Position numbers and translations under genes: made by a program
The notes under the pieces: model-generated
What the model saw: only the letters and a program-made list of their open reading frames with translations
Told to the model about the DNA's origin: nothing
The model's database searches: none
Assembly: GCA_958510875.1 (NCBI GenBank)
Contig: OY294070.1
Span: forward strand, 119,206,703-119,270,702
Direction of reading: 5' to 3'
Source: Endomychus coccineus
Lineage: Eukaryota > Arthropoda > Insecta > Coleoptera > Endomychidae
DNA: 64,000 nt
In this document: piece by piece, positions 1 through 64,000 of the stretch
Position numbering within the stretch: the stretch's first letter is position 1
Layout: each line of letters begins with the position of its first letter

Positions 1-434
1 GGTGAGTGCATGACATGAGTGTCATGGTCAACCTTCGAGTAAAGCTTCCCCCTTGAGAATAGATATTTATGTACCTTAGATGATAGAAAGTTCAGCTAGT
101 TAAGTTAGTTCTTAGTCAGTCTATGTTCGTATTAGAAAGTACCATGTAGTGAACATTAAAACCATACACATCACATTTCGTACTCAGTGTTGGGATTCCA
201 ACCATCTGCCTCAAGTTCACATAGTTGAGACGTTGGACAATAATATATATGGCAAGAGCTACTTATGCTGAATTTTATTTTTTATTTTAAGATGTCAAGA
301 AGCTACATTCACGAAACTGCGATTCTCTCATACACCCCTGCAGTTCTGCATAATGAATTAGACGCCATGAAAAATGATGGCAGGAAAGTAAGAAAAGTCT
401 TACTGTTTCCGAATCAACTTTGAGGAAAAAGCTG
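1..434. other. no clear feature (left edge)
   Basis: No recognisable domain. A 43-codon plus-strand ORF starts at 291 just after a pyrimidine/A-rich stretch ending in AAG and stops near 423. It resembles nothing I know and may be the 5' part of the retrotransposon remnant that follows. Confidence 0.3.
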
Positions 435-1310
435 TTAGATTAGGCGGGTGCGATTAGCTCTAAAGATGACGAATGCGTACATACTGCATTTCAGGATCGT
501 CATTTCGACAAGGGAGGAATGGGGAAATTGTAGCATGCCAAAGCACGACACAATTGGGTCTAAAACAACCACAAGAGTCAAAGAGGGCTTCTGTGGTCTT
601 AGATATATTGATGGGTACTGTGTGCGAATTGGAGATCTCCTTACAGTCTCCCAAGCCGAACTGATCACCTTCCACATTGTGCGGAGAAGATACTCAGATA
701 TGGTAAGATAGATGAGATCATCGGGATCTGTTCGGACAATCAAGCGGCACTCAAAGCACTGAAAGGCCCGATTGTCTCCTATAGGCTTGTCAGGGATACC
801 AACGTGATCTGGATCTCGGGTTACTCAGGATGGAAAGGGAAAGAGAGAGCGAACAAACTGGCCAAAGACGGGACCACATTGGACGGTCCTCAAGACCTCC
901 TTGTTGGTAAGCCCTGCAACGAGGGTATACAGATATTGCGGAACCATCTGGGAGATCAACATGCCTCAGCGTGGAGAAGCATTGACGTAAAAGCGCTGCT
1001 TGGGAATGAGATAGGCCTAAGGGCAAGTGAGATAATCTCGCAGAGTAGGCAAAGTAGCAGAATAATCTCCGAGAGCTTCACAGGTCACGGAAATCTGATG
1101 AATTTTGAACATACAGTAGGGAGAAGCGACACTCTCTTCTTTATGAGATGCGAGAGAAATAAAATGGAGTCGTCTATCCACTTTCTTCGTGAATGTCCTG
1201 CCCTCATCCGAACCAGGTTTACCTGGCTAAGCCTGTGGATCATCACGGCCGATGACATAAAGGATCTTAGCGTGAAAAAGATCTTAGGATTCTGTCGAGC
1301 AGCGCCCTGA
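435..1310 (+). pseudogene. non-LTR retrotransposon RNase H and C-terminal remnant
   Basis: Translating the plus strand across frames gives the end of a retrotransposon RNase H domain. A segment like 'SDNQAALKAL' (about 735-765) is followed by 'WISGYSGWKGKERANKLAKDG', the usual W-P-G-H-S-G-x-x-G-N-E-x-A-D-x-L-A block. After it come 'TGHGNL' and a C/H cluster (C-x-x-[..]-H-F-L-R-E-C-P-A-L) typical of the C-terminus of I/Jockey-group elements. The 804-1310 part is one open frame of 168 codons; the upstream half is broken by shifts. It is a 5'-truncated, decayed copy and gives the host no function. Clade assignment is uncertain. Confidence 0.7.
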
Positions 1311-1728
1311 AAATTCTAGCAGGGGATAGTGTACAAGGGTTTTTGGCTAAGTGCACTGGACTTTCTTTTAAGCCCGCTACCATCTCAACCAATATAGATA
1401 CCAATAATTGTTAGATTACTAATAATCCCCTAATCCAATGCGCACGTTTACAAGATGGGATGTGGAATAGTGCGCAAAGCTCATTTCGCATTTTTTTTAA
1501 TATTGTACTTTTACACTTTTATTGCATTGAAATATTATTTTACATAATTATACTATACTGATTAGCGCTTCTATTAACGATTTCAATTCGTGCCAACTAT
1601 CATGTAATTGCGACAAGAGCGATTATGGCTTGAATGCGCAACAATCCTCCTACCTGCCCCTTAAGTAATCAAAGTATTAATTGAAATTCTCAAAAAGAAA
1701 TAAATAGCTTAGATAGAAAGATACGTAC
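1311..1728. other. AT-rich, no recognisable feature
   Basis: Presumed intron 2 of the neuropeptide gene (minus strand) plus the 3' tail of the retrotransposon remnant. I searched the minus strand for an allatostatin-C-type mature peptide exon (a C-Y-F-N block) and did not find one. Confidence 0.4.
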
Positions 1729-1884
1729 TGTTCTCACGTCTTCGGAACTAAGTGTGTAAGCTTTGCTTCGTGATGGTGCATCAATCATATTTTCCAAATG
1801 AGATTCTTCCTCATCTATTGCTTCTTTCAGTGCTAACATAAGTCGATCAACTAGCATTGCTGTTCTTTTCTTTGGCACAATCAT
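1729..1884 (-). CDS. neuropeptide precursor, exon 2 (allatostatin-C family, probable)
   Basis: A 52-codon minus-strand segment of phase 0 at both ends. At its 5' side (1885-1900) there is a pyrimidine-rich acceptor ending in CAG directly before the first codon. At its 3' side the exon is followed by GTACGTAT at 1728, an acceptable donor. The peptide reads 'MIVPKKRTAMLVDRLMLALK' and then an acidic stretch. From memory of the family, a 'V/L-P-K-R-x-A-x-L-L-D-R-L-M-V-A-L' block is the conserved propeptide region of allatostatin-C/CC (arthropod somatostatin-like) precursors, upstream of the cyclic peptide. It joins in frame to the signal-peptide exon at 59728-59886. The mature peptide exon is not in the window. 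The alternative is an unrelated small secreted protein exon. Confidence 0.6.
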
Positions 1885-2690
1885 CTGAAAAGAGAATTTT
1901 TCATTAATATTCTATATCTCAATGTAAATAATTTTAGTTCTTAGATTTGAACATCAATCGGAATGTGCTTATACACTTGGGTATTGAAGATATTTATGAT
2001 ATAAACTACCATCATCTATAATGTACCCATCTTTGATTTAATGATTATAAGGTAATATTCTGAGTTCGAGTCTTTCAGAATTATTTTCCACTGTTAGTGT
2101 GTTTAAGAACCCACGTAGATCAAAACCTTTATTACAATTGCGAAAATATCAACGACATATCTGTACCAAACTTTTGGGAACTGATTTAATTTTGATTTAG
2201 AGGAGGTTTTATGTTCGCTTAGAAATATATTTGGTTAGGAAAGAGGAGAGTAGATTGATCATTACATATTCGTTTATTTACAGAAATTTTTGTTGAAAGT
2301 GAAATAATTTTGCTCCATGCATAAAGCTGTAGGCATCAAATATTCTGAACAGTTTGTGTTGAGAATATTAATATTTGAAAGCCATTTCTCTAGAATGTTT
2401 GAGCCTTTCAGGATTATTTTACACTGTTCCCATGATTAGCAACTGAAGTTTTCATCCATTACAAATAATATACATACAGATAGAAACAGGAAATTTCACT
2501 TTGTTAAATATCACTTTATTTGGAAGAACGTTGATTGCAATTTCGATTTTTGCAGTTCATTATCAAAACATACAATGAGAAAACATTGAAACGTGATAGT
2601 ATTTATACGAAATTTACAAAGAAATAATCGAATCTAAGAATGAATGGTAGACATAGCTACTAAGGTTGATTATGTTGAGATAGTAACTCT
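1885..2690. other. AT-rich intronic sequence, nothing recognised
   Basis: Start of the presumed giant intron. A decayed stretch near 2540-2600 (inverted 'TTCATTATC' / 'GATAATGA'-type words) may be a Penelope terminal remnant, but this is too weak to call. Confidence 0.3.
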
Positions 2691-2699
2691 CAATAAATA

Positions 2700-3110
2700 C
2701 ATTCTAAGGATTGTATTAGGTGGAATTTAACAGGGTGAACAAAGTGGAATTTCCTGAATCTAATTGCTTGTTAAGTAGATTGTTTGAAAGATTATTGCGT
2801 TTGAATATTTCTATAGATTCTGATAGATTAAGTTTTCTACCTTCATAATTGTATGTAAATATCTAGGGAAACAGTGTTGGGTTTCTATAAAGTGGTTTGA
2901 AAAAGTTGAATTACTTTTATTCAATTGAAATTGAAATAACTTAAAATGTTCCTTATATCTAATTTCAAATGATCTACCTGTTTGACCAATGTATAGGGCA
3001 TTACATCCCTCACAAGTTAACTTATAAACTCCTGACTTCCGAAATTTATTGGATTTGGTTTTTGCATTGAAAAATATGTATGAAAGTTTTTGGCTTGGTC
3101 AGAAACCTAC
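2700..3110 (-). pseudogene. Penelope-like element GIY-YIG endonuclease fragment
   Basis: On the minus strand, about 3085 down to 2720 reads through a GIY-YIG nuclease: 'GVYKLTCEGCNALYIGQTGR' followed by a basic helix with R-Y-x-E-H-F. This is the layout of the C-terminal endonuclease of Penelope-like retroelements, with a C-x-x-C before YIG. Downstream codons are interrupted. No reverse transcriptase domain is attached. It is a separate family from the Penelope copies at 15.9, 21.7 and 55 kb. Confidence 0.65.
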
Positions 3111-3649
3111 AAATAACTTTTGTTTCTAAAATATATTCGAGATTTTATCATAAATTAAGGTAACATATTTTTTCTCAGTTTTTTGTTGCACGTTGGGATA
3201 AATTTGATTAATAGTCAATTTTAATGACTTTCTCTTCATTAAATTATTTATTAATAATCAAAAAATACAAAATACCCGTTGTATATCCTAATGTTTCTTA
3301 TAGTGTCTAACTCAGTCTAAAGCGCTGGGTTTTTCAAGGGAAATGTACCATAGATTGGAACGCTGCTTCAATTAATTTTAGAATAATAAATTAAAATAGA
3401 AATGGTTCTATCTTAATCAATACTGTTGTTGCACATTGAATCGACTTAGTCAATAACCGTGAAAACAGACTTTTTTGGGAGAAAAACTCTTTACCGAGAA
3501 AGTTGATGCATCTTTTATCAACGTCGCTTGTTATATTCCCATGACTAGTTGAGTATCATGCTTTGTCTAGACTACAATTAGTATCAGTACAGATTACGGT
3601 GTAGCATCGTATAAAATGTTAGTTTGCGGTTAGATATATTAGTTAAACC

Positions 3650-4370
3650 GCCAAACGCTTAGGTGAAAATAAGATTTCTTTTTGTTATAAGCAACTTACT
3701 TCGTTTTTCGGATATAGGGTGTCAAAGTTTTTAGAAAAATTCAGTTTTTTATTATTTACTTACTCAAAAACCTTTTTGCATGCTTGTTCGCCGTAATAAG
3801 GGGCTGCATTTAATGTAATTAGAAAAAAATTATCAATTCGAGTGGCGTCTCAGGGGGCAATCTAATTGATATTAGGACAAATCATTGACGATTTTGCAGA
3901 CCACACATAATCGTATCTAAAATGAATTAAAACCTAATTAATTAATGAACACGTCACAGGCTGTCAAACTATGATACAAACACACCCTCAATTGTTGTTC
4001 GACTACTTTTGATCTGATTTTTGTTGAAATGAATTTTTTCCTGTTATATGCAGGGTCTCAAGAGACAAAATAAATTATTTTTAGTTGCCTAATCCACAAA
4101 AATAAGCATACAGAAAAAAACAGTAGCGTACAATGATTTGTTGTAATATCAATTAGATTACCCTCAGGGATGCCACTGGATTTTATAATTTCATTTTAAT
4201 TACATTGAAAGAAGACTCTCATTACCGCAATTAACCAAATTGCCAAGTTTTGTCAAAATAAGACTGATTTTTCCTAAAAACTTTGACACCCAATATCTCG
4301 AAAATGAATAAAGTTAAAATACATGCTTATAAGAAAAAAAACTTAATTTTTACCTAAGAAACCGATCCTA
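3650..4370. mobile_element. fold-back/MITE-like element with long inverted arms
   Basis: Sequence 3655-3895 reappears as an imperfect reverse complement at 4130-4365. Examples are 'GGGTGTCAAAGTTTTTAG' near 3717 against 'CTAAAAACTTTGACACCC' near 4275, and 'CAATCTAATTGATAT' near 3859 against its complement near 4150. The arms are about 240 bp and the spacer about 235 bp; there is no coding capacity. The 67-codon ORF that starts at 4376 lies just outside and has no recognisable domain. Confidence 0.6.
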
Positions 4371-5984
4371 ATGGTTTGGTGGTTCAACCCTGGGCTAACC
4401 GTTATATTTGTTCATTTACGAATGTTCTGAAAACCGTTATGTTAGATAAACAGTTAGTTGTAGAATCTTTCTGTTATATTAAAATTGCTAGAATTGACTG
4501 TTTGGAACATCCAGAAACCATTCAGAGCTTGCTTTTCAGAATGAAAAATGTCAAAAACATCGCAAATTATGTTACCTGATTGCTATTTTAATAATATTTG
4601 TGTGCTGTGGATTTTCAGTATTATATTATGAACTAACTATCCGGCTATGAAGCTTAGCGAACATCAATTGCTTCCTTTAAAACGGATACGGTAATCGGAA
4701 TTTGAGCTCCGCCACTTGATCAAGGTAAATATTTACCACGGTCTATGAACGCTTAGTCAATATTTCAGTTTAGACCACCTTGTAGATACAATGTGGAAAT
4801 TTACTTTGGATAATCTCATATGTTTATAAACATGGTTGGCTATTTCTGATAAATATTTTTCCTACTACCCCCTTAGAAAATGACGTTTACGATACATGAA
4901 TTAGAGTAGAAAATAGCCTTTTTCCTCTTTAGGGAGGTAAAATCTCTAACAAGTTATTGAGTTTAGATTTTCCTCCATTTTTTTTTAAATCGTACTCTTT
5001 CTCGTAACTTTCAGGAAGTTTAATGGGCAGAAGATTTAGTGATACCAACTTAGCTTAGTTACAAACAAGACTCCTTACATTTGAAAAGTTATCGAATTGC
5101 ATTCTGAGAAGGAATACTTCCAAGTTGTTCAAAATAGAATTTGATTTTGCTGCATACAGAGAAAATAAACAGTTTTCTGTAAGGTACCTCCCTCTGCTTA
5201 CTTCAAATATGTAGTTATTGTATTAAATATGGGAAGGTACTTTCGAAGAAATAGAGCTGCCTTTCATTCAAATAATTAATGAAAATGATACTCGATTAAC
5301 ATTGGTAAGTAAGTACACAGTTCAAGTAATTGTTGGTAGTAAGTATATGTAGATTCTTTCTTAACGTGCCAATGATTTTTGAAGAAGTCAATTAAATTAG
5401 TTAAATAAATTTGTATTCTCTTTTATACAAAGGTGAATGATTTAAAGACATTTTTATTTTTAAAAAGTAGAGTTGCAATATTTTAATTTGTTGTATAGTA
5501 TTCTAGGAGCCAAGTTGTACTAAATTAAAATCCAGCCAAGTAATAGTAGATAGAGCATTTTCTTTTGCAATTCTTGAAACTTCATTGAATTATATAACCT
5601 ACAATTGACAAAGTGACGTACGTCAGGTCAGTCATTCAAGGGAGTACTTTACACACCTTCGACTAAAATTTGACTCGATCCTAATTTCATACTCTTCTAT
5701 GATAACCTACTACTCCCTATATAACCTGTAAATGGCATACGATCGATACCATAGAATACCGTGGGATAATAGTAAACTTTTCTATGAACGCGTAGTTAAC
5801 TCTATATAACCTACAACTGTCAGAGTGACAACCTAAAGGTGCCCATACACCTCACCTAAACGTGAACACGCACTATCCGACTAAAACCTTACAAAAGCGT
5901 TGCACATAAAAAAGACTGACTGTTAGTTGTTCGTCGGGCGTAGCCTGGTAGCTAGTATTGCATTGAATAACACTCCCGATTTCG
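4371..5984. other. no recognisable gene
   Basis: AT-rich sequence. A short pair of related phrases ('TATATAACCTACAA' near 5592 and 5810, each followed by a 'GTGAC' word) suggests an old internal duplication. It is probably the decayed body of the hAT element whose 3' coding end follows. Confidence 0.3.
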
Positions 5985-6200
5985 GAATCACTGAAAATAT
6001 TGACAATTATATCAACGATAGTGGTACTACGCTAGAAATACCAATGCCATTAAATGCATACTCTAGCCTAAATTTTGTTCATTAACATCTGTTGATGCCG
6101 AGAGGACTTTCTCTGCATACAAGTTAGTGTTAAACGATAAACGTCAAAGTTTTTCAACAGACAACATAGAAAAAATTTTAATTGTTATCAAAATTATTCT
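5985..6200 (+). pseudogene. hAT transposase dimerisation-domain remnant
   Basis: At 6088-6190 the plus strand reads 'SVDAERTFSAYKLVLNDKRQ' and then 'DNIEKILIV', the hallmark C-terminal hAT dimerisation motif (S-x-x-x-E-R-x-F-S). A stop lies just upstream in frame, and the rest of the transposase is not recognisable. A dead DNA-transposon fragment. Confidence 0.7.
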
Positions 6201-7452
6201 ACTTAATATTTGAATTCCTATATTTGTGAGCAACAAATAAAATTATATGTGCATGGAACTTTTTATTTTATTCACCTAATCTGAGCATTTACTCTATTGC
6301 AAAATAGTTAATCTAATCAAATCACATAGTTGAAAAATTGATAGGGAATATTTGCAGTTTGATAACGAATATTTTAGCGTTTTTTAGAGTATATCTATGA
6401 TCATAAAACATTAGTTTGATCGGGCTTATCTCAACATACCCACGAATTGGAGTAGGGAAGTAGTTAGTTTGTAAGCTCATTAACTAATGGATACATTAGA
6501 AATTTACACTTGAATGAAAATATATCCACGATTTTTTTTTATCTACAGTTGTATCATCAATAAGAGCTATAAATTGTATGATAAGCAATTGTGAATGTAA
6601 CATTAAACATGGGAACGTATAAGTGTTATCTTCATCAAATTCACAATGAATTATAAATAGATAGTAAACACCCAACTGTTAGGATTATAAACCAAAATGT
6701 ACAATAATTTTTTGTTTATTTTTTATTTCCAATCTCACAGGTTATAACTAATTTATGGAAAAGATATATTGTGAATGTTATAATAACCATGAGTTTGATC
6801 CAGTGGCTGATTGAAGAGAGAGGGGCGTTGGGGATGTCCCCATCCCATCATCTGTCAAAAAGCTGATAAATCATCCTATATAAGCATACTGCCATCCTCG
6901 AAATTATATTACCCAATTTACAAATAGATATATTTCCATATATTTCATTTGTAGTGATTAGACACGCAGCAGCTTGCTCAATTCGAGATGTTGCAATTTA
7001 ATGAATAATAATCGCCGGCAACGTGGATACATTAATCTGACAACGTACGAGTAAATGCTTCCTATGCCAGTGAGAACTGATGAAATCTAAACAATGATCA
7101 GCAAAACTCTGGGCTGTGAAATATAAATTGAGAGTGAATATCTACCGTGAACATTTTGAAGCACTAAGTTAGATTTGAACATTCCGTTTATTTAAAACTT
7201 AATCATAACAATCTAATGAATCACTTCACTGCATCTACATAATGTTCCATGTGGAGATACTAGCATGTTGGATATGCTTCTACGGATGATCTGACCAAAA
7301 ACATATCCTGATCAAGTTACAGGATCAAACTCCGACTTTGAAAATGTCTTTTAAATAGATCTACATTTGTTTTGAATACCACTGATAAACACCGTTGGAA
7401 ATAGGTAAAATAGGTAGATATTTATTGTTACTTTTGATGTAAAATTACAGAT
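6201..7452. other. no recognisable feature
   Basis: AT-rich intronic DNA; I see no conserved domain, tRNA or ordered repeat. Confidence 0.3.
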
Positions 7453-8330
7453 GTGAGATTCAGGTTAGAAGGAAGAGAATTGGTCGGAGTGGGGGCATTT
7501 ATCGTTAAGGCAGCACAAAAAGCTGCGAAAGAACTTGGTCTCCAATATCGCATCAGTCGAGGAGGCCAACTAGAGAGCAACTTCGAGTTTCAATATTCTC
7601 GTCTGAAAGACCAGATAAATGCCGCAGAGCAAGATCTTATGCTCAGGCTTGCCAAACAGGCTGACCTTTGGCTACCTAAGATCACCCGGGCTTATATCCG
7701 GGACCGAGGGATTTATTACAGCTTGCCAAGATGACGTAATCAACGTCTTGGTCTATCGCCGCAACGTGATGGGTATGCAGGTCCCTGATGTCAGCTGCAG
7801 GACCTGTCGAAAGGTGCCTGAGACGCTTTGACACCTGCTGCCGGCATGTCTGGCAAAATCGGCCTTAAAGTACACCCATCGCCATAATACGGCCCTACGG
7901 ATATCATCTAAGGCATTCGTACGGCATAGACCAAGAGCCGGTGCCACCTCACATGCTAGGAGATATTGAGTCCGTTGTGGGAAACGAAAAATGCCCGTTT
8001 TCGACCGTACAAGCAAATAGATCTGACGTTTTCCTCCTCGATAAACAAACAAAAATTATGTATGTCATCGAATTCTCTGTTCCGGTAAGGAAGAACATAG
8101 TCTTGAAAGAGGAAAAAAAAAGTATCAAGATCTCCTGTTAGAGCTCCGCATGCTATACCCACAAGCCACAAGGTCGTATTAGTGATTCTGATTTTCGGGG
8201 TTCGCTGCGTTCGAACTTGAAGATCATTCTGGCCTGTAAGAACTCGGCGCAGATCTTGATAGACCAGATGCAGAAGGCAGTCATTCTGGGTTCAATAAGG
8301 TTTACTTACGGCATATGATTTTGAAACCTG
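7453..8330 (+). pseudogene. R2/R4-like non-LTR retrotransposon C-terminal fragment
   Basis: The plus strand gives, across two or three frames: a helical segment ending in 'ADLWLPKITRAYIRDRGIYY'; then 'C-R-T-C-R-K-V-P-E-T-L' with a following H and C (a CCHC zinc knuckle, about 7798-7850) and 'YTHRHN'; then 'RSDVFLLDKQTKIMYVIEFS' (about 8020-8075), which fits the P/R-D…D/E core of a restriction-like endonuclease. This order is the C-terminal layout of site-specific (R2/R4/CRE-type) non-LTR elements. At least two stops or shifts interrupt it. The element's clade is inferred. Confidence 0.55.
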
Positions 8331-8527
8331 AAGCTACTCAACAACTGGTGGGAAGGAGTAGCTTCGATGTTTTCGTTTTTGCCCCGCGATTGCTGCGATG
8401 TTGTCGGAGAGCGTAGCAGCTACTTGTTAATCAAACTGAAGTTACGTTTCCGAGTTCTTGAGGCGGGTTAATACTTCCATAGGTTCATGATTATTGATCA
8501 CTCCTGGCTGATTTTTATGGTCAGTCC
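8331..8527. other. tail of retrotransposon fragment, no gene
   Basis: Plus-strand frame continues weakly from the R2-like fragment (near 8340-8470) but carries stops. Confidence 0.25.
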
Positions 8528-8866
8528 TCATGCAGTTCGGTAATGCTCGGCTAGCTGTCGTAATCCTCCATTCGCCAGGGTTATTTTCCAAGATTTTGAT
8601 AGTTCTTGGGTATCATCTTGTGTATTGAGATTGTGAGGCCTCTTATCTATCTCTCCAGCTTCTATGGTTTTCCTGGTTTTGTAGTTTCCGTTGTCTAGTA
8701 TCCTGGTGTTGTTAAAATCTATATAGTTTCCTGTTGTCTTCACGTACTCAGCTGAGGACGATGTAGTCTGCTTTTCTCGTACAGCGTTCATATGCACCTC
8801 TTGTGGGTGAGAAAAGCAAATTTCATCTATGTTATGATTTTTAACATCAATTTGATAATGAGCCAT
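8528..8866 (-). pseudogene. Penelope-like GIY-YIG C-terminal fragment
   Basis: A 112-codon minus-strand ORF. Its middle, 'GNYIDFNNTRILDNGNYKTR' and then 'EIDKRPHNLN…LSKSW', matches the region after the GIY-YIG core in Penelope-like elements (G-H-x-I-x-F/W…R…K…E-A…I…LN…S-x-x-W). The GIY-YIG core itself is missing, so the copy is truncated. Confidence 0.5.
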
Positions 8867-9119
8867 ATATACCTCATGAAACCTTACATTACGTTACCGT
8901 ACACGCTACCGATCAGAAATGTTGCTGTAGTTTTTATTAATTTCCAATACGATATATAGATTAAACATAATTTTATAATGTATCAGTCATTATTTGAGAT
9001 CATTTTCTTTTTTCTGTTGTTTTCTTTCAAATAAATTCAACCTTGAAGCATTTCCAAAAGAAATATCTAAAGGATTTTTTAGACTCATCTTAGAAATGCG
9101 ATAATATTAGTGTATTAGG

Positions 9120-9530
9120 TATGCAATTCATTAGAAATATATTATATATAAATTCTCGAGAAATAGGTCACATTAACACTCATGCTTCATATTCTCTTGT
9201 CTTTACGTATGTTTCGGTCTCACGACCATCATCAGAAGACTTATTATGTCTAAAACTGGATATCTTAAAACTAACTGTATTACACAAAGCATCCTTATCG
9301 CACCAATTTCAATCAAAATGCCCACGTCGCCGAAACGAACAGAAACACGAATAATCGGAATTGCAACACCTCAATGCTATGAGTATGATATATCAAGAAT
9401 CCACTGTTAAGGAGAACTTTTAATAAATGCGTGTTCATGTCAACAAAGTCTATGAACGACTAGAAACGAGACCATTAAGTTTAAGTATTAACTTTCAAAC
9501 CAGATGTTAGATTTATGAGCTAATAGAAAA
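9120..9530 (-). repeat. Penelope pseudo-LTR copy (A)
   Basis: This segment is a diverged duplicate of 55030-55430. Both contain the 'AAATAGGTCACATTAACACT' word, a hammerhead motif, and downstream 'CGAAACGAACAGAA' and 'ACCAGATG' words in the same order. It is the terminal (pLTR) part of the Penelope family whose endonuclease is intact at 55530-56237. The open frame across it has no coding signature. Confidence 0.65.
9199..9240 (-). ncRNA. hammerhead ribozyme (type I) in Penelope terminus
   Basis: On the minus strand the 42 nt contain every hammerhead element in order. Stem I 5' strand GTCTT is followed by core CTGATGA, then stem II GGTC-loop GTGA-GACC, core GAAAC, a minimal 2-bp stem III (AC/GU) with loop ATAC, the cleavage-site triplet GTA, and the stem I 3' strand AAGAC. 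All core residues are intact. Self-cleaving hammerheads with very short stem III are a known feature of Penelope-like pseudo-LTRs. Confidence 0.75.
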
Positions 9531-10439
9531 AAATTTGTCAGTTAGTTTTTATTTAATTAAGTTAGTATGCTGATCAAATCTACAGAAATATTGAAGTAAG
9601 TAGAGAGATGTAAAAAATAGAATAGCATCTTAGGTACTTAATCAACATAGGAAAGCAAATTTCATCTATTTCATGATTCTAATTATAGGTGGGATGAAAA
9701 TGATTCTATACTTTGTTTTTCCATAGAAAAATATGTATTGTCTTCACTATTAGACCTGAGTTCGCATTTTAGGATTTATCTGAAGAAATTGTGTATTACA
9801 GATTGTCAAAACTATTTTAATCTAGTCGACGTGGACAGCATCACGCGCTGCTCGGTCCGTGCAACACTTTGTGCTACCGTATGATTCTAAGTACCTCTAA
9901 TGTGGGAGCATAACATCAAAACAACTTGATTAAACTTACACCTAATGCGAAATTCCAGACCGGTAAGCAGAATTAAATATTTCGCGGTTCAGTGCGCCAG
10001 AAAGGAATGTTGATGTATACAATCATATAAAACTATGTAGAATGTTGTGTCAAATCAAGATATTATCCTAGTTTTTCCACTATTTCAAGAACGTTGTAAT
10101 TTATATTACATTGAATTCACATCGTAAAATTATGAACATTCAAACCCAAATTTACTAATGAAAAATTGCTGCAATAACAACACTAAAACAAAAGTTTTAT
10201 TTATTTTTTAGAACTTCCTGTTTAAACGGGGTTGCCAGACGTAAACTGAGTCCTAAGTTGCATCCCATTCGCTTTTATTAATGTAAGAAACCTGTCTTCT
10301 AATGGTTCCATTTGAAATTTTCCCAACAAATATATAATTTCAATTGAGCTCATTGAAACAACACGAAATTATTTCTAAAATTCCATGAACTGTGTGTGAC
10401 CATGCTGTATGTGTCGGTGTTAGAGCCGAACTACCTTTA
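9531..10439. other. no recognisable feature
   Basis: AT-rich. I see no open frame or ordered repeat of note. Confidence 0.3.
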
Positions 10440-10597
10440 TTTATTTGAACTGTTTTTATTACTACTATTCTTTTACTTTTTCCTTCAACAGTTTATGCAG
10501 GAACAATTACAATACTTTTGAGAGACCGAAATTTGAATACTTCTTTTTTTGATCCTGCTGGTGGAGGAGACCTCATTCTATATTACACTTATTTTGA

Positions 10598-10745
<148 letters not shown>

Positions 10746-10808
10746 ATTTGCTAAAGAGATTTTTATCTATAAATTTACAATTTAGTGTCTATTTTCAGCC
10801 ATTTTATC
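10746..10808 (-). pseudogene. trnY: mitochondrial tRNA-Tyr copy (NUMT)
   Basis: Minus strand starting GATAAAATGGCTGA with anticodon GTA (10776-10778). Its 5' end overlaps the cox1 start, as in insects. The 3' acceptor strand pairs poorly, so the copy is decayed or the end is only approximate. Confidence 0.6.
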
Positions 10809-11041
10809 GAGTAAGTGACTATTATCTACAAATCATAAAAATATTGGAAATTTATGTTTTATTTGGTTTATGGGCTGGAATTTTAGGAACTTCCTTAAGA
10901 TTAATAATTCATTTACAGTTAGGTAATACTATACAATTCATTGGAAGTGATCAAATTTTCAATGTACTTGTAACTGCTCATGCTTTTGTAATAATTTTTT
11001 TTCATAGTTTTACCTATGATAATAATTGGAGTATTTGAAAA

Positions 11042-11457
11042 TGTGTTTCAGTTTGAAATTTTCTTAACAATACATAATTTTAATTAAACTCATTGAAACA
11101 ATATTGAATTATTTATAAAATTCCTACCTTTGAAGATAAGTTAATGGAAAATGTCCCTTAATTGTACTCCTTTAAGGGGAGTTTTTACATTCATTATTTT
11201 CCACCAATACAATATAACATTTATAAGCTAGGCTGTGAATTCGGAATGCTCTATATATGAGCCAACTTGTAGTAGAGCCTGTCTAACATATTCATTGAAT
11301 ATCTTAAGTGCTACTTCAACATTTTGATATTCCAAATTTGTATGATAGAGTGTTTTCAAATTCGAATAATATCAAATTTTTTATGATTTTATTAAAGCCT
11401 AAAATAAGGAAATGTTCTTGTCTCTGGAGTCAATCTTGGGATACTGCATGATTTGAT
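11042..11457. other. no recognisable feature
   Basis: Nothing beyond AT-rich sequence. Near 11060 it repeats a short phrase found near 10320-10370 ('AATTTCAATTGAGCTCATTGAAACAA'-like, diverged), on the other side of the mitochondrial insert. Confidence 0.3.
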
Positions 11458-11990
11458 TTGGGTTTTCATTTCATCGAATCATTTCTTATACTAGTTATAA
11501 TAAGCAAAAATCCGCAATGTTTCAAGGAAGCACATGTCGATAAATTGCCAATAGAATGGATATCTGATAGACAAGTTTGGATGACAACAGAGATGAGGAA
11601 TTTTTGGTTGAAAAACTTTGATAAAGAAATAATCACCTAGGGTAGATAAGTTCTTGTATTCTTAGATAACTCTACTTACCATCACCCAAAAATAGAATTG
11701 GTAAAAGATGGAATTGTTTCACTACCTTCCAACCCTAGGGATCAAGGGATAATACAAAATTCTAAAATAAAATATAGAAAATTCTTGATTAGAAGGCTTT
11801 TGACTTTTACGAATAACGAAGATAATTTTGAAAGAGCTGAAAAAAGCATAGATATGTCAAGTGCTATGGTGTAGATAGTAGCAGCATGGAAAAATGTTTC
11901 ATCTGCGACTATAAAAAATGTTTTGAAAAGGCTGGATCTATGGAAATGATCCGAGAAGATGAGGGTTTTGAAGAAAGAGATGACATTCCA
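11458..11990 (+). pseudogene. pogo/Tigger-type transposase remnant
   Basis: The plus strand reads 'WMTTEMRNFWLKNFDKEI', then 'VLVFLDNSTYH' (the second catalytic D of a DDE domain in F-L-D-N), 'LPSNPRDQGIIQNSKIKYRK' (usual L-Q-P-x-D-Q-G-I-I…K…Y-R) and 'IVAAWKNVSSATIKN'. That order is diagnostic of pogo/Tigger (CENP-B-like) DDE transposases. Several stops are present, so it is inactive. Confidence 0.7.
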
Positions 11991-12328
11991 CTCAGTCAGT
12001 TGTCCTTCCTCTTAAGAAATATGCCAGGAAATCTAGAGCTGAGAAAATATCTCTAAATCGATTCAGAACTCTAAACAGAGAACCCAAAGAAAGCAAAACC
12101 GACCTTATTGCAGTTGAAAAATGGGAACGTGACCAAGACGAAGAGATTTTGTATTTATTTGTGCAAAATATGAGTGCAGTTTGTGAAAAACTGAAGGACA
12201 TACGACATTTTTTATTCACAAAAAACAATGGCGATTTGGCCATTGATATTTCCCAAATCCTAATGAAATGTGAGAATGAAGTAACAAAAACCAAAATATA
12301 CAGTTTTTTCACAAAGTGTGAAATTTAA
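11991..12328 (+). pseudogene. ATG-less open frame after pogo remnant
   Basis: About 105 plus-strand codons are open to a TAA at 12326-12328 ('KSRAEKISLNRFRTLNREPK' near 12035-12090, then an acidic helical segment). There is no ATG start and no known domain. Its position suggests it belongs to, or was carried by, the pogo-like element. The minus-strand ORF over the same bases is a shadow. Confidence 0.3.
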
Positions 12329-12522
12329 TTATTCAAAAGTGGTTTTGTATTCGAGTTACACCACATTATGTTGACAAAAATATGTATATATATGTGCATA
12401 TGTACATAGTATATATAATTGTTGTAATTTCTTTCACATAATCCAAGAAAATAACAAGATTGAAGGATTTTTCAGAGATATTTGAACTAATATAAAGTAT
12501 ACCTAATCGATTTTGCATTAAG

Positions 12523-12765
12523 TTGGAGTTGGAGTCTGCTGTCTCGACTTTTATTGAAGTAGGGTCTAAATTGAAGGAATTGACTATTGCAGAATATTTG
12601 CCGACAGGCAAATTTGCAATAGACAAAGAAACGGTGAAACTGGCAATTACATCTAATGAAATGGATATAGGACCACGAAAATTCACACAAATTATACGAG
12701 AAAAACTATTCATGTTACAAATTACAATAAAGTGGATATTGATCCAAAGACTACAAACATCATGA
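12523..12765 (+). CDS. unrecognised 80-codon ORF
   Basis: The ORF reads 'VGSKLKELTIAEYLPTGKFA', with 'KETVKLAITSNEMDIGPRKF' further on. It is hydrophilic, with good codon-like periodicity but no domain I can name. It may be a fragment of a larger transposon protein. No start or splice signal decides its limits. Confidence 0.25.
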   Translation: MELESAVSTFIEVGSKLKELTIAEYLPTGKFAIDKETVKLAITSNEMDIGPRKFTQIIREKLFMLQITIKWILIQRLQTS

Positions 12766-13545
12766 GATGTTTCCCATCATTACTCTTTCCTGTAATTGTA
12801 GGATATTTGTTCTGTTGGCGCCTTGACTCATTGGTAAGGTATAACAAACATATGGCCCGAGTTCTCCAATTTTCTCGAAAGGTCTCGTAGCCTAAATGTA
12901 TCTATATTGAGTAGCAGTATTTATCGTATTTGTGAACATCATATTAATGAATCTAAAAATATGTCATGTAAACCATTTATGAAGATTCTGAATAGGAGAT
13001 AAACTAATAATCTAGTTTTATCGATAACATTTGAGCTCGAGCAGAGGATCTAACAAATTGGAAAGCAAAACATCTTACCATCTTGTTCTTTCTAATTTCC
13101 TTTAACTCAACGGAAACTAATGATAGTAATCATTAAAAATATAGTGGATGTTTTTGATAAATACGCTTCCATCATACACGCGCATGAAATAAATATCTAC
13201 AAAAAGGAACTATTTGTCGAGGAACAGTTGAGAACAATTATTGGGATTCATTAGAAATATCTCTTGAACGAAGCATACTTCTTTGATGGTATGAAATTGA
13301 TAGAAATGCATATATTTAGTGCATTTTTACAGTTGAATTTGACTACAATCAAACATGCACATTAATACTATTGATAAGAAATAATCATCCTTATCAACTA
13401 AAAATACTAATAAAGTACTGAGAACCTTTCGGCTACCAAGTAATCAGAGTAAACTAAATTATAAATCAAAATGTGCCTGTTTGAATACCATTTGGGGATA
13501 ACAATGGGAACAATGGGTTACTCTCAGCTGAAGATGAATCGGAAT
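12766..13545. other. no gene; possible tRNA-like SINE head near 12820-12880
   Basis: A phrase 'TTGACTCATTGGTAAGGTAT' resembles an RNA polymerase III A box and is followed by 'CCGAGTTCTCC', a poor B box. I see nothing else. Confidence 0.2.
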
Positions 13546-15890
13546 TTAGTCGAGGAAATAAAGCATTCCACATTCCAAACCCGGCGCAGTTGAATGGTTT
13601 GAGATGCGGTTTTCTGCACTCGATTCAGAAAGTGATTTAGAAAATTTGTCCGGTATTTTTTTTTGCGGAAAAAATTTATATTGCATTTGTACAGTCAAAA
13701 AATGAACTTTTCTGAGTGCACTTTTTGAGGTGAATAAAAAAACGGACTCGAATTGGTTGCTCGGGCGTTTTTGGGGTCGCTGAACACGAATATGCTATCA
13801 AAACAATTCCCTGGGATCCCCTTGGACCTTCTCCGGGATATCGATTTAATGAATAAAAAAAATTAGTTTTAATGTTTGTTAACTGTTCGAGAGGTTATAC
13901 TGGGTGTCCCATTTTAATCCGCCAGTAGCGATAATTCTGAAGCAGTGCATTGAAGCAGAAAGTGTTCGAGATAAAAAATTAACGGTTATGAGGGGGACAT
14001 CTGATGCCGTCGACTTTGCCCCCAGCCCCCCGGGGGCGGCGAGAACAGGGGGCAACTTTCAAATCTCAAATAGAAACCCCTATTTTGTATTGCAGATTCG
14101 GATAGAGCGTTAAAAAGTAGGTAAATTTTATCCGGGTTGTTTTCCACAATTGATGATAGATGGCGCTGCAAACGTGAAAATGTGTTTTTTTATAAATTAA
14201 AAGCAAGATTTTTTCCTTTGGGGTTACCTGAAAGACGTCGTCTTCCGCGATCCTCCAACCACGCGCGAGAACATGATGGAGCGAATTACTAATGCCTGTC
14301 ATGAAATTTCTCCAAACACGTTGCGGGCGTGCGTGGAGAATTTCGCTAAACGTGTACGATTGTGTCGATACCATCATGGACACAATTTTGAGCAGTACAT
14401 GTGAATTGTAATGGCGACGGACTCACACACACGCAACACGTACACTCACATGCCCATGCAACACACGAACAACCACACAGACACACAAACAGATTTTGAC
14501 GTTTTCAGCGCTATCTATTACCAAATTTTAAAAACACCCCGAATAAAATTGACCTATTCTTTAACACTATCCGAATCTGCAATACAAAATAGGGGTTTCC
14601 ATTTAAGATTTGAAAGTTTCCCCCTGTTCCCGCCACCCCCGGGGGGCTGGGGGGGCAAAGTTGACGGCATCATATGTCCCCCTCATAACCGTTAACTTTT
14701 TATTCGGAATAATTTTTGCTTCAATGCACTGCTTCAGAATTATCGCTACTGGCGGATTAAAATGGGACATCCAGTATAAAGGTTGCTAGTGATGATTACG
14801 ACGTGAAAAAACTCTTCTGCAATACCTGGTGAACTCTGAGCCAGGGTGACCACGTCATCTTCCAGGAATTCGTTAATTTTTCTCAATTAAATGTAACAAA
14901 TTCTAGCCCTCGGTGACTTTCAAAGTCACCGATCACGACTATGACATTCACAATTTTCTGCAAATTACATGGGGGTATTTTCGGGAACATTGTGAGTATC
15001 AAAATCGTGATCGGCGACAATAAAAACCCCCGAAGGCTATAATTTATTGCATTTAATCAAGAAAAATTCCTAGGAGTTGAAAACCTCCGAGAGCCAGAAT
15101 TTGTTACCTTTTATGAAGAAAAATTAACAAATTCCTAGGAGATGATGTTGATACAAAGAGCTCCAGGAACGCGGGAACACGCCAAGGTAATTTGCAGAAC
15201 ATTGTGAGTGTCATAGTCGTGATCGGCGACTTTGAAAACCCCCGAGAGCGAGAAATTGTTAGCATTTGTTAAGAAAAATTGACAAATTCCTAGAAGATAA
15301 CGTAGATACAGAGGGCTCCAGGGACCCGGAAACACCCCCAGGTATTTTGCAGAACATTGCGAGTGTCCTAGTCGTGATCTGCGACTTGGAAACCCCCGAG
15401 AGCTGGAATTTGTTACATTTAATTCAGAAAAATTAACAAATTCCTAGAATATGACGTGGTTATCCGGACTCAGGGTACACCAGGTATTGCAGAAGAGTTT
15501 TTTTCACGTCGTAATCATCACTAGCAACCTTTATATCAGCTGTTGAACAGTTAACAAACATTAAAAATAATTTTTAATTCATTTCATCTATATCCCGGGG
15601 GAGGTCCGAGGGGACCTCAGGGAATTTTCTTAATAGAATATTCGTGTTCAGCGACTCCAAAAACTCCCGAGAAACCAATTCGAGTCCGTTTTTTTATTCA
15701 CCTCAAAAAGTGCACTCGGAAAATGCATTTTTTGGCTGTAGAAATGCAATACATTTTTTCCGCAAAAAAATACCGGACAAATTTCCTAAATCACTTTCTG
15801 TATCGAATGCAGGAAACCGCATCTCAGTTCATTCAACTGCACAAAGTTTGGAAGGTTTGGTCTATTTTAGTGCTTTATTTCCTCGACTAA
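13546..15890. mobile_element. fold-back element, ~360-bp inverted ends, with nested transposon
   Basis: The left end (TTAGTCGAGGAAATAAAGCA at 13546) and right end (its complement ending at 15890) begin arms of about 360 bp that match through 'CGGACTCGAATTGGTT' and 'TCCGGTATTTTTTT'. Inside the right half, a unit of roughly 190 bp with 'CCCCGAGAGC', 'GTGATCGGCGAC' and 'AAATTCCTAGAAGATGACGT'-type words repeats about three to four times (14900-15480). Long arms with internal tandem repeats recall Galileo-type fold-back elements; that is analogy only. An 875-bp element is nested at 13900-14774. There are no coding regions of its own. Confidence 0.65.
13900..14774 (+). mobile_element. IS630-Tc1-mariner-like deletion derivative, TA target site
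   Basis: The ends CTGGGTGTCCCATTTTAA and its complement begin inverted repeats of about 230 bp, flanked by TA on both sides (13898-13899 and 14775-14776). Between them, 14216-14402 on the plus strand encodes 'YLKDVVFRDPPTTRENMMER', then 'VENFAKRVRLC' and 'HGHNFEQYM' with a stop: the C-terminal tail of a DDE transposase of this superfamily. The catalytic part is deleted, so the element is non-autonomous. It sits inside the fold-back element. Confidence 0.7.
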
Positions 15891-16310
15891 TTTGATAAAT
15901 TGATTTTTCGCTCATACATTTCCATCCCTTCTAAATTACCTAGACACTCGTATTTGTCTGTACTGTGTTTTAAATGTGATGATCTTTCTTGAGAAATGGT
16001 GTGACCTGTATTCAAAATGTGTTCGGCTACCGCTGATTTTTCACAACTGTTTTTCTTTATATGTCCAAAATGTTCCTCATAACGAGTTAAAATGTTCCTT
16101 CTAGTTTGACCCACATAGCATTTTGAACACGAACTTGTCGAAATCGGAAACTTTATCAAATGTGTCGCCTAAACGGTGTTTTGGCTTGTTCTTCCATCTA
16201 TAAACTGGTCGTATTTAGAAAAGAAATTATGGAATTTATTAATTACTGGAGAATGAATTTTATTGACATATTTGAAGGTAATAGATCTAATTTAGTTAGT
16301 TGACTAGTCT
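15887..16310 (-). pseudogene. Penelope-like element fragment with intact GIY-YIG domain
   Basis: The minus-strand ORF 15887-16159 (90 codons) holds 'SCSKCYVGQTRRNILTRYEE', then 'SAVAEHILNTGHTI', the GIY-YIG core with R and E/H positions. Reading on upstream to about 16310 gives 'KYVNKIHSPVINKFHNFF', part of the linker from the reverse transcriptase, broken by one stop. It abuts the fold-back element at 15890, which probably truncated its 3' side. Confidence 0.7.
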
Positions 16311-17554
16311 TTTTGCTTAGAAATTAAATTATTGATCAAAGATTTGTGGTAACCAATGTCCAACGCAATTTGCTGAAGTTTCTAAGCTTCTTGTTACAAT
16401 TTTGCTGGCTCAACGAGACGATCAATAATCTATGACTATTAAACGAAGCTATTTTATATCTAAATGGTGTAGCTGAATCTGCCGGGGTATAGATATTTGT
16501 TTGAGTGTGAACTCTTTTATAGTTTATTATGCACATTAGTAGCTTACATTTTAGAACTTCTCAAATTAAAATAAATTCTTCATAAAATTAAGTTTAATAG
16601 CAATAAATCTAGGCACTACTAACAAAAACAATTACCACAGGTAGATTTTCTTGGATTGTTCATTTTGACCATTTACTCTCGATCATTATTAGACCAAATT
16701 AGTAAAATAATAGCTAAAAACTTTTTCCATGGTGTAAAGAAGAATAGTTGGCTAAGCCAGTTATTATTCTTTAACTCTATGAAATTATTCACAATTTGTC
16801 AACACTGCAGCCAATAAAACGCCCCCTTTGCACTTCTTCACCAAACACTAGGCCTACATTACGTGATGCCATACCTTTTTTGAAATTGAGAACTGTGGTC
16901 TTGTAATATAAGAAGTCTTGAATATATTCTGAGAAAATATCATGGAAATACACCATACCTTTATATCCATAGGGTTGAGTTAAGATATTTATGACAATAG
17001 CTTACAAGCACAAATTCAATGTTATATCAAATATAGATGTTCGGATTGAACCTTGATATAATCATGTAATTATAGCCTAATGAAAATTGTTAATTAGTTC
17101 AGAAGAACTAGATAACAATGATTACACTACAACGAATTCCGTCAATAATGCTGCCGTTCATCTTAAATCAAGGGTATAATTTCCTGTGAGCATTCCATCG
17201 TTTTGATTTGTAATTTCATAACAGCACTTTCAATTTAATTATTGGGCTCTTGTTGAAATAACAATCAAACTTCCTCTCGTTAGATGATTACAAATATTTA
17301 TTATTTAATGGAATGTTGGCGAATTGTTTGAAATTAATTTGTCATAAATCGCTCCGAAGAATCTGATGGGGCTGAGTTTTGTAGACGAACGTTATTTGAT
17401 ATTGACATTGTATGACTTCATTTTAGCATTGTAGTCTACCATACTTCGACACATTGTCATATAACTCGATTCAGCTACTAATTAGACTTTATTCAATGAG
17501 AGGACACAAATAGAAGGAAACAAAAGGGGCAGGTAATAAAATGTTCAGTATTGA
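16311..17554. other. no recognisable gene
   Basis: AT-rich. The minus-strand 66-codon ORF at 16336-16536 has no known domain. Confidence 0.3.
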
Positions 17555-18360
17555 ATGAATGCTTCTAGCATTGACTATTTTATCCAACGACTGATTTGTT
17601 ATTTTGATATTCATTTCAGTTTCCTCAATCAAGATAAGGCAACTTTTTTGGAATTTGAATGGAGGGGTCCGTTACTTTGTGATATTCCATTTTTACAGAT
17701 AAAAACAAGAAATTTTACTTTGTTCACCCTTTCATACAAGCTTGGTTTGTTCTCTTCCACATGGAAGATAGCTAGAGTCCAACGAATTCCAAAAAAAGGA
17801 AAGAAGACACTTCCTAATAATTATAGACCCATTCATTGCACTATTACCTGTGATGGAGAAAGCAATGATTATCGAGCTCATCCAATATCTAGAGAGCATC
17901 AAAATAGTGAATGACCGGCAGAGATCAACAAGAGACCTGCTTGCCTACGTAACATACATATGGCAGACATTTATCAAAAAACATGGAAAATCCCTAGCTG
18001 TATCATTGGGTATCTCCAAAGCATTTGATCGAGTATGGAGCAAAGGATTCTGCGTAATCGGATATGCGGATGACATCGTCATTATAGTACAAGGGAAGTT
18101 CGGGAGCACTATAGCATATCTGATGCAGCACGCACTGAACACCGTGGAAAAATGGTGCAACAAGGAAGGACTCAAAGTAAATCCTTCGAAAATATTCATT
18201 GTACCCTTCACAAAGAGGAAGGACATTGGAAACATACAAGACTTAGTTTTGTATCGAAAAAATATACAGATGACGGACACGGTGAAGTACCTTGGGGTAA
18301 GCCTAGATAAAAGGCTGACTTTTGGGAAGCATCTGGAGAAAACCACTAACAAAGCGTAAT
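17555..18360 (+). pseudogene. non-LTR reverse transcriptase with internal deletion
   Basis: Plus strand: 'LGLFSSTWKIARVQRIPKKG', then N-N-Y-R-P-I (RT motif 1), a frame change at about 17850, then 'SLGISKAFDRVWSKGF' (catalytic D of motif A). Directly after it comes 'GYADDIVII' (motif C) and 'VKYLGVSLDKRLTFGKHLEK'. The usual ~100+ residues between motifs A and C, including the SGVPQG block, are missing, so the copy carries a large internal deletion. It belongs to the RNase-H-bearing Jockey/I group by its 'LKVNPSK' and 'PFTKRK' words. Confidence 0.75.
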
Positions 18361-18659
18361 GACCAAATATTGAATGAATCAAGAGAATACAATGCATTTG
18401 TCGAGGGTTTTTTTTTCGTCTAAATATGACTAAATATGAATTTTAATATATTATTCTGGATCATTTTAAGATTTTGCGAAGATAAATCTCTCAATTGCTT
18501 TTGTAAAGCAAAATAGTTTGTAATTTCCCGCCATAATGGGTCAAAATTGTTATAATACCTACATCATCAGAATCTTGAAACATAAAAATGTTTTCGTTCA
18601 AATCTTTTCCTGCTAGTATTTATGATGTTCCTTTGATGGATTGCTTAAAATAATTATTG
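18361..18659. other. no recognisable feature
   Basis: AT-rich spacer. Confidence 0.3.
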
Positions 18660-19656
18660 ACCAACCCGGGGACTATTGAGGGTAATGATCACAACCAGCA
18701 ACCTCAAAAGAACCTCCTTCACAAGTTTCATCCCATTCCAAAAGATAATTTCACTAATTCCTTGGAGGTGACGTTAATACCAGGATGCACTGAGCCCCAG
18801 GGACGTCATAGTTTATATCTGGCACAGGAATCGTGATCATCGACCCCGAAAATCCCCGAGAGACGATTTTGGTTGCGTTTGTTTCTGAGCATATTAAGAA
18901 ACTGTCCCGGGAGATGACCTCTGTAATCATGGTATCCTGACCACCAGGTGACTATTGAGGGTCTTGGTCATGACCTGGAACCACAAGAGAACTTCCCTAA
19001 CAAGTTCCATTGCAGAAGATATTTTCACGAATTTCCTGAAGACGACGTGGGTACCAGTATGCCCTGGCACCCATGTGTGTGCCCAATAGCCCGCGAGTAA
19101 GAAGTTCTGGCACATTCCGGCTATATTTGGTCACTTTTTTTCACATTGAATTTTAGCTCCTGAAAGTGCTTCCAAAAAAAATCATTTTCCTTCGTAGAAA
19201 TGCTTAAATTTATGTCATCAGAGTATCCTGACCACCAGGTGACTATTGAGGGTCATGGTCATGTCCGACAAGAGAACCTCCCTAACAAGTGTCACTCCAT
19301 TGCAGAAGATACTTTCACGAATATCCTGGAGACGACGTGGGTACCAGGATGCCCTGGCCCCATCCAGTCCGACTTCAGAATAATGATCAGTGACCTCAAA
19401 ACCATCAAGTATAAAAATAATGGCCTATTTCGGCTATATTTGGGCACTTTTTATCACATTGAATTTTAGCTCCTGAAAGTGCTTCCAAAAAGATGTATTT
19501 TCATTTGTAGAAACGCTTAAATATATCCGAACAAAAACAAACTGATAATTTTTTTTATATCACTTTTAGAATCGGTTAAAAAAGCGTCAAAATCGGTTCA
19601 GTTGCTTTTTTATTCTTTACTTTGGCATTTTTTCGGCTTTATTTCTTCGACTATAA
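18660..19656. mobile_element. second fold-back family member, right end plus tandem units
   Basis: A unit starting 'TATCCTGACCACCAGGTGAC' occurs at 18931 and 19225, with a more diverged copy near 18670; each runs through 'GAAGATATTTTCACGAAT' and 'GACGACGTGGGTACCA'. The right border (TTTATTTCTTCGACTATAA, ending about 19656) matches the right terminus of the 13546-15890 element. No left terminus was recognised, so this is probably a truncated or one-armed copy. Confidence 0.5.
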
Positions 19657-19715
19657 TAAGCACATTTGGAAGCAGTCTGTCCCTGGAAGGCACAGTGAAT
19701 ATGTAATAGTCAAGC

Positions 19716-19756
19716 GTAATGAACGTGCATAAAGCACGAAACGTATTAGAGAGTTG
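19716..19756 (+). ncRNA. decayed hammerhead-like Penelope terminus
   Basis: 'TAATGAAC', stem II GTGC-ATAAA-GCAC, then GAAACGTA is the hammerhead order, but the first core strand reads TAATGA instead of CTGATGA. Flanking stem I is not obvious. Most likely a dead terminal copy of another Penelope family. Confidence 0.4.
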
Positions 19757-20789
19757 TGAACCTCAAGGTAACCCCAGCGAGACTGAAAATGTCGGTCACC
19801 TCAACCGTATCTTTACATCTAGATCTCGGTCACCTTTTTGTTCACGCTGAAATGCACAGACGTTGCGTATCTTTATAACTCTGTCAATCAATACCTGAAG
19901 CCATCTAATATTTTGAACTTCTCAAGAGGTTTTGGATTGAAAGAGATGCTATAATCGCCCTGAACACCTTGAATGGCAGCAGAAGAGGATACAATAAATC
20001 TCTTAAAGATCACAGTGTGCAAATATCCCTAACATATACAATGAAATACTGCCAGAAAATGCTGCCTCAATTGCTGCACCTGTCAAAATCAAAAATGACT
20101 CATTTGGTTCTCTGCACAAATTTTTGTATATCGTTATGTCACCACCTTCACGAAACACAAATCTCAATTGAAAATATATGTTGTAAAATTTTTGTGATGT
20201 TTAATTTTTTGAGGTTTTCAGTTTTATGTTTGTGTAACGTATTTTTATTGTTGACTCAAGTCTACATTTTAGTAAATCATTGACATGTATGGTTTTTTAA
20301 ATAGATTGATCATCAATTTACGAGCATTCTTATTTAAAACGGACTTATAATTTTTTTTTAATGTTCGGAAAAGCTTTTGCGGATAAGAGTTGATGTACTC
20401 TATGTGCTGCATTAGATTCGACACATTGGATTACGACTCAAATTGTAACTTTTCCTACGGAAAAGTGGGTTGATTCAGTAAGAAATACACTTCGTTGCAT
20501 TCGAGAGAAAATCTCGAGTTAACTTATTCGGAGTACGAAATCCGCCCTCATTCTACTTTCATACTTTTTATCGTTACAAATTAGTCGCATTAGCTTACAA
20601 TCAACATAATTGCGAAATTTTGCTTTGATTCCGCTCAACACCCCAGTGATTGACGCATGAAAAAGGTGTAAAAAGTGTTTTTAACTTTCAGAAGTAATGA
20701 TATATTTTTAAAATACACGTATTTTACATGAAAATTCTTAACATTCAAAGATATTAATATTTGTTGGAACCACATACTTCAGTCTATTT
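19757..20789. other. no recognisable gene
   Basis: The 104-codon plus-strand ORF at 19969-20283 is low in coding character and ends in a hydrophobic run; I do not recognise it. Confidence 0.25.
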
Positions 20790-21250
20790 CTCATGTCTGG
20801 ACTTGCAGCTCAATCAATCTATCAATCAAAACGGGGGCGGTCAAGTCCGGACCACTTAGATCGCTTGATTGAGTCCATTGTGCACCCCTTGATACAAGAA
20901 TCAGTCCAGCAAGCCTAAGGCAGTACCGAATGCTAAGATGTTGCATGATATCTATTATAGCTTCAAGCGGCATATGTGTGCTGCCGAGATGTTGTAGCCT
21001 AAGAAGTCAGTGCTGGACATTCTGCTAGAATGTGAGAGGCAGTATCGCCCGCCTCTTCACATCTACTACAAGTTGGGTCTTCAACAATGCCCATTGTGTG
21101 TGGATGTTTTTTCACAGATGACCTGTGAGGAGTCCTGTCACCAGTTCCAGGCCTCTCCTGCTCATAGAGAGTAGGGTTTTGAAGAGTATAGGCGAAAACT
21201 CCCTAATGTGGAGCTTCGCCTGCCTTATGCCGGAGGCACCACGCCAGACC
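20790..21250 (-). pseudogene. non-LTR RNase H C-terminal remnant
   Basis: The minus strand reads 'ELVTGLLTGHL', 'HTMGIVEDPTCSRCEEAGDT' and 'SHILAECPALT' across a frame change: the same T-G-H…C-x-x-C…H-I-L…C-P-A-L tail as at 1-1.3 kb but in the other orientation. Stops interrupt it. Confidence 0.6.
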
Positions 21251-21252
21251 AA

Positions 21253-21545
21253 GAGCTTGAATTGGCCAATTTTGTCGATTTCACCACCCCTAAGATGGAT
21301 TGCAAATAAATCCGAGTACGGATTCCTGATCAGCGACCCAAAAAACCTCCTTGGTGCCAAAAACACGTTAATTGCAAAATAACATATTAGGGGTGCGAAA
21401 TTGGCCAATTTTGTCGATTTGACCACCCCTACGATGGATTGCAAGTAGATTTGGCTACGGATTCGTGTTCATTGACTCAAAAAACCCCCTTGGTGCACTT
21501 GAAATGACAAAAACACGTAAATTGCAAAATAAATTATTAAGGGTG
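21253..21545. repeat. tandem direct duplication, ~145-bp unit x2
   Basis: 'GAATTGGCCAATTTTGTCGA' and what follows (to a 'GTTAATTGCAAAATAA' word) repeats at about 21401 with 'CCACCCCTACGATGGATTGC' in the second copy. The two copies are about 85-90% alike by eye. No coding function is evident. Confidence 0.6.
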
Positions 21546-21689
21546 GGTGGGGTTGGTGTTCCCAAGAGATTTTAGGATGTATGAATGCTCCTGAGAACCT
21601 CCTGAAGTTAATGCAAAAAATTTTTTTGATTCGAACTTACATGTTTTTTTTATTATACCTAAAATTTCTGTTTACAGTCTGGACTATAT

Positions 21690-21870
21690 GATTAGCTAGA
21701 AAATAATGTTGTGCTAACGCAGTTTTTTCAGATTTAGTTCTATACTTCTCTTGGCAGTCATATTGGTGCTGTTTAAGTCTGTCACTCAATTTTTGTTTTG
21801 TTTGTCCTATATACTGTTTGCCACAGTCACACGGTAGAGTAGGTAATAATCGACTGGTGTTTTTTTAAAG
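21690..21870 (-). pseudogene. Penelope-like GIY-YIG fragment
   Basis: Minus strand: 'LPCDCGKQYIGQTKQKLSDR', then 'EKTALAQHYFLANH'. This is the GIY-YIG core of a further Penelope family. It is only about 60 codons, bounded by stops. Confidence 0.6.
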
Positions 21871-22444
21871 CATAGAGAACAATGTAGATACTGTTTTTAT
21901 ATTATAAAACGCTAATGAAAATTCATCACTTTGGAAAAAAAATGTTTGTTTGATGAATCAGGAATAAAAAGCATTTTTAAGAACTTTTTCCTTGTTTGGT
22001 AATATTATGTTCCGAGGTGAGTTGGTTGAAAGATTATGGGGTTTCTGAATTATTAATGGAGTGGTTGATTCAGAAGATGAGAATTTTGTTTCTTATTATA
22101 CTAATTTAAATCAACACCTTAATCGCACTGTCATAACCACGCTGGTAGTAGCGAGAGGTCCACAGAGTTTGACTTGATGCTGCAATTCTTAATTAATTTC
22201 ATCAAGTATTTTCCAGCTTAATGTTTTTATGTTTTCATTTGTCATATACGTAATTTCAACATTTTAGCAATGATGTTATATCTGGAAGGTCACCTCCAGA
22301 TTATTCCAGTTATTTCAGTTGTCTTTACAAACATTCAAATTGTAAACTTGTGAATACTGTTATTACATAATATTATGAATAATACTCTAATTTAGTTTGA
22401 AGTGCCAATTATTATTTGGATACAATATTTTGAGCCTGAAAAAG

Positions 22445-22490
22445 ACCAAGAAAAAAAATATGGTCGGAACGTCGGTGAACAGATAACAAC
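22445..22490 (+). other. degenerate hammerhead-like words
   Basis: CTGAAAA, GACC…GGTC and GGAACGTC occur in hammerhead order near 22436-22480, but two core positions differ. Probably a decayed Penelope end; listed only for completeness. Confidence 0.25.
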
Positions 22491-22539
22491 GTCTTCTTTT
22501 TGCTGTTCTATTCCCGATAGTTTTCCTATTATTTATTTT

Positions 22540-23640
22540 TTTATTAAGCTATTGCATAGCTTTTATCGCGAGCTTTGAGCGCGGCGACCGAATCAAGAAA
22601 TTCCGTAACGAAAATAACCTAACACCCCCACTCCGCCTACCATGTAGCTCGGCCGAGCGTTCGCTTAACGTGTATGTATATGGTACGACTGTACGAAGCT
22701 CGCACGGATCGAGACGAGCGGCTCCGAAATCGGACGAATACGTAAGCAGCTGTTTGTGAGAAAGTATATAGGTGTATAGGTATCTATCATATCTTTATAA
22801 TGCCACACTCACCGCATGTGCGCCCCGTACGTATACATGTAGGTATATATACTGTTGTAGATACTGTTCCAAAAGGTGGGGTAGCTATTTACCAGAATAA
22901 TAATAATGTTACTAATATTATGACTCCGAATATTGAAATAAATATTGCACACGTTAGCGATGTTAATGTTAGGCGCTCATTTGTTGGAGATTTTGTGCGT
23001 GCTTATGCAAACTTAGAAATGGCCTACACATAGTCATGGTAGCAATTTACATTTCTCCGAATCCAAACTTGGACGAGGTAGAGCATTTTATTCATCGCAC
23101 TTTACTGGAGTACACTGAAGAAGGGTCCAAAATACTTGGTACAAATGGTAATACTTATCTTGGCTGGCGATTTCAACATCAAGTTCGCTGATAAAAAATC
23201 AGAGCGGTTGACAACTTTTCTTTCGGAAAAATTGAATTTGAAAATGAATAATGATCCACAAGAATCCAAAACAAAATATGAGACCACCATTGACGCGGTA
23301 TTTTCCAGATATTTAGAGGATATTAAGTCTCAAACTTATCTTTCTTATTTCAGTTATCATAAACCTATAGTTTCAATGATAAAAACTCCTGAATAACCTA
23401 CATGTATTGTAAGATAATAAAAATATTTTAAACGATATTAACTTCTCATTTATTCAATAAAAGAAAGAAAAAAATTTGTTTTCTTATCGGTCACCACGCT
23501 CAAAAAGTGTAACTTGAATTATTATCAAAGAAAAAAAACTACTGCATAAATAAAAAATAAATAAATAATTATAATTGCATAAGTTGATAAAAAATGCTAT
23601 GCAATAGCTTTACCGCGGCAGTCCCCGAGTGCCACACGTA
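22540..23640 (+). mobile_element. Helitron/Helentron fragment with EEP-nuclease remnant
   Basis: A 15-bp sequence AAGCTATTGCATAGC at about 22548 is mirrored exactly by GCTATGCAATAGCTT at about 23597. The first copy is followed by GC-rich DNA, the second by a GC-rich 'GCGGCAGTCCCCGAGTGCC' end. In between, plus-strand frames read 'GGVAIYQNNNN', 'VAIYISPNPNL', 'LAGDFNIKFADKKSERL' and 'SYFSYHKPI', the G-D-F-N and S-x-H blocks of an endonuclease/exonuclease/phosphatase domain. Such domains occur fused after PIF1 helicase in arthropod Helentrons; a PIF1 fragment is present at 47406. Frames are broken. The alternative is the endonuclease of a non-LTR element. Confidence 0.5.
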
Positions 23641-25150
23641 TTTTTTTTTATTTCAGAAGAACAAACAGGTTACAATCACTTATAAACCAATTACATGTTC
23701 TGGAGTTATATAAAAGCCGTCCAATAATTAATGAGAACAAACTACATATAGTTTAAAGAAAAAACGAAAAAAAAGTAAGAAAAATCAAATACTCAATTAA
23801 TACAACCAAACTAAGACTAATCCACAGTCCTACTACCGGCCCACAACTACTCCACCACTTCCTCGGCCATCGGAACCATCATATTCGCCCAGATCTGTCT
23901 GTTACTATCTAGAGCACCCGTCAACATATACACCACATTCATCAAAAATCACTCCTACCAACCCGAACCGCCTCCCGTTGAACTGCATTACTCAACTCAA
24001 ACCTTGTCGAAACTGTCGCACGCTCACATTGAACAATCCACACTCCAGATATGCACATTGCTTATTATAAATCTTACACATTCTAGTGATAGGAGAATCG
24101 CTACGCGTAGGAGTCAAGAAAAGTACCTGTCTGTGACGTATTCTGCTGTCATAGCATATAGCATTTGCTTGATAAGGTCGAACTCCTGACAAATTGCTGA
24201 ATAGGAACCAAATGGAGGGTATCTTTGATACTTTTTGAAGTACATATATTTAATAGCCAAATATTGAATCGTCTCATTCGCCTGTGAAGAAATGGATGTG
24301 GAAGGACTCCAAACAATAGAGGCATACTCCAGAATAGGTCGCACCAACGGAAAATAGAAATGCCTGAAAGTCACATATGTTCCAAACTCCCTCCCAACAT
24401 GCGTGATGAAACCGAGTGATCTATAAGCTTTCGATGTAACGTACTGAATGTGATCACCAAAATCTCAACTGTGTGTCAAAAAACACACCCAAATCCTTCA
24501 TTGATGTAACTCTCTTCAAATTCGACTTACCAATATGATACATGAAAAAGATGTTATTCTTACTTCTGGTATATGTCATTACGTTACATTTATCCAAGTT
24601 GAGAGGCAATTTGTTATCTATCGACCAGTTATAGATACTATTTAGGTCCTCCTATAGTTGGATGCATTTCGACAGAGTCGACACCGACTTGAAAACCTTA
24701 AAATCATCTGCATATGTCAGACTACTGTATTTAATCCTTTGAGGCAAATCGTTGATGAATAATATAAAGAAGAGGGGCACAAGGTTTGGGCCTTGGGGTA
24801 CACCCGAAACTGTCTCGAAGGCAAACGAATTCACGCCAAGATATTTCACTGTCTGTAATCTCCCTTGTAAATATGATGAAAAGAAAAGTAGAGCAATTCT
24901 ATCATATCCTAGTTGAGCTAATTTGGTCAGCAACAGATCATGATTTACCCTGTCCAATGCCTTCGAGAAATCCATGTATATTACATCAACCGAGTGCCCC
25001 TACATCAACTCGCTGTCTAAGAAATCAACCAGGGTTAATAAGTTAGTTTCTACTGATCGCTTTCTGAAAAAATCATGTTGTTCTGAGCAAATCAAATTTT
25101 TCACATTAAAATAAACCTTGTCATAAATGATGTGCTCAAAAATTGTTGTC
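23641..25150 (-). pseudogene. Jockey/CR1-like non-LTR reverse transcriptase remnant
   Basis: On the minus strand, 24975-24652 encodes 'MDFSKALDRVNHDLLLTKLA' (motif A), 'VSGVPQGPNLVPLFFILFIN' (motif B region) and 'LTYADDFKVF' (motif C). Next, 24374-24114 gives 'YFPLVRPILEYASIVWSPS', the thumb/C-terminal part. Small shifts separate the pieces. It lies directly against the Helentron right end. Confidence 0.75.
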
Positions 25151-26311
25151 AGTGCTAATTATAGTAAGTTAGTACTTTGTAATATTTGTTTGATGGAGCT
25201 ACGGTGTTAGCGAAACTATAGTCACAAATATTTATTAAATAATTGAAAATCGAACTTTTAAGTTATTGTATTGTTATTGCTCCGAATGGATTCTCATTAC
25301 GTAATAGCTGATTCTTTTCAACTTTCGAAACTTCTATCACAATAAAGCACCCTCGATTATGTGAACACCTGTCGAAACCAATGAATTCTTCTTATCAGGC
25401 AAATGTAGGACAGTTTTTTGTGTAGTTGTCAATATGATCGGTTCATTCAAATCGGAACAGAGAGTTCATCATAATAATAATAATACTGTAATTACCCCAT
25501 TACATTCATTCGAATTTAATCGAACGTTGAAAAGTTGAAATGAAAGGCACTCAGATTTGAAAACATTTGCTCGCATGTTGATAAGTGGTGATAAAATTGA
25601 GGGCAACATAAAGCGCTTGGTTAGTCTAGTCTAGTTAACAGTGAGCGGTAAAGAACCCTGTGGTCTGCTACAACAACGACAATATACGTTTATATTATAT
25701 CACAAGTTAAAAAGTAACTTCAAAGGTTAGTCCTGCTGGGTCATATTATACACACCTACATGCATTAGCCTCCCGTGTCTCTTGGAACAATCGTTTATGT
25801 TCTCGAAGTGGCACTATACATCTTTTATCATTCTATTTCATATTATCACTAATTAAAGAAGATATTATGATTCACATTCTATTCAATCACCACCAAGAAA
25901 TATATTTTAATCTCTCAAAGCAGTCATTATTTTAGGAAAAATGCTTCTGTTAGCTTCCATGAAGCTTTGCCACATTCACCCATCTTCAATTCATGATAAA
26001 TGAATATTTTTTTAATCCTGAAGTGCTCGTAGAAATTGTTATTCGTCAGAATGATTACGTCTTCATGATTGTTCCTTTTTCCCTCGTCTTTTACATCAGG
26101 CAAATTTAGGAATCACAAACAATTCTTAGAAGTACAGAATTATCCTAATTTACGGATAACAGTTGGTCGGCTGAAGACAAATCAGAACGGTTTTATTTCT
26201 CTGAAAAAACTATACCTGTTAATGTTGTTTTTATTGCACAGGGACAATATATAAACATAAATTCTGTTTTACTTTCGTTATTCGAATGTTACTCGTATTG
26301 TAAACACTATC
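25151..26311. other. no recognisable gene
   Basis: AT-rich. Short (ATA)n tract near 25480. ORF 26069-26254 has no known domain. Confidence 0.3.
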
Positions 26312-27470
26312 ATGACTGAAGTTTCATCAAATCGAGGACGGCCTAAACTTGCGTTTGAAGGCCACTTCTTCAGCTGTTCTAAGACTAATGCAGATGGAAC
26401 AGTTGAATTTTGGCGGTGTGACAAGCGTGACTCCGACAATTACAAATGTAGACTACATACATCACCCAGGGATGAAGAACCTAAACTTTTGAATGAACAC
26501 ATACGTGGAAGCAATTCAGCAGCAGCAGAAGTAGCGAAAATTATGACTAAATTCAAGAAAAGGGTCATAGATTCATGAGATCCTCCGGCAGCAATTATGA
26601 ATGAAGCAACGACAAATGCTACAGTTTCCACAAAAGATGAACAGCCATCAACTTCCACATTGGAGAAGCTTATAATAAGAAAAAGAAATAGCGTTATGGC
26701 AGCTCCAGTTGTACCTGCCAATCTCGCTACTATACTATATAATCCAGTCGATTACACATACTACGAATATCAGCCTGGGCTAAGAGGAATTTTTCACTAT
26801 ACATCTCGGGTAATGTAGACATGCAAAGAGTTTTAATTTTTGGACGTGGATCACATGAAACCTGGTCTGGAGAAATGAAAAAGGATATGTTAATGGAACC
26901 TTTCGAATTTCACCAATTATTTTTTCACAAATTTACGTCGTAATGGCTGAAAGAAGAGATTTTGTATTCCGGATACTTTTTTTGCCTCCTGTCAGACAAG
27001 CAAGAGACGACTTACCAGGAGATGTGGGCAGCAACAAAGAACATTTGGTCAAATTAAAATCCCGATTCCGTATAACTGATTTTGAACAAGCTGCTATTAA
27101 TGCTAATCTTAGCTTTTTTCATCTCGTTAAAAATATGAAGAAGAAATTCGCCGATGTGGAAATCATATCACGATAACAGAGATGGAGATTTTGCTCTAGC
27201 AGCGAGAGAGATTATTGCTCTTGCTTTCGTGGCCGAAAATATTCTCCAGGAAACATTTGAAGAAAGACCGAGGACACTTCGGACGATCTTGTTCCTATTC
27301 TAAATTGGTTTTAAGACAATTATATGGGACGGCCAACTCGAAGAGAAGGAGGAAGACCAGCACTTTTTCCCCATGAGATATGAACTGTTCATGAAAGAAC
27401 TTCAAACTGAGACAGTAGAACAAATAACCACATCGAGGCTACACATCGAAAAATGCAAATAGAGTGTGTT
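26312..27470 (+). pseudogene. MULE transposase with FLYWCH zinc finger, internally deleted
   Basis: 26312-26578 encodes an N-terminal FLYWCH-type finger: 'SSNRGRPKLAFEGHFFSC', 'GTVEFWRCDKR', 'YKCRLHT', with H further on. The frame continues after a stop with 'QPGLRGIF'. Then 26943-27470 gives 'RITDFEQAAINANLSFFHL', a MULE DDE block (D-F-E-x-A-x-x-x-A), 'LAFVAE'-like words, 'DNYMGRPTRRE' and 'TNNHIEATHRKM', the C-terminal Mutator pattern. The region between (about 26820-26940) lacks much of the catalytic core, and stops are frequent. A Phantom/MULE-like dead copy. Confidence 0.7.
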
Positions 27471-27589
27471 ATATATTTTTTTAAATAGAAAAATACGATT
27501 GCCATTATGTTTCATTCAATGAATACTATAATTTGATTTGAATAACTGAAAAAGGATATCAAAAATACCACTCGAAAAGGAGCTAACAC

Positions 27590-27960
27590 GTCCAAAAACA
27601 ATTGAGTTCCTATCTGCACCACTCTGAAGTGATCGGTATTTTCAGATACATACGACCAATAGGAACGGGGCAATGGTTCCCACAGACCTTACGTACATAC
27701 GCACGCACAGATGTCATGTCAAAAATAGCTTAGACTTATTCAGAAATGGCCAAAACGGATATGTCCGCGAAAATTCCCTCACAATAGAAAAATGAATCCT
27801 AATAGGAAGATGTTCGACAGGTCTGAAGCTTAACAATGGAGGGGTGACTGGATTGAGCTCGTCTAGTCCGCCTATCTGGAATATCTCGCGACGGAACAGC
27901 AGATGAGATTTCTGATGAACACCAACCATAGGAATATCTGTAAAAAAGAGAGATCGCCAA
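27590..27960. repeat. dispersed repeat, copy also at 30670-30790
   Basis: 'ACATACGACCAATAGGAAC' followed about 80 bp later by 'CTTATTCAGAAATGGCCAAA' recurs near 30692-30760 ('CCTATTCACAAATGGTCTAA'). The pair flanks the 28100-30428 transposon. Nature unknown; no domain in the minus-strand ORF at 27714-27929. Confidence 0.45.
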
Positions 27961-28099
27961 CCTTTTTACGATGTCAATGAATTCGTGACTGAGACATCAT
28001 TAATTAGACGAACATCTCTCTTCAAAGAATTCAAGAGCTTCAGCGTATGTTTGGGAGCCACATGTCAAACATGATAAACAGCTAAATTATTCTGTTATA

Positions 28100-30428
28100 C
28101 AGGGTGTCCTCGAACTGCGTGGCTAAAATAAAACCGAAGATTCTTTGATTTGAAAAAAATTTGATGAGCCTTTTTACTTTTGCCTCAAGTGTCTTGTTTA
28201 GCCATGAGAGGGCTTCAAAGTTGCAAAAATAATTTTGTTTTTTCGGTATAACTTGAGAACGTGATGAAGGACTTTTACAATATTTGGCAGGTGAGTTACT
28301 GTTAATAATAGCCGTTTTTGAGAGTGGAGCATAGAGCCTTAGAGACCATAGAAATGGCTCAAACTTGAGGATGTAACGGGAAAAGTGTCCAAAACTTTTT
28401 TGTGGTCAACGTAATTCACTCGATATTTCTTATGTAGATAGCTTATCTAATTTGAAAACTTTTCTTACTCCTAGAAAATTTTGATAAAATCAACGGATTA
28501 GCTTGAAAAAAATAATTTTCGAGTCTCTGCAATTTTGGCTTACTAATTTTACTTGATTAAAATACCTTAGTTGCCTTTGCTTTTCTAATGTCATTTTGGC
28601 ATTTGGATAATTTATTCTCAAAACTGTCAGTTTCTACTTTGCTTTCCGTAAAAATTTTATAAAATTATGGCTCAAAATTTCACTAACACTGAAATGGTTA
28701 ATATCTCGGTAAAACACGAATAATAAAAACAATAGAAATGGGGAAACGGAGTGATTATTTAGGAAAAACAAATGCTAAATTAAAAGAAACAACAAAGCTT
28801 TTTGGGAAATCGCTAAGGCATCAATTGTTCGAAATGTTGCCCATTTTCCTGAATACACAAATTAATTCGTTTCAAGAAATTGAATTGAACTCTGGCTAGT
28901 ACTTCAGGATCATTCTTCAATAAATCCGCTTCACGATAAATTCATTGCAACAATTCCTCCCGTGTTTACTGTAGCTGAATAAACTTTCGACTTCAAAGAG
29001 CCCCATAGAAAGAAGTCGCAGGGCGTCAAATCAGGGGAGCGGGCCGGCCAGTTCACTGGTGCATCGTGTCCTCTACCTATCCAGCGATCTGGATATTCCG
29101 CATTCAAATTTCGCCTCACAGCTAATGTGAAATGAGGAGGTGCCCCATCATGGATAAACCAGGCCACGACGAATGTGTAAGGGCAAGTCTTCCAACAGTT
29201 CAACTAGCCTTTGTTCCAAAAAGTTCAAGTAGTTCTCCCCGTTCAATCGATCGGGTATAACGGTAGGGCCAATAATAAAGTTATCCACAATTCCAACCCA
29301 AACATTGATTTTAGTTTGATTCTGAAAAAATATGTAACTTCCGTTTCATGAGGATTTTCATCAGCATAGAAATGTTCATTATGGAGGTTAAAAAGATCAC
29401 ATCTCGTGAAAGTATCTTCGTTCGTGAACAGAATCCTTCTACAAAAATTGGGGTTTGCGTTTTGTCTTTGGACAATAAGCCGATAGAAATCTAGCCGATG
29501 ACCTGGATCCATGGGCAATAAGTCTTGAACTGTTTCAATATGATAGGGATACAACAGTTCTTCTTTCAGTACATTATGAACTAATGATTTTGAGGCTCCA
29601 ATACGAAGTCCCAAACGTAGTGTGCTTATCCCAGGTCCAGTTTCAACCGCTTCCAGTATCGCTTCTTCGAGCTCTAACGTCCTTCTTGTCCGTCTGCGTC
29701 CAGTTTCTCTGCGATTTGCTTCAAATTTGACAGTTTCGCGAAGGTTTGCCGATTTGGAATTCTGCGATGCGGATATCTTTCCCTTCTCCGGCCATTGCAA
29801 CGACAAAGTCCATAAATCAATAACATATCAACCATTTCAGTGTTAGTGAAATTTTGAGCCATAATTTTATAAAATTTTTACGGAAGGCAAAGTAAAAACT
29901 GACAGTTTTGAAAATAAATTCTTCAAATGCCAAAATGACATTAGAAAAGCAAAGGCAACTAAGGTATTTTAATCAAGTAAAATTAGTAAGCCAAAATTGC
30001 AGAGACTCGAAAATTAATTTTTTCAAGCTAATCCGTTGATTTTATCAAAACTTTCTGTGATTAAGTAAAGTTTTCAAATTAGATAAGCTATCTACATAAA
30101 AAATATCGAGTGAATTACATTGACCACAAAAAAGTTCTGGACACTTTTCCCGTTACATCCTCAAGTTTGAGCCATTTCTATGGTCTCTAAGGCTCTGTGC
30201 TCTACTCTCAAAAATGGCCATTATTGACAGTAACTCACCTGCTAAATATTGTAGAAGTTCTTCATCACGTTCTCAAGTTATACCGAAAAAACAAAATTAT
30301 TTTTGCAATTTTGAAGCCCTCTACCGGGTAAACAAGACACTGAGGCAAAAGTAAAAAGGCTCATCAACTTTTTTTCGAATCAAAGAATCTTCGGTTTTAT
30401 TTTGGCCACGCAGTTCGAGGACACCCTG
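28100..30428 (-). mobile_element. IS630-Tc1-mariner-like transposon with ~600-bp inverted ends
   Basis: The ends CAGGGTGTCCTCGAACTGCG and its complement are bounded by TA duplications (28098-28099 and 30429-30430). The arms are unusually long, about 610 bp (28100-28712 and 29820-30428), and extend into the transposase gene, so its first codons are present in inverted form at the far end. The transposase reads on the minus strand from 29862 down to about 28931. The 2.33-kb length is that of a full element. Confidence 0.75.
28931..29862 (-). pseudogene. DDE transposase (IS630-Tc1-mariner group), frameshifted
   Basis: In order on the minus strand: 'MAQNFTNTEMVDMLLIYGLC' (29862 onward), a shift into the frame 29806-29243 with an N-terminal helix-turn-helix ('LRLGLRIGASKSLVHNVL') and 'RILFTNEDTFTR' (F-T-D/N-E-…F, first catalytic region, here N-E-D), then 'FIHDGAPPHFTLAVRRNL' (second D) and 'WPARSPDLTPCDFFLWG' (third acidic position in L-T-P-x-D-F-F). 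At least two frameshifts separate the blocks, and the usual D of the first motif is N. Probably inactive. Confidence 0.75.
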
Positions 30429-30879
30429 TATATAGTAGTGGGTAGCCCCATATAATAATATGTGATACCAAAATAAGAATAGTTTTGTTTCATTGTAGGA
30501 AATGATTTGGAGTATAGGGAATTGTGAGGTCAGTAACGAAATATTTAACAATCAAATTTGTTTTCAATTTTCCTGATGTATAAATCCAAAAAATTAATGA
30601 AGTTTTCATCCTACATTTCAATTGTGAACTTAATATTTGGATGGTTTGTACTTATGAACTCTAGCGAAACACGATCTGCGAATTTTCAAATACATACGAC
30701 CAATAGGAACTTTCCCAAAGATGTTACGCATGCTTAGACCTATTCACAAATGGTCTAAGCGGATATATCCACATATTTCTGGAAATTTGTCTTGGTCTGA
30801 TTACAATACCTCCCTTACAATATATACTATGTATAGTGGTTCATATCATATCTTTCAAATAGGACACAGCGTATTAAAA

Positions 30880-31815
30880 TAACCAGGGTAGGACTCATTG
30901 AAAAATCAGACATATTATATAATAATACAGGAGTACCTCAAGGCAGTATTGCAGGACCAATTCTATTCCTAACTTTTATAAATGATTTGTGTTATATAAC
31001 AGAAATTTAAATGTAAATGAGAACATAACCATATTTGCGGATGATACAAATTTGGCTGTGGGAGCGGAAGATGAACAAAATCTCTCAATTGAAGGAACAG
31101 ACACCTACACAAAGGCAAAAAACTGGTTTCAACAAAATAAACTTATTCTAAATGAAAATAAAACAAAAATGGTGATTTTTATTACAAGTCACAGTAGGAA
31201 AAACAAACGACAATTTATTAAATTGGAAGAACAAAACTTGGAAGTAAATCATCATACTAAATTCTTAGGCATCATACTAGACCGTTTGCTATGCAATTAG
31301 AATAACTGCAAAATACTTAAATGAACCAACATTAAGAACGCTATACCATGCCATCTTTGAATCTGTCATGCGATATGGACTTGTTTTGGGGAATATGCTC
31401 AACTGTAGAAAACATTTTCATTATCCAAAAAAGGTACTCCGAATCATATATGAGAGGGATTTTAGACAGTCATGCAGAGGACTTTTCAAAGAATCAAACA
31501 CCAGACATGAAACCAGATCCATTAACATAAACTACCCTGAACATCGACTTTGTTTGACTGGAAAAAATCCGTCTTACATGTGTATAAGAATATTTAATTA
31601 GCTACCGAATACTATTAAATCAATAGGAAACCAGAATCTGTTCAAAACAAAAATAAAAAAATTGCTCCTAGATCTAGAACCGTACAATGTAGATGACTAT
31701 ATGAACCATATCTTCTGAAATATGCAATATTTTTGACGTCATTTCTTTTTTAGCTTTATGTATACATGTATATATGAGGTTATTTCAGAAATAAAGAAAT
31801 ATTATTATTATAGTG
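30880..31815 (+). pseudogene. non-LTR retrotransposon 3' portion with (ATT)n tail
   Basis: Plus strand: 'GVPQGSIAGPILFLTFINDL' (RT motif B), 'ITIFADDTNLAV' (motif C), 'WFQQNKLILNENKTKMVIF', 'KFLGIILDRL', then across a shift 'YHAIFESVMRYGL' and 'KKVLRIIYERDFRQSCRGLF'. It ends in an AATAAAG/ATTATTATTAT tail at 31790-31815, as CR1/RTE-type elements do. Truncated at the 5' end and frameshifted. It is a relative of the element at 34.4 kb. Confidence 0.75.
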
Positions 31816-32469
31816 AGGGGAGTAAAAATGAAAGTATCAGTTACATTTGGACCTCAGTCTATAATCTGGAAAACGCGAGAACAACCTATAACATAGTTCT
31901 TCTCTGATAGCTTGCCTTTGCCCGCACATGTGCATGGAAAAGCTTTCCTTAGATTCTTCCCCTGTTTTCCTTTAAAGAGAGACATAATTCCAATTCAAAT
32001 ATAATGCTGTGTATTGTATGGGTGGATGCGCCGGTAAAATAATGACTAATAGAAAATCTGCATAAATACAGCTTGCATTCGAGCTATGATTTGTAGTTCT
32101 CATAATCGGTTTCCTCTACAGAAATCACAGTATCAGTGCTATGGAACAGGTATCCTATACTCACAGCACCTCCTAAAATAGAAGCCGCACAATGGTGAAT
32201 GCGCCGGTGAGATGATGAATTGTGAAATTCTACTTTCCCTCGCTTTTCCATTCGAATTTGATGTTGAAATGTTGATGAACTGAATTGAATCTGGAGAAGG
32301 TTGAGTGAACATTTAAGGACACTAGCTTAATTGCAAGAAAATGTATTTCGTGAAATTTCTATGTCTATCGTCTATTCAAGTTCAAGATGGAGCGCATGGA
32401 AACAGTGACTAACGCGTGATCAGCACGAACGTTTCATCTCAATGATTAGTAAATTTGTAGTGTCCGCCC
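31816..32469. other. no recognisable feature
   Basis: Two diverged phrases containing 'GATGCGCCGGT' / 'GAATGCGCCGGT' (about 32024 and 32195) hint at a short direct repeat; nothing coding. Confidence 0.3.
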
Positions 32470-32765
32470 CACCACTGAATCGTATTAAGTTCTCATCCAG
32501 TGATTTCAAAAATTGATATTCAATAGTTCCGGATCGGTCCTGATATTATGAGCTGGTACACCATCTTCTTGAGAGAATTGATTTCTTGCCCATTAAATAT
32601 ACATTCTCCATAAATTCCTTTTTAATTTTCTTCTTAAAAATGTTGTAGTGCCGTTGACCATTAAAATAACAGATATTTTGAAGCACGATTGCCTCGTAGA
32701 GCACACCAAACACTAAAACCAAAGTGTCTCCGCGCAAGGATGGTATTTTGAGCATCTTCTGTGAC
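32470..32765 (-). pseudogene. Tc1/mariner-like transposase fragment
   Basis: The minus strand reads 'GVLYEAIVLQNICYFNGQRH' and then, in the next frame, 'EDGVPAHNIRTDPELLN', the D-G-x-P-A-H-x motif of the second catalytic aspartate. About 90 codons in all; a dead fragment. Confidence 0.5.
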
Positions 32766-34380
32766 TGAGTTAATATTTTTTTTAATTGCCTTACTATTAT
32801 TACTTCAATAAATTCATATCAACTAAAACAGTTTGGTTTGTTTCAATTCAATAAATTTGTCTGAATGAGGCGAAATAACAATAAAACAACATTATGATGT
32901 TATATTCCTGAAAGAAGGGAAAATAGAGCTTTTATTTTAGCAAAGAATATATATTAGGTGCTCAATTCACGAAAAATTACGCAGTAATTCATTTTCCCAG
33001 CCAAAAATACTTGAAAGCGGAGAAATTAGGGTTATACTCTTAGTTGGATCATCCGGTACCTACTGTGATGAATCTGATGGCAATGAAGTATATTACTATT
33101 ATGATTGTTCGCAATAAAAGGATACATTTGAAACTGCTCGGAAATCTTGCATTGTACAGATTGGCCAAGTTAATCCCAACAACTACACATATCTCCGCCA
33201 CTGGCTACAGGAAGATTTCATAGTAATACATTTTACTGCGTACCAAATTTCGTCGAAAAATATCAAACGGTTTGGAAGAATGGCTAAGATGAAAAAGTCT
33301 GGACAACAAACTGACACTATTTTCCGAAGCTCCATCATTCCTAGAACTTTGTGAATTTAAAGAGGAATCATCCTTACATAGGGTGTTAAGTAAACATATG
33401 ACAGGAATATATCGACATTTACTTTAAATTGTGTAAATTTGAAGCAGGTGTTTTGAAATTACAAAATATTCTCTTGTATAGAGGGACTTGTCTTCTTAAT
33501 TTCTTTAATTTGTTGTATGGGGTACTTTTTGTGTCATGGGAGCTAGAACTATTACATAGAAAATCAGCTCTCCTGCTGATCTCTGGTACACGATTTTGGA
33601 GCTTTCTAGATATTTGATGAGCTCGATGTTGATTACTTTCTCCATTACTCTAGAGGTCTCAAATAGTAGTCAATGGATCTATAATCAGGAAAGGTCTTCT
33701 ATCCTTTTCTCGGAATTTTAAGCTGTCTTTCAGCTGAGAGAAAACGCAGTTTAGAAGGGTAAACAACTGATATTAATGTCGAAGAACATTCCTTTGAAAA
33801 AATAGGTTTACCTTTCGGCGATTGATTTACTTGGGTATCTCATGTTACCGTTCTGATATTCAAATACATTTTATATATCCGAATACCGACAATTACTTTA
33901 TTCATATCAAAACACTACTTATTCTTTAATTCAGAAAGTTAAAATTGTAACAAAGAATTGATCAAATTCTCTCGTCGATTCCTGCTGGAAGATACTAATG
34001 GCCTGAACACTTTCGGAAACTGGTGACTTCGAGTGATAAAGAACAAAATAAATGTTTTTATGAGTGTACGATGTCTGTCAAAGAGAGGACGCGGTTAATA
34101 CAACCATAAAACTGGAAGTACATGATCATCTGAAGTTTAGTATCAAGTTCTACTCGATAATCATTAGAAGCGTAAAATGTTTTTTCTGATATCGACAGAA
34201 TAGCATGTCTAACATCAGAATTAAATGTAATTTCATAACAATATCGTTCCAATAGCGCATATAGTATTTCTTTCATTCATGAGAATCTTGAAGTTCATGT
34301 AGAGCCATGAAATAGAATAAATATTTGGAATCTGGTATCTCACCCACTTAAGTTGGTAGTTAACTAAAAAACATATTACA
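32766..34380. other. no recognisable gene
   Basis: Open frames at 33429-33617 (+) and 34058-34276 (-) have no domain I know. No ordered repeats seen. Confidence 0.3.
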
Positions 34381-35262
34381 CAGGCCTATCGGCTTCATTT
34401 TCAGATTATAGCTCCGTTACATATCACTCAAATCAGGAGACCTTAAGTGAATGTAAGATGGAAATTGAAGATACGGCACAAAATTGGTTCACCAGAAATA
34501 AACTAAAATTAAATCTGGCTAAGACACAAAATATTATTTTTTCGGCAAATCCAATACATCAAACTGACGAGCCTGTACGACTTTTAGGATTCCATCTCGA
34601 TCCTGGGTTAAATTGGAAGTTACACATTAGCACCTTATCAAAAAAACTCTCTGCGCAATTATTCCTTCTTCGACGACTTGAAACAATTCTTTCACATGAC
34701 TGCCTTTTAAATGCATATCACGCATTATTCCAGTCCTATATTACTTATGGGGTGGTTCTATGGGGAAACTCTGTATATGCAAACAACATTCTAATTCTTC
34801 AAAAAAAAGCAATTAGGATAATAGCTAGCATTAATAGTAAGGATTCATGTAGACCTTTTTTTGTCAAATTTAAAATACTGACACTTGCTAACCTGTTTAT
34901 TTTACATTATGTTGTGTACATTCATAAAAATATCAACTTATTCGTTTCAAATGATAACGTACATCATTATCCCACTCGTTTGGGACAAAATCTGCGACCC
35001 CTTGAACTTAACCTGACGGTCTCTCGGAAAAATTCCTGGCAGGTCCAACTGTTTAATAAAATCCCGCTCAGTCTCAGACACCTGCAGCACAGAAAATACA
35101 AGAGCAAACTTAAAATGTTTCTCACTGCTCATTGTTTTTTCTCTATCAATGAATTTTTGAATTTTGAGGAGTGGAGTGATTTGCTAGTCTAGTATATATC
35201 TTGTTTATTTAATCTTCTATGTTTTATTTATGTAACGTTGTAATTTTTTAATTAATTGTTTT
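34381..35262 (+). pseudogene. non-LTR retrotransposon 3' end, left of the Polinton
   Basis: A 244-codon open frame (34458-35192) encodes the RT thumb and C-terminus: 'WFTRNKLKLNLAKTQNIIFS', 'VRLLGFHLDPGLNWKLHI', 'LFQSYITYGVVLWGNS', 'KKAIRIIA'. The stop at 35190-35192 is followed by 70 bp of 3' UTR and then the Polinton insertion point. The rest of the UTR and a (CTTT)n tail continue at 46532-46620. The element is 5'-truncated but this frame is unbroken, so it is fairly young. Confidence 0.8.
35257..35262. repeat. left target-site duplication of the Polinton
   Basis: TGTTTT, identical to 46526-46531. Six base pairs is the duplication length known for Polinton/Maverick integration. Confidence 0.9.
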
Positions 35263-35445
35263 AGTAGATATACTGGACTACTTCTACGACAAAAACCAAG
35301 ATGGCGGCCATAGGGGTGTCGGTCCGGTGATAAGGATCGGTTGTTTGTAAAGAGTATACAGGGTGCGTGCAAAAAGTGTGTCACATGAAAGAGTATACAG
35401 GGTGTGTGCAAAAAGTGTGTCACAGGGTCACGTGACTATCACGGC

Positions 35446-35690
35446 CCTAAGGTACAGCTGTCATGGCGACCATAAGGTACAGCTGTCATGGCGATCATAA
35501 GATCCAACTGTCATGGCGACCATAAGGTACAGCTGTCATGGCGACCATAAGATCCAACTGTCATGGTGACCATAAGGTACAGCTGTCATGGCGACCATAA
35601 GATCCAACTGTCATGGCGACCATAAGGTCCAACTGTCATGGCGACCATAAGGTTCAACTGTCATGGTGACCATAAGGTCCAACTGTCATG
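35446..35690 (+). repeat. 25-bp tandem array in left TIR (about 10 units)
   Basis: Units are AAGGTACAGCTGTCATGGCG plus ACCAT, in alternating variants (GGTACAGCTG / GATCCAACTG). The right TIR has ten units too, but in a slightly different order of variants, showing turnover within the array after or during element copying. There are no spacers, so it is not a CRISPR array. Confidence 0.85.
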
Positions 35691-35925
35691 ATTGCGTTGT
35701 AGAGGTGTCGCCACCACGTGACAGCTGTCATGGTGGACCTATGGTACAGATTGCTTCGTAGAGGTGTCGCCACCAAGTGACAGCTGTCATGGCGAACCTA
35801 AGGTACAGATTGCTTCGTAGAGATGTCGCAACCACATGACAGCTGTCATGGTGGACCTAAGGTACAGATTGCTTCGTAGAGGTGTCACCACCAAGTGACA
35901 GCTGTCATGACGAACCTAAGGTACA
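35690..35925 (+). repeat. 59-bp tandem array in left TIR (4 units)
   Basis: Each unit runs AGATTGCTTCGTAGAGGTGT…GACAGCTGTCAT…CTAAGGTAC and contains the palindrome ACAGCTGT. The right TIR keeps only two units (46080-45965 read in reverse), which accounts for most of the length difference between the repeats. Confidence 0.8.
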
Positions 35926-35929
35926 GATT

Positions 35930-35962
35930 GCTTCGTGGAGGTGCGAAGCACCTCTACGAAGC
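35930..35962 (+). repeat. 33-bp hairpin in left TIR
   Basis: Fifteen-base arms GCTTCGTGGAGGTGC and GCACCTCTACGAAGC (one G-T position) around a GAA loop. The same hairpin is at 45931-45963. Possible protein-binding or replication-related structure; no direct evidence. Confidence 0.7.
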
Positions 35963-37147
35963 ATTCTGTACCTTTGGTTCAAAAGGTATAGACTGATACG
36001 TGGAGATGGCGCCACCAGTTCGACTCGACCGACTCATGCGGCTCGCAAGCGACTTCGATAAATGAAAGGTCGGAGATCATCGGCTACAACGTTTCGTGCG
36101 ACTTCGCAGACTCGTTCTAGTTTGCGGGTGTTAATATCGATGAGGACAGTATAGCTCAAGATGAAGTGTGTGGCGGTCGACATTCAGAGCTTCCAAATCT
36201 CATACCATGGTTCAACTAGGTGTCCGTGGAGGCTCTGCCATCTTTGAATGAACTAGTGTGACGGCACATGCCTCATGTGTTTTTCATCGGCTTAAGCATC
36301 AGAGTGAAGGGGTCTACACCGGAAGTCGTTATTTTATTGCTTATTTTGAATCTACATGATGAGCTGAACAAGATTTTCATCGACTCGATGAATTTTATGA
36401 TTTACATGGGGAAAAATCTAATATCGGGCATGTAAACAGGAAAAACTGTAAATTTTGCTGCAACTATAGCTTCATGGATATCAAATGAAAGGTCTTGATG
36501 TGTAGAATGTGAATTTCCAACATTTTCGTGAAAAAATGCCATATCGTACATGTAGATGAGGAAAAACCTCTGAATATAGCTTTATGGAGGGTGTCACGTG
36601 TGTTACATCGATGAGGTGGTCAACGAGGTGTCTCTCACGCAGGTCTTCAGTGTGGTGTCATGGCATACCGTAGTCATAGAAACCATAGAGCTACAGAGCA
36701 CAACCAGTCACAACCATAGAGCTAAAGGTTATAGAGCTAACCTGAGTCGCAGACTGGAAGAGGTGTCATGGTGTCTGTCATGTGGGTCTTCAACGAGGTG
36801 TCTTGGTGTCTACCGTGTGAACTGTCATGGAGGATCTTTCATAGCGTGTGTTTCCATATTTTTGATATGAGGAAAATCAATATGATGCATACAAATTGGG
36901 GTGGGGAGAACATCAAGCTATAGCTTCATGTGTATCAAAATACACAATGATTTTGACGAGTGAGTGGTGTTTTATTGAATTGAAGATCCGGCGACCATCG
37001 TTCACGAACGATGATGACGTCACTGCTCCAAGCCAATGACAGTAACTGATTCAATCCGGCGACCATAGTTTACGAACGATGATGGGTAGATGTGAATAAT
37101 TATAATGATTGTAATGCATTCATGCACATGTTTTATCGCGTGATTCA

Positions 37148-37280
37148 ACACGTGCTTCAACATGCAGACACGTGTTTCAGACACGTGCTTCAGTATCCAG
37201 ACACGTGTTTCAACATTCAGACACGTGTTTCAACATTCAGACACGTGTTTCAACATTCAGACACGTGTTCCAGCATTCAT
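37148..37280 (+). promoter_or_regulatory. array of seven CACGTG palindromes, 20-bp unit
   Basis: ACACGTGTTTCAACATTCAG-type units start at 37148, 37168, 37181, 37201, 37221, 37241 and 37261; the spacing is 20 bp except one 13-bp step. CACGTG is the E-box bound by bHLH factors. The array straddles the inner end of the TIR and lies about 120 bp upstream of the first gene; a mirrored array is at 44642-44745. A role as enhancer or iteron-like site is inference. Confidence 0.6.
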
Positions 37281-37375
37281 ACCTATTTAACATGTATTTG
37301 ATACCTGATTTTGACAGAACCGTAGAAGCACCTAACCGCGCGATCAGACATACACAATATAACATCATCATCTAG

Positions 37376-37383
37376 TATATAAA
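37376..37383 (+). promoter_or_regulatory. TATA box-like element before the ATPase gene
   Basis: TATATAAA. A start of transcription about 30 bp on would fall near 37406, just after the first ATG (37401). If this box is used, translation would begin at the paired ATGs at 37434/37437 (residues 12-13). Confidence 0.4.
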
Positions 37384-37400
37384 CAAATGCTTATTAACAT

Positions 37401-38126
37401 ATGTTCCAGTATGATTTCGATTCGCCTCCAGGCATGATGAAGATTGTTAAGCAAAAAGACTCGTTGAGTATTATGAACTTAGGGTCAAGCAATGAGAATG
37501 TTGAACAACCACAACGTCACAGCTCTCTGCTGCCTAATACTCTACGAACAATAATCTGTGGTCCAAGTAATTGTGGGAAAACAAATGTGATGTTATCTCT
37601 ATTGTTAGATGCAAACGGTCTGAAATTTGAAAACGTGTACATATATTCAAAGTCTTTACACCAACCAAAATACCAGTTACTAAAGGAGACATTGAAGAAA
37701 ATTGAGGGGCTTGGATATTTTCCTTGTACCGAAAGTGATGAGGTCATAGACCCCACAGAAGCGAGGCCCAATTCAATCATAATATTCGATGACGTGATGT
37801 TTGAGAAACAGGAGAAAATTCGTGCTTATTTTTCAAGAGGGAGACACAACTCAATTGATAGTTTCTATCTTTGCCAGTCTTTTGCTAAATGTCCAAAACA
37901 TGGATTGCGCGACAATGCCAATTGCTTGATTATTTTCAAACAGGATGAGCTCAATTTGAAACATATATTCACCGATCATATAAGTACCGACATGTCACTC
38001 GAAAAATTCAAAGAGATATGTAGCGTATGTTGGAAAGATAAATATGGATTCCTTATGATAAACAAAGACTGTGATATGAACAAAGGACGTTATCGCAAAG
38101 GTTTTGATAGTTATATATACATCTAA
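37401..38126 (+). CDS. A32/FtsK-type genome-packaging ATPase
   Basis: 241 residues. It should drive DNA packaging into the capsid by ATP hydrolysis. Walker A GPSNCGKT is at residues 54-61, after a beta strand (TLRTIIC). Walker B SIIIFDD is at 125-131, followed by 'FSRGRHN' (144-150) and the 'LCQSF' strand (157-161) characteristic of viral A32-like ATPases of Polintons and large DNA viruses. The length is typical of Polinton ATPases and the frame is intact. First gene of the plus-strand block; the next gene follows 42 bp after its stop. The ATG at 37401 gives the longest product, but a start at residue 12 or 13 is possible given the TATA position. Confidence 0.9.
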   Translation: MFQYDFDSPPGMMKIVKQKDSLSIMNLGSSNENVEQPQRHSSLLPNTLRTIICGPSNCGKTNVMLSLLLDANGLKFENVYIYSKSLHQPKYQLLKETLKKIEGLGYFPCTESDEVIDPTEARPNSIIIFDDVMFEKQEKIRAYFSRGRHNSIDSFYLCQSFAKCPKHGLRDNANCLIIFKQDELNLKHIFTDHISTDMSLEKFKEICSVCWKDKYGFLMINKDCDMNKGRYRKGFDSYIYI

Positions 38127-38130
38127 CATG

Positions 38131-38138
38131 TATATATA
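38131..38138 (+). promoter_or_regulatory. TATA-like element before the DUF8207-like gene
   Basis: TATATATA lies 38 bp upstream of the ATG at 38169, the right distance for a short-leader transcript. Confidence 0.35.
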
Positions 38139-38168
38139 CTTTCATTTGAAATAGACAACCCGCTCAGC

Positions 38169-39233
38169 ATGGACGTGGGTGTGAGTAACACGCTTAAAGA
38201 AAAACAACAATTGAAGAGAATAATTTGGGAGTTAGCAAACGTTGTGAGGAAAAAATATATGGCTGTGAAATTGGGTAAAGCTGAAAATGATGAGATTCTA
38301 GATAATATGTTCAGGAATGTATCTAAACCTCTGGAGGAAATTGCGAAAAATGCTGAAATGATCAAACAAAATTCGTTGGTTAAACCTAAAAGTATTGTTT
38401 CTACAGCAACACAAATGGAGACCATACCAATCCCAAATATTGTAACTGAAGGGGAAGAGTTCGTATATAACCCCCAAAATACTGAGGAGGATGTGTTTAC
38501 CCTCGAACCTACTATCGATCAGATTCGTGAAGAATTCAGAAAACATAAGAAAGATAATGCAGAGGCTACAGAGGAGTTTCTGCAACAATACCCCACATTA
38601 GCACGTTATTACTTGGAGGGATTCCTATTGGATGATGATGTCAAGAAATACGATGATAGAATGGGATTGCAATATAATTCAACTTTAGACAAATGGTTCA
38701 TGGGTAATCAACCTATAGAAATTGATAGTGAGAGTAATATAATTATCAAGGGTACTCCGTTCAAGGGTACCACAGGACTGTATAATTTGATATTTTACAG
38801 AGATGTTCTACCTGATACTTACACTGTGGAAGATGGGAAAAATTACAGTCAAATGATGGAAATGACTAGTGCCCATAGGCGTAATAACGATCCAGCTGAT
38901 CGAATAAGAAACATTGTAAAATACAAAAATGTACTGAAACCTTTGATTAATTCCATGAAAAGACCCAGAGCCGAAACATACACTGGAAGTGCATATATCA
39001 AAAATGATATGCTTGAATATAACGAGAAACATATCGAATATGTTTATTGGGATGACGTTAACGAAATTGTGGATAGACTGAGACTTCTTGTTGCATCCTC
39101 GCATGCAGGTAACCATAATCATCACAATGAGATAATCTCTATAATAGAAGAATTGATAGAGGCAGGGGTAATTGAACAAAAACCAGGTGTAAGACAAATT
39201 CATCTCAGTTATAAAGATGGTTTCAATGGATAA
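38169..39233 (+). CDS. DUF8207-like protein of Polintons
   Basis: 354 residues, intact. Function unknown. The N-terminal third is helical and charged. The region at about 173-215 ('LDKWFMGNQPIEID', 'IIIKGTPFKGTTGLYNLIF') and the C-terminal block ('YVYWDDVNEIVDRLRLLVAS', then 'NEIISIIEELIEAGVI') are what I recognise from the DUF8207 family. That family is found in many insect genome annotations and appears tied to these elements. The C-terminal E/I-rich helix could be a multimerisation part. Its last 17 bp overlap the start of the next gene, as expected for a compact virus-like genome. A virion or core protein role is inference. Confidence 0.7.
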   Translation: MDVGVSNTLKEKQQLKRIIWELANVVRKKYMAVKLGKAENDEILDNMFRNVSKPLEEIAKNAEMIKQNSLVKPKSIVSTATQMETIPIPNIVTEGEEFVYNPQNTEEDVFTLEPTIDQIREEFRKHKKDNAEATEEFLQQYPTLARYYLEGFLLDDDVKKYDDRMGLQYNSTLDKWFMGNQPIEIDSESNIIIKGTPFKGTTGLYNLIFYRDVLPDTYTVEDGKNYSQMMEMTSAHRRNNDPADRIRNIVKYKNVLKPLINSMKRPRAETYTGSAYIKNDMLEYNEKHIEYVYWDDVNEIVDRLRLLVASSHAGNHNHHNEIISIIEELIEAGVIEQKPGVRQIHLSYKDGFNG

Positions 39234-39870
39234 GTTTGGCAGAGCCTCCTCTTCCATGTGGATATATGATACAAATGTATTTAATAATAATTTCAAACAA
39301 GTTCACGGACAAGGATTATTCCTAACGAGCGATGGAAGTTATGATATGGAAAATCGTAGATTGTGCAACGTAAAATCACCGAATGATGATGGAGATGTTG
39401 CAAATAAAGTATATGTTGATAAATTAACACACAAACTGAATCTGAAAACGGAAACCAGTCTTAAAGATACCTTCAATGTTAGGGTTGATAATTTGATCAA
39501 AGATATCAACAAGGATCTGGATGAACATAACTTAACGAATGACAAGGTTATTCTCAACATTGATAAACATCTGATGGACATTCAGAATAAATATAATGGA
39601 ATGGGGATCTATATAAAATCAGAGTATAAAACAATCAGTGATAGTGTGAGGGAAAACAGAAATGAATTGAAAGAGATCAATAACACATTTAACAGTGTGA
39701 ACATGCGTCTAAATGACATTACTAGTAAAGTGGAGGCGTTAGAACGACGGATGACATCTGTGGAACCTTCTAAGAAGAGACCCTCATCATCCACAACAAC
39801 AAAGCAGGGCTCTGTGAAACGTATATCTCCAAATCCTGTGAATATACCCAAAAAATTAATTCTACACTAG
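39217..39870 (+). CDS. fibre-like coiled-coil protein
   Basis: 217 residues. Residues 43-70 hold 'DMENRRLCNVKSPNDDGDVA' and then 'NKVYVDKL': the (R-R-L)-x-N-V-x-x-P-x-D-x-x-D-A/V-x-N-K-x-Y-V-D motif widely seen in phage tail fibres and other trimeric attachment fibres. It is followed by a heptad-rich stretch (about 72-195) that looks like a long coiled coil, and a basic S/T-rich tail. No signal peptide or membrane segment. I infer a trimeric spike or fibre of the particle; this is structural analogy, not homology I can prove. A start at residue 4 (39226) is an alternative that shortens the overlap with the upstream gene. Confidence 0.6.
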   Translation: MVSMDKFGRASSSMWIYDTNVFNNNFKQVHGQGLFLTSDGSYDMENRRLCNVKSPNDDGDVANKVYVDKLTHKLNLKTETSLKDTFNVRVDNLIKDINKDLDEHNLTNDKVILNIDKHLMDIQNKYNGMGIYIKSEYKTISDSVRENRNELKEINNTFNSVNMRLNDITSKVEALERRMTSVEPSKKRPSSSTTTKQGSVKRISPNPVNIPKKLILH

Positions 39871-39887
39871 ATTTCCACATTGATAAG

Positions 39888-40811
39888 ATGAGTAGAGAAC
39901 AAGTTGTGCATGAGCTTCATAAGCCGAGTAGGAAGAATTTCAAACGACGCAGAACGATCATAAAAGGTTTGGATGATTTGTGGCAAATGGATCTGGCAGA
40001 AATGGGTAATTACGCTCGTGAAAATAGAGGATTCAAATACATTTTGATTATGATCGATTGTTTCTCGAAATTTCTATGGACACGCCCGCTGAAAACGAAA
40101 TCAGCCGAAGAAGTTCGGAAAGCGGTCAGTTCTATATTGCTAGAAGGACATCGTAAGCCTAGGAATCTGCAAAGCGATCAGGGAAAAGAATTCTTCAATA
40201 AACACTTTAACGATCTAATGAAGAAACATAATATCAATCATTATAATACGTATAGTGTGAAAAAAGCAGCCATTGCTGAACGTGTCATTCGAACGTTAAA
40301 GGAATCGCTCTACAAACATTTCAGTCTCAGCGGGAAATACAAATGGCTTGATATACTTGAAGAAACCACAGAAAAATATAATAAACGTAAACATAGTACT
40401 ATAAATATGGCTCCAATGAAAGTGACGAAACAGATTGAGAGCGAGATATTGAAGCGATCCTACTCACACATCAAGTTAGCTCTGCCTCACAAATACAACG
40501 TAGGAGATGTGGTACGAATAAGTAAGGCTAAACATATTTTTGAGAAGGGATTTACGCCCAATTGGAGTACGGAATTATTTAAAATCATCAAAGTAAAAAT
40601 TACCAACCCGGTCACATATCTACTAGAAGATATGACCAACGCACCAATCAGCGGCTGTTTCTACGAGGAAGAATTACAGAAAACAAAACAACCCGATGTG
40701 TATTTAGTCGAAAAAATATTACGGAAGAGGAGGGGTCAACAGTATGTGAAATGGTTGGGTCTAGATAATAATCACAACAGTTGGATCAATAATTCGGATC
40801 TCGTTCAATGA
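39888..40811 (+). CDS. retroviral-type integrase with C-terminal chromodomain
   Basis: 307 residues, intact. It inserts the element's DNA by strand transfer, which fits the 6-bp duplication. rve fold: D35 in 'WQMDLAEM', D97 in 'LQSDQGKEF' and E131 in 'AAIAERVIRTLKE' form the D-D-E triad, with 33 residues between the last two. An SH3-like region follows ('HKYNVGDVVRISK', about 201-213), then a chromodomain (271-307: 'VEKILRKRRGQQYVKWLG', H-N-S-W). The N-terminal HHCC zinc domain of retroviral integrases is absent, as in many Polinton integrases. The chromodomain could steer insertion to particular chromatin. It starts 17 bp after the fibre-like gene. Confidence 0.92.
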   Translation: MSREQVVHELHKPSRKNFKRRRTIIKGLDDLWQMDLAEMGNYARENRGFKYILIMIDCFSKFLWTRPLKTKSAEEVRKAVSSILLEGHRKPRNLQSDQGKEFFNKHFNDLMKKHNINHYNTYSVKKAAIAERVIRTLKESLYKHFSLSGKYKWLDILEETTEKYNKRKHSTINMAPMKVTKQIESEILKRSYSHIKLALPHKYNVGDVVRISKAKHIFEKGFTPNWSTELFKIIKVKITNPVTYLLEDMTNAPISGCFYEEELQKTKQPDVYLVEKILRKRRGQQYVKWLGLDNNHNSWINNSDLVQ

Positions 40812-41091
40812 ATCTATCATTGATCATTTGGAGATTATTAGGAACAAACAAATAGCTGGAATATTATTGACTCGAGGGTATGGTTATTATAATAGAACAA
40901 AAATTCCGTGAATATGAGGGTGAATCAAGAGTGAAGATTATAATATTTGAAACATATATTGTTAAGATTATACTTAAGTCTTTTGTATTGAGAAAATTTT
41001 GAAATTAATAAAAAATATTATTTTGAGATCTTTGATCTTTCTCCCTCCCCTCGTTAAATAACGGTGCAATCTTGAATTTTCATCAGTCTGT
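40812..41091. other. gap between gene blocks with polyadenylation signal
   Basis: 280 bp, AT-rich, with AATAAA at 41007-41012. It probably ends the transcript(s) of the first block and precedes the promoter of the second. Confidence 0.45.
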
Positions 41092-41873
41092 ATGGAAGCG
41101 TACGTAGGAGAAGGTGTTCTCAATACGCTTATAAACAAGCTCCCGTTTGAACTTCATATTCCTGGTTATCAATTCTGTGGTCCCGGTACAAAATTAGAAG
41201 AACGGTTGAGAAGAGGAGATTCAGGTATCAATCCACTCGATAAAGCTTGCCGCCAACACGATATTTCATATCTGCGAAACGCTAGTTTGGAAGGACGTCA
41301 CGAGGCGGATAAAATATTAGAGAACGCTGCTTGGCAACGTGTCAAATCTAAAGACACAAAATTTGGAGAAAGGATTGCCGCTTTCGGTGTAAATAAAATT
41401 ATGAAGGCAAAGAGGAAATTGGGAATGGGTATGAGAAAGAAGGTTGGGTTCGGAAGTGCAATTGTCGATGGGGTGAGAAAAGTTATGAAGAATAAGTTTG
41501 ACTCATCCAATCTGAAGAAAACATCCCAAACAGCGTTGAAAGTTGCACGAAAACAATTCAAAAAAGCGGGTGGTCGGAAAAATGTTCGGTTACCAAGAGT
41601 AATTCCTATTCCAAAGACTGGAGGATTTCTACCATTTTTAATACCTCTGTTTGCCGGCTTATCAGCTGCTGGAGCATTGGCGGGGGTGGTGCAGGCATCG
41701 CTAAGGCCGTCAACGACAGCAAAGCAGCTCGGAAAACCTTGGAGGAAACGGAAAGACATAATAAAACAATGGAAGCTATAGCTTTGGGGAAACAAGGATC
41801 TGGTCTATATTTGAAAAAGTATCGCAAAGGTCTTGGCCTATATTTAAATAAACATCCAAAAAACTGTCAGTAA
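41092..41873 (+). CDS. VP1-like phospholipase A2 protein, frameshifted near its C-terminus
   Basis: The open frame is 229 residues (41092-41781). Residues 23-60 carry the secreted-PLA2 signature found in parvovirus VP1 and adintovirus proteins: calcium loop 'YQFCGPGT' (26-33) and catalytic 'HDISY' (H56, D57). In those viruses the enzyme opens endosomal membranes during entry. A basic region follows (about 100-175), then a hydrophobic stretch 'FLPFLIPLFAGLSAAGALAG' (178-197). At the G-run 41682-41686 the frame changes character: the -1 frame stays open to TAA at 41871-41873 and has a regular charged helix and two G-L-Y-L-K-type words, whereas the zero frame ends early and looks random. So a base was lost in the G-run, or reading slips there. 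Confidence 0.82.
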
Positions 41874-42244
41874 ACCTACCCAGAAGACCTCTGACCGATC
41901 TCGATCTACGAAAACTAGCAAAAGCTCTGAAAATTCCCCATTTTAGAGGAGTATTTATGCTTGATGAACTACCATCCAACGGACCATGGAAAAACGAGCG
42001 TGGAATAGTTAATTTAGATAGCTCGGACAATGGAGGCACTCACTGGGTTGGGTTTAATAAAGTCGGTGATACAGTTTTATATTATGATAGTTTTGGCAAT
42101 TTACGCCCCCCTCGCGAACTAGTGGATTATTTCAAAAAGTGTAAGATATTATTCAATCACGATAATTTTCAACAATATAACACTTATAATTGTGGTCAGT
42201 TATGTTTGGAATTCCTCTCTAACTCTTCAGTTGTGCTCGACTAA
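41852..42244 (+). CDS. adenain-like cysteine protease (start codon unclear)
   Basis: Matures capsid proteins in adenoviruses and Polintons. Counting from the ATG at 41957 (95 residues): H29 in 'THWVGF', D44 in 'YYDSFG', Q72 in 'FQQYNT', C79 in 'YNCGQLCLEFL' give the full H-D-Q-C set, with the Q-to-C spacing of 7 as in adenain. But the frame is open for 35 more codons upstream (41852-41956), reading 'LPRRPLTDLDLRKLAKALKI' and 'PHFRGVF', which looks like true protein and matches the N-terminal helix expected before this core. No ATG occurs there. Either the start has mutated, a non-ATG start is used, or the gene depends on the overlapping upstream frame. Length including this part (about 131) is normal for the family. 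Confidence 0.8.
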   Translation, partial: TSKKLSVNLPRRPLTDLDLRKLAKALKIPHFRGVFMLDELPSNGPWKNERGIVNLDSSDNGGTHWVGFNKVGDTVLYYDSFGNLRPPRELVDYFKKCKILFNHDNFQQYNTYNCGQLCLEFLSNSSVVLD

Positions 42245-42259
42245 CCCTGCATTTATTAG

Positions 42260-42267
42260 TATATAAA
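42260..42267 (+). promoter_or_regulatory. TATA box-like element before minor capsid gene
   Basis: TATATAAA 36 bp upstream of the ATG at 42296. Confidence 0.4.
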
Positions 42268-42295
42268 TAGATTGTTGGTAAAGTTTGCATCAATC

Positions 42296-43038
42296 ATGTC
42301 TCAGACGTTCACTATCACGGGTAAGAGCTCCCGCTTATCTGTAGATTTCCACCCACCTATAGAACTAGATCCTCATTCATATTATTCTATCGCACTTGTT
42401 GGCTTGCATACGTACAATAGCATTCCGAACATTGAAGAAGGTTTTAATAAATTTTATTATAAAAATGTGAAGGGTGAGGAAGAAGTAGTAACTATACCTA
42501 CGGGGTCCTACGAGTTGACAGACATCGAGGATTTCATACAAAGTGCAGTTTGTGGGATAGGAGTGAAGCAAGAAGAACGTGACCGAAATTATCAATAAAA
42601 TCTAACAACAACACTCTACACACAGAGCTGAAGAGTGATTTTGAAGTGAATTTTATTCCTAAAGATAGTATAAGCGAACTGTTGGGATTCAGCAAAAAGA
42701 AATTGACATCTCGCGAACTACACGTATCTGATCGACCTATAAACATAATCAAAGTTCAAACAATACGTGTTGAGTGTAACTTAACCGCAGGAGCATATTA
42801 TAACAATAAGATAGCTCATACGATATATGAGTTCTCACCTCTTGTACCACCTGGGTTTTCCATTGATATAGAGCCGAAGAATCTTATTTATCTACCGGTC
42901 ATCAGCAAGACGTCCTTCGATAACATCACGCTGAATATTTTAGATCAGAATTGGAAACCGGTAAATTTTCGTGGAGAAGAAATTATTGTACGATTGGAAT
43001 TGAAAAAGATCGTTAGGGATTATACCTCACAACAATAA
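42296..43038 (+). CDS. minor capsid (penton-like) protein, split by a frameshift
   Basis: Two adjoining frames make one protein. Part 1 (ATG 42296 to stop 42598) reads 'MSQTFTITGKSSRLSVDFHP', 'YYSIALVGLHTYNSIPNI' and 'GSYELTDIEDFIQ'. Part 2 is open from 42583 in another frame, reading 'SNNNTLHTELKSDFEVNFIP', 'SISELLGF' and 'PLVPPGFSIDIEP' to the stop at 43038. The shift lies within a few bases of 42580-42585, where a stop in the second frame sits immediately upstream; loss of a single base there explains it. The pattern (N-terminal beta strands, '…N-N-T-L…L-L-G-F…P-G…') is that of Polinton single-jelly-roll minor capsid proteins, which form the vertices. I use 42296, not an upstream TTG, as the start. 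Confidence 0.75.
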
Positions 43039-43118
43039 ATAATAATCCAATACTCACCACCACTCATTATATGAAAGGAATTCAACTGAGAAGGTTGCAG
43101 TAGCCATCACTTGAGAAC

Positions 43119-43298
43119 ATGGGTTTAGATTTCAGAAATAAAAGACATCCCCATAGTGGTCATCAGTCATTATCTACAACGAGCTCGAAGGAGAAGGTTG
43201 CTACTGCAGCATTATCATTGGAGAATATAAATTTTTTGAAGTTCCTTGGTTACAATGTCAGAAAAACTTCAAATATTCAACGAGCCAAACTTCATTGA
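43119..43298 (+). CDS. small ORF overlapping the major capsid gene start
   Basis: 59 codons: basic N-terminus 'MGLDFRNKRHPHSGHQ', S/T-rich middle, then 'ALSLENINFLKFLGYNV' and a basic end. Its last 44 nt overlap the start of the major capsid gene in another frame. A short 'L-T/S-x-E-N-x-x-F-L-x-x-L-G' peptide is something I associate with small Polinton proteins, but I cannot name it. Too short to be sure it is translated. Confidence 0.45.
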   Translation: MGLDFRNKRHPHSGHQSLSTTSSKEKVATAALSLENINFLKFLGYNVRKTSNIQRAKLH

Positions 43299-44457
43299 AG
43301 ACATCATCCGAGAAGAAACTCACACCTACTATCCACACACAACATCTTTTGGCAACAGCGATGAAGTTGAGATATTAATCAATCAACAAGACGTGTTGGT
43401 AGATTTGGCATCGTCTGCTTTATTCATCGAGGCAGAATTCCAGCCAGAAGCAAGTGGTGATGGTGAATGTAAACTAACGAATAATTTCGGAGCGTTTCTC
43501 TTCGAATATATCAGTTATGAATTGAATGGGAAAGAGATAGACAAAGTACGTGATCCTGGTATTGTCAGCACCATCAGAGCTTATCTAACATATTCCAAAC
43601 ATGAATCTATACCTCTAGCTATTTCTGGATGGTCATTTAAGGATGCACTGAGTTCAGTCTACAATAATAAAATCAATTTATGGATACCGTTGAATTTTCT
43701 ACTAGGCCTATTCATTGACTATAACAAAGTTTTGAGTGGAAAACATAAGTTGCGCTTGATAAGGTCTCGAACCGATAACAATTGCTATACTAATAGCACA
43801 GGCACGAAGAGGGCTAAAATAAATGTGAAGACGATAGCATTAAAAGTGCGACATGTGTTTCCAAGTGATCAAGTTAAACTTCAAATGTTGGAGAATTTGA
43901 GTGCTGAGAAGCCTATTTTGATTCCATTCCGTAGTTGGGATCTGCATGAAAATCCGTTGATGAAGGAGAGCACTCGCGACATTTGGGCTGTTAAAACATC
44001 AATGAATTTGGAACGCCCCAGATATGTGATTCTAGCTTTCCAAACTGATCGAAAAAATAATCCTGTGAAGCACAGTGCATATTTCGATAATATAAACTTG
44101 CTAAATGTAAAATTATACTTGAATTCAGAGTGTTATCCCTATGAAGCAATGAAATTGAATTTCACCGACCAGCAATACATGGAAGCATACCAGATGTACT
44201 ATGATTTCCAGAAATCATTTTCAAATAAAATAATAAGCGAGCCCATGTTGGATTATATAGCATTCAAGAATAGAGCAATTTTTGTTATTGATTGTTCAAA
44301 ACAGAACGATGCTATGAAGTCATCAACAGTTGACGTCAAACTAGAGATGGAAAGTTTCCTGAATTTCCCCAAAAACACCAGGGCTTATTGCATCATCATT
44401 AACGACCGTATAATGGAGTATTCCCCGATTACAGGATCAGTTCGGAGTTTAGTGTGA
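43255..44457 (+). CDS. major capsid protein (double jelly-roll, hexon-like)
   Basis: 400 residues from the ATG at 43255 (a TTG 9 nt upstream is unlikely). Beta-rich throughout, with landmarks 'EILINQQDVLVDLASSALFI', 'EYISYELNGKEIDKVRDPGI', 'NLWIPLNFLLGLFIDYNKVL', and near the C-terminus 'RAIFVIDCSKQND' and 'RAYCIIINDRIMEYSPITG'. These match the insect Polinton-type capsid proteins that I recognise as double jelly-roll hexon relatives. It would build the icosahedral shell with the minor capsid protein at the vertices. The frame is unbroken. A polyadenylation signal AATAAA follows at 44529-44534. Confidence 0.85.
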   Translation: MSEKLQIFNEPNFIEDIIREETHTYYPHTTSFGNSDEVEILINQQDVLVDLASSALFIEAEFQPEASGDGECKLTNNFGAFLFEYISYELNGKEIDKVRDPGIVSTIRAYLTYSKHESIPLAISGWSFKDALSSVYNNKINLWIPLNFLLGLFIDYNKVLSGKHKLRLIRSRTDNNCYTNSTGTKRAKINVKTIALKVRHVFPSDQVKLQMLENLSAEKPILIPFRSWDLHENPLMKESTRDIWAVKTSMNLERPRYVILAFQTDRKNNPVKHSAYFDNINLLNVKLYLNSECYPYEAMKLNFTDQQYMEAYQMYYDFQKSFSNKIISEPMLDYIAFKNRAIFVIDCSKQNDAMKSSTVDVKLEMESFLNFPKNTRAYCIIINDRIMEYSPITGSVRSLV

Positions 44458-44528
44458 AGAGCCAGGTCATGAATCATAATGTTATTATTTTAATTACAAA
44501 TGATGTACTATCAAAATGTATTCTTCCC

Positions 44529-44534
44529 AATAAA
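44529..44534 (+). terminator. polyadenylation signal after major capsid gene
   Basis: AATAAA 72 bp past the stop; the last unique sequence before the right CACGTG array. Confidence 0.5.
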
Positions 44535-44641
44535 TGTTATCATTACTATTTTTGGCATTTTATTTCTCAAACAGGGTGGCAGTGCTGTAATTATTCAGCG
44601 TTCATAGTTGTTCACAGACTGCTAGCAGGTATCCATTATGT

Positions 44642-44745
44642 CACGTGCTTAACACGTGTCTGAAACACGTGTCTGAATGTTGAAGCACGTGTCTGGATAC
44701 TGAAGCACGTGTCTGAAACATGTGTCTGCATGTTGAAGCACGTGT
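44642..44745 (-). promoter_or_regulatory. mirrored CACGTG array at inner right TIR
   Basis: CACGTG at 44642, 44653, 44666, 44686, 44706 and 44739, with one CATGTG variant near 44719. Counterpart of 37148-37280, with different copy number. Confidence 0.55.
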
Positions 44746-46525
44746 TGAATCACGCGATAAAACATGTGCATGAATGCATTACAATCATTATAATTATTCA
44801 CATCTACCCATCATCGTTCGTAAACTATGGTCGCCGGATTGAATCAGTTACTGTCATTGGCTTGGAGCAGTGACGTCATCATCGTTCGTGAACGATGGTC
44901 GCCGGATCTTCAATTCAATAAAACACCACTCACTCGTCAAAATCATTGTGTATTTTGATACACATGAAGCTATAGCTTGATGTTCTCCCCACCCCAATTT
45001 GTATGCATCATATTGATTTTCCTCATATCAAAAATATGGAAACACACGCTATGAAAGATCCTCCATGACAGTTCACACGGTAGACACCAAGACACCTCGT
45101 TGAAGACCCACATGACAGACACCATGACACCTCTTCCAGTCTGCGACTCAGGTTAGCTCTATAACCTTTAGCTCTATGGTTGTGACTGGTTGTGCTCTGT
45201 AGCTCTATGGTTTCTATGACTACGGTATGCCATGACACCACACTGAAGACCTGCGTGAGAGACACCTCGTTGACCACCTCATCGATGTAACACACGTGAC
45301 ACCCTCCATAAAGCTATATTCAGAGGTTTTTCCTCATCTACATGTACGATATGGCATTTTTTCACGAAAATGTTGGAAATTCACATTCTACACATCAAGA
45401 CCTTTCATTTGATATCCATGAAGCTATAGTTGCAGCAAAATTTACAGTTTTTCCTGTTTACATGCCCGATATTAGATTTTTCCCCATGTAAATCATAAAA
45501 TTCATCGAGTCGATGAAAATCTTGTTCAGCTCATCATGTAGATTCAAAATAAGCAATAAAATAACGACTTCCGGTGTAGACCCCTTCACTCTGATGCTTA
45601 AGCCGATGAAAAACACATGAGGCATGTGCCGTCACACTAGTTCATTCAAAGATGGCAGAGCCTCCACGGACACCTAGTTGAACCATGGTATGAGATTTGG
45701 AAGCTCTGAATGTCGACCGCCACACACTTCATCTTGAGCTATACTGTCCTCATCGATATTAACACCCGCAAACTAGAACGAGTCTGCGAAGTCGCACGAA
45801 ACGTTGTAGCCGATGATCTCCGACCTTTCATTTATCGAAGTCGCTTGCGAGCCGCATGAGTCGGTCGAGTCGAACTGGTGGCGCCATCTCCACGTATCAG
45901 TCTATACCTTTTGAACCAAAGGTACAGAATGCTTCGTAGAGGTGCTTCGCACCTCCACGAAGCAATCTGTACCTTAGGTTCGTCATGACAGCTGTCACTT
46001 GGTGGTGACACCTCTACGAAGCAATCTGTACCATAGGTCCACCATGACAGCTGTCACGTGGTGGCGACACCTCTACAACGCAATCATGACAGTTGGACCT
46101 TATGGTCACCATGACAGTTGAACCTTATGGTCGCCATGACAGTTGGACCTTATGGTCGCCATGACAGTTGGATCTTATGGTCGCCATGACAGCTGTACCT
46201 TATGGTTGCCATGACAGTTGAACCTTATGGTCGCCATGACAGTTGGATCTTATGGTCGCCATGACAGCTGTACCTTATGGTTGCCATGACAGTTGGATCT
46301 TATGGTCGCCATGACAGCTGTACCTTAGGGCCGCCATGCTGTCATGTGTTAGTCACGTGACCCTGTGACACACTTTTTGCACACACCCTGTATACTCTTT
46401 CATGTGACACACTTTTTGCACGCACCCTGTATACTCTTTACAAACAACCGATCCTTATCACCGGACCGACACCCCTATGGCCGCCATCTTGGTTTTTGTC
46501 GTAGAAGTAGTCCAGTATATCTACT
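44655..46525 (-). repeat. right terminal inverted repeat of the Polinton
   Basis: About 1.87 kb. It is shorter than the left arm mainly because it has two 59-bp units instead of four; it also has about 14 extra bases near 46340. A 90-codon ORF in it (45023-45295) is identical in translation to 36598-36870 on the left, showing how similar the arms are; it has no known domain and is probably not a gene. Confidence 0.88.
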
Positions 46526-46531
46526 TGTTTT
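46526..46531. repeat. right target-site duplication of the Polinton
   Basis: TGTTTT, exact match to 35257-35262. Confidence 0.9.
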
Positions 46532-46625
46532 ATTTATTTTACCTCATATTTACATTGTATTGACTGACTATTATGCCAAATGTGAATGCAGCAATGTGGT
46601 CAATAAACTTTCTTTCTTTCTTTCT
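46532..46625 (+). pseudogene. non-LTR retrotransposon 3' UTR and (CTTT)n tail, right of Polinton
   Basis: Continues the UTR interrupted at 35262: AT-rich, then 'GGTCAATAAA' and CTTTCTTTCTTTCTT. An AATAAA next to a simple-repeat tail is a standard non-LTR 3' end. It confirms that one element was split by the Polinton. Confidence 0.75.
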
Positions 46626-47405
46626 TCCTTTCTACAGTATGTCTATATCATGAATGGTAGAATTGTGGAATATTATTAAGATAGCAATGGTCACTTTAAT
46701 AACAATATATTAAAAACTATTACATCGCCACAGTAGTATCAACAGAATCAGGTATTAATTCATTTGGTATTTGGATGAATTCACCTGCATTAAATACCAT
46801 GGATGCCCATGAAATACTTTCATGGGGTGGGGTCTCGAAAGGCAAAAAGAAAAGCATTGAAATATGTTCAATTTGATATGTTTGTGAAATATATATATTT
46901 TTTGTCTATATATTTGCCAATCGGTTCTTCTTGAAAACCATAAACATTAACTCTTTTTACACAGATGGGACAGACGATATTCGCTATTAGTGCTTTAATC
47001 TTTCTTATTTTTGGAGTGAAAACTTTAGCTTTAGCTACATATATTAGGTATTATGTGAACTGCCGCCAGCGCAACTACTTGGTCAGGCGTCAGGCAGTCT
47101 CTCTAAACGCTTACACACGTGTGCATATCTGAGTCGGATACTCGATGTTATTTATTCATGTGTATTTATTATAATGACTATCGGGTTACATTCATACTCT
47201 TTACAGGGATTGTATCGCTCATTATACGTTTTTTATTATTAAATATAAAAATGTATATAATTGTTGATTGAAATGATGCTGACAGTTGTGAAAACTAAAG
47301 AAAAACTAATTATATCAATTTTCATTTAAAAATAATAAAATTGTAATTTCGGATGCTACAACGAGTACAACAACTCCATACTAAACTCCGTAGCCAATAG
47401 TATAT
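46626..47405. other. no recognisable feature
   Basis: AT-rich; nothing coding recognised. Confidence 0.3.
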
Positions 47406-47740
47406 GTGGCATCGAATGTTTTCGTTGGTTGTCATAATGCTGAGCAACAAAATTTCGTTAGGCAGAAGTTGCCTAAAATGAGAACCGATGATACGGGTGG
47501 ATTACCATACGATTTAATTTTAGTTCTTAACCGACCATACATGATAACTAATAACATAGATGTTGGGGATGGATTGTCTAATGGCACTGTCGGAAAATTG
47601 TGTCCTGTAGAAAAAGATGATACTGGTGAAATCATACGAAATTGGATGAAATTCCCAAAATAAATTGGTTACTTCATAATGTCAGTTCACTCCTGTCAGC
47701 AGTGCTCGGTGACTGCCCGTATTTTTTATTTATATTTCAA
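47406..47740 (+). pseudogene. Helitron PIF1-helicase C-terminal fragment
   Basis: 'LPYDLILVLNRPYMITNNID', then 'VGDGLSNGTVGKLC' and 'IIRNWMKFPK' is the helicase domain-2 pattern of Helitron PIF1 proteins (L-P…L-x-x-G-x-P-V/Y-M-x-x-x-N-x-D…L-x-N-G-x-x-G). About 86 codons. A nearby 'AGTGCTCGGTGACTGCCCG' (47702-47720) resembles the complement of the Helentron right end at 23617, so the two may be one family. Confidence 0.6.
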
Positions 47741-48656
47741 GATTTTCCATAACTAGGGGCACCGAAACCCCTGGCCACAAGTGTGAGCGCTCATGGTTAA
47801 TGTCGAAACTCTAGAATTACTTTCGTAACTTTTTGTAAATTCGGAAATTTGAATGCTATTCGGCGAATTTTACCAAAAATAAGCTTTTCACACTTCGCGG
47901 GAAAGTTTTTTGGGGCTTACCTAACATCTACTTTATCCATTTCTTAGGATGACGTACTTGTGTTCTCATTGTTCAAATAATTTTCATCAGTGAATCTCAA
48001 CACAGTCTCACAATATGATATCATTCATGTTCACATTCATCATTAAAAAAAATGAAATATTGATTTTTGTGCCTTTTATCTTAATTTAATTTTCACAGCA
48101 AATGACTAGTATTAATCATATTCTCTTCAAGCTTTCTAGATGTATTGTAATCTCTCAAATGTATTAATACTCGAATTAAATACCCATACGGTTGTATCTA
48201 TATAAATTTTCAGAAAGAACTATTTACTGACTTATAACTAGGTTTATTTTACGTAACGAGTTTTGAACAGCAGGGTAACGTATTATCCAATTAAAGTTAC
48301 GAATGATGTTAGAGTTAGTTAATTAGTTTTCAAATATTCATTTCAATCAATATAATCTATAGAAACAGAGACCAAAAAAGTATAGAAATTTGTTTGAAAA
48401 TGAATTGTACAGTGATTGCCATCAATTCAATGTTCTATAAATTGAATGATCTTGAAGTCACCGACAAAGGTGCACGGTAAAACTTTCAAAAACCTCTAAA
48501 CCTTCATATATATTACCGAATAAGTTATAATTACAACTTCCCATCGAATAATTCAGTGATCAGAATACCAAGAAAAATATTCTTGAATCATTTGAAATGT
48601 ATGTTATGCTTTCTTGGTATTTTGGTTCTTACATAGACTGAAAAAAAAATTAAAAT
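47741..48656. other. no recognisable gene
   Basis: AT-rich intronic DNA without clear features. Confidence 0.3.
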
Positions 48657-49622
48657 TCTCTTTGACGTTTCGATAACAGTTCATTATCTTTATCAAAAGT
48701 GTTTCCATGTAATTTAGAAAAGAATAGATGATTTCGATTAATGAAATGCGTCTGCAGCCGACTTGTGTTTTTAAGATTCAATTAAAACTGCAGAAAACAT
48801 TGGATCGGTTGTGTGTGAAAGAGTAATGTATAGCTAATTATCAATTTGAAATGGATTGAATCTAGTTGAACATAAGACATTTTAAGATTATGTAATTCTA
48901 AATATCTATGATTATTGTATGAATCAGCTATTCTATGATTAACACCTTATATATAAATTCTCGGGAAATAGGTCTCGACGAGAAAATATAAAGCATAAGT
49001 GTTCATGTGACCTATTTCCCGAGAATTTATATATAATTCATACCTGGGCCAAAAATCTTCATTATATGATTAACACCTCACATCCACTGTGCTTAATAAA
49101 CATGTAAAATACACTAACCTTTCTTTTGACTACAACAGTACAAAAATTTTAAATATTGAAACGAATGACAACAAACGTTTGATATTAGAATGTATTCAAA
49201 TCAAAAAAACAATTGTGTAAATGACAAAATAGATTCCAGTCTTTCGAAACTTTACAATAATCTAATTCAACCTTAACAAAATTCTATTATTTTGAAGTAC
49301 CACTTTCCACTTGTCTATTTAAAATTCAACCTAAAAAAGATAACGTGTTATTCAACTATGACGACACTATGAGTAACAATTTTAAGGTTGAATTCCATAG
49401 AATTATCTTGAACTTTATTAGTTGTTAATGGTGGATGTGAGGTGATTCATACAATAATCATAGATATTTAGAAGTGCATAATCTTAAAATGTCTTATGTT
49501 TAACTAGATTCAATTCATTTCAAATTGATAATTAGCCATACATTACTCTGTCACACACAACCGATCCAATGTTTTCTGCAGTTTTAATTGAATCTTAAAA
49601 ACACAAGTCGGCTGCAGACGCA
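48657..49622. repeat. Penelope terminal sequences in head-to-head arrangement
   Basis: 48752-48937 is mirrored, nearly exactly, at 49440-49622 (words CGTCTGCAGCCGACTTGTGT and TTATCAATTTGAAATG). Inside, a perfect 27-bp inverted pair around TTCTCGGGAAATAGGTC (48948-48974 and 49009-49035) surrounds a short spacer. Between 49115 and 49400 is a stretch also found at 54790-55020 ('TTTGACTACAAC', 'AAACGTTTGATATTAGA'), which is a diverged C-terminal Penelope coding region. At 48660-48700 lies 'TTTTGATAAAGATAAT…GAAACGTC' (minus strand), a decayed hammerhead. Penelope elements are known for such inverted, partial insertions. Confidence 0.6.
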
Positions 49623-50329
49623 GTAGGAAGATATCGGTTTCAGTTGCGTCAAATAGTTGAAAGCTCGGGAATTGATGATTGGAATTGAGTGAAATGGATA
49701 CGAAATTCATATTTCCTTGACATGATAAAGCGTTGAGATCATTACCACAACATTGATACCAAGACGTTTGGAGCATCTTACGTTCCCTTATGTTATAAAT
49801 TATATATAAATATCACTTATCGTTTTTATGAACTGAGTGTGTGACGTTTATTTTCATCTTTTGTCATCATTTGTAAGAAGATAAATGAGGTTACATTCTA
49901 TTTTTGTATTTCCGACAAAGCTGGAATAAAACATCCACTTCTTTAGAGAAACATGTCGATCTTACGGTCAACAACTTCTGATGATAAGTTCAGAAATTTA
50001 CAATTACAAAAGTCGTGGAACTGTTTGCCTAGTGAGGTCTTATCTCCAAACTTTCCAGAGGAAATCAAATGCTTCTCCCAACAAACCACTCCTGTTATTC
50101 CAGAGTTACAAAATGTTCCTCCCGTGTAGTCAAAGTATACAGAAAAAAATGCTAATTACGTTATTGTTCGTGAATGTTTTGAGCGTAGTACGCTTAGTAT
50201 GCTCAATTTCACTATTTTTTCTCCAACGTGGGCTTGTACTAGAAAATGAAATATAATCATATGATTAATATGTGAAGAATGAATTATACGTCGGAAAATT
50301 GTATAAAAAAAGAGCTGGATTAAAATAAA
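49623..50329. other. no recognisable gene
   Basis: ORFs at 49543-49776 (-) and 49981-50256 (+) lack known domains; the first overlaps Penelope terminal sequence. Confidence 0.3.
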
Positions 50330-51010
50330 GTTGATGATGGATAGGTTAGGTAGAGTTTGAATCCACATTCCTAGAAGTCCAGTCCACCGTGTTAACCAAT
50401 TGCACCACTTTGGTCCCAGCAGGGTTCACTGAAAGGATAGTAGATCATTGTTGGACACAATGCGATTCGATGCCCTGTCATAGGTCAACTATCATGCACA
50501 TTCATCTAAAGTTCAATCGTTTTGTATTGAGGAGTGTAGGTATGAGTATTACCAGGGCTGATAATTACTCTGCTAGTACTCATTCAATGACAGCATCCCG
50601 ATTTTTATATATTTCAATAGAACTGACAGAAAAATGTTCTGGGCAAGTATAAGCAAGTTCAAAGTTTCTTTGCATATTTAGACAGAATTTCGTGTAGCTA
50701 CAAAGAAACTTTAAACTTGTTTATACTCACCCAGAATGTTTCTGATGTTTCTCAGTTCTATTAAAATATATAGGAACCATAGTAATACTCATTCCTACAC
50801 CTCTCAATTCAAAACGATTTAACTTTAGATGAATGTGCGTGAATAGTTGTTCTATGGCAGGGTATCGGATTGCTTTGTGTTCATCAATGATGTACTATTC
50901 TTCCAGAGGTTTATATTCACATAAATATAGGATTTTGACGGGATCAAAGTGGTTAACAGTCTGGACTAGACATCCAGAAATGTGGGTTCGAATCCCACCT
51001 ATGGTTCAAT
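50330..51010. repeat. ~680-bp imperfect palindrome with tRNA-like ends
   Basis: The two halves mirror each other around about 50665: 'CATTCATCTAAAGTTCAATCG' near 50500 against 'CGATTTAACTTTAGATGAATG' near 50815, and 'AAGCAAGTTCAAAGTTTCTT' near 50650 against its complement near 50700. At the outer ends are tRNA-like sequences. On the right (plus, 50939-51008) a D-arm-like GTGGTTAACAGTCTGG, a 5-bp anticodon-like stem CTGGA/TCCAG and a perfect T-arm GTGGG-TTCGAAT-CCCAC. On the left (minus, about 50415-50345) a diverged counterpart. Best read as two tRNA-derived SINE-like copies head to head, or one fold-back element. Confidence 0.6.
50939..51008 (+). pseudogene. tRNA-like sequence (SINE head)
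   Basis: The T-arm with TTCGAAT loop and the anticodon-like hairpin (loop CTAGACA) are good. The acceptor stem GGGATCA does not pair with the 3' end, and the D-arm is irregular, so this is not a functional tRNA by eye. A and B box sequences for RNA polymerase III are present. Confidence 0.45.
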
Positions 51011-52309
51011 ATTTTACATTTATTCATCCTGAATCTGTGGTACGCTTGAAACTAGAGTAAACTTACTTATTAACAATACAGAGAGTTTCTGTTAACATTA
51101 TTCATGTAAAATGAAGTCGGAAAGTCGGAATATATCGGATGGGGTTATGAGGGAATGTATTCATTCAATCAGATAAATTTTACATATTTCAAATATGTCA
51201 CGATCGGCCTCTATGAAAAGACCCACGCGTAAAGTATTTGTAATTTTTTTCCTAGTAAACAATGCATGTTTCAATCTACAGTTATTAATTTTCTCATGAA
51301 TAAGGGAACAATGAAATGAGGCTGGTTGAAAGCTTCTTGACAAAATGGAGTTCTTACACTTACAACGTTTAATAACGCTTCAGATGTCTGATTCAAGTTT
51401 GTAGTCTTTAAATCAAAGCGTTAAGACCATCGTAATCTTAATCTGAGAAGTATGCATTTTCCTTGAAGCGTTGATAAAATGCTATTATCGGTTCTATCTT
51501 CGTCATTGTTTAGTATTATATTTAAGCCCGTAAGCTAAGGGATTACTCTCATCCAGCTTCCCTTGAAGATATAATTAAATCTAGCAGCTTCCTTGAAGCT
51601 AAATATTAAATACATTCAATCTATATGTTTCTGCTGGACCGTATTGGGACGGGAATATTTTCATTAACCGCACCTCAGCCACCACGAATTTTTTGTACAT
51701 TCCAGCTGGATGGTTTATAACAACCACTCCATAACTCTAGTAGCCTGTACTAGTCTGTATAGGGTCTTCACCGGTTGGCAGTTTCACTATATGGGGGATT
51801 GCCTATGCTGTCCGAATATAACATGTCTTCAGCCATCTAATGCTCCGCATTTTGACAGTATGTGTTTTCTTCTCATAGAGGTGTAGCCAAGGGGATACCT
51901 GTTACTATTCGAAAATGGTCCCTACTCTTGCTCAGTATTTCTGTTGGTTGATATATGTTTCCCCGTGGTCTATGCGATGAGCTTCAGTGGGAGCATTGAT
52001 AAGTACAAAGCTCTGAGTATAAATCACTACAGTACATCCTTCAAATTTCAAAGTTCTAGTTCAATATTAATCAGCATTCGTCAGAAACCATTACTTCTGG
52101 TGCAACTTCAACCTCACTTTCGGTCTCATGGTTTAATTCCTACACTACTATTTTGATTGGTTGACAGCTCTTTGATTACCACCTGACACCCCATATAATC
52201 ACTACCACTATGATAGATAGGTGGCATTATAGCTATGATATGAAACAATTCATATAACGACAGTTGAGAGCATATAGATCGAAATGTATCAATTTTGTAC
52301 TCTACAAGT
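51011..52309. other. no intact gene; faint non-LTR remnant near 51620-51900
   Basis: The minus strand near 51890-51650 reads 'YTSMRRKHILSKCGALDG' and later 'QPVKTLYRLVQATRVMEWLL', like the tail of an RNase-H-bearing non-LTR element, with stops. Otherwise nothing. Confidence 0.3.
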
Positions 52310-52595
52310 CAAACACTTTCATTTGATAACCATAAAGCTATAGTTGAACAAAATTATCATTTTTTCTATGTATATCAGACATATCGAATTTTTCTCTTCA
52401 AAAATCAATAAAGTCATGCTCTATGCGTCGAGACCTTTTATTTCATACCCATAAAGCTATAGTTGCTATGAAATTACCGTTTTCCCATTTATATTCATCA
52501 TATTGGATTTTTCCACTGAAAATCATAAGATTCATACTCTAAGCATGGATACCTTCCATTTGATATCCATAAAGCTATATTTTGAAAAAGCCATA
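52310..52595 (-). repeat. three ~115-bp units related to Polinton TIR repeats
   Basis: Units each run CTTTCATTTGATA-CCATAAAGCTATAGTTG, then an AT-rich stretch with TATCGAATTTTTC, then ATCATAA/ATTCAT. The same word order occurs in both Polinton TIRs (right arm 45350-45520, left arm 36390-36600), here about 75-80% similar by eye and with three units instead of two. Probably a remnant of the TIR of a related, older Polinton; otherwise a satellite that the Polinton TIR captured. Confidence 0.55.
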
Positions 52596-54780
52596 AATGT
52601 AAACTGTAAAAGTGGCCGTATAGAGAGGAGACCGTTATTGATAGGGTGAGAAAGAATGTGGTTCTGGCCTCGACAACTAATAATGTGCTTTTACGAGCAG
52701 TCCTATTCTGTGACGGGTAATAGGAGGTGTAACTGCAAGTATTTTTTCTAAGGAATACAGGCTTTGGTGACCATGGCCGCTTTATTGGGGTACCCCTATT
52801 AAGAGGGTCATTATGAGTATCCCCATATAACTGGAAAAAGGAATTCGAAAACGGACCGTTTTTAGAGGTGACCGCTTTTAAAAGCCTATTTAAATAATAT
52901 TCACTCGGAAAACGATAATGTGGTAATAAATAGAATATTTTAGATGTATAAGTAATATGCTAAATTATTCAAGGAATTCATACATTTATAATCAGAAGTT
53001 AAAGTTTTTTCCAGTTCGAGACTGAATGAATATTCATAATTTCATTTTTTTATGAAAGATATCTTAAGTTTAACATGAAAATTAGAATCATCTTTGATGA
53101 TTGAACATAGAATCAACACTAGGCGCTGGATATTAATTCGTATCTTTGTTGAATTTGAAACACAAGAAAAACACGATATGGCGAGAATCTAGAGCGGAAT
53201 TTTCAAAGTAACTGCTCCAATTATATGTGTCATGTTGGAAGAAACGTAACCGAGTTCAGAAAATTACGAAGTAATTTAAACAGGAATATTAAATTGATGT
53301 AATATGCACGCGTGTGATTTATGTCAGAAACTACTGTAATTCAGACTTAAATTCCATTTTAATTACTGAAGACTGTTTCGTTCTCATGAATTTCTCTATT
53401 TGGGAATATGGTGAAGCCGACGAAAAGTTATATTTGTAAGTGTAACTGGAACTTGCCGCTATCACCATCTTATATCATCGAAAAATTATATAAATAGTTA
53501 ATTCACTTCTATTCTACTGATGTGTCCTAGCAAAAAAAAAATTATGAATGCTGGGTCTCTGGGTAATACTTGAACGGATATTGAATTACAAAACATTTGA
53601 CGATGTTCATATGCTGATGTGTGCAGCTACGGAGAATGAGAACGGGGTTGCCACAGCGTTTAACGAGATCCAGTAGGGAACAATAGTTGTCAATGCTGAA
53701 TATCTTTGTACAGATCCTCTTGTGATTTGAGTTATTATCATGAATTACAGTTTCTATAATAGAAAAGTTCAGTAGAATCTAAGTGAGTCAACTATAATGA
53801 TGTCTTTGATAAATTATCAAACTTACACGAGCCCATGCTTTCAATTAATATATTGCTACAATAAAATAGAATTTATAGTTACAATAAGTTACATTTTGTA
53901 AGTATAACAACAATAACAGTTATTAAAATTGAGATAAAAACGTTGCTAGAATTGTTAATTCTATAATTGATTATGCTATTCGCTCTTTCATCGAGCTCAT
54001 TAGTAGAACGAAGAAGTTTGTAATGTTACTGAACGATCATTCTGTTAAAAGTTTATAGCATGGCACAAAGACCAAACTATGTAATGCTATCAATGTCTCA
54101 TTAAGAAATCAAACATTTGTACTGCTTTGACTAATAGGTTTCTCGAACTTGAAAAATTAGTTAGAAATGTATCAGTCAATGTGTTACATTGTTTGATTCC
54201 TTAGTGACACATCTACTCACAGATGGCGTCAAATAATTTGGCGTCGAGAAATCCTTATGCCAAACTTCAGGAGGTGATTGTACACGAAAAAATTGATATC
54301 AATATGCCCGAAATTGCTTCAATGAAAAGCTACGACGCTTTGAAATGGGGGCTAAAAGATGGTTTCCGTTTTATATCTCAGGAACCATGATATGCCAATC
54401 TTTCAATTGCGGTAATTTAACAATTACCGAGCAAGAATTTTTCATACGGTACCGGTCGCAATACAATTTCTGCTTTATTTTTAATCGCATCTGTTTGTTT
54501 CATTGAAACAATTATGGTATTTTGGTTCAATTTTGTTCGAAAAAGGTAAGATTGAAAAACTTTGTCAGACCATTTTCGAGTAAAACCGATTTGAAAATGG
54601 TCGTGCAATCTTTTATTCAAAAAAATAAATTAATTAACCCAACAGAATAAAATAGTCAAAGGAAGCTTTGAAATTTCAGGGGAACAATTAAAGTTTGCTG
54701 TCAATAGCTGTCACGTTAACTTAACTTTCAGTTTTGCCATAGCTTTATTTGCAACATTTACTTTTCTTGGTATTCTGGTT
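52596..54780. other. no recognisable gene
   Basis: AT-rich. The minus-strand ORF at 54417-54620 has no known domain. Confidence 0.3.
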
Positions 54781-55029
54781 TTAGATGTAAGCGCAAACAC
54801 AAACCATTCATTTGACTACAACAATACAAAGGTTTAAAATATTGAAAAGAATAATAATAAACGTTTGATATTAGACAGTATTCAAATTACTCAATGACAA
54901 AATAGATTCCAGTCTTCCAAAAGTTTATAATAATCTAATTCAACTTAACCAAATTCAGTTATTTTGAAGTGCCACTGTCTATTGTCTACTTAATTAAACC
55001 TAGAGAAGATAATGTATTATCTAACATTT
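54781..55029 (-). repeat. Penelope C-terminal/terminal fragment, diverged copy of 49115-49400
   Basis: Shared words in the same order: 'TTTGACTACAACA', 'AAACGTTTGATATTAGA', 'AAAATAGATTCCAGTCTT', 'TTTTGAAGT'. Frames are broken. Confidence 0.5.
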
Positions 55030-55529
55030 ATTAACATAAAAATTCTCGGGAAATAGGTCACATTAACACTTTGTTTTAAATATTCGTCTTTACGTACGTT
55101 TCGGTCTCACGACCATCATCAGAAGACTCACTATGTCTAAAAAGGGGTTTACTAAAACTAATTATAGCACAAGTGTCCAAATCGCACAATTTAACATCAA
55201 TCAAAAGAGCCCACGCCGTCGAAACGAACAGAACTACGAATAATCGAAATTGTATCGTCAGTATTAAAGTATAAAAAATTTTTTTGTAGTAAGAATCCGC
55301 TATTCAGTAATATTATTAAAATATATGAGTCCATATTGATTGGTATTCTCACAACAACTGAGAAGAACGAAGTTATTTGTCAAGTATCTACTTTCGAAAC
55401 CAGATGTGTAGGATTTATGAGTAGGTACTTAAGAAAGGTTTCAGACCTGTACTGGAAAATTACTATTACGAATTCTTCCTAAAAACATTTTCAACAATTA
55501 TAAAGACGTATGTAAGAATTTGCAAGAGA
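55030..55529 (-). repeat. Penelope pseudo-LTR copy (B), downstream of the endonuclease frame
   Basis: Partner of 9120-9530. It lies directly 3' of the endonuclease ORF on the minus strand and contains the second complete hammerhead motif. Confidence 0.65.
55086..55127 (-). ncRNA. hammerhead ribozyme (type I) in Penelope terminus
   Basis: Same build as at 9199-9240 on the minus strand: stem I GTCTT/AAGAC, cores CTGATGA and GAAAC, stem II GGTC-GTGA-GACC, stem III AC/GU with loop GTAC, cleavage triplet GTA. The only difference from copy A is one base in the stem III loop. All catalytic residues are present. Confidence 0.78.
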
Positions 55530-56237
55530 TTATTTAATCAAATTAGTATAAATATGACTTAGATTTTGTGTGTCTACCCTATGATTAACAGATTTGGGGT
55601 CCCGTTTTATGTGAATCATCTCCAGGATAGATCTTCTATAATAATTGGTTTCCTTAGTTAAGATATTAACATTTTTGTAATCAAATTGATGGTTATAATC
55701 AAAGCAATGCTTAGCAAGGGCGGTGGAATTTTCTAAGTTGTTATTTCTTGTGCTATATTTATGGCCGTACATTCTTTTTTGTAAATATTGCTTAGAGATT
55801 CCAGTATGGGTTCCATCACAATCTAAACAATTCAATTTATACACTGTGTGGGTTTGTTTATCTTTGGGTATTAAAGGTTTTAGATTTGAGGAATATTTCC
55901 CAACACAGTTAGTAGGTTTATGCGCAACATTTATATCATACTTTTTCAAACATTTTTTGATTTTCTCTGAGGTCTCCGGAAAGTAAGGTAGAGTTATAAA
56001 ATTGTCTGTATTACCTTTTATGTTATTTTTATACGACGAACCATTATAGATTTTGTTTATTCTTTCTTTAATGATAGGATTGAAAAAAGTTTTTGGGTAG
56101 CCATTCAATTCTAGTGTATTGCGAACAATTTTTAAATTTTTGGGGCGGTCATCTGCGTGGGACAATTTTATCGCGCGATCTGTAAGGCTGTTTATGACAC
56201 TTTTTTTATAACAAGCTGGTGCAACGGAATTGAACAT
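55530..56237 (-). CDS. Penelope-like element C-terminal protein with GIY-YIG endonuclease
   Basis: 235 codons without a stop. The first part ('AIKLSHADDRPKNLKIVRNT', 'LELNGYPKTFFNP') is the thumb/linker region that follows the Penelope reverse transcriptase. 'FITLPYFPETSEKIKKCLKK' is the usual L-P-Y…S-E…L-K…Y linker. Then comes the endonuclease: 'VYKLNCLDCDGTHTGISKQY', with R and H/E positions following, 'STALAKHCFDYNHQFDY' and 'RRSILEMIHIKRDPKSVN'. The YIG tyrosine is replaced (H-T-G), so nicking activity is doubtful. The reverse transcriptase is missing upstream, where inverted terminal sequence begins at about 56330; the element is 5'-truncated. Confidence 0.75.
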   Translation of the reverse strand: MFNSVAPACYKKSVINSLTDRAIKLSHADDRPKNLKIVRNTLELNGYPKTFFNPIIKERINKIYNGSSYKNNIKGNTDNFITLPYFPETSEKIKKCLKKYDINVAHKPTNCVGKYSSNLKPLIPKDKQTHTVYKLNCLDCDGTHTGISKQYLQKRMYGHKYSTRNNNLENSTALAKHCFDYNHQFDYKNVNILTKETNYYRRSILEMIHIKRDPKSVNHRVDTQNLSHIYTNLIK

Positions 56238-56329
56238 TTATGAGTGACAGTTTTGAGGTTAGATTTCATAGAACTATCTTAAGCTTGATTAGTTGTTAGC
56301 AATAGAAATGAAACGTGAATCATAGAATA

Positions 56330-56830
56330 GCTAATTCATAAAATAATGATAGATATTCAGAATTGTATAATCTTAGAATAATGTCTCATGTATTTAATTA
56401 ACTATACGCAATCCATTTCGAATTCATAATTAGCCATACATTACTGTTTCACACAAACGATCCAATGTTTGCTACAATTCTAGTTGAATTATAAAAACAC
56501 AAGGCTGCAGACGCATTTCATCAATCGAAAGCATCTATTCTTTTCTAAATTACATAAAAACACTAATTAACAAAACAATTTTTGATAAAGATAATAAAAT
56601 ATTGTCGAAACGTCAATAAAGAAACTTTCTATTTTATTTTTAGTAATATGAAAGAACCAGAATGGCGTGAAAGATTTTTCTTTTTGGCGTTTCGATATTG
56701 TATTTATATCTTTATCAAAAATCTTTATGGTAATTAGTGTTCCCATGTAGTTTAGAAAAAAATAGATGAAATGCGTCTGCAGCCGACTTGTGTTTAGAAA
56801 TTAAAACTGCAGAACGATCCAATTTCTCAA
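56330..56830. repeat. inverted Penelope termini around 56650
   Basis: 56470-56625 and 56680-56830 are mirror copies (words TTTTTGATAAAGATAATAAA, ACACTAATTA, CTGCAGACGCATTTCAT). Each carries a decayed hammerhead-type core ('GATAAAGATAAT…GTCGAAACGTC'). The same family as the ends at 48.66-48.78 kb. Confidence 0.55.
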
Positions 56831-57849
56831 ACTAACATAATATTGTTCCATATGTTACTTGTTGCAAATATATGACTATTTCAATCATAATAGAGATGCT
56901 GGGAGTGATTTTGATTCGAATTTTGCTCGTAAACTATATTTTTCTCTGCTGGTACATACAAGTTATATCAACCGATTCTCATGTCAATAATTCATTTTAA
57001 CGTACTGAATATTTCGAAAAGTTATTAATCATAATTTACATCTTCAACTTTTATAATGGCAATATTGATTGATTATCTATCATGGATTATTATTGACTTA
57101 TTATGTGTTTTAATTCACTTGTTGCAGATATATAAATATTTTGATATAATATAGGTAATTATTTTTTATGCATATGTAAAGTCCTATAATATTGAATCTC
57201 AAGATAATCTAGATTTTTCGAATCGTTACTGATTTTGATTTGCTTTTTATTCGTATCTGTCTCCTTGTATTTGAATATTATGTCGGCTGATTTTTATGAA
57301 CCTAACAACGGTATTTACTTTTAATTCAAGTGGAATGATGTTATATTTCCTCTTTTCATATAACCTAACTAGCAATAATGTCCAGTGTCCCGTCCCTACT
57401 TATTAAATTCCTTACTTCCAAGAATTTCAAATAGAAAAAGTGATAATTTTTCTTTAGTTCGGGAAAATTCAAATGTATTATATAATTCTTTGAATAATAG
57501 AATCTTTAGAAATTTTAATACAGTGCAGTCAAGCTTAGATTCCCCTTGTATTCATATATTGTTAAATAGTATAAATAGACCGAAAAATCATAAAAAATGT
57601 CACCTTGATAAGGGAAACCTCGATTTTCAAACAGAGTTCAAAACTTTAGAATCAAGTTGAACAGTTTAATAAAACTAATAAAGAGTGAATTCTATAAAAC
57701 AAGAAATATCTACACGCAAAAATAATTCAAAGCTCAAATATTTTCAACAACTATTACATTAACGTGAGAAAAATTCAGATAGGCAAAACAATAAAAAGGA
57801 ATGTAACATAAAAATAGAGATATTAGTTACTGCTTATATTGTATAGAAA
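56831..57849 (+). other. unrecognised; possible N-terminal part of the next retrotransposon
   Basis: A 91-codon plus-strand ORF at 57385-57660 (polar, S/N-rich: 'SRPYLLNSLLPRISNRKSDN') has no domain I know. Its position before the RT remnant suggests it could be a fragment of the same element. Confidence 0.25.
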
Positions 57850-59240
57850 CTGACGTACAAGAAATAAAAACTATTATTTCGAAATTAGAAGATAAAAGTG
57901 TCCTGGTGATGATGGAATAAATAAAGTGTTTCCCTCCGCTCTAAAACTAGCTTTTATCAACCCATTGCATAAAGGGTAAGACAAATTGAAATGTATCAGC
58001 TACCGACCTATATCACTGATATCTAATATACTGAAAGTGTAATAAAAACTAGATTATCAAATTGTTTAAATTAAAATAAATTGTTGTCAGACTTCAAATT
58101 TGGTTTTAGGGAGACTAGATCCACACAAGACGCCATTGCGTTGTCAACAGATAAGGTTTATAAAGCACTGTATGCCAGTCAGTAGGCACTATGTGTCTTT
58201 GTGGATCTTACCAAGGCCTTCGACACAGTGTGTCATAAAAAACTATCAACGGTGTTCGAAGGAATTGGTATAAGTTCAAATCTGATGAAGAGTTACCTTC
58301 AAAATAGAGAGTAACGCGTCAACCTAAGTGTTACAATCAGCGGTTCAAAGGTAGTTGAATGTGGAGTACCTCTGGGTACTGTTCAAGGTACTTTACTTTT
58401 CAATATCTACATAAAAGATTCACTGTCGTTGCCTTTCCGTAGGAATTTTTATTTTCGCAGATGACTCTGCAGTTTTCACTTGGTAACTCATGGCAAGATG
58501 TTATTCGAAAAGCTGAAACTAATTTCAAATTTATTGAGGCATGGTTTAACTCAAATCGTTCAACTATAAACTTTAATAAAACCAAATACTTGCCTATTTC
58601 GACTACTAGGAATATATCTTATAAGTTTCAACCAGTTAAAATTGAATGTGATGATCTAGCAAACTTCATTCCAGTTACTTATCAATTCAAATATATAGGA
58701 GTGATAAAATGGGATATACACAATTAGAGGTCGTTTGAAAAAATTCCTTGTGGAATCTCAATTACGATAAGATATTATTGCTTGGAGGGGTGCACCCAAT
58801 ACATACCTCTCGAATCTTGACATAGTTAAAAAATTTATATTAAAGATTATTTGTCAAAAACAAAAAAAGGTATCCAACGAATGCCTTATTTAAAGAAACA
58901 ATGATCTTTGACTGACACAAATTTTTTTGCTTGACAGTAATTCTGAATCAAAAAAATATTTAAATAAATCTGAAGAAATTCAACATAATCAGAATAATAG
59001 ATATATAATATTCCTTACTAGTAACTAAAGCAATCAAAAAACAAAAACAAAGGTGGTTCTCTTTTCTTGGCCCTAGGATATTTAACAAACTTCCAACTGA
59101 TATGAAAAAATGTAAGTCCACTAATTCATTTGAATAAAATACAAAAAAATGGATTCAAAACCTTAGTACATCACAACTTCATGAAATGATTGATGTGAAA
59201 AATAGCTAGACGTTTTAACATAATATAAATCTCATCACAT
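57850..59240 (+). pseudogene. non-LTR reverse transcriptase remnant
   Basis: Across frames: 'SYRPISLIS', 'FGFRETRSTQDAIALS', 'VFVDLTKAFDTVCHKKL' (motif A), 'GVPLGTVQGTLLFNIYI' (motif B, with G-T-V-Q-G for G-T-V-L-G), 'FADDSAVF'-like words, 'WFNSNRSTINFNKTKYL', 'FKYIGV', and 'LPTDMKKCKSTNSF' near 59090-59135. Many stops and shifts mark an old copy. Its frames differ from the younger copies at 31 and 34.5 kb. Confidence 0.7.
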
Positions 59241-59727
59241 TTTTCAAATGATATACATTATATAGATACTGCATTTAAAATTTTATACTACAGATATAAT
59301 GCAATTATTTCAATGTAACTTAGTATTTACTTTTCTGCATTCACATACGTCAAAAATAGTGAATAAAACCTCACACACAGGATTTTATCCTTCTTGAGAA
59401 TTATTTTCAATCAAACCTAACATTTCATCGAAACTTTATTGTTAATCTCTACTATTAGTATGACTGTAACATTATTATATCGATGTATACTTGTTCATAA
59501 ATAAATTTTGCAGCTAAAAGAGTGAAATTGTGTTTTTGTAAACTAAATTAGTTAACTAATTATGAATTCACACATACATACTTTTTTTTAATTCAATTCG
59601 ACATATCATTCCATAATAACTCTTGAATTTAATATCACATACATGATTCATTCTGTAAAGTTTTAAGAATGTATAAGAATACATTTTTTTGAATTAAAAG
59701 CATCCATAAAATATAGTTTTCACTTAC
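59241..59727. other. AT-rich 3' flank of retrotransposon; donor side of intron 1
   Basis: No domain. The intron-1 donor GTAAGTG of the minus-strand neuropeptide gene begins at 59727. Confidence 0.35.
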
Positions 59728-59886
59728 CGGATATTCATCGTACTTGACTCCCAGTTGATAATCCATGTAATCATCAGCATTTCTTTCCGGGGTGGCACTT
59801 CTTCTGTCGACGACAAATCCCTCAGTCTCTAGATTCACGACAACCGCGAATATAACAATTTGTAAAATCATTGCCAATTTATCCAT
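59728..59886 (-). CDS. neuropeptide precursor, exon 1 with signal peptide (allatostatin-C family, probable)
   Basis: 53 codons from ATG (59884-59886), phase 0, ending at a textbook donor CCG|GTAAGTG. Residues 1-23 form a classical signal peptide: charged start 'MDKLAM', hydrophobic core 'ILQIVIFAVVVNL', then T-E-G. The rest is an acidic, tyrosine-rich propeptide start ('DDYMDYQLGVKYDEYP'). Joined to 1729-1884, the frame continues without a break into 'MIVPKKRTAM', giving the propeptide layout of allatostatin-C/CC precursors; the cyclic peptide itself would be in a further exon outside the window. Family assignment is moderate; that it is a secreted small precursor with an intron here is well supported. 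Confidence 0.65.
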
Positions 59887-60141
59887 TCCGTATTAAAATA
59901 TCCTTCCAGTTTCACTTAAATATCCATAATAAATCGTTTAGTCAGTAGTTAGAGGCGTTTAAAAGACGTTTCGGCCTGAGGGGGTTGATAGCGTTCGAGG
60001 AATTTAATTGGAAGAAGTGATGCGTGATATATGTTTGATAGTGTGTAAAGTGATTCGTAGATGGCGACAACGTAGCGCTTCGTTTGTTTGGGGTAGTTGA
60101 TGCAAGGGTAATACGATTGCGATGAGATTGTGTGTGTAAAC
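59887..60141 (-). other. probable 5' UTR of the neuropeptide gene
   Basis: 255 nt between the predicted transcription start and the ATG on the minus strand. Less AT-rich than the surroundings and without an upstream in-frame extension of the signal peptide. An intron within it cannot be excluded. Confidence 0.35.
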
Positions 60142-60173
60142 TGTAGCGAGTTGCGAAGTACATTGCTTTTATA
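60142..60173 (-). promoter_or_regulatory. core promoter: TATA box and initiator
   Basis: On the minus strand TATAAAAG (60173-60166) is followed 31 bp later by CTACAGTTT (A at 60142), close to the arthropod initiator T-C-A-G-T-T. The spacing is that of a TATA/Inr promoter and the position is right for the signal-peptide exon. Confidence 0.45.
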
Positions 60174-61473
60174 ATGCCCATTCTAGTCAACGCAAACGCG
60201 AACACTTAGTCCTCCTCCCTTCAAATTGATAATGCTCTTTCCTAAGTTCCTTTTGGATTTGTTGAATGGGCGAAACACGTCAACGAAGTTGAGACCGCGT
60301 AGGTTTTCATCTCGGTATAGCCAGAAATGCCAAGTACAGACACTCGACAAGCAGCTACAGGTGATAAAGCATACATCAGTTACAGGAATTAAGCGTTGAG
60401 GGTTGAAAATCTGAGAACGGGTTCTAGTTTTTACTTCTCTCACTATAGGTGGTATAAAGGAAATACCTACGTAATTGTGTAGCAATGCTGCCTTATTAAT
60501 TATCAATTAGAATTCATTTAGATATCAAACAAGTTGCTGAAATTCAAGCTCGTTTTAAGAACACCCATGAACGTTAATAGAAATAGGATATTCTTTGACA
60601 AGTCAAGTATATTAGTTCATTTCTTAGTTCGACCATCCCGTCATAAATTAATACATTTTATTCTTTGTATGTGTGGGATGGAAACGAAATGCATAGTCTC
60701 TGAATCCTTGTCAAGGAAGGATCATTATAATTTGTAAAATATCAACAAAGTCTAAGAGGTTCCTCACGGTTTCAATAGTAAATCATAATTACGTATTTAA
60801 CAGAAATGGTTCTAAAGAAAACAAGTGCTTCACAGTATATCGATCTTTAAGACATATTTCATGATCTAATTCGAAACAAAAGTGTTTTACCATGTCTTTT
60901 CCTTTGGAGCTACAATCTACTCACGTAACCATAACATAAGACTTGCAGGACGCGGTCGTTTCTTATTAAACTTCAGAATATTGACTTGATATAATTTTCA
61001 TTCATCCCTAAATTCAAGGAAGTCCGAATAAGGTCATAAAATTAAGGTCCCTTTCAACAAAAATAGAATAGTTCTTATGTATCCAGCTCACTAGATTGGG
61101 GTAAGTCTCCCTCTTATTGGGTAAAAGTTACTACCCCCAAACATATTGCTCGAATAGGAGGGGTTATCCAAGATTTAAAAAATAAACTCACCACACTAAA
61201 GTCAGTTATATTCTGACTTCTTGAGTTAAATCTTGCATTGACTATTTCACGAATCACTTAAATCATATTAGTTTTGCTTAACTCTCTACCCTAATACATC
61301 CGGACTGAGTTAGATTAGTTTTCCAATAGGATCTATGTAAGGTGATCCTTAATTTGAAATTTAGGATTACTTAGTTGTTTTCCAAGCTTAACATAATTTC
61401 TTAATTAATGCTTTAGTAGTAATCTTTTAACTTTTATATTTTTTATAATTGTTTGTTTCTTTATTATTATTAA
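60174..61473. other. upstream region, no recognisable gene
   Basis: Probably 5' regulatory DNA of the neuropeptide gene. ORFs at 60183-60506 (-) and 60534-60737 (+) have no known domains. Confidence 0.3.
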
Positions 61474-62150
61474 TTATTTTATATTTGTTTTGATTGAGAG
61501 TTTTTCTACTTCTTGTAATTTTGCGAATGCGGACCTGTGCGGCGGTGCGTTGTCCTGGTGAAAGTACACTTTTTTCTTTGCCGAATGCAGCCGCTTTCGC
61601 TTCAAATCGGCGTCAAATCGATCCAACGGGTGTGCATAATATACGCCGATGATCGTTTTGCCCTTTTCAAGGTAATCGATATAAACGGTACCATATGCAT
61701 CCCAAAAAACTGTCGCCATGACTTTGTTGGCCGATAAAAACACTTTGACCTTTCTCGGATTCGATTCGCCAGGACAAGTCCACTGTTTCGACTATTCTTT
61801 GGTTTCTGGTGTGTTGGAATGGATCTATCGCCAAACACTCCTTTGAAGTTGTCATACGGTCGCGCTTATTGTCAACATAGAGCAAATGCGACACCCATCT
61901 GGCAGATAGCTTTCTCATATTCAAAAATTCATGCAAAATGTTCCATACCCGTTCGGTTGAGATGCCCATGACCTCAGCAATCTCGTGCACTTCAACTCGA
62001 CGATCGTCCAATATCATACCGGATTTTATCGAGGCATTGTAACCTCAATTAGACGACCAGAACGTTCGGCTATCACAACTACCACAACGAAAATCACTTG
62101 TGAATCGTTCCAATCGATGGTGAAGAGTCCCCATAATGTTTAACAAGCGA
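61474..62150 (-). pseudogene. mariner transposase remnant
   Basis: Minus strand: 'VHEIAEVMGISTERVWNILH' (helix-turn-helix) and 'MRKLSARWVSHLL' (K-L-S/C-A-R-W-V-P linker) at 61990-61890. In other frames follow 'ANKVMATVFWDAYGTVYIDY' (second catalytic D in F-W-D) and 'VYFHQDNAPPHRSAFAKLQE'. The D-E-T-W-I segment with the first catalytic D is deleted, and frames shift at least twice. An inactive copy of the mauritiana/irritans type. Confidence 0.8.
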
Positions 62151-62609
62151 TGCTTTGGTTTACATAATGTTTTTTCCACGCAAGCAATAATATTTAATCA
62201 AGACGCGAAATTCACTCTATCCCATGTTTACAAAAATCATCAAGGTTGCTTGCTTTCGATGGGTCTGAAAATCTTAATGCGTTCTAGTTAAAGATGTTAT
62301 ATCACAAATGTCACATGGGATCTTCGATTGATGCGCCATCTGTTTTATTTTTCACCTTGCCCTCGTGAATCGAAATTCCCGTTCAACTGCAATGTAGAAA
62401 CCAACAACCGATTTGAGGAAATATTTCGTTTGCTATACTCACACCGTCTTAATGAATTTATCAATTGCATTAATTTAATCTGTGATCCTTGTAGATAATA
62501 CCAATGAAAACCTTTGCCTCAAAGAAGAAAAAACTCAAGGGAAAGTGATACTTCAAATTATCAGAATCTAGTTATGTTTGTTTCATCATTAGTATATTAA
62601 ATTATTGTA
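62151..62609. other. no recognisable feature
   Basis: 5' part of the mariner remnant (to about 62280) and AT-rich DNA. Confidence 0.3.
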
Positions 62610-62790
62610 CTGTTCGAAAAAATTGCATTCAATCTTATCATTATCGTTCTTTTGATTTGAATACTTCTATACGTTTATCATTATTCTTCTCAATATTTAC
62701 AATTTTAGTATTGTTGTAGTCGAAAGTATATCTTGTGTCATTCATGGGTTTATCCAGTGCGTAGTTTTTCTTACATTGAAATACACAAGT
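62610..62790 (-). pseudogene. Penelope C-terminal fragment
   Basis: The minus strand reads 'YTFDYNNTKIVNIEKNNDKR', the segment after the GIY-YIG core in the family seen at 49.1 and 54.8 kb. About 50 codons. Confidence 0.5.
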
Positions 62791-63635
62791 CGACCAGAGG
62801 CGCATTATATAAAATATTAGGACACTGGAATGTTGTTTACAAACTTACAAACGATGACGAGGAGGAACTGGATCATATTTAATTTCAAAGTTCACGTAGC
62901 TTATTTTTTTCCCAAATGAATTAATAATAGTCTACCCCCATACCTTCCCACTACTATAATTTCGGGCGTTCGTAGAAGGCCGCTTTTCTGGGAAAGAGAA
63001 CAAATAATCAACTATGTAGGAGTTTTCAGAGATAACCTTATTGTATTATATAATCTATGCCATGTTATGTTCAATAATTAAATGTATATCATTCTGCACC
63101 TTGTTACGGGAAAATTTTCAATTAGGGGAGAAATATATATTTTGATAATTCAATGAGAAAGTGATTCATTCACGTTTTAAAGTGAAAATTTAATCCAACA
63201 ATAAGTCAAATATACATTCCCAGACGTAGGTGTTGAATAATTTATTGGGGACAATACTTGAGCTGGAATGCAATGATTGATCTTCTTGGACACGTCCTCG
63301 TTCACAAATAGAATTATAAAATGCATTTTTTATGCAACAATATTTCAAATAATGACGTTGGAACATTGAATTTTATATTGTATACATATCGCACAGAGTG
63401 AGGCATTGGTGTGTCGAAGATCGAGATATTCGTTATTACAGAAGATACCAAATAAAGTTATCAACGAAAATTGTAGACATCTGTGAGCTTCACATTTTAA
63501 AACTATTTTATTAAGTACAAAGTACTCCATATTACTAGGGTGAAACAAATGCATTTTCTCAAATGAAACACACTATCATGCTGAATTTCTGGTCACCAGT
63601 ACGTAACAACATGTTTAATACTAATGAATGAACAT
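62791..63635. other. no recognisable feature
   Basis: AT-rich; nothing coding recognised. Confidence 0.3.
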
Positions 63636-64000
63636 GAACACCCACTTTGGAAGCAATTTTGCAACGCACTTTATTCAGTCATAACACTCTCATACAAGTT
63701 TATTTACTATTAAAAATACGTTCCAATCACGAGACAACACCTAAGGAACAGCTGTAACATAACATTTTCCACAAGAAACAGGGGAAACCCTAAATTGTAA
63801 TATTCACACTCAATACTGATTATACGACATTAAGATTAAATTGTACTGTCAAAAGCTACGCCTCTTCTCCAAGGACTAATTATATGTAAAAGTGAGAATG
63901 AAATCATGGTATTTGCAGTCCTTGCAAGTCTTCTTCATCCAACCAGAACATTCACTTTGTATGCCATTTTGCAACGCACTTTATTCAGTCATAACAGTCT
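63636..64000. repeat. direct repeat, ~310-bp period, running off the window
   Basis: 'GCAACGCACTTTATTCAGTC' with flanks 'CACTTTGGAAGCAATTTT' at 63661 recurs at 63971 ('CACTTTGTATGCCATTTT'), followed by ATAAC-CTCT in both. The second copy is cut by the window end, so this could be a tandem satellite or two ends of one element. Confidence 0.5.

What the first reader, a model, noticed from the sequence alone, without database searches (positions are those of the whole stretch)
35263..46525. A Polinton with a full virion and integration gene set but no DNA polymerase
Seen: exact ends, 6-bp duplication, ~2-kb inverted repeats, nine plus-strand genes, and no gap large enough for polymerase B. Known: autonomous Polintons and adintovirus-like viruses carry a protein-primed polymerase B. 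Inference: this is a polymerase-free, capsid-encoding element that would need replication in trans from a full Polinton, another virus or the host, rather like a satellite that kept its own shell. The usual non-autonomous derivative loses capsid genes; this one shows the reverse. The youth suggested by the near-identical arms means the layout may be a working form, not decay.
Basis: partly seen in the sequence, partly recalled or inferred. Interest (0 to 1): 0.9.

Follow-up and report, generated by a model that had tools for sequence, protein, structure and literature searches.

The report
Abundant Polinton lacking its own polymerase
A virus-like mobile element in a likely beetle genome carries genes for a virus shell and for inserting into chromosomes but no DNA polymerase gene, and its shell gene is found in at least 103 places of that genome, so it likely spreads by borrowing a polymerase made by another element.

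Summary
The element at 35263-46525 has exact ends, a 6-bp duplication and ~2-kb inverted repeats. It carries plus-strand packaging ATPase, DUF8207, fibre-like, integrase, PLA2, protease, minor and major capsid genes, but no polymerase. In this copy the PLA2 and minor-capsid frames are broken.

It is not a lone deletion. The host genome was held: this capsid protein was scored at 103 places (98-100% identity, 101 open) and the integrase at 129 (128 open). In 20 further copies whose upstream 9.9 kb I read, none holds a recognisable polymerase; 6 lack the integrase too. Differences between integrase-plus and integrase-less groups are mostly silent (pN/pS 0.10-0.21 for ATPase, DUF8207 and minor capsid), which suggests selection on these genes.

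The same genome holds several polymerase families. One sits in a related Polinton (integrase 66%, ATPase 71%) whose capsid and polymerase-like genes lie within 4.3 kb in 11 of 13 copies. Most plausible: an amplified, satellite-like Polinton family, replicated in trans.

Open: 15 of 42 end pairs mark 18.3-18.8-kb elements with the same 27-bp ends. I could not read their genes; they may be a polymerase-bearing partner.

The parts
35257..35262 (.). left target-site duplication TGTTTT
35263..37279 (+). left terminal inverted repeat, about 2 kb, with 25-bp, 59-bp and 20-bp tandem arrays
37401..38126 (+). packaging ATPase (Pox_A32, E=6.4e-6)
   Evidence: open at full length in 20 of 21 copies
38169..39233 (+). 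DUF8207-family protein, function unknown
   Evidence: relatives carry PF26634; open in 21 of 21 copies; no PDB fold match at E<=0.001
39217..39870 (+). coiled-coil, possibly fibre-like protein
   Evidence: weak coiled-coil matches only; the fibre reading is by eye
39888..40811 (+). retrovirus-like integrase (rve, E=5.6e-15) with a chromo-like end
   Evidence: 129 places scored in the genome, 128 open
41092..41781 (+). PLA2-domain protein (E=1.4e-10); frame broken in its last third in this copy
41852..42244 (+). adenovirus/Ulp1-type protease frame
   Evidence: weak matches, E about 0.01, of the 95-aa part
42272..43038 (+). minor-capsid-like gene, split over two frames in this copy
   Evidence: one 247-aa frame in 18 of 21 copies
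43246..44457 (+). major capsid protein, double jelly roll (PF21738, E=1.2e-90)
44653..46525 (-). right terminal inverted repeat
46526..46531 (.). right target-site duplication TGTTTT

Best explanation
This is one copy of a large, young Polinton family that has no polymerase gene in any copy read and is likely replicated by a polymerase B supplied in trans by another Polinton of the same genome, while its own integrase and capsid genes would insert and package it. Shown: the gene set and ends; no recognisable polymerase in the window copy and in 20 further copies read upstream of the capsid gene; the copy number; mostly silent divergence between sub-groups; polymerase-bearing loci elsewhere in the same genome; and a shorter group that has lost the integrase as well but keeps ATPase, DUF8207, minor- and major-capsid genes, mostly open. 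Inferred: a protein-primed polymerase from a helper starts at the repeat ends, a shell carries the DNA, and the integrase (a sister's for integrase-less copies) inserts it with a 6-bp duplication. Which polymerase does this is unknown: candidates are family 2, PolB-3, classes I and II, or the unread 18.3-18.8-kb elements with the same ends.
For: No polymerase in the window or in 20 of 20 further copies: 123 polymerase queries gave, as the best hit in each copy, only a 29-31-residue match of one query's tail at the place of the ATPase gene's end, and no open frame is longer than 375 codons on either strand; the control loci were hit. Capsid gene at 103 places, 101 open; integrase at 129, 128 open. 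Integrase-capsid spacing constant in 30 of 31 pairs. Full lengths leave no room for a 3.8-kb polymerase: 15 repeat pairs, 12 at 10.0-10.4 kb and 3 at 8.1-8.2 kb between probe edges; 16 end pairs with a listed capsid gene at 9.8-12.5 kb. pN/pS 0.10-0.21 between integrase-plus and integrase-less groups, 0.14 for integrase and PLA2 between the two integrase-plus groups. Polymerases in the genome. Separation is not a method effect: 11 of 13 family-2 capsid genes lie within 4.3 kb of a family-2 polymerase-like gene.
Against: No helper, particle or replication was observed. Part of the constraint may predate the polymerase loss. DUF8207 and the minor capsid gene are less constrained between the two integrase-plus groups (0.65 and 0.33), and within groups values scatter from 0.1 to 2.1. 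15 of 42 end pairs are longer elements of unread content with the same ends, so the family might be a derivative of them. The 20 copies were taken from a list ranked by capsid similarity, which favours intact capsid genes.
Confidence: 0.6

Rival explanations
1. Divided Polinton: the polymerase is carried by a separate, co-spreading partner with the same ends, likely the 18.3-18.8-kb elements, so that the family works as one virus on two DNA molecules.
For: 15 of 42 end pairs have a uniform 18.3-18.8 kb length and the exact 27-bp end pattern; the reversed control pattern gives none. Class II polymerase genes stand apart from other Polinton genes in the two loci read whole and show pN/pS 0.15 between these two.
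Against: The content of the 18.3-18.8-kb elements is unknown; no listed polymerase place falls inside them (lists truncated). Class II loci read do not carry the window family's ends, and the outer ends of their repeats were not reached.
Confidence: 0.22
2. Passenger burst: a recent deletion derivative of a complete element was copied many times by its parent, and its capsid and integrase genes are open only because the burst is young, not because they are used.
For: Near-identical copies; within-group pN/pS scattered from 0.1 to 2.1; longer elements with the same ends exist.
Against: Between groups at pS 0.11-0.18 changes are mostly silent although neither group has a polymerase. The module order differs from that of the one complete relative read, so it is not a simple deletion of that one.
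Confidence: 0.13
3. Movement without replication of its own: the integrase acts like a cut-and-paste transposase, and host replication alone multiplies the element.
For: Integrase, inverted repeats and a 6-bp duplication are present.
Against: Retrovirus-like integrases join linear DNA and are not known to excise it (established knowledge, not tested here); the keeping of ATPase and capsid genes would be unexplained.
Confidence: 0.05

Closest known systems
Polinton/Maverick (adintovirus, Eupolintoviridae) of insects, e.g. Sf Maverick 1 and 2 (PMC5803895, passages and section 11 part 1 read)
   Same: ATPase, rve integrase with chromo domain, PLA2 protein, adenovirus-type protease; inverted repeats and 6-bp duplication in this element as in Mavericks (PMC8097293, passage read)
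   Different: Sf Mavericks have a polymerase of about 1160 aa; this family has none
Family 2 in the same genome (L040-L042)
   Same: homologous ATPase (71%), integrase (66%), PLA2 (59%), protease (71%), minor capsid (56-68%), major capsid (81% over the first 57 aa) and DUF8207 (41%)
   Different: has a polymerase-like gene and five extra ORFs, and its ATPase-integrase module lies on the opposite strand
Polymerase-less integrated elements of protists (PMC10120064, passage read)
   Same: capsid-bearing integrated elements without a detectable polymerase
   Different: those are protist elements, often with helicase domains fused to an unknown domain; here an insect-type Polinton with rve integrase and PLA2 gene
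Virophages and satellite viruses (recalled, and PMC10120064 passage)
   Same: would own a shell but depend on another virus, if helper dependence holds
   Different: the helper would be another Polinton, not a giant virus; dependence is untested

Membership tests
[quoted passage not shown]
   (window copy; the right-hand flanks of other copies were not read)
Polinton/Maverick | retrovirus-like integrase | tested here: met
   absent in 6 of 20 other copies read
Polinton/Maverick | packaging ATPase and double-jelly-roll capsid protein | tested here: met
Polinton/Maverick | protein-primed polymerase B | tested here: not met
   It is therefore filed as a polymerase-free variant that shares the morphogenesis and integration genes, not as a standard Polinton
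Satellite of a Polinton | needs a helper for replication | not testable with these tools
   inferred from the missing polymerase
Satellite of a Polinton | candidate helper in the same genome | tested here: met
   (which of them helps, if any, is unknown)
Simple internal-deletion derivative | colinear with a complete element apart from a gap | tested here: inconclusive
   not colinear with family 2; the 18.3-18.8-kb elements with the same ends were not read

The most novel reading that the evidence does not exclude
An animal Polinton with a divided genome: a shell-and-integrase element without polymerase, amplified to more than a hundred copies and still under selection, that reproduces only with a separate polymerase-bearing partner sharing its ends, plus a third, integrase-less tier that depends on both.
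Probability: 0.25. Interest if true: 0.92.

Novelty: new variant of a known kind. Interest (0 to 1): 0.74.

Why it matters
Polymerase B is taken to make Polintons self-synthesising. A family that drops it, keeps shell and integrase genes apparently under selection, and still reaches more than a hundred copies would separate replication from packaging and insertion: a satellite of a Polinton. It also makes the long-standing question whether Polintons form particles directly testable, because without particles there is no evident reason to keep the capsid genes.

Tried and rejected
Related DNA was sought in IMG/VR with the capsid protein, a capsid alignment and a DUF8207 alignment, in prokaryote genomes and in phage records: no relative. 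Matching proteins of other species by equal contig length gave two agreements in length and was dropped, because chance could not be excluded. A hidden polymerase in the DUF8207 gene was rejected: predicted model with mean pLDDT 78, 33 PDB matches at E<=10 but none at E<=0.001, and one viral match at E<=0.001, another DUF8207 protein.

I first took the 76 polymerase places as if complete; they are not, since no family-2 or PolB-3 place is in the listed part. The neighbourhood of one capsid copy and one class II polymerase on C5 is best explained by insertion of the capsid element into a polymerase repeat. Literature searches. In those listings and the passages read I saw no insect Polinton described that keeps capsid and integrase genes without a polymerase, but most subscription papers are not held, and neither is the adintovirus paper.

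Full report
What is there. The element spans 35263-46525 with exactly matching ends and TGTTTT on both sides. The arms are about 2 kb and hold several tandem arrays; their longest ungapped stretch, 1425 nt, is 99% complementary. Between them lie, on the plus strand, an A32-type ATPase, a DUF8207-family protein, a coiled-coil protein, an rve integrase with a chromo-like end, a PLA2 protein, a protease frame, a minor-capsid-like gene and a major capsid gene. The major capsid protein matches the double-jelly-roll family at E=1.2e-90 and has 470 relatives at E<=0.001 (120 listed). Many of the named ones come from beetles such as Sitophilus, Molorchus and Aromia, so the host is likely a beetle.

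No polymerase. The nine gene ORFs and 60 further stop-to-stop ORFs of the internal region show no polymerase match, and no gap is large enough. A predicted model of the DUF8207 protein (mean pLDDT 78) has no PDB match at E<=0.001 and one viral match at that level, another DUF8207 protein. In this copy the PLA2 frame breaks in its last third and the minor-capsid gene lies in two frames; other copies have both open. This copy is damaged; many others are less so.

A family, not a lone copy. The window lies in a 906-Mb genome that could be searched. The capsid protein was scored at 103 places with 98-100% identity, 101 without a stop. A second capsid query scored 103 places, 67 of them new: 13 form a related family 2 (open frames mostly 406 aa), and 54 score like the window family, though I did not read them. 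The integrase was scored at 129 places with 98-100% identity, 128 open. The tool calls such counts lower bounds.

I read the 9.9 kb upstream of the capsid gene in 20 further copies (20 of the 102 other places). 14 of 20 have the window's gene order; 6 of 20 lack the integrase, most of PLA2 and part of the protease. None holds a recognisable polymerase: 123 polymerase queries gave, as best hit in each copy, only a 29-31-residue match of one query's tail, at the end of the ATPase gene by position (34 hits in all; the others were not printed one by one), and no open frame exceeds 375 codons on either strand, while the three control loci were hit. A left end was found by motif in 13 of 20 copies; in 11 the neighbouring bases differ, and two (L014, L020) share an extra 855 bp. 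In the 7 of these copies also fetched downstream, repeat sequence is found in the 1.5 kb after the capsid gene, continuous with the window's in 5 of 7. Integrase-to-capsid spacing is 3358-3371 bases in 30 of 31 pairs found and 3068 in one. Of 40 places of a 1.2-kb repeat probe, 30 form 15 inverted pairs: 12 span 10.0-10.4 kb and 3 span 8.1-8.2 kb between probe edges (paired by hand).

Selection and exchange. I counted silent and amino-acid-changing differences without correction for multiple hits, among copies with a full-length open frame of equal length (of 21 copies with the window: ATPase 20, DUF8207 21, coiled-coil 19, minor capsid 18; of 15 integrase-plus copies: integrase 13, PLA2 11; the others were left out). 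Between integrase-plus and integrase-less copies pN/pS is 0.10 for the ATPase, 0.19-0.21 for DUF8207 and 0.15-0.20 for the minor capsid gene, at pS 0.11-0.18. Between the two integrase-plus groups it is 0.14 for integrase and PLA2, 0.20 for ATPase, but 0.33 for minor capsid, 0.65 for DUF8207 and 0.71 for the coiled-coil gene, at pS 0.01-0.05. Within groups values scatter from 0.1 to 2.1 on few differences. Part of the constraint could be older than the polymerase loss. The capsid gene is identical over 1209 bases between one integrase-less copy (L007) and integrase-plus copies (L002, L005, L006), although genes next to it in that copy differ from the window by about 4-6% (L014). This points to recent recombination between the groups, with the caveat that copies were picked by capsid similarity.

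Polymerases in the same genome. A Pfam polymerase search scored 76 places, which I sort into class I (13) and class II (63) by score pattern. The one class I locus read (L029) also holds an integrase and an ATPase. Class II has 37 full-length copies scored, 29 without stop. In the two class II loci read (L030, L031) no homologue of the window's proteins lies within about 3.6 kb upstream and 2.4 kb downstream, and pN/pS between their polymerases is 0.15. One class II copy sits between inverted arms of about 6 kb or more, whose outer ends were not reached, and two stand head to head. Its relatives are mostly beetle proteins, up to 65-67% identical.

Family 2 was read in parts at one place: capsid module on one strand, ATPase-DUF8207-coil-integrase module on the other, and five extra ORFs. 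It also has a long frame on the minus strand (1269 aa) that I take for its polymerase: it has an Endonuclease_7 match, a YTDTDS motif and matches to polymerase relatives at best E=1.3e-7. Against this, it gave no DNA_pol_B_2 match at E<=0.01. It was found at 20 places, and a fourth family (PolB-3, 63-64% identical to it) at 37. In family 2, 11 of 13 capsid places lie within 4.3 kb of this gene. For the window family, 1 of 37 PolB-3 places and 0 of 19 family-2 places (19 of 20 entered) lie within 30 kb of any of 157 capsid places. 4 of the 76 places lie within 40 kb of one of the 103 capsid places, one of them by nested insertion, and 0 of 76 within 40 kb of the 67 further ones. These lists are capped, so the separation rests mainly on the copies read.

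The open point. The exact 27-bp end pattern occurs 75 + 79 times; the reversed control gives none. The first 100 places give 42 neighbouring inverted pairs under 60 kb: 18 at 9.8-12.5 kb, 16 of them with a listed capsid place; 15 at 18.3-18.8 kb with no listed capsid, integrase or polymerase place; and 9 of other sizes (37 PolB-3 and 19 family-2 places were also not found within 20 kb of these ends, except one family-2 place 13 kb away). The lists are capped, so absence from them proves little. These uniform larger elements share the ends and could be the polymerase-bearing partner or parent. I could not read them, and the last gene query did not complete.

How it likely works. A polymerase B from another Polinton would start at the repeat ends, the element's own proteins would package the copy, and its integrase would insert it with a 6-bp duplication. 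The integrase-less group would depend on a sister for that step too. All of this is inferred; no particle, replication or helper was observed.

Known and new. Insect Mavericks with polymerase, integrase, ATPase, protease and PLA2 capsid genes are described (PMC5803895, passages and section 11 part 1 read). Nine Polintons without a capsid gene also lack protease and ATPase (PMC4028283, passages and section 4 read), the opposite loss. Many integrated protist elements lack a detectable polymerase (PMC10120064, passages read). I saw no insect Polinton described that keeps capsid and integrase genes without a polymerase in searches. I rate it a new variant of a known kind.

Noticed in passing
G000:C2:114824348-114842800 and 14 other end pairs: Elements of a uniform 18.3-18.8 kb share the exact 27-bp ends of the window family; their gene content could not be read.
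   Followed up: partly
L014, L016, L020, L021, L022, L028: A shorter group has also lost the integrase, most of PLA2 and part of the protease, but keeps ATPase, DUF8207 and capsid genes, mostly open.
   Followed up: yes
L007 against L002, L005, L006: The capsid gene is identical over 1209 bases between an integrase-less and integrase-plus copies although neighbouring genes differ by about 4-6%: a sign of recent recombination.
   Followed up: partly
L030, L031, L034-L039: A class II polymerase B family (37 full-length copies scored, 29 open) stands apart from other Polinton genes in the loci read; one copy lies between inverted arms of about 6 kb or more, two stand head to head.
   Followed up: partly
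L041:82-570: A 163-aa gene after the family-2 capsid gene is 38% identical to the tail of a Molorchus capsid protein model (P0019), probably a fused gene model.
   Followed up: partly
G000:C1:220097548-220098781: A 1.2-kb stretch between two inverted copies of the same 27-bp end, possibly a short derivative.
   Followed up: no
window 34458-35192: An ORF that looks like the end of a reverse transcriptase by eye lies just left of the element; Pfam gave no match at E<=0.001.
   Followed up: no
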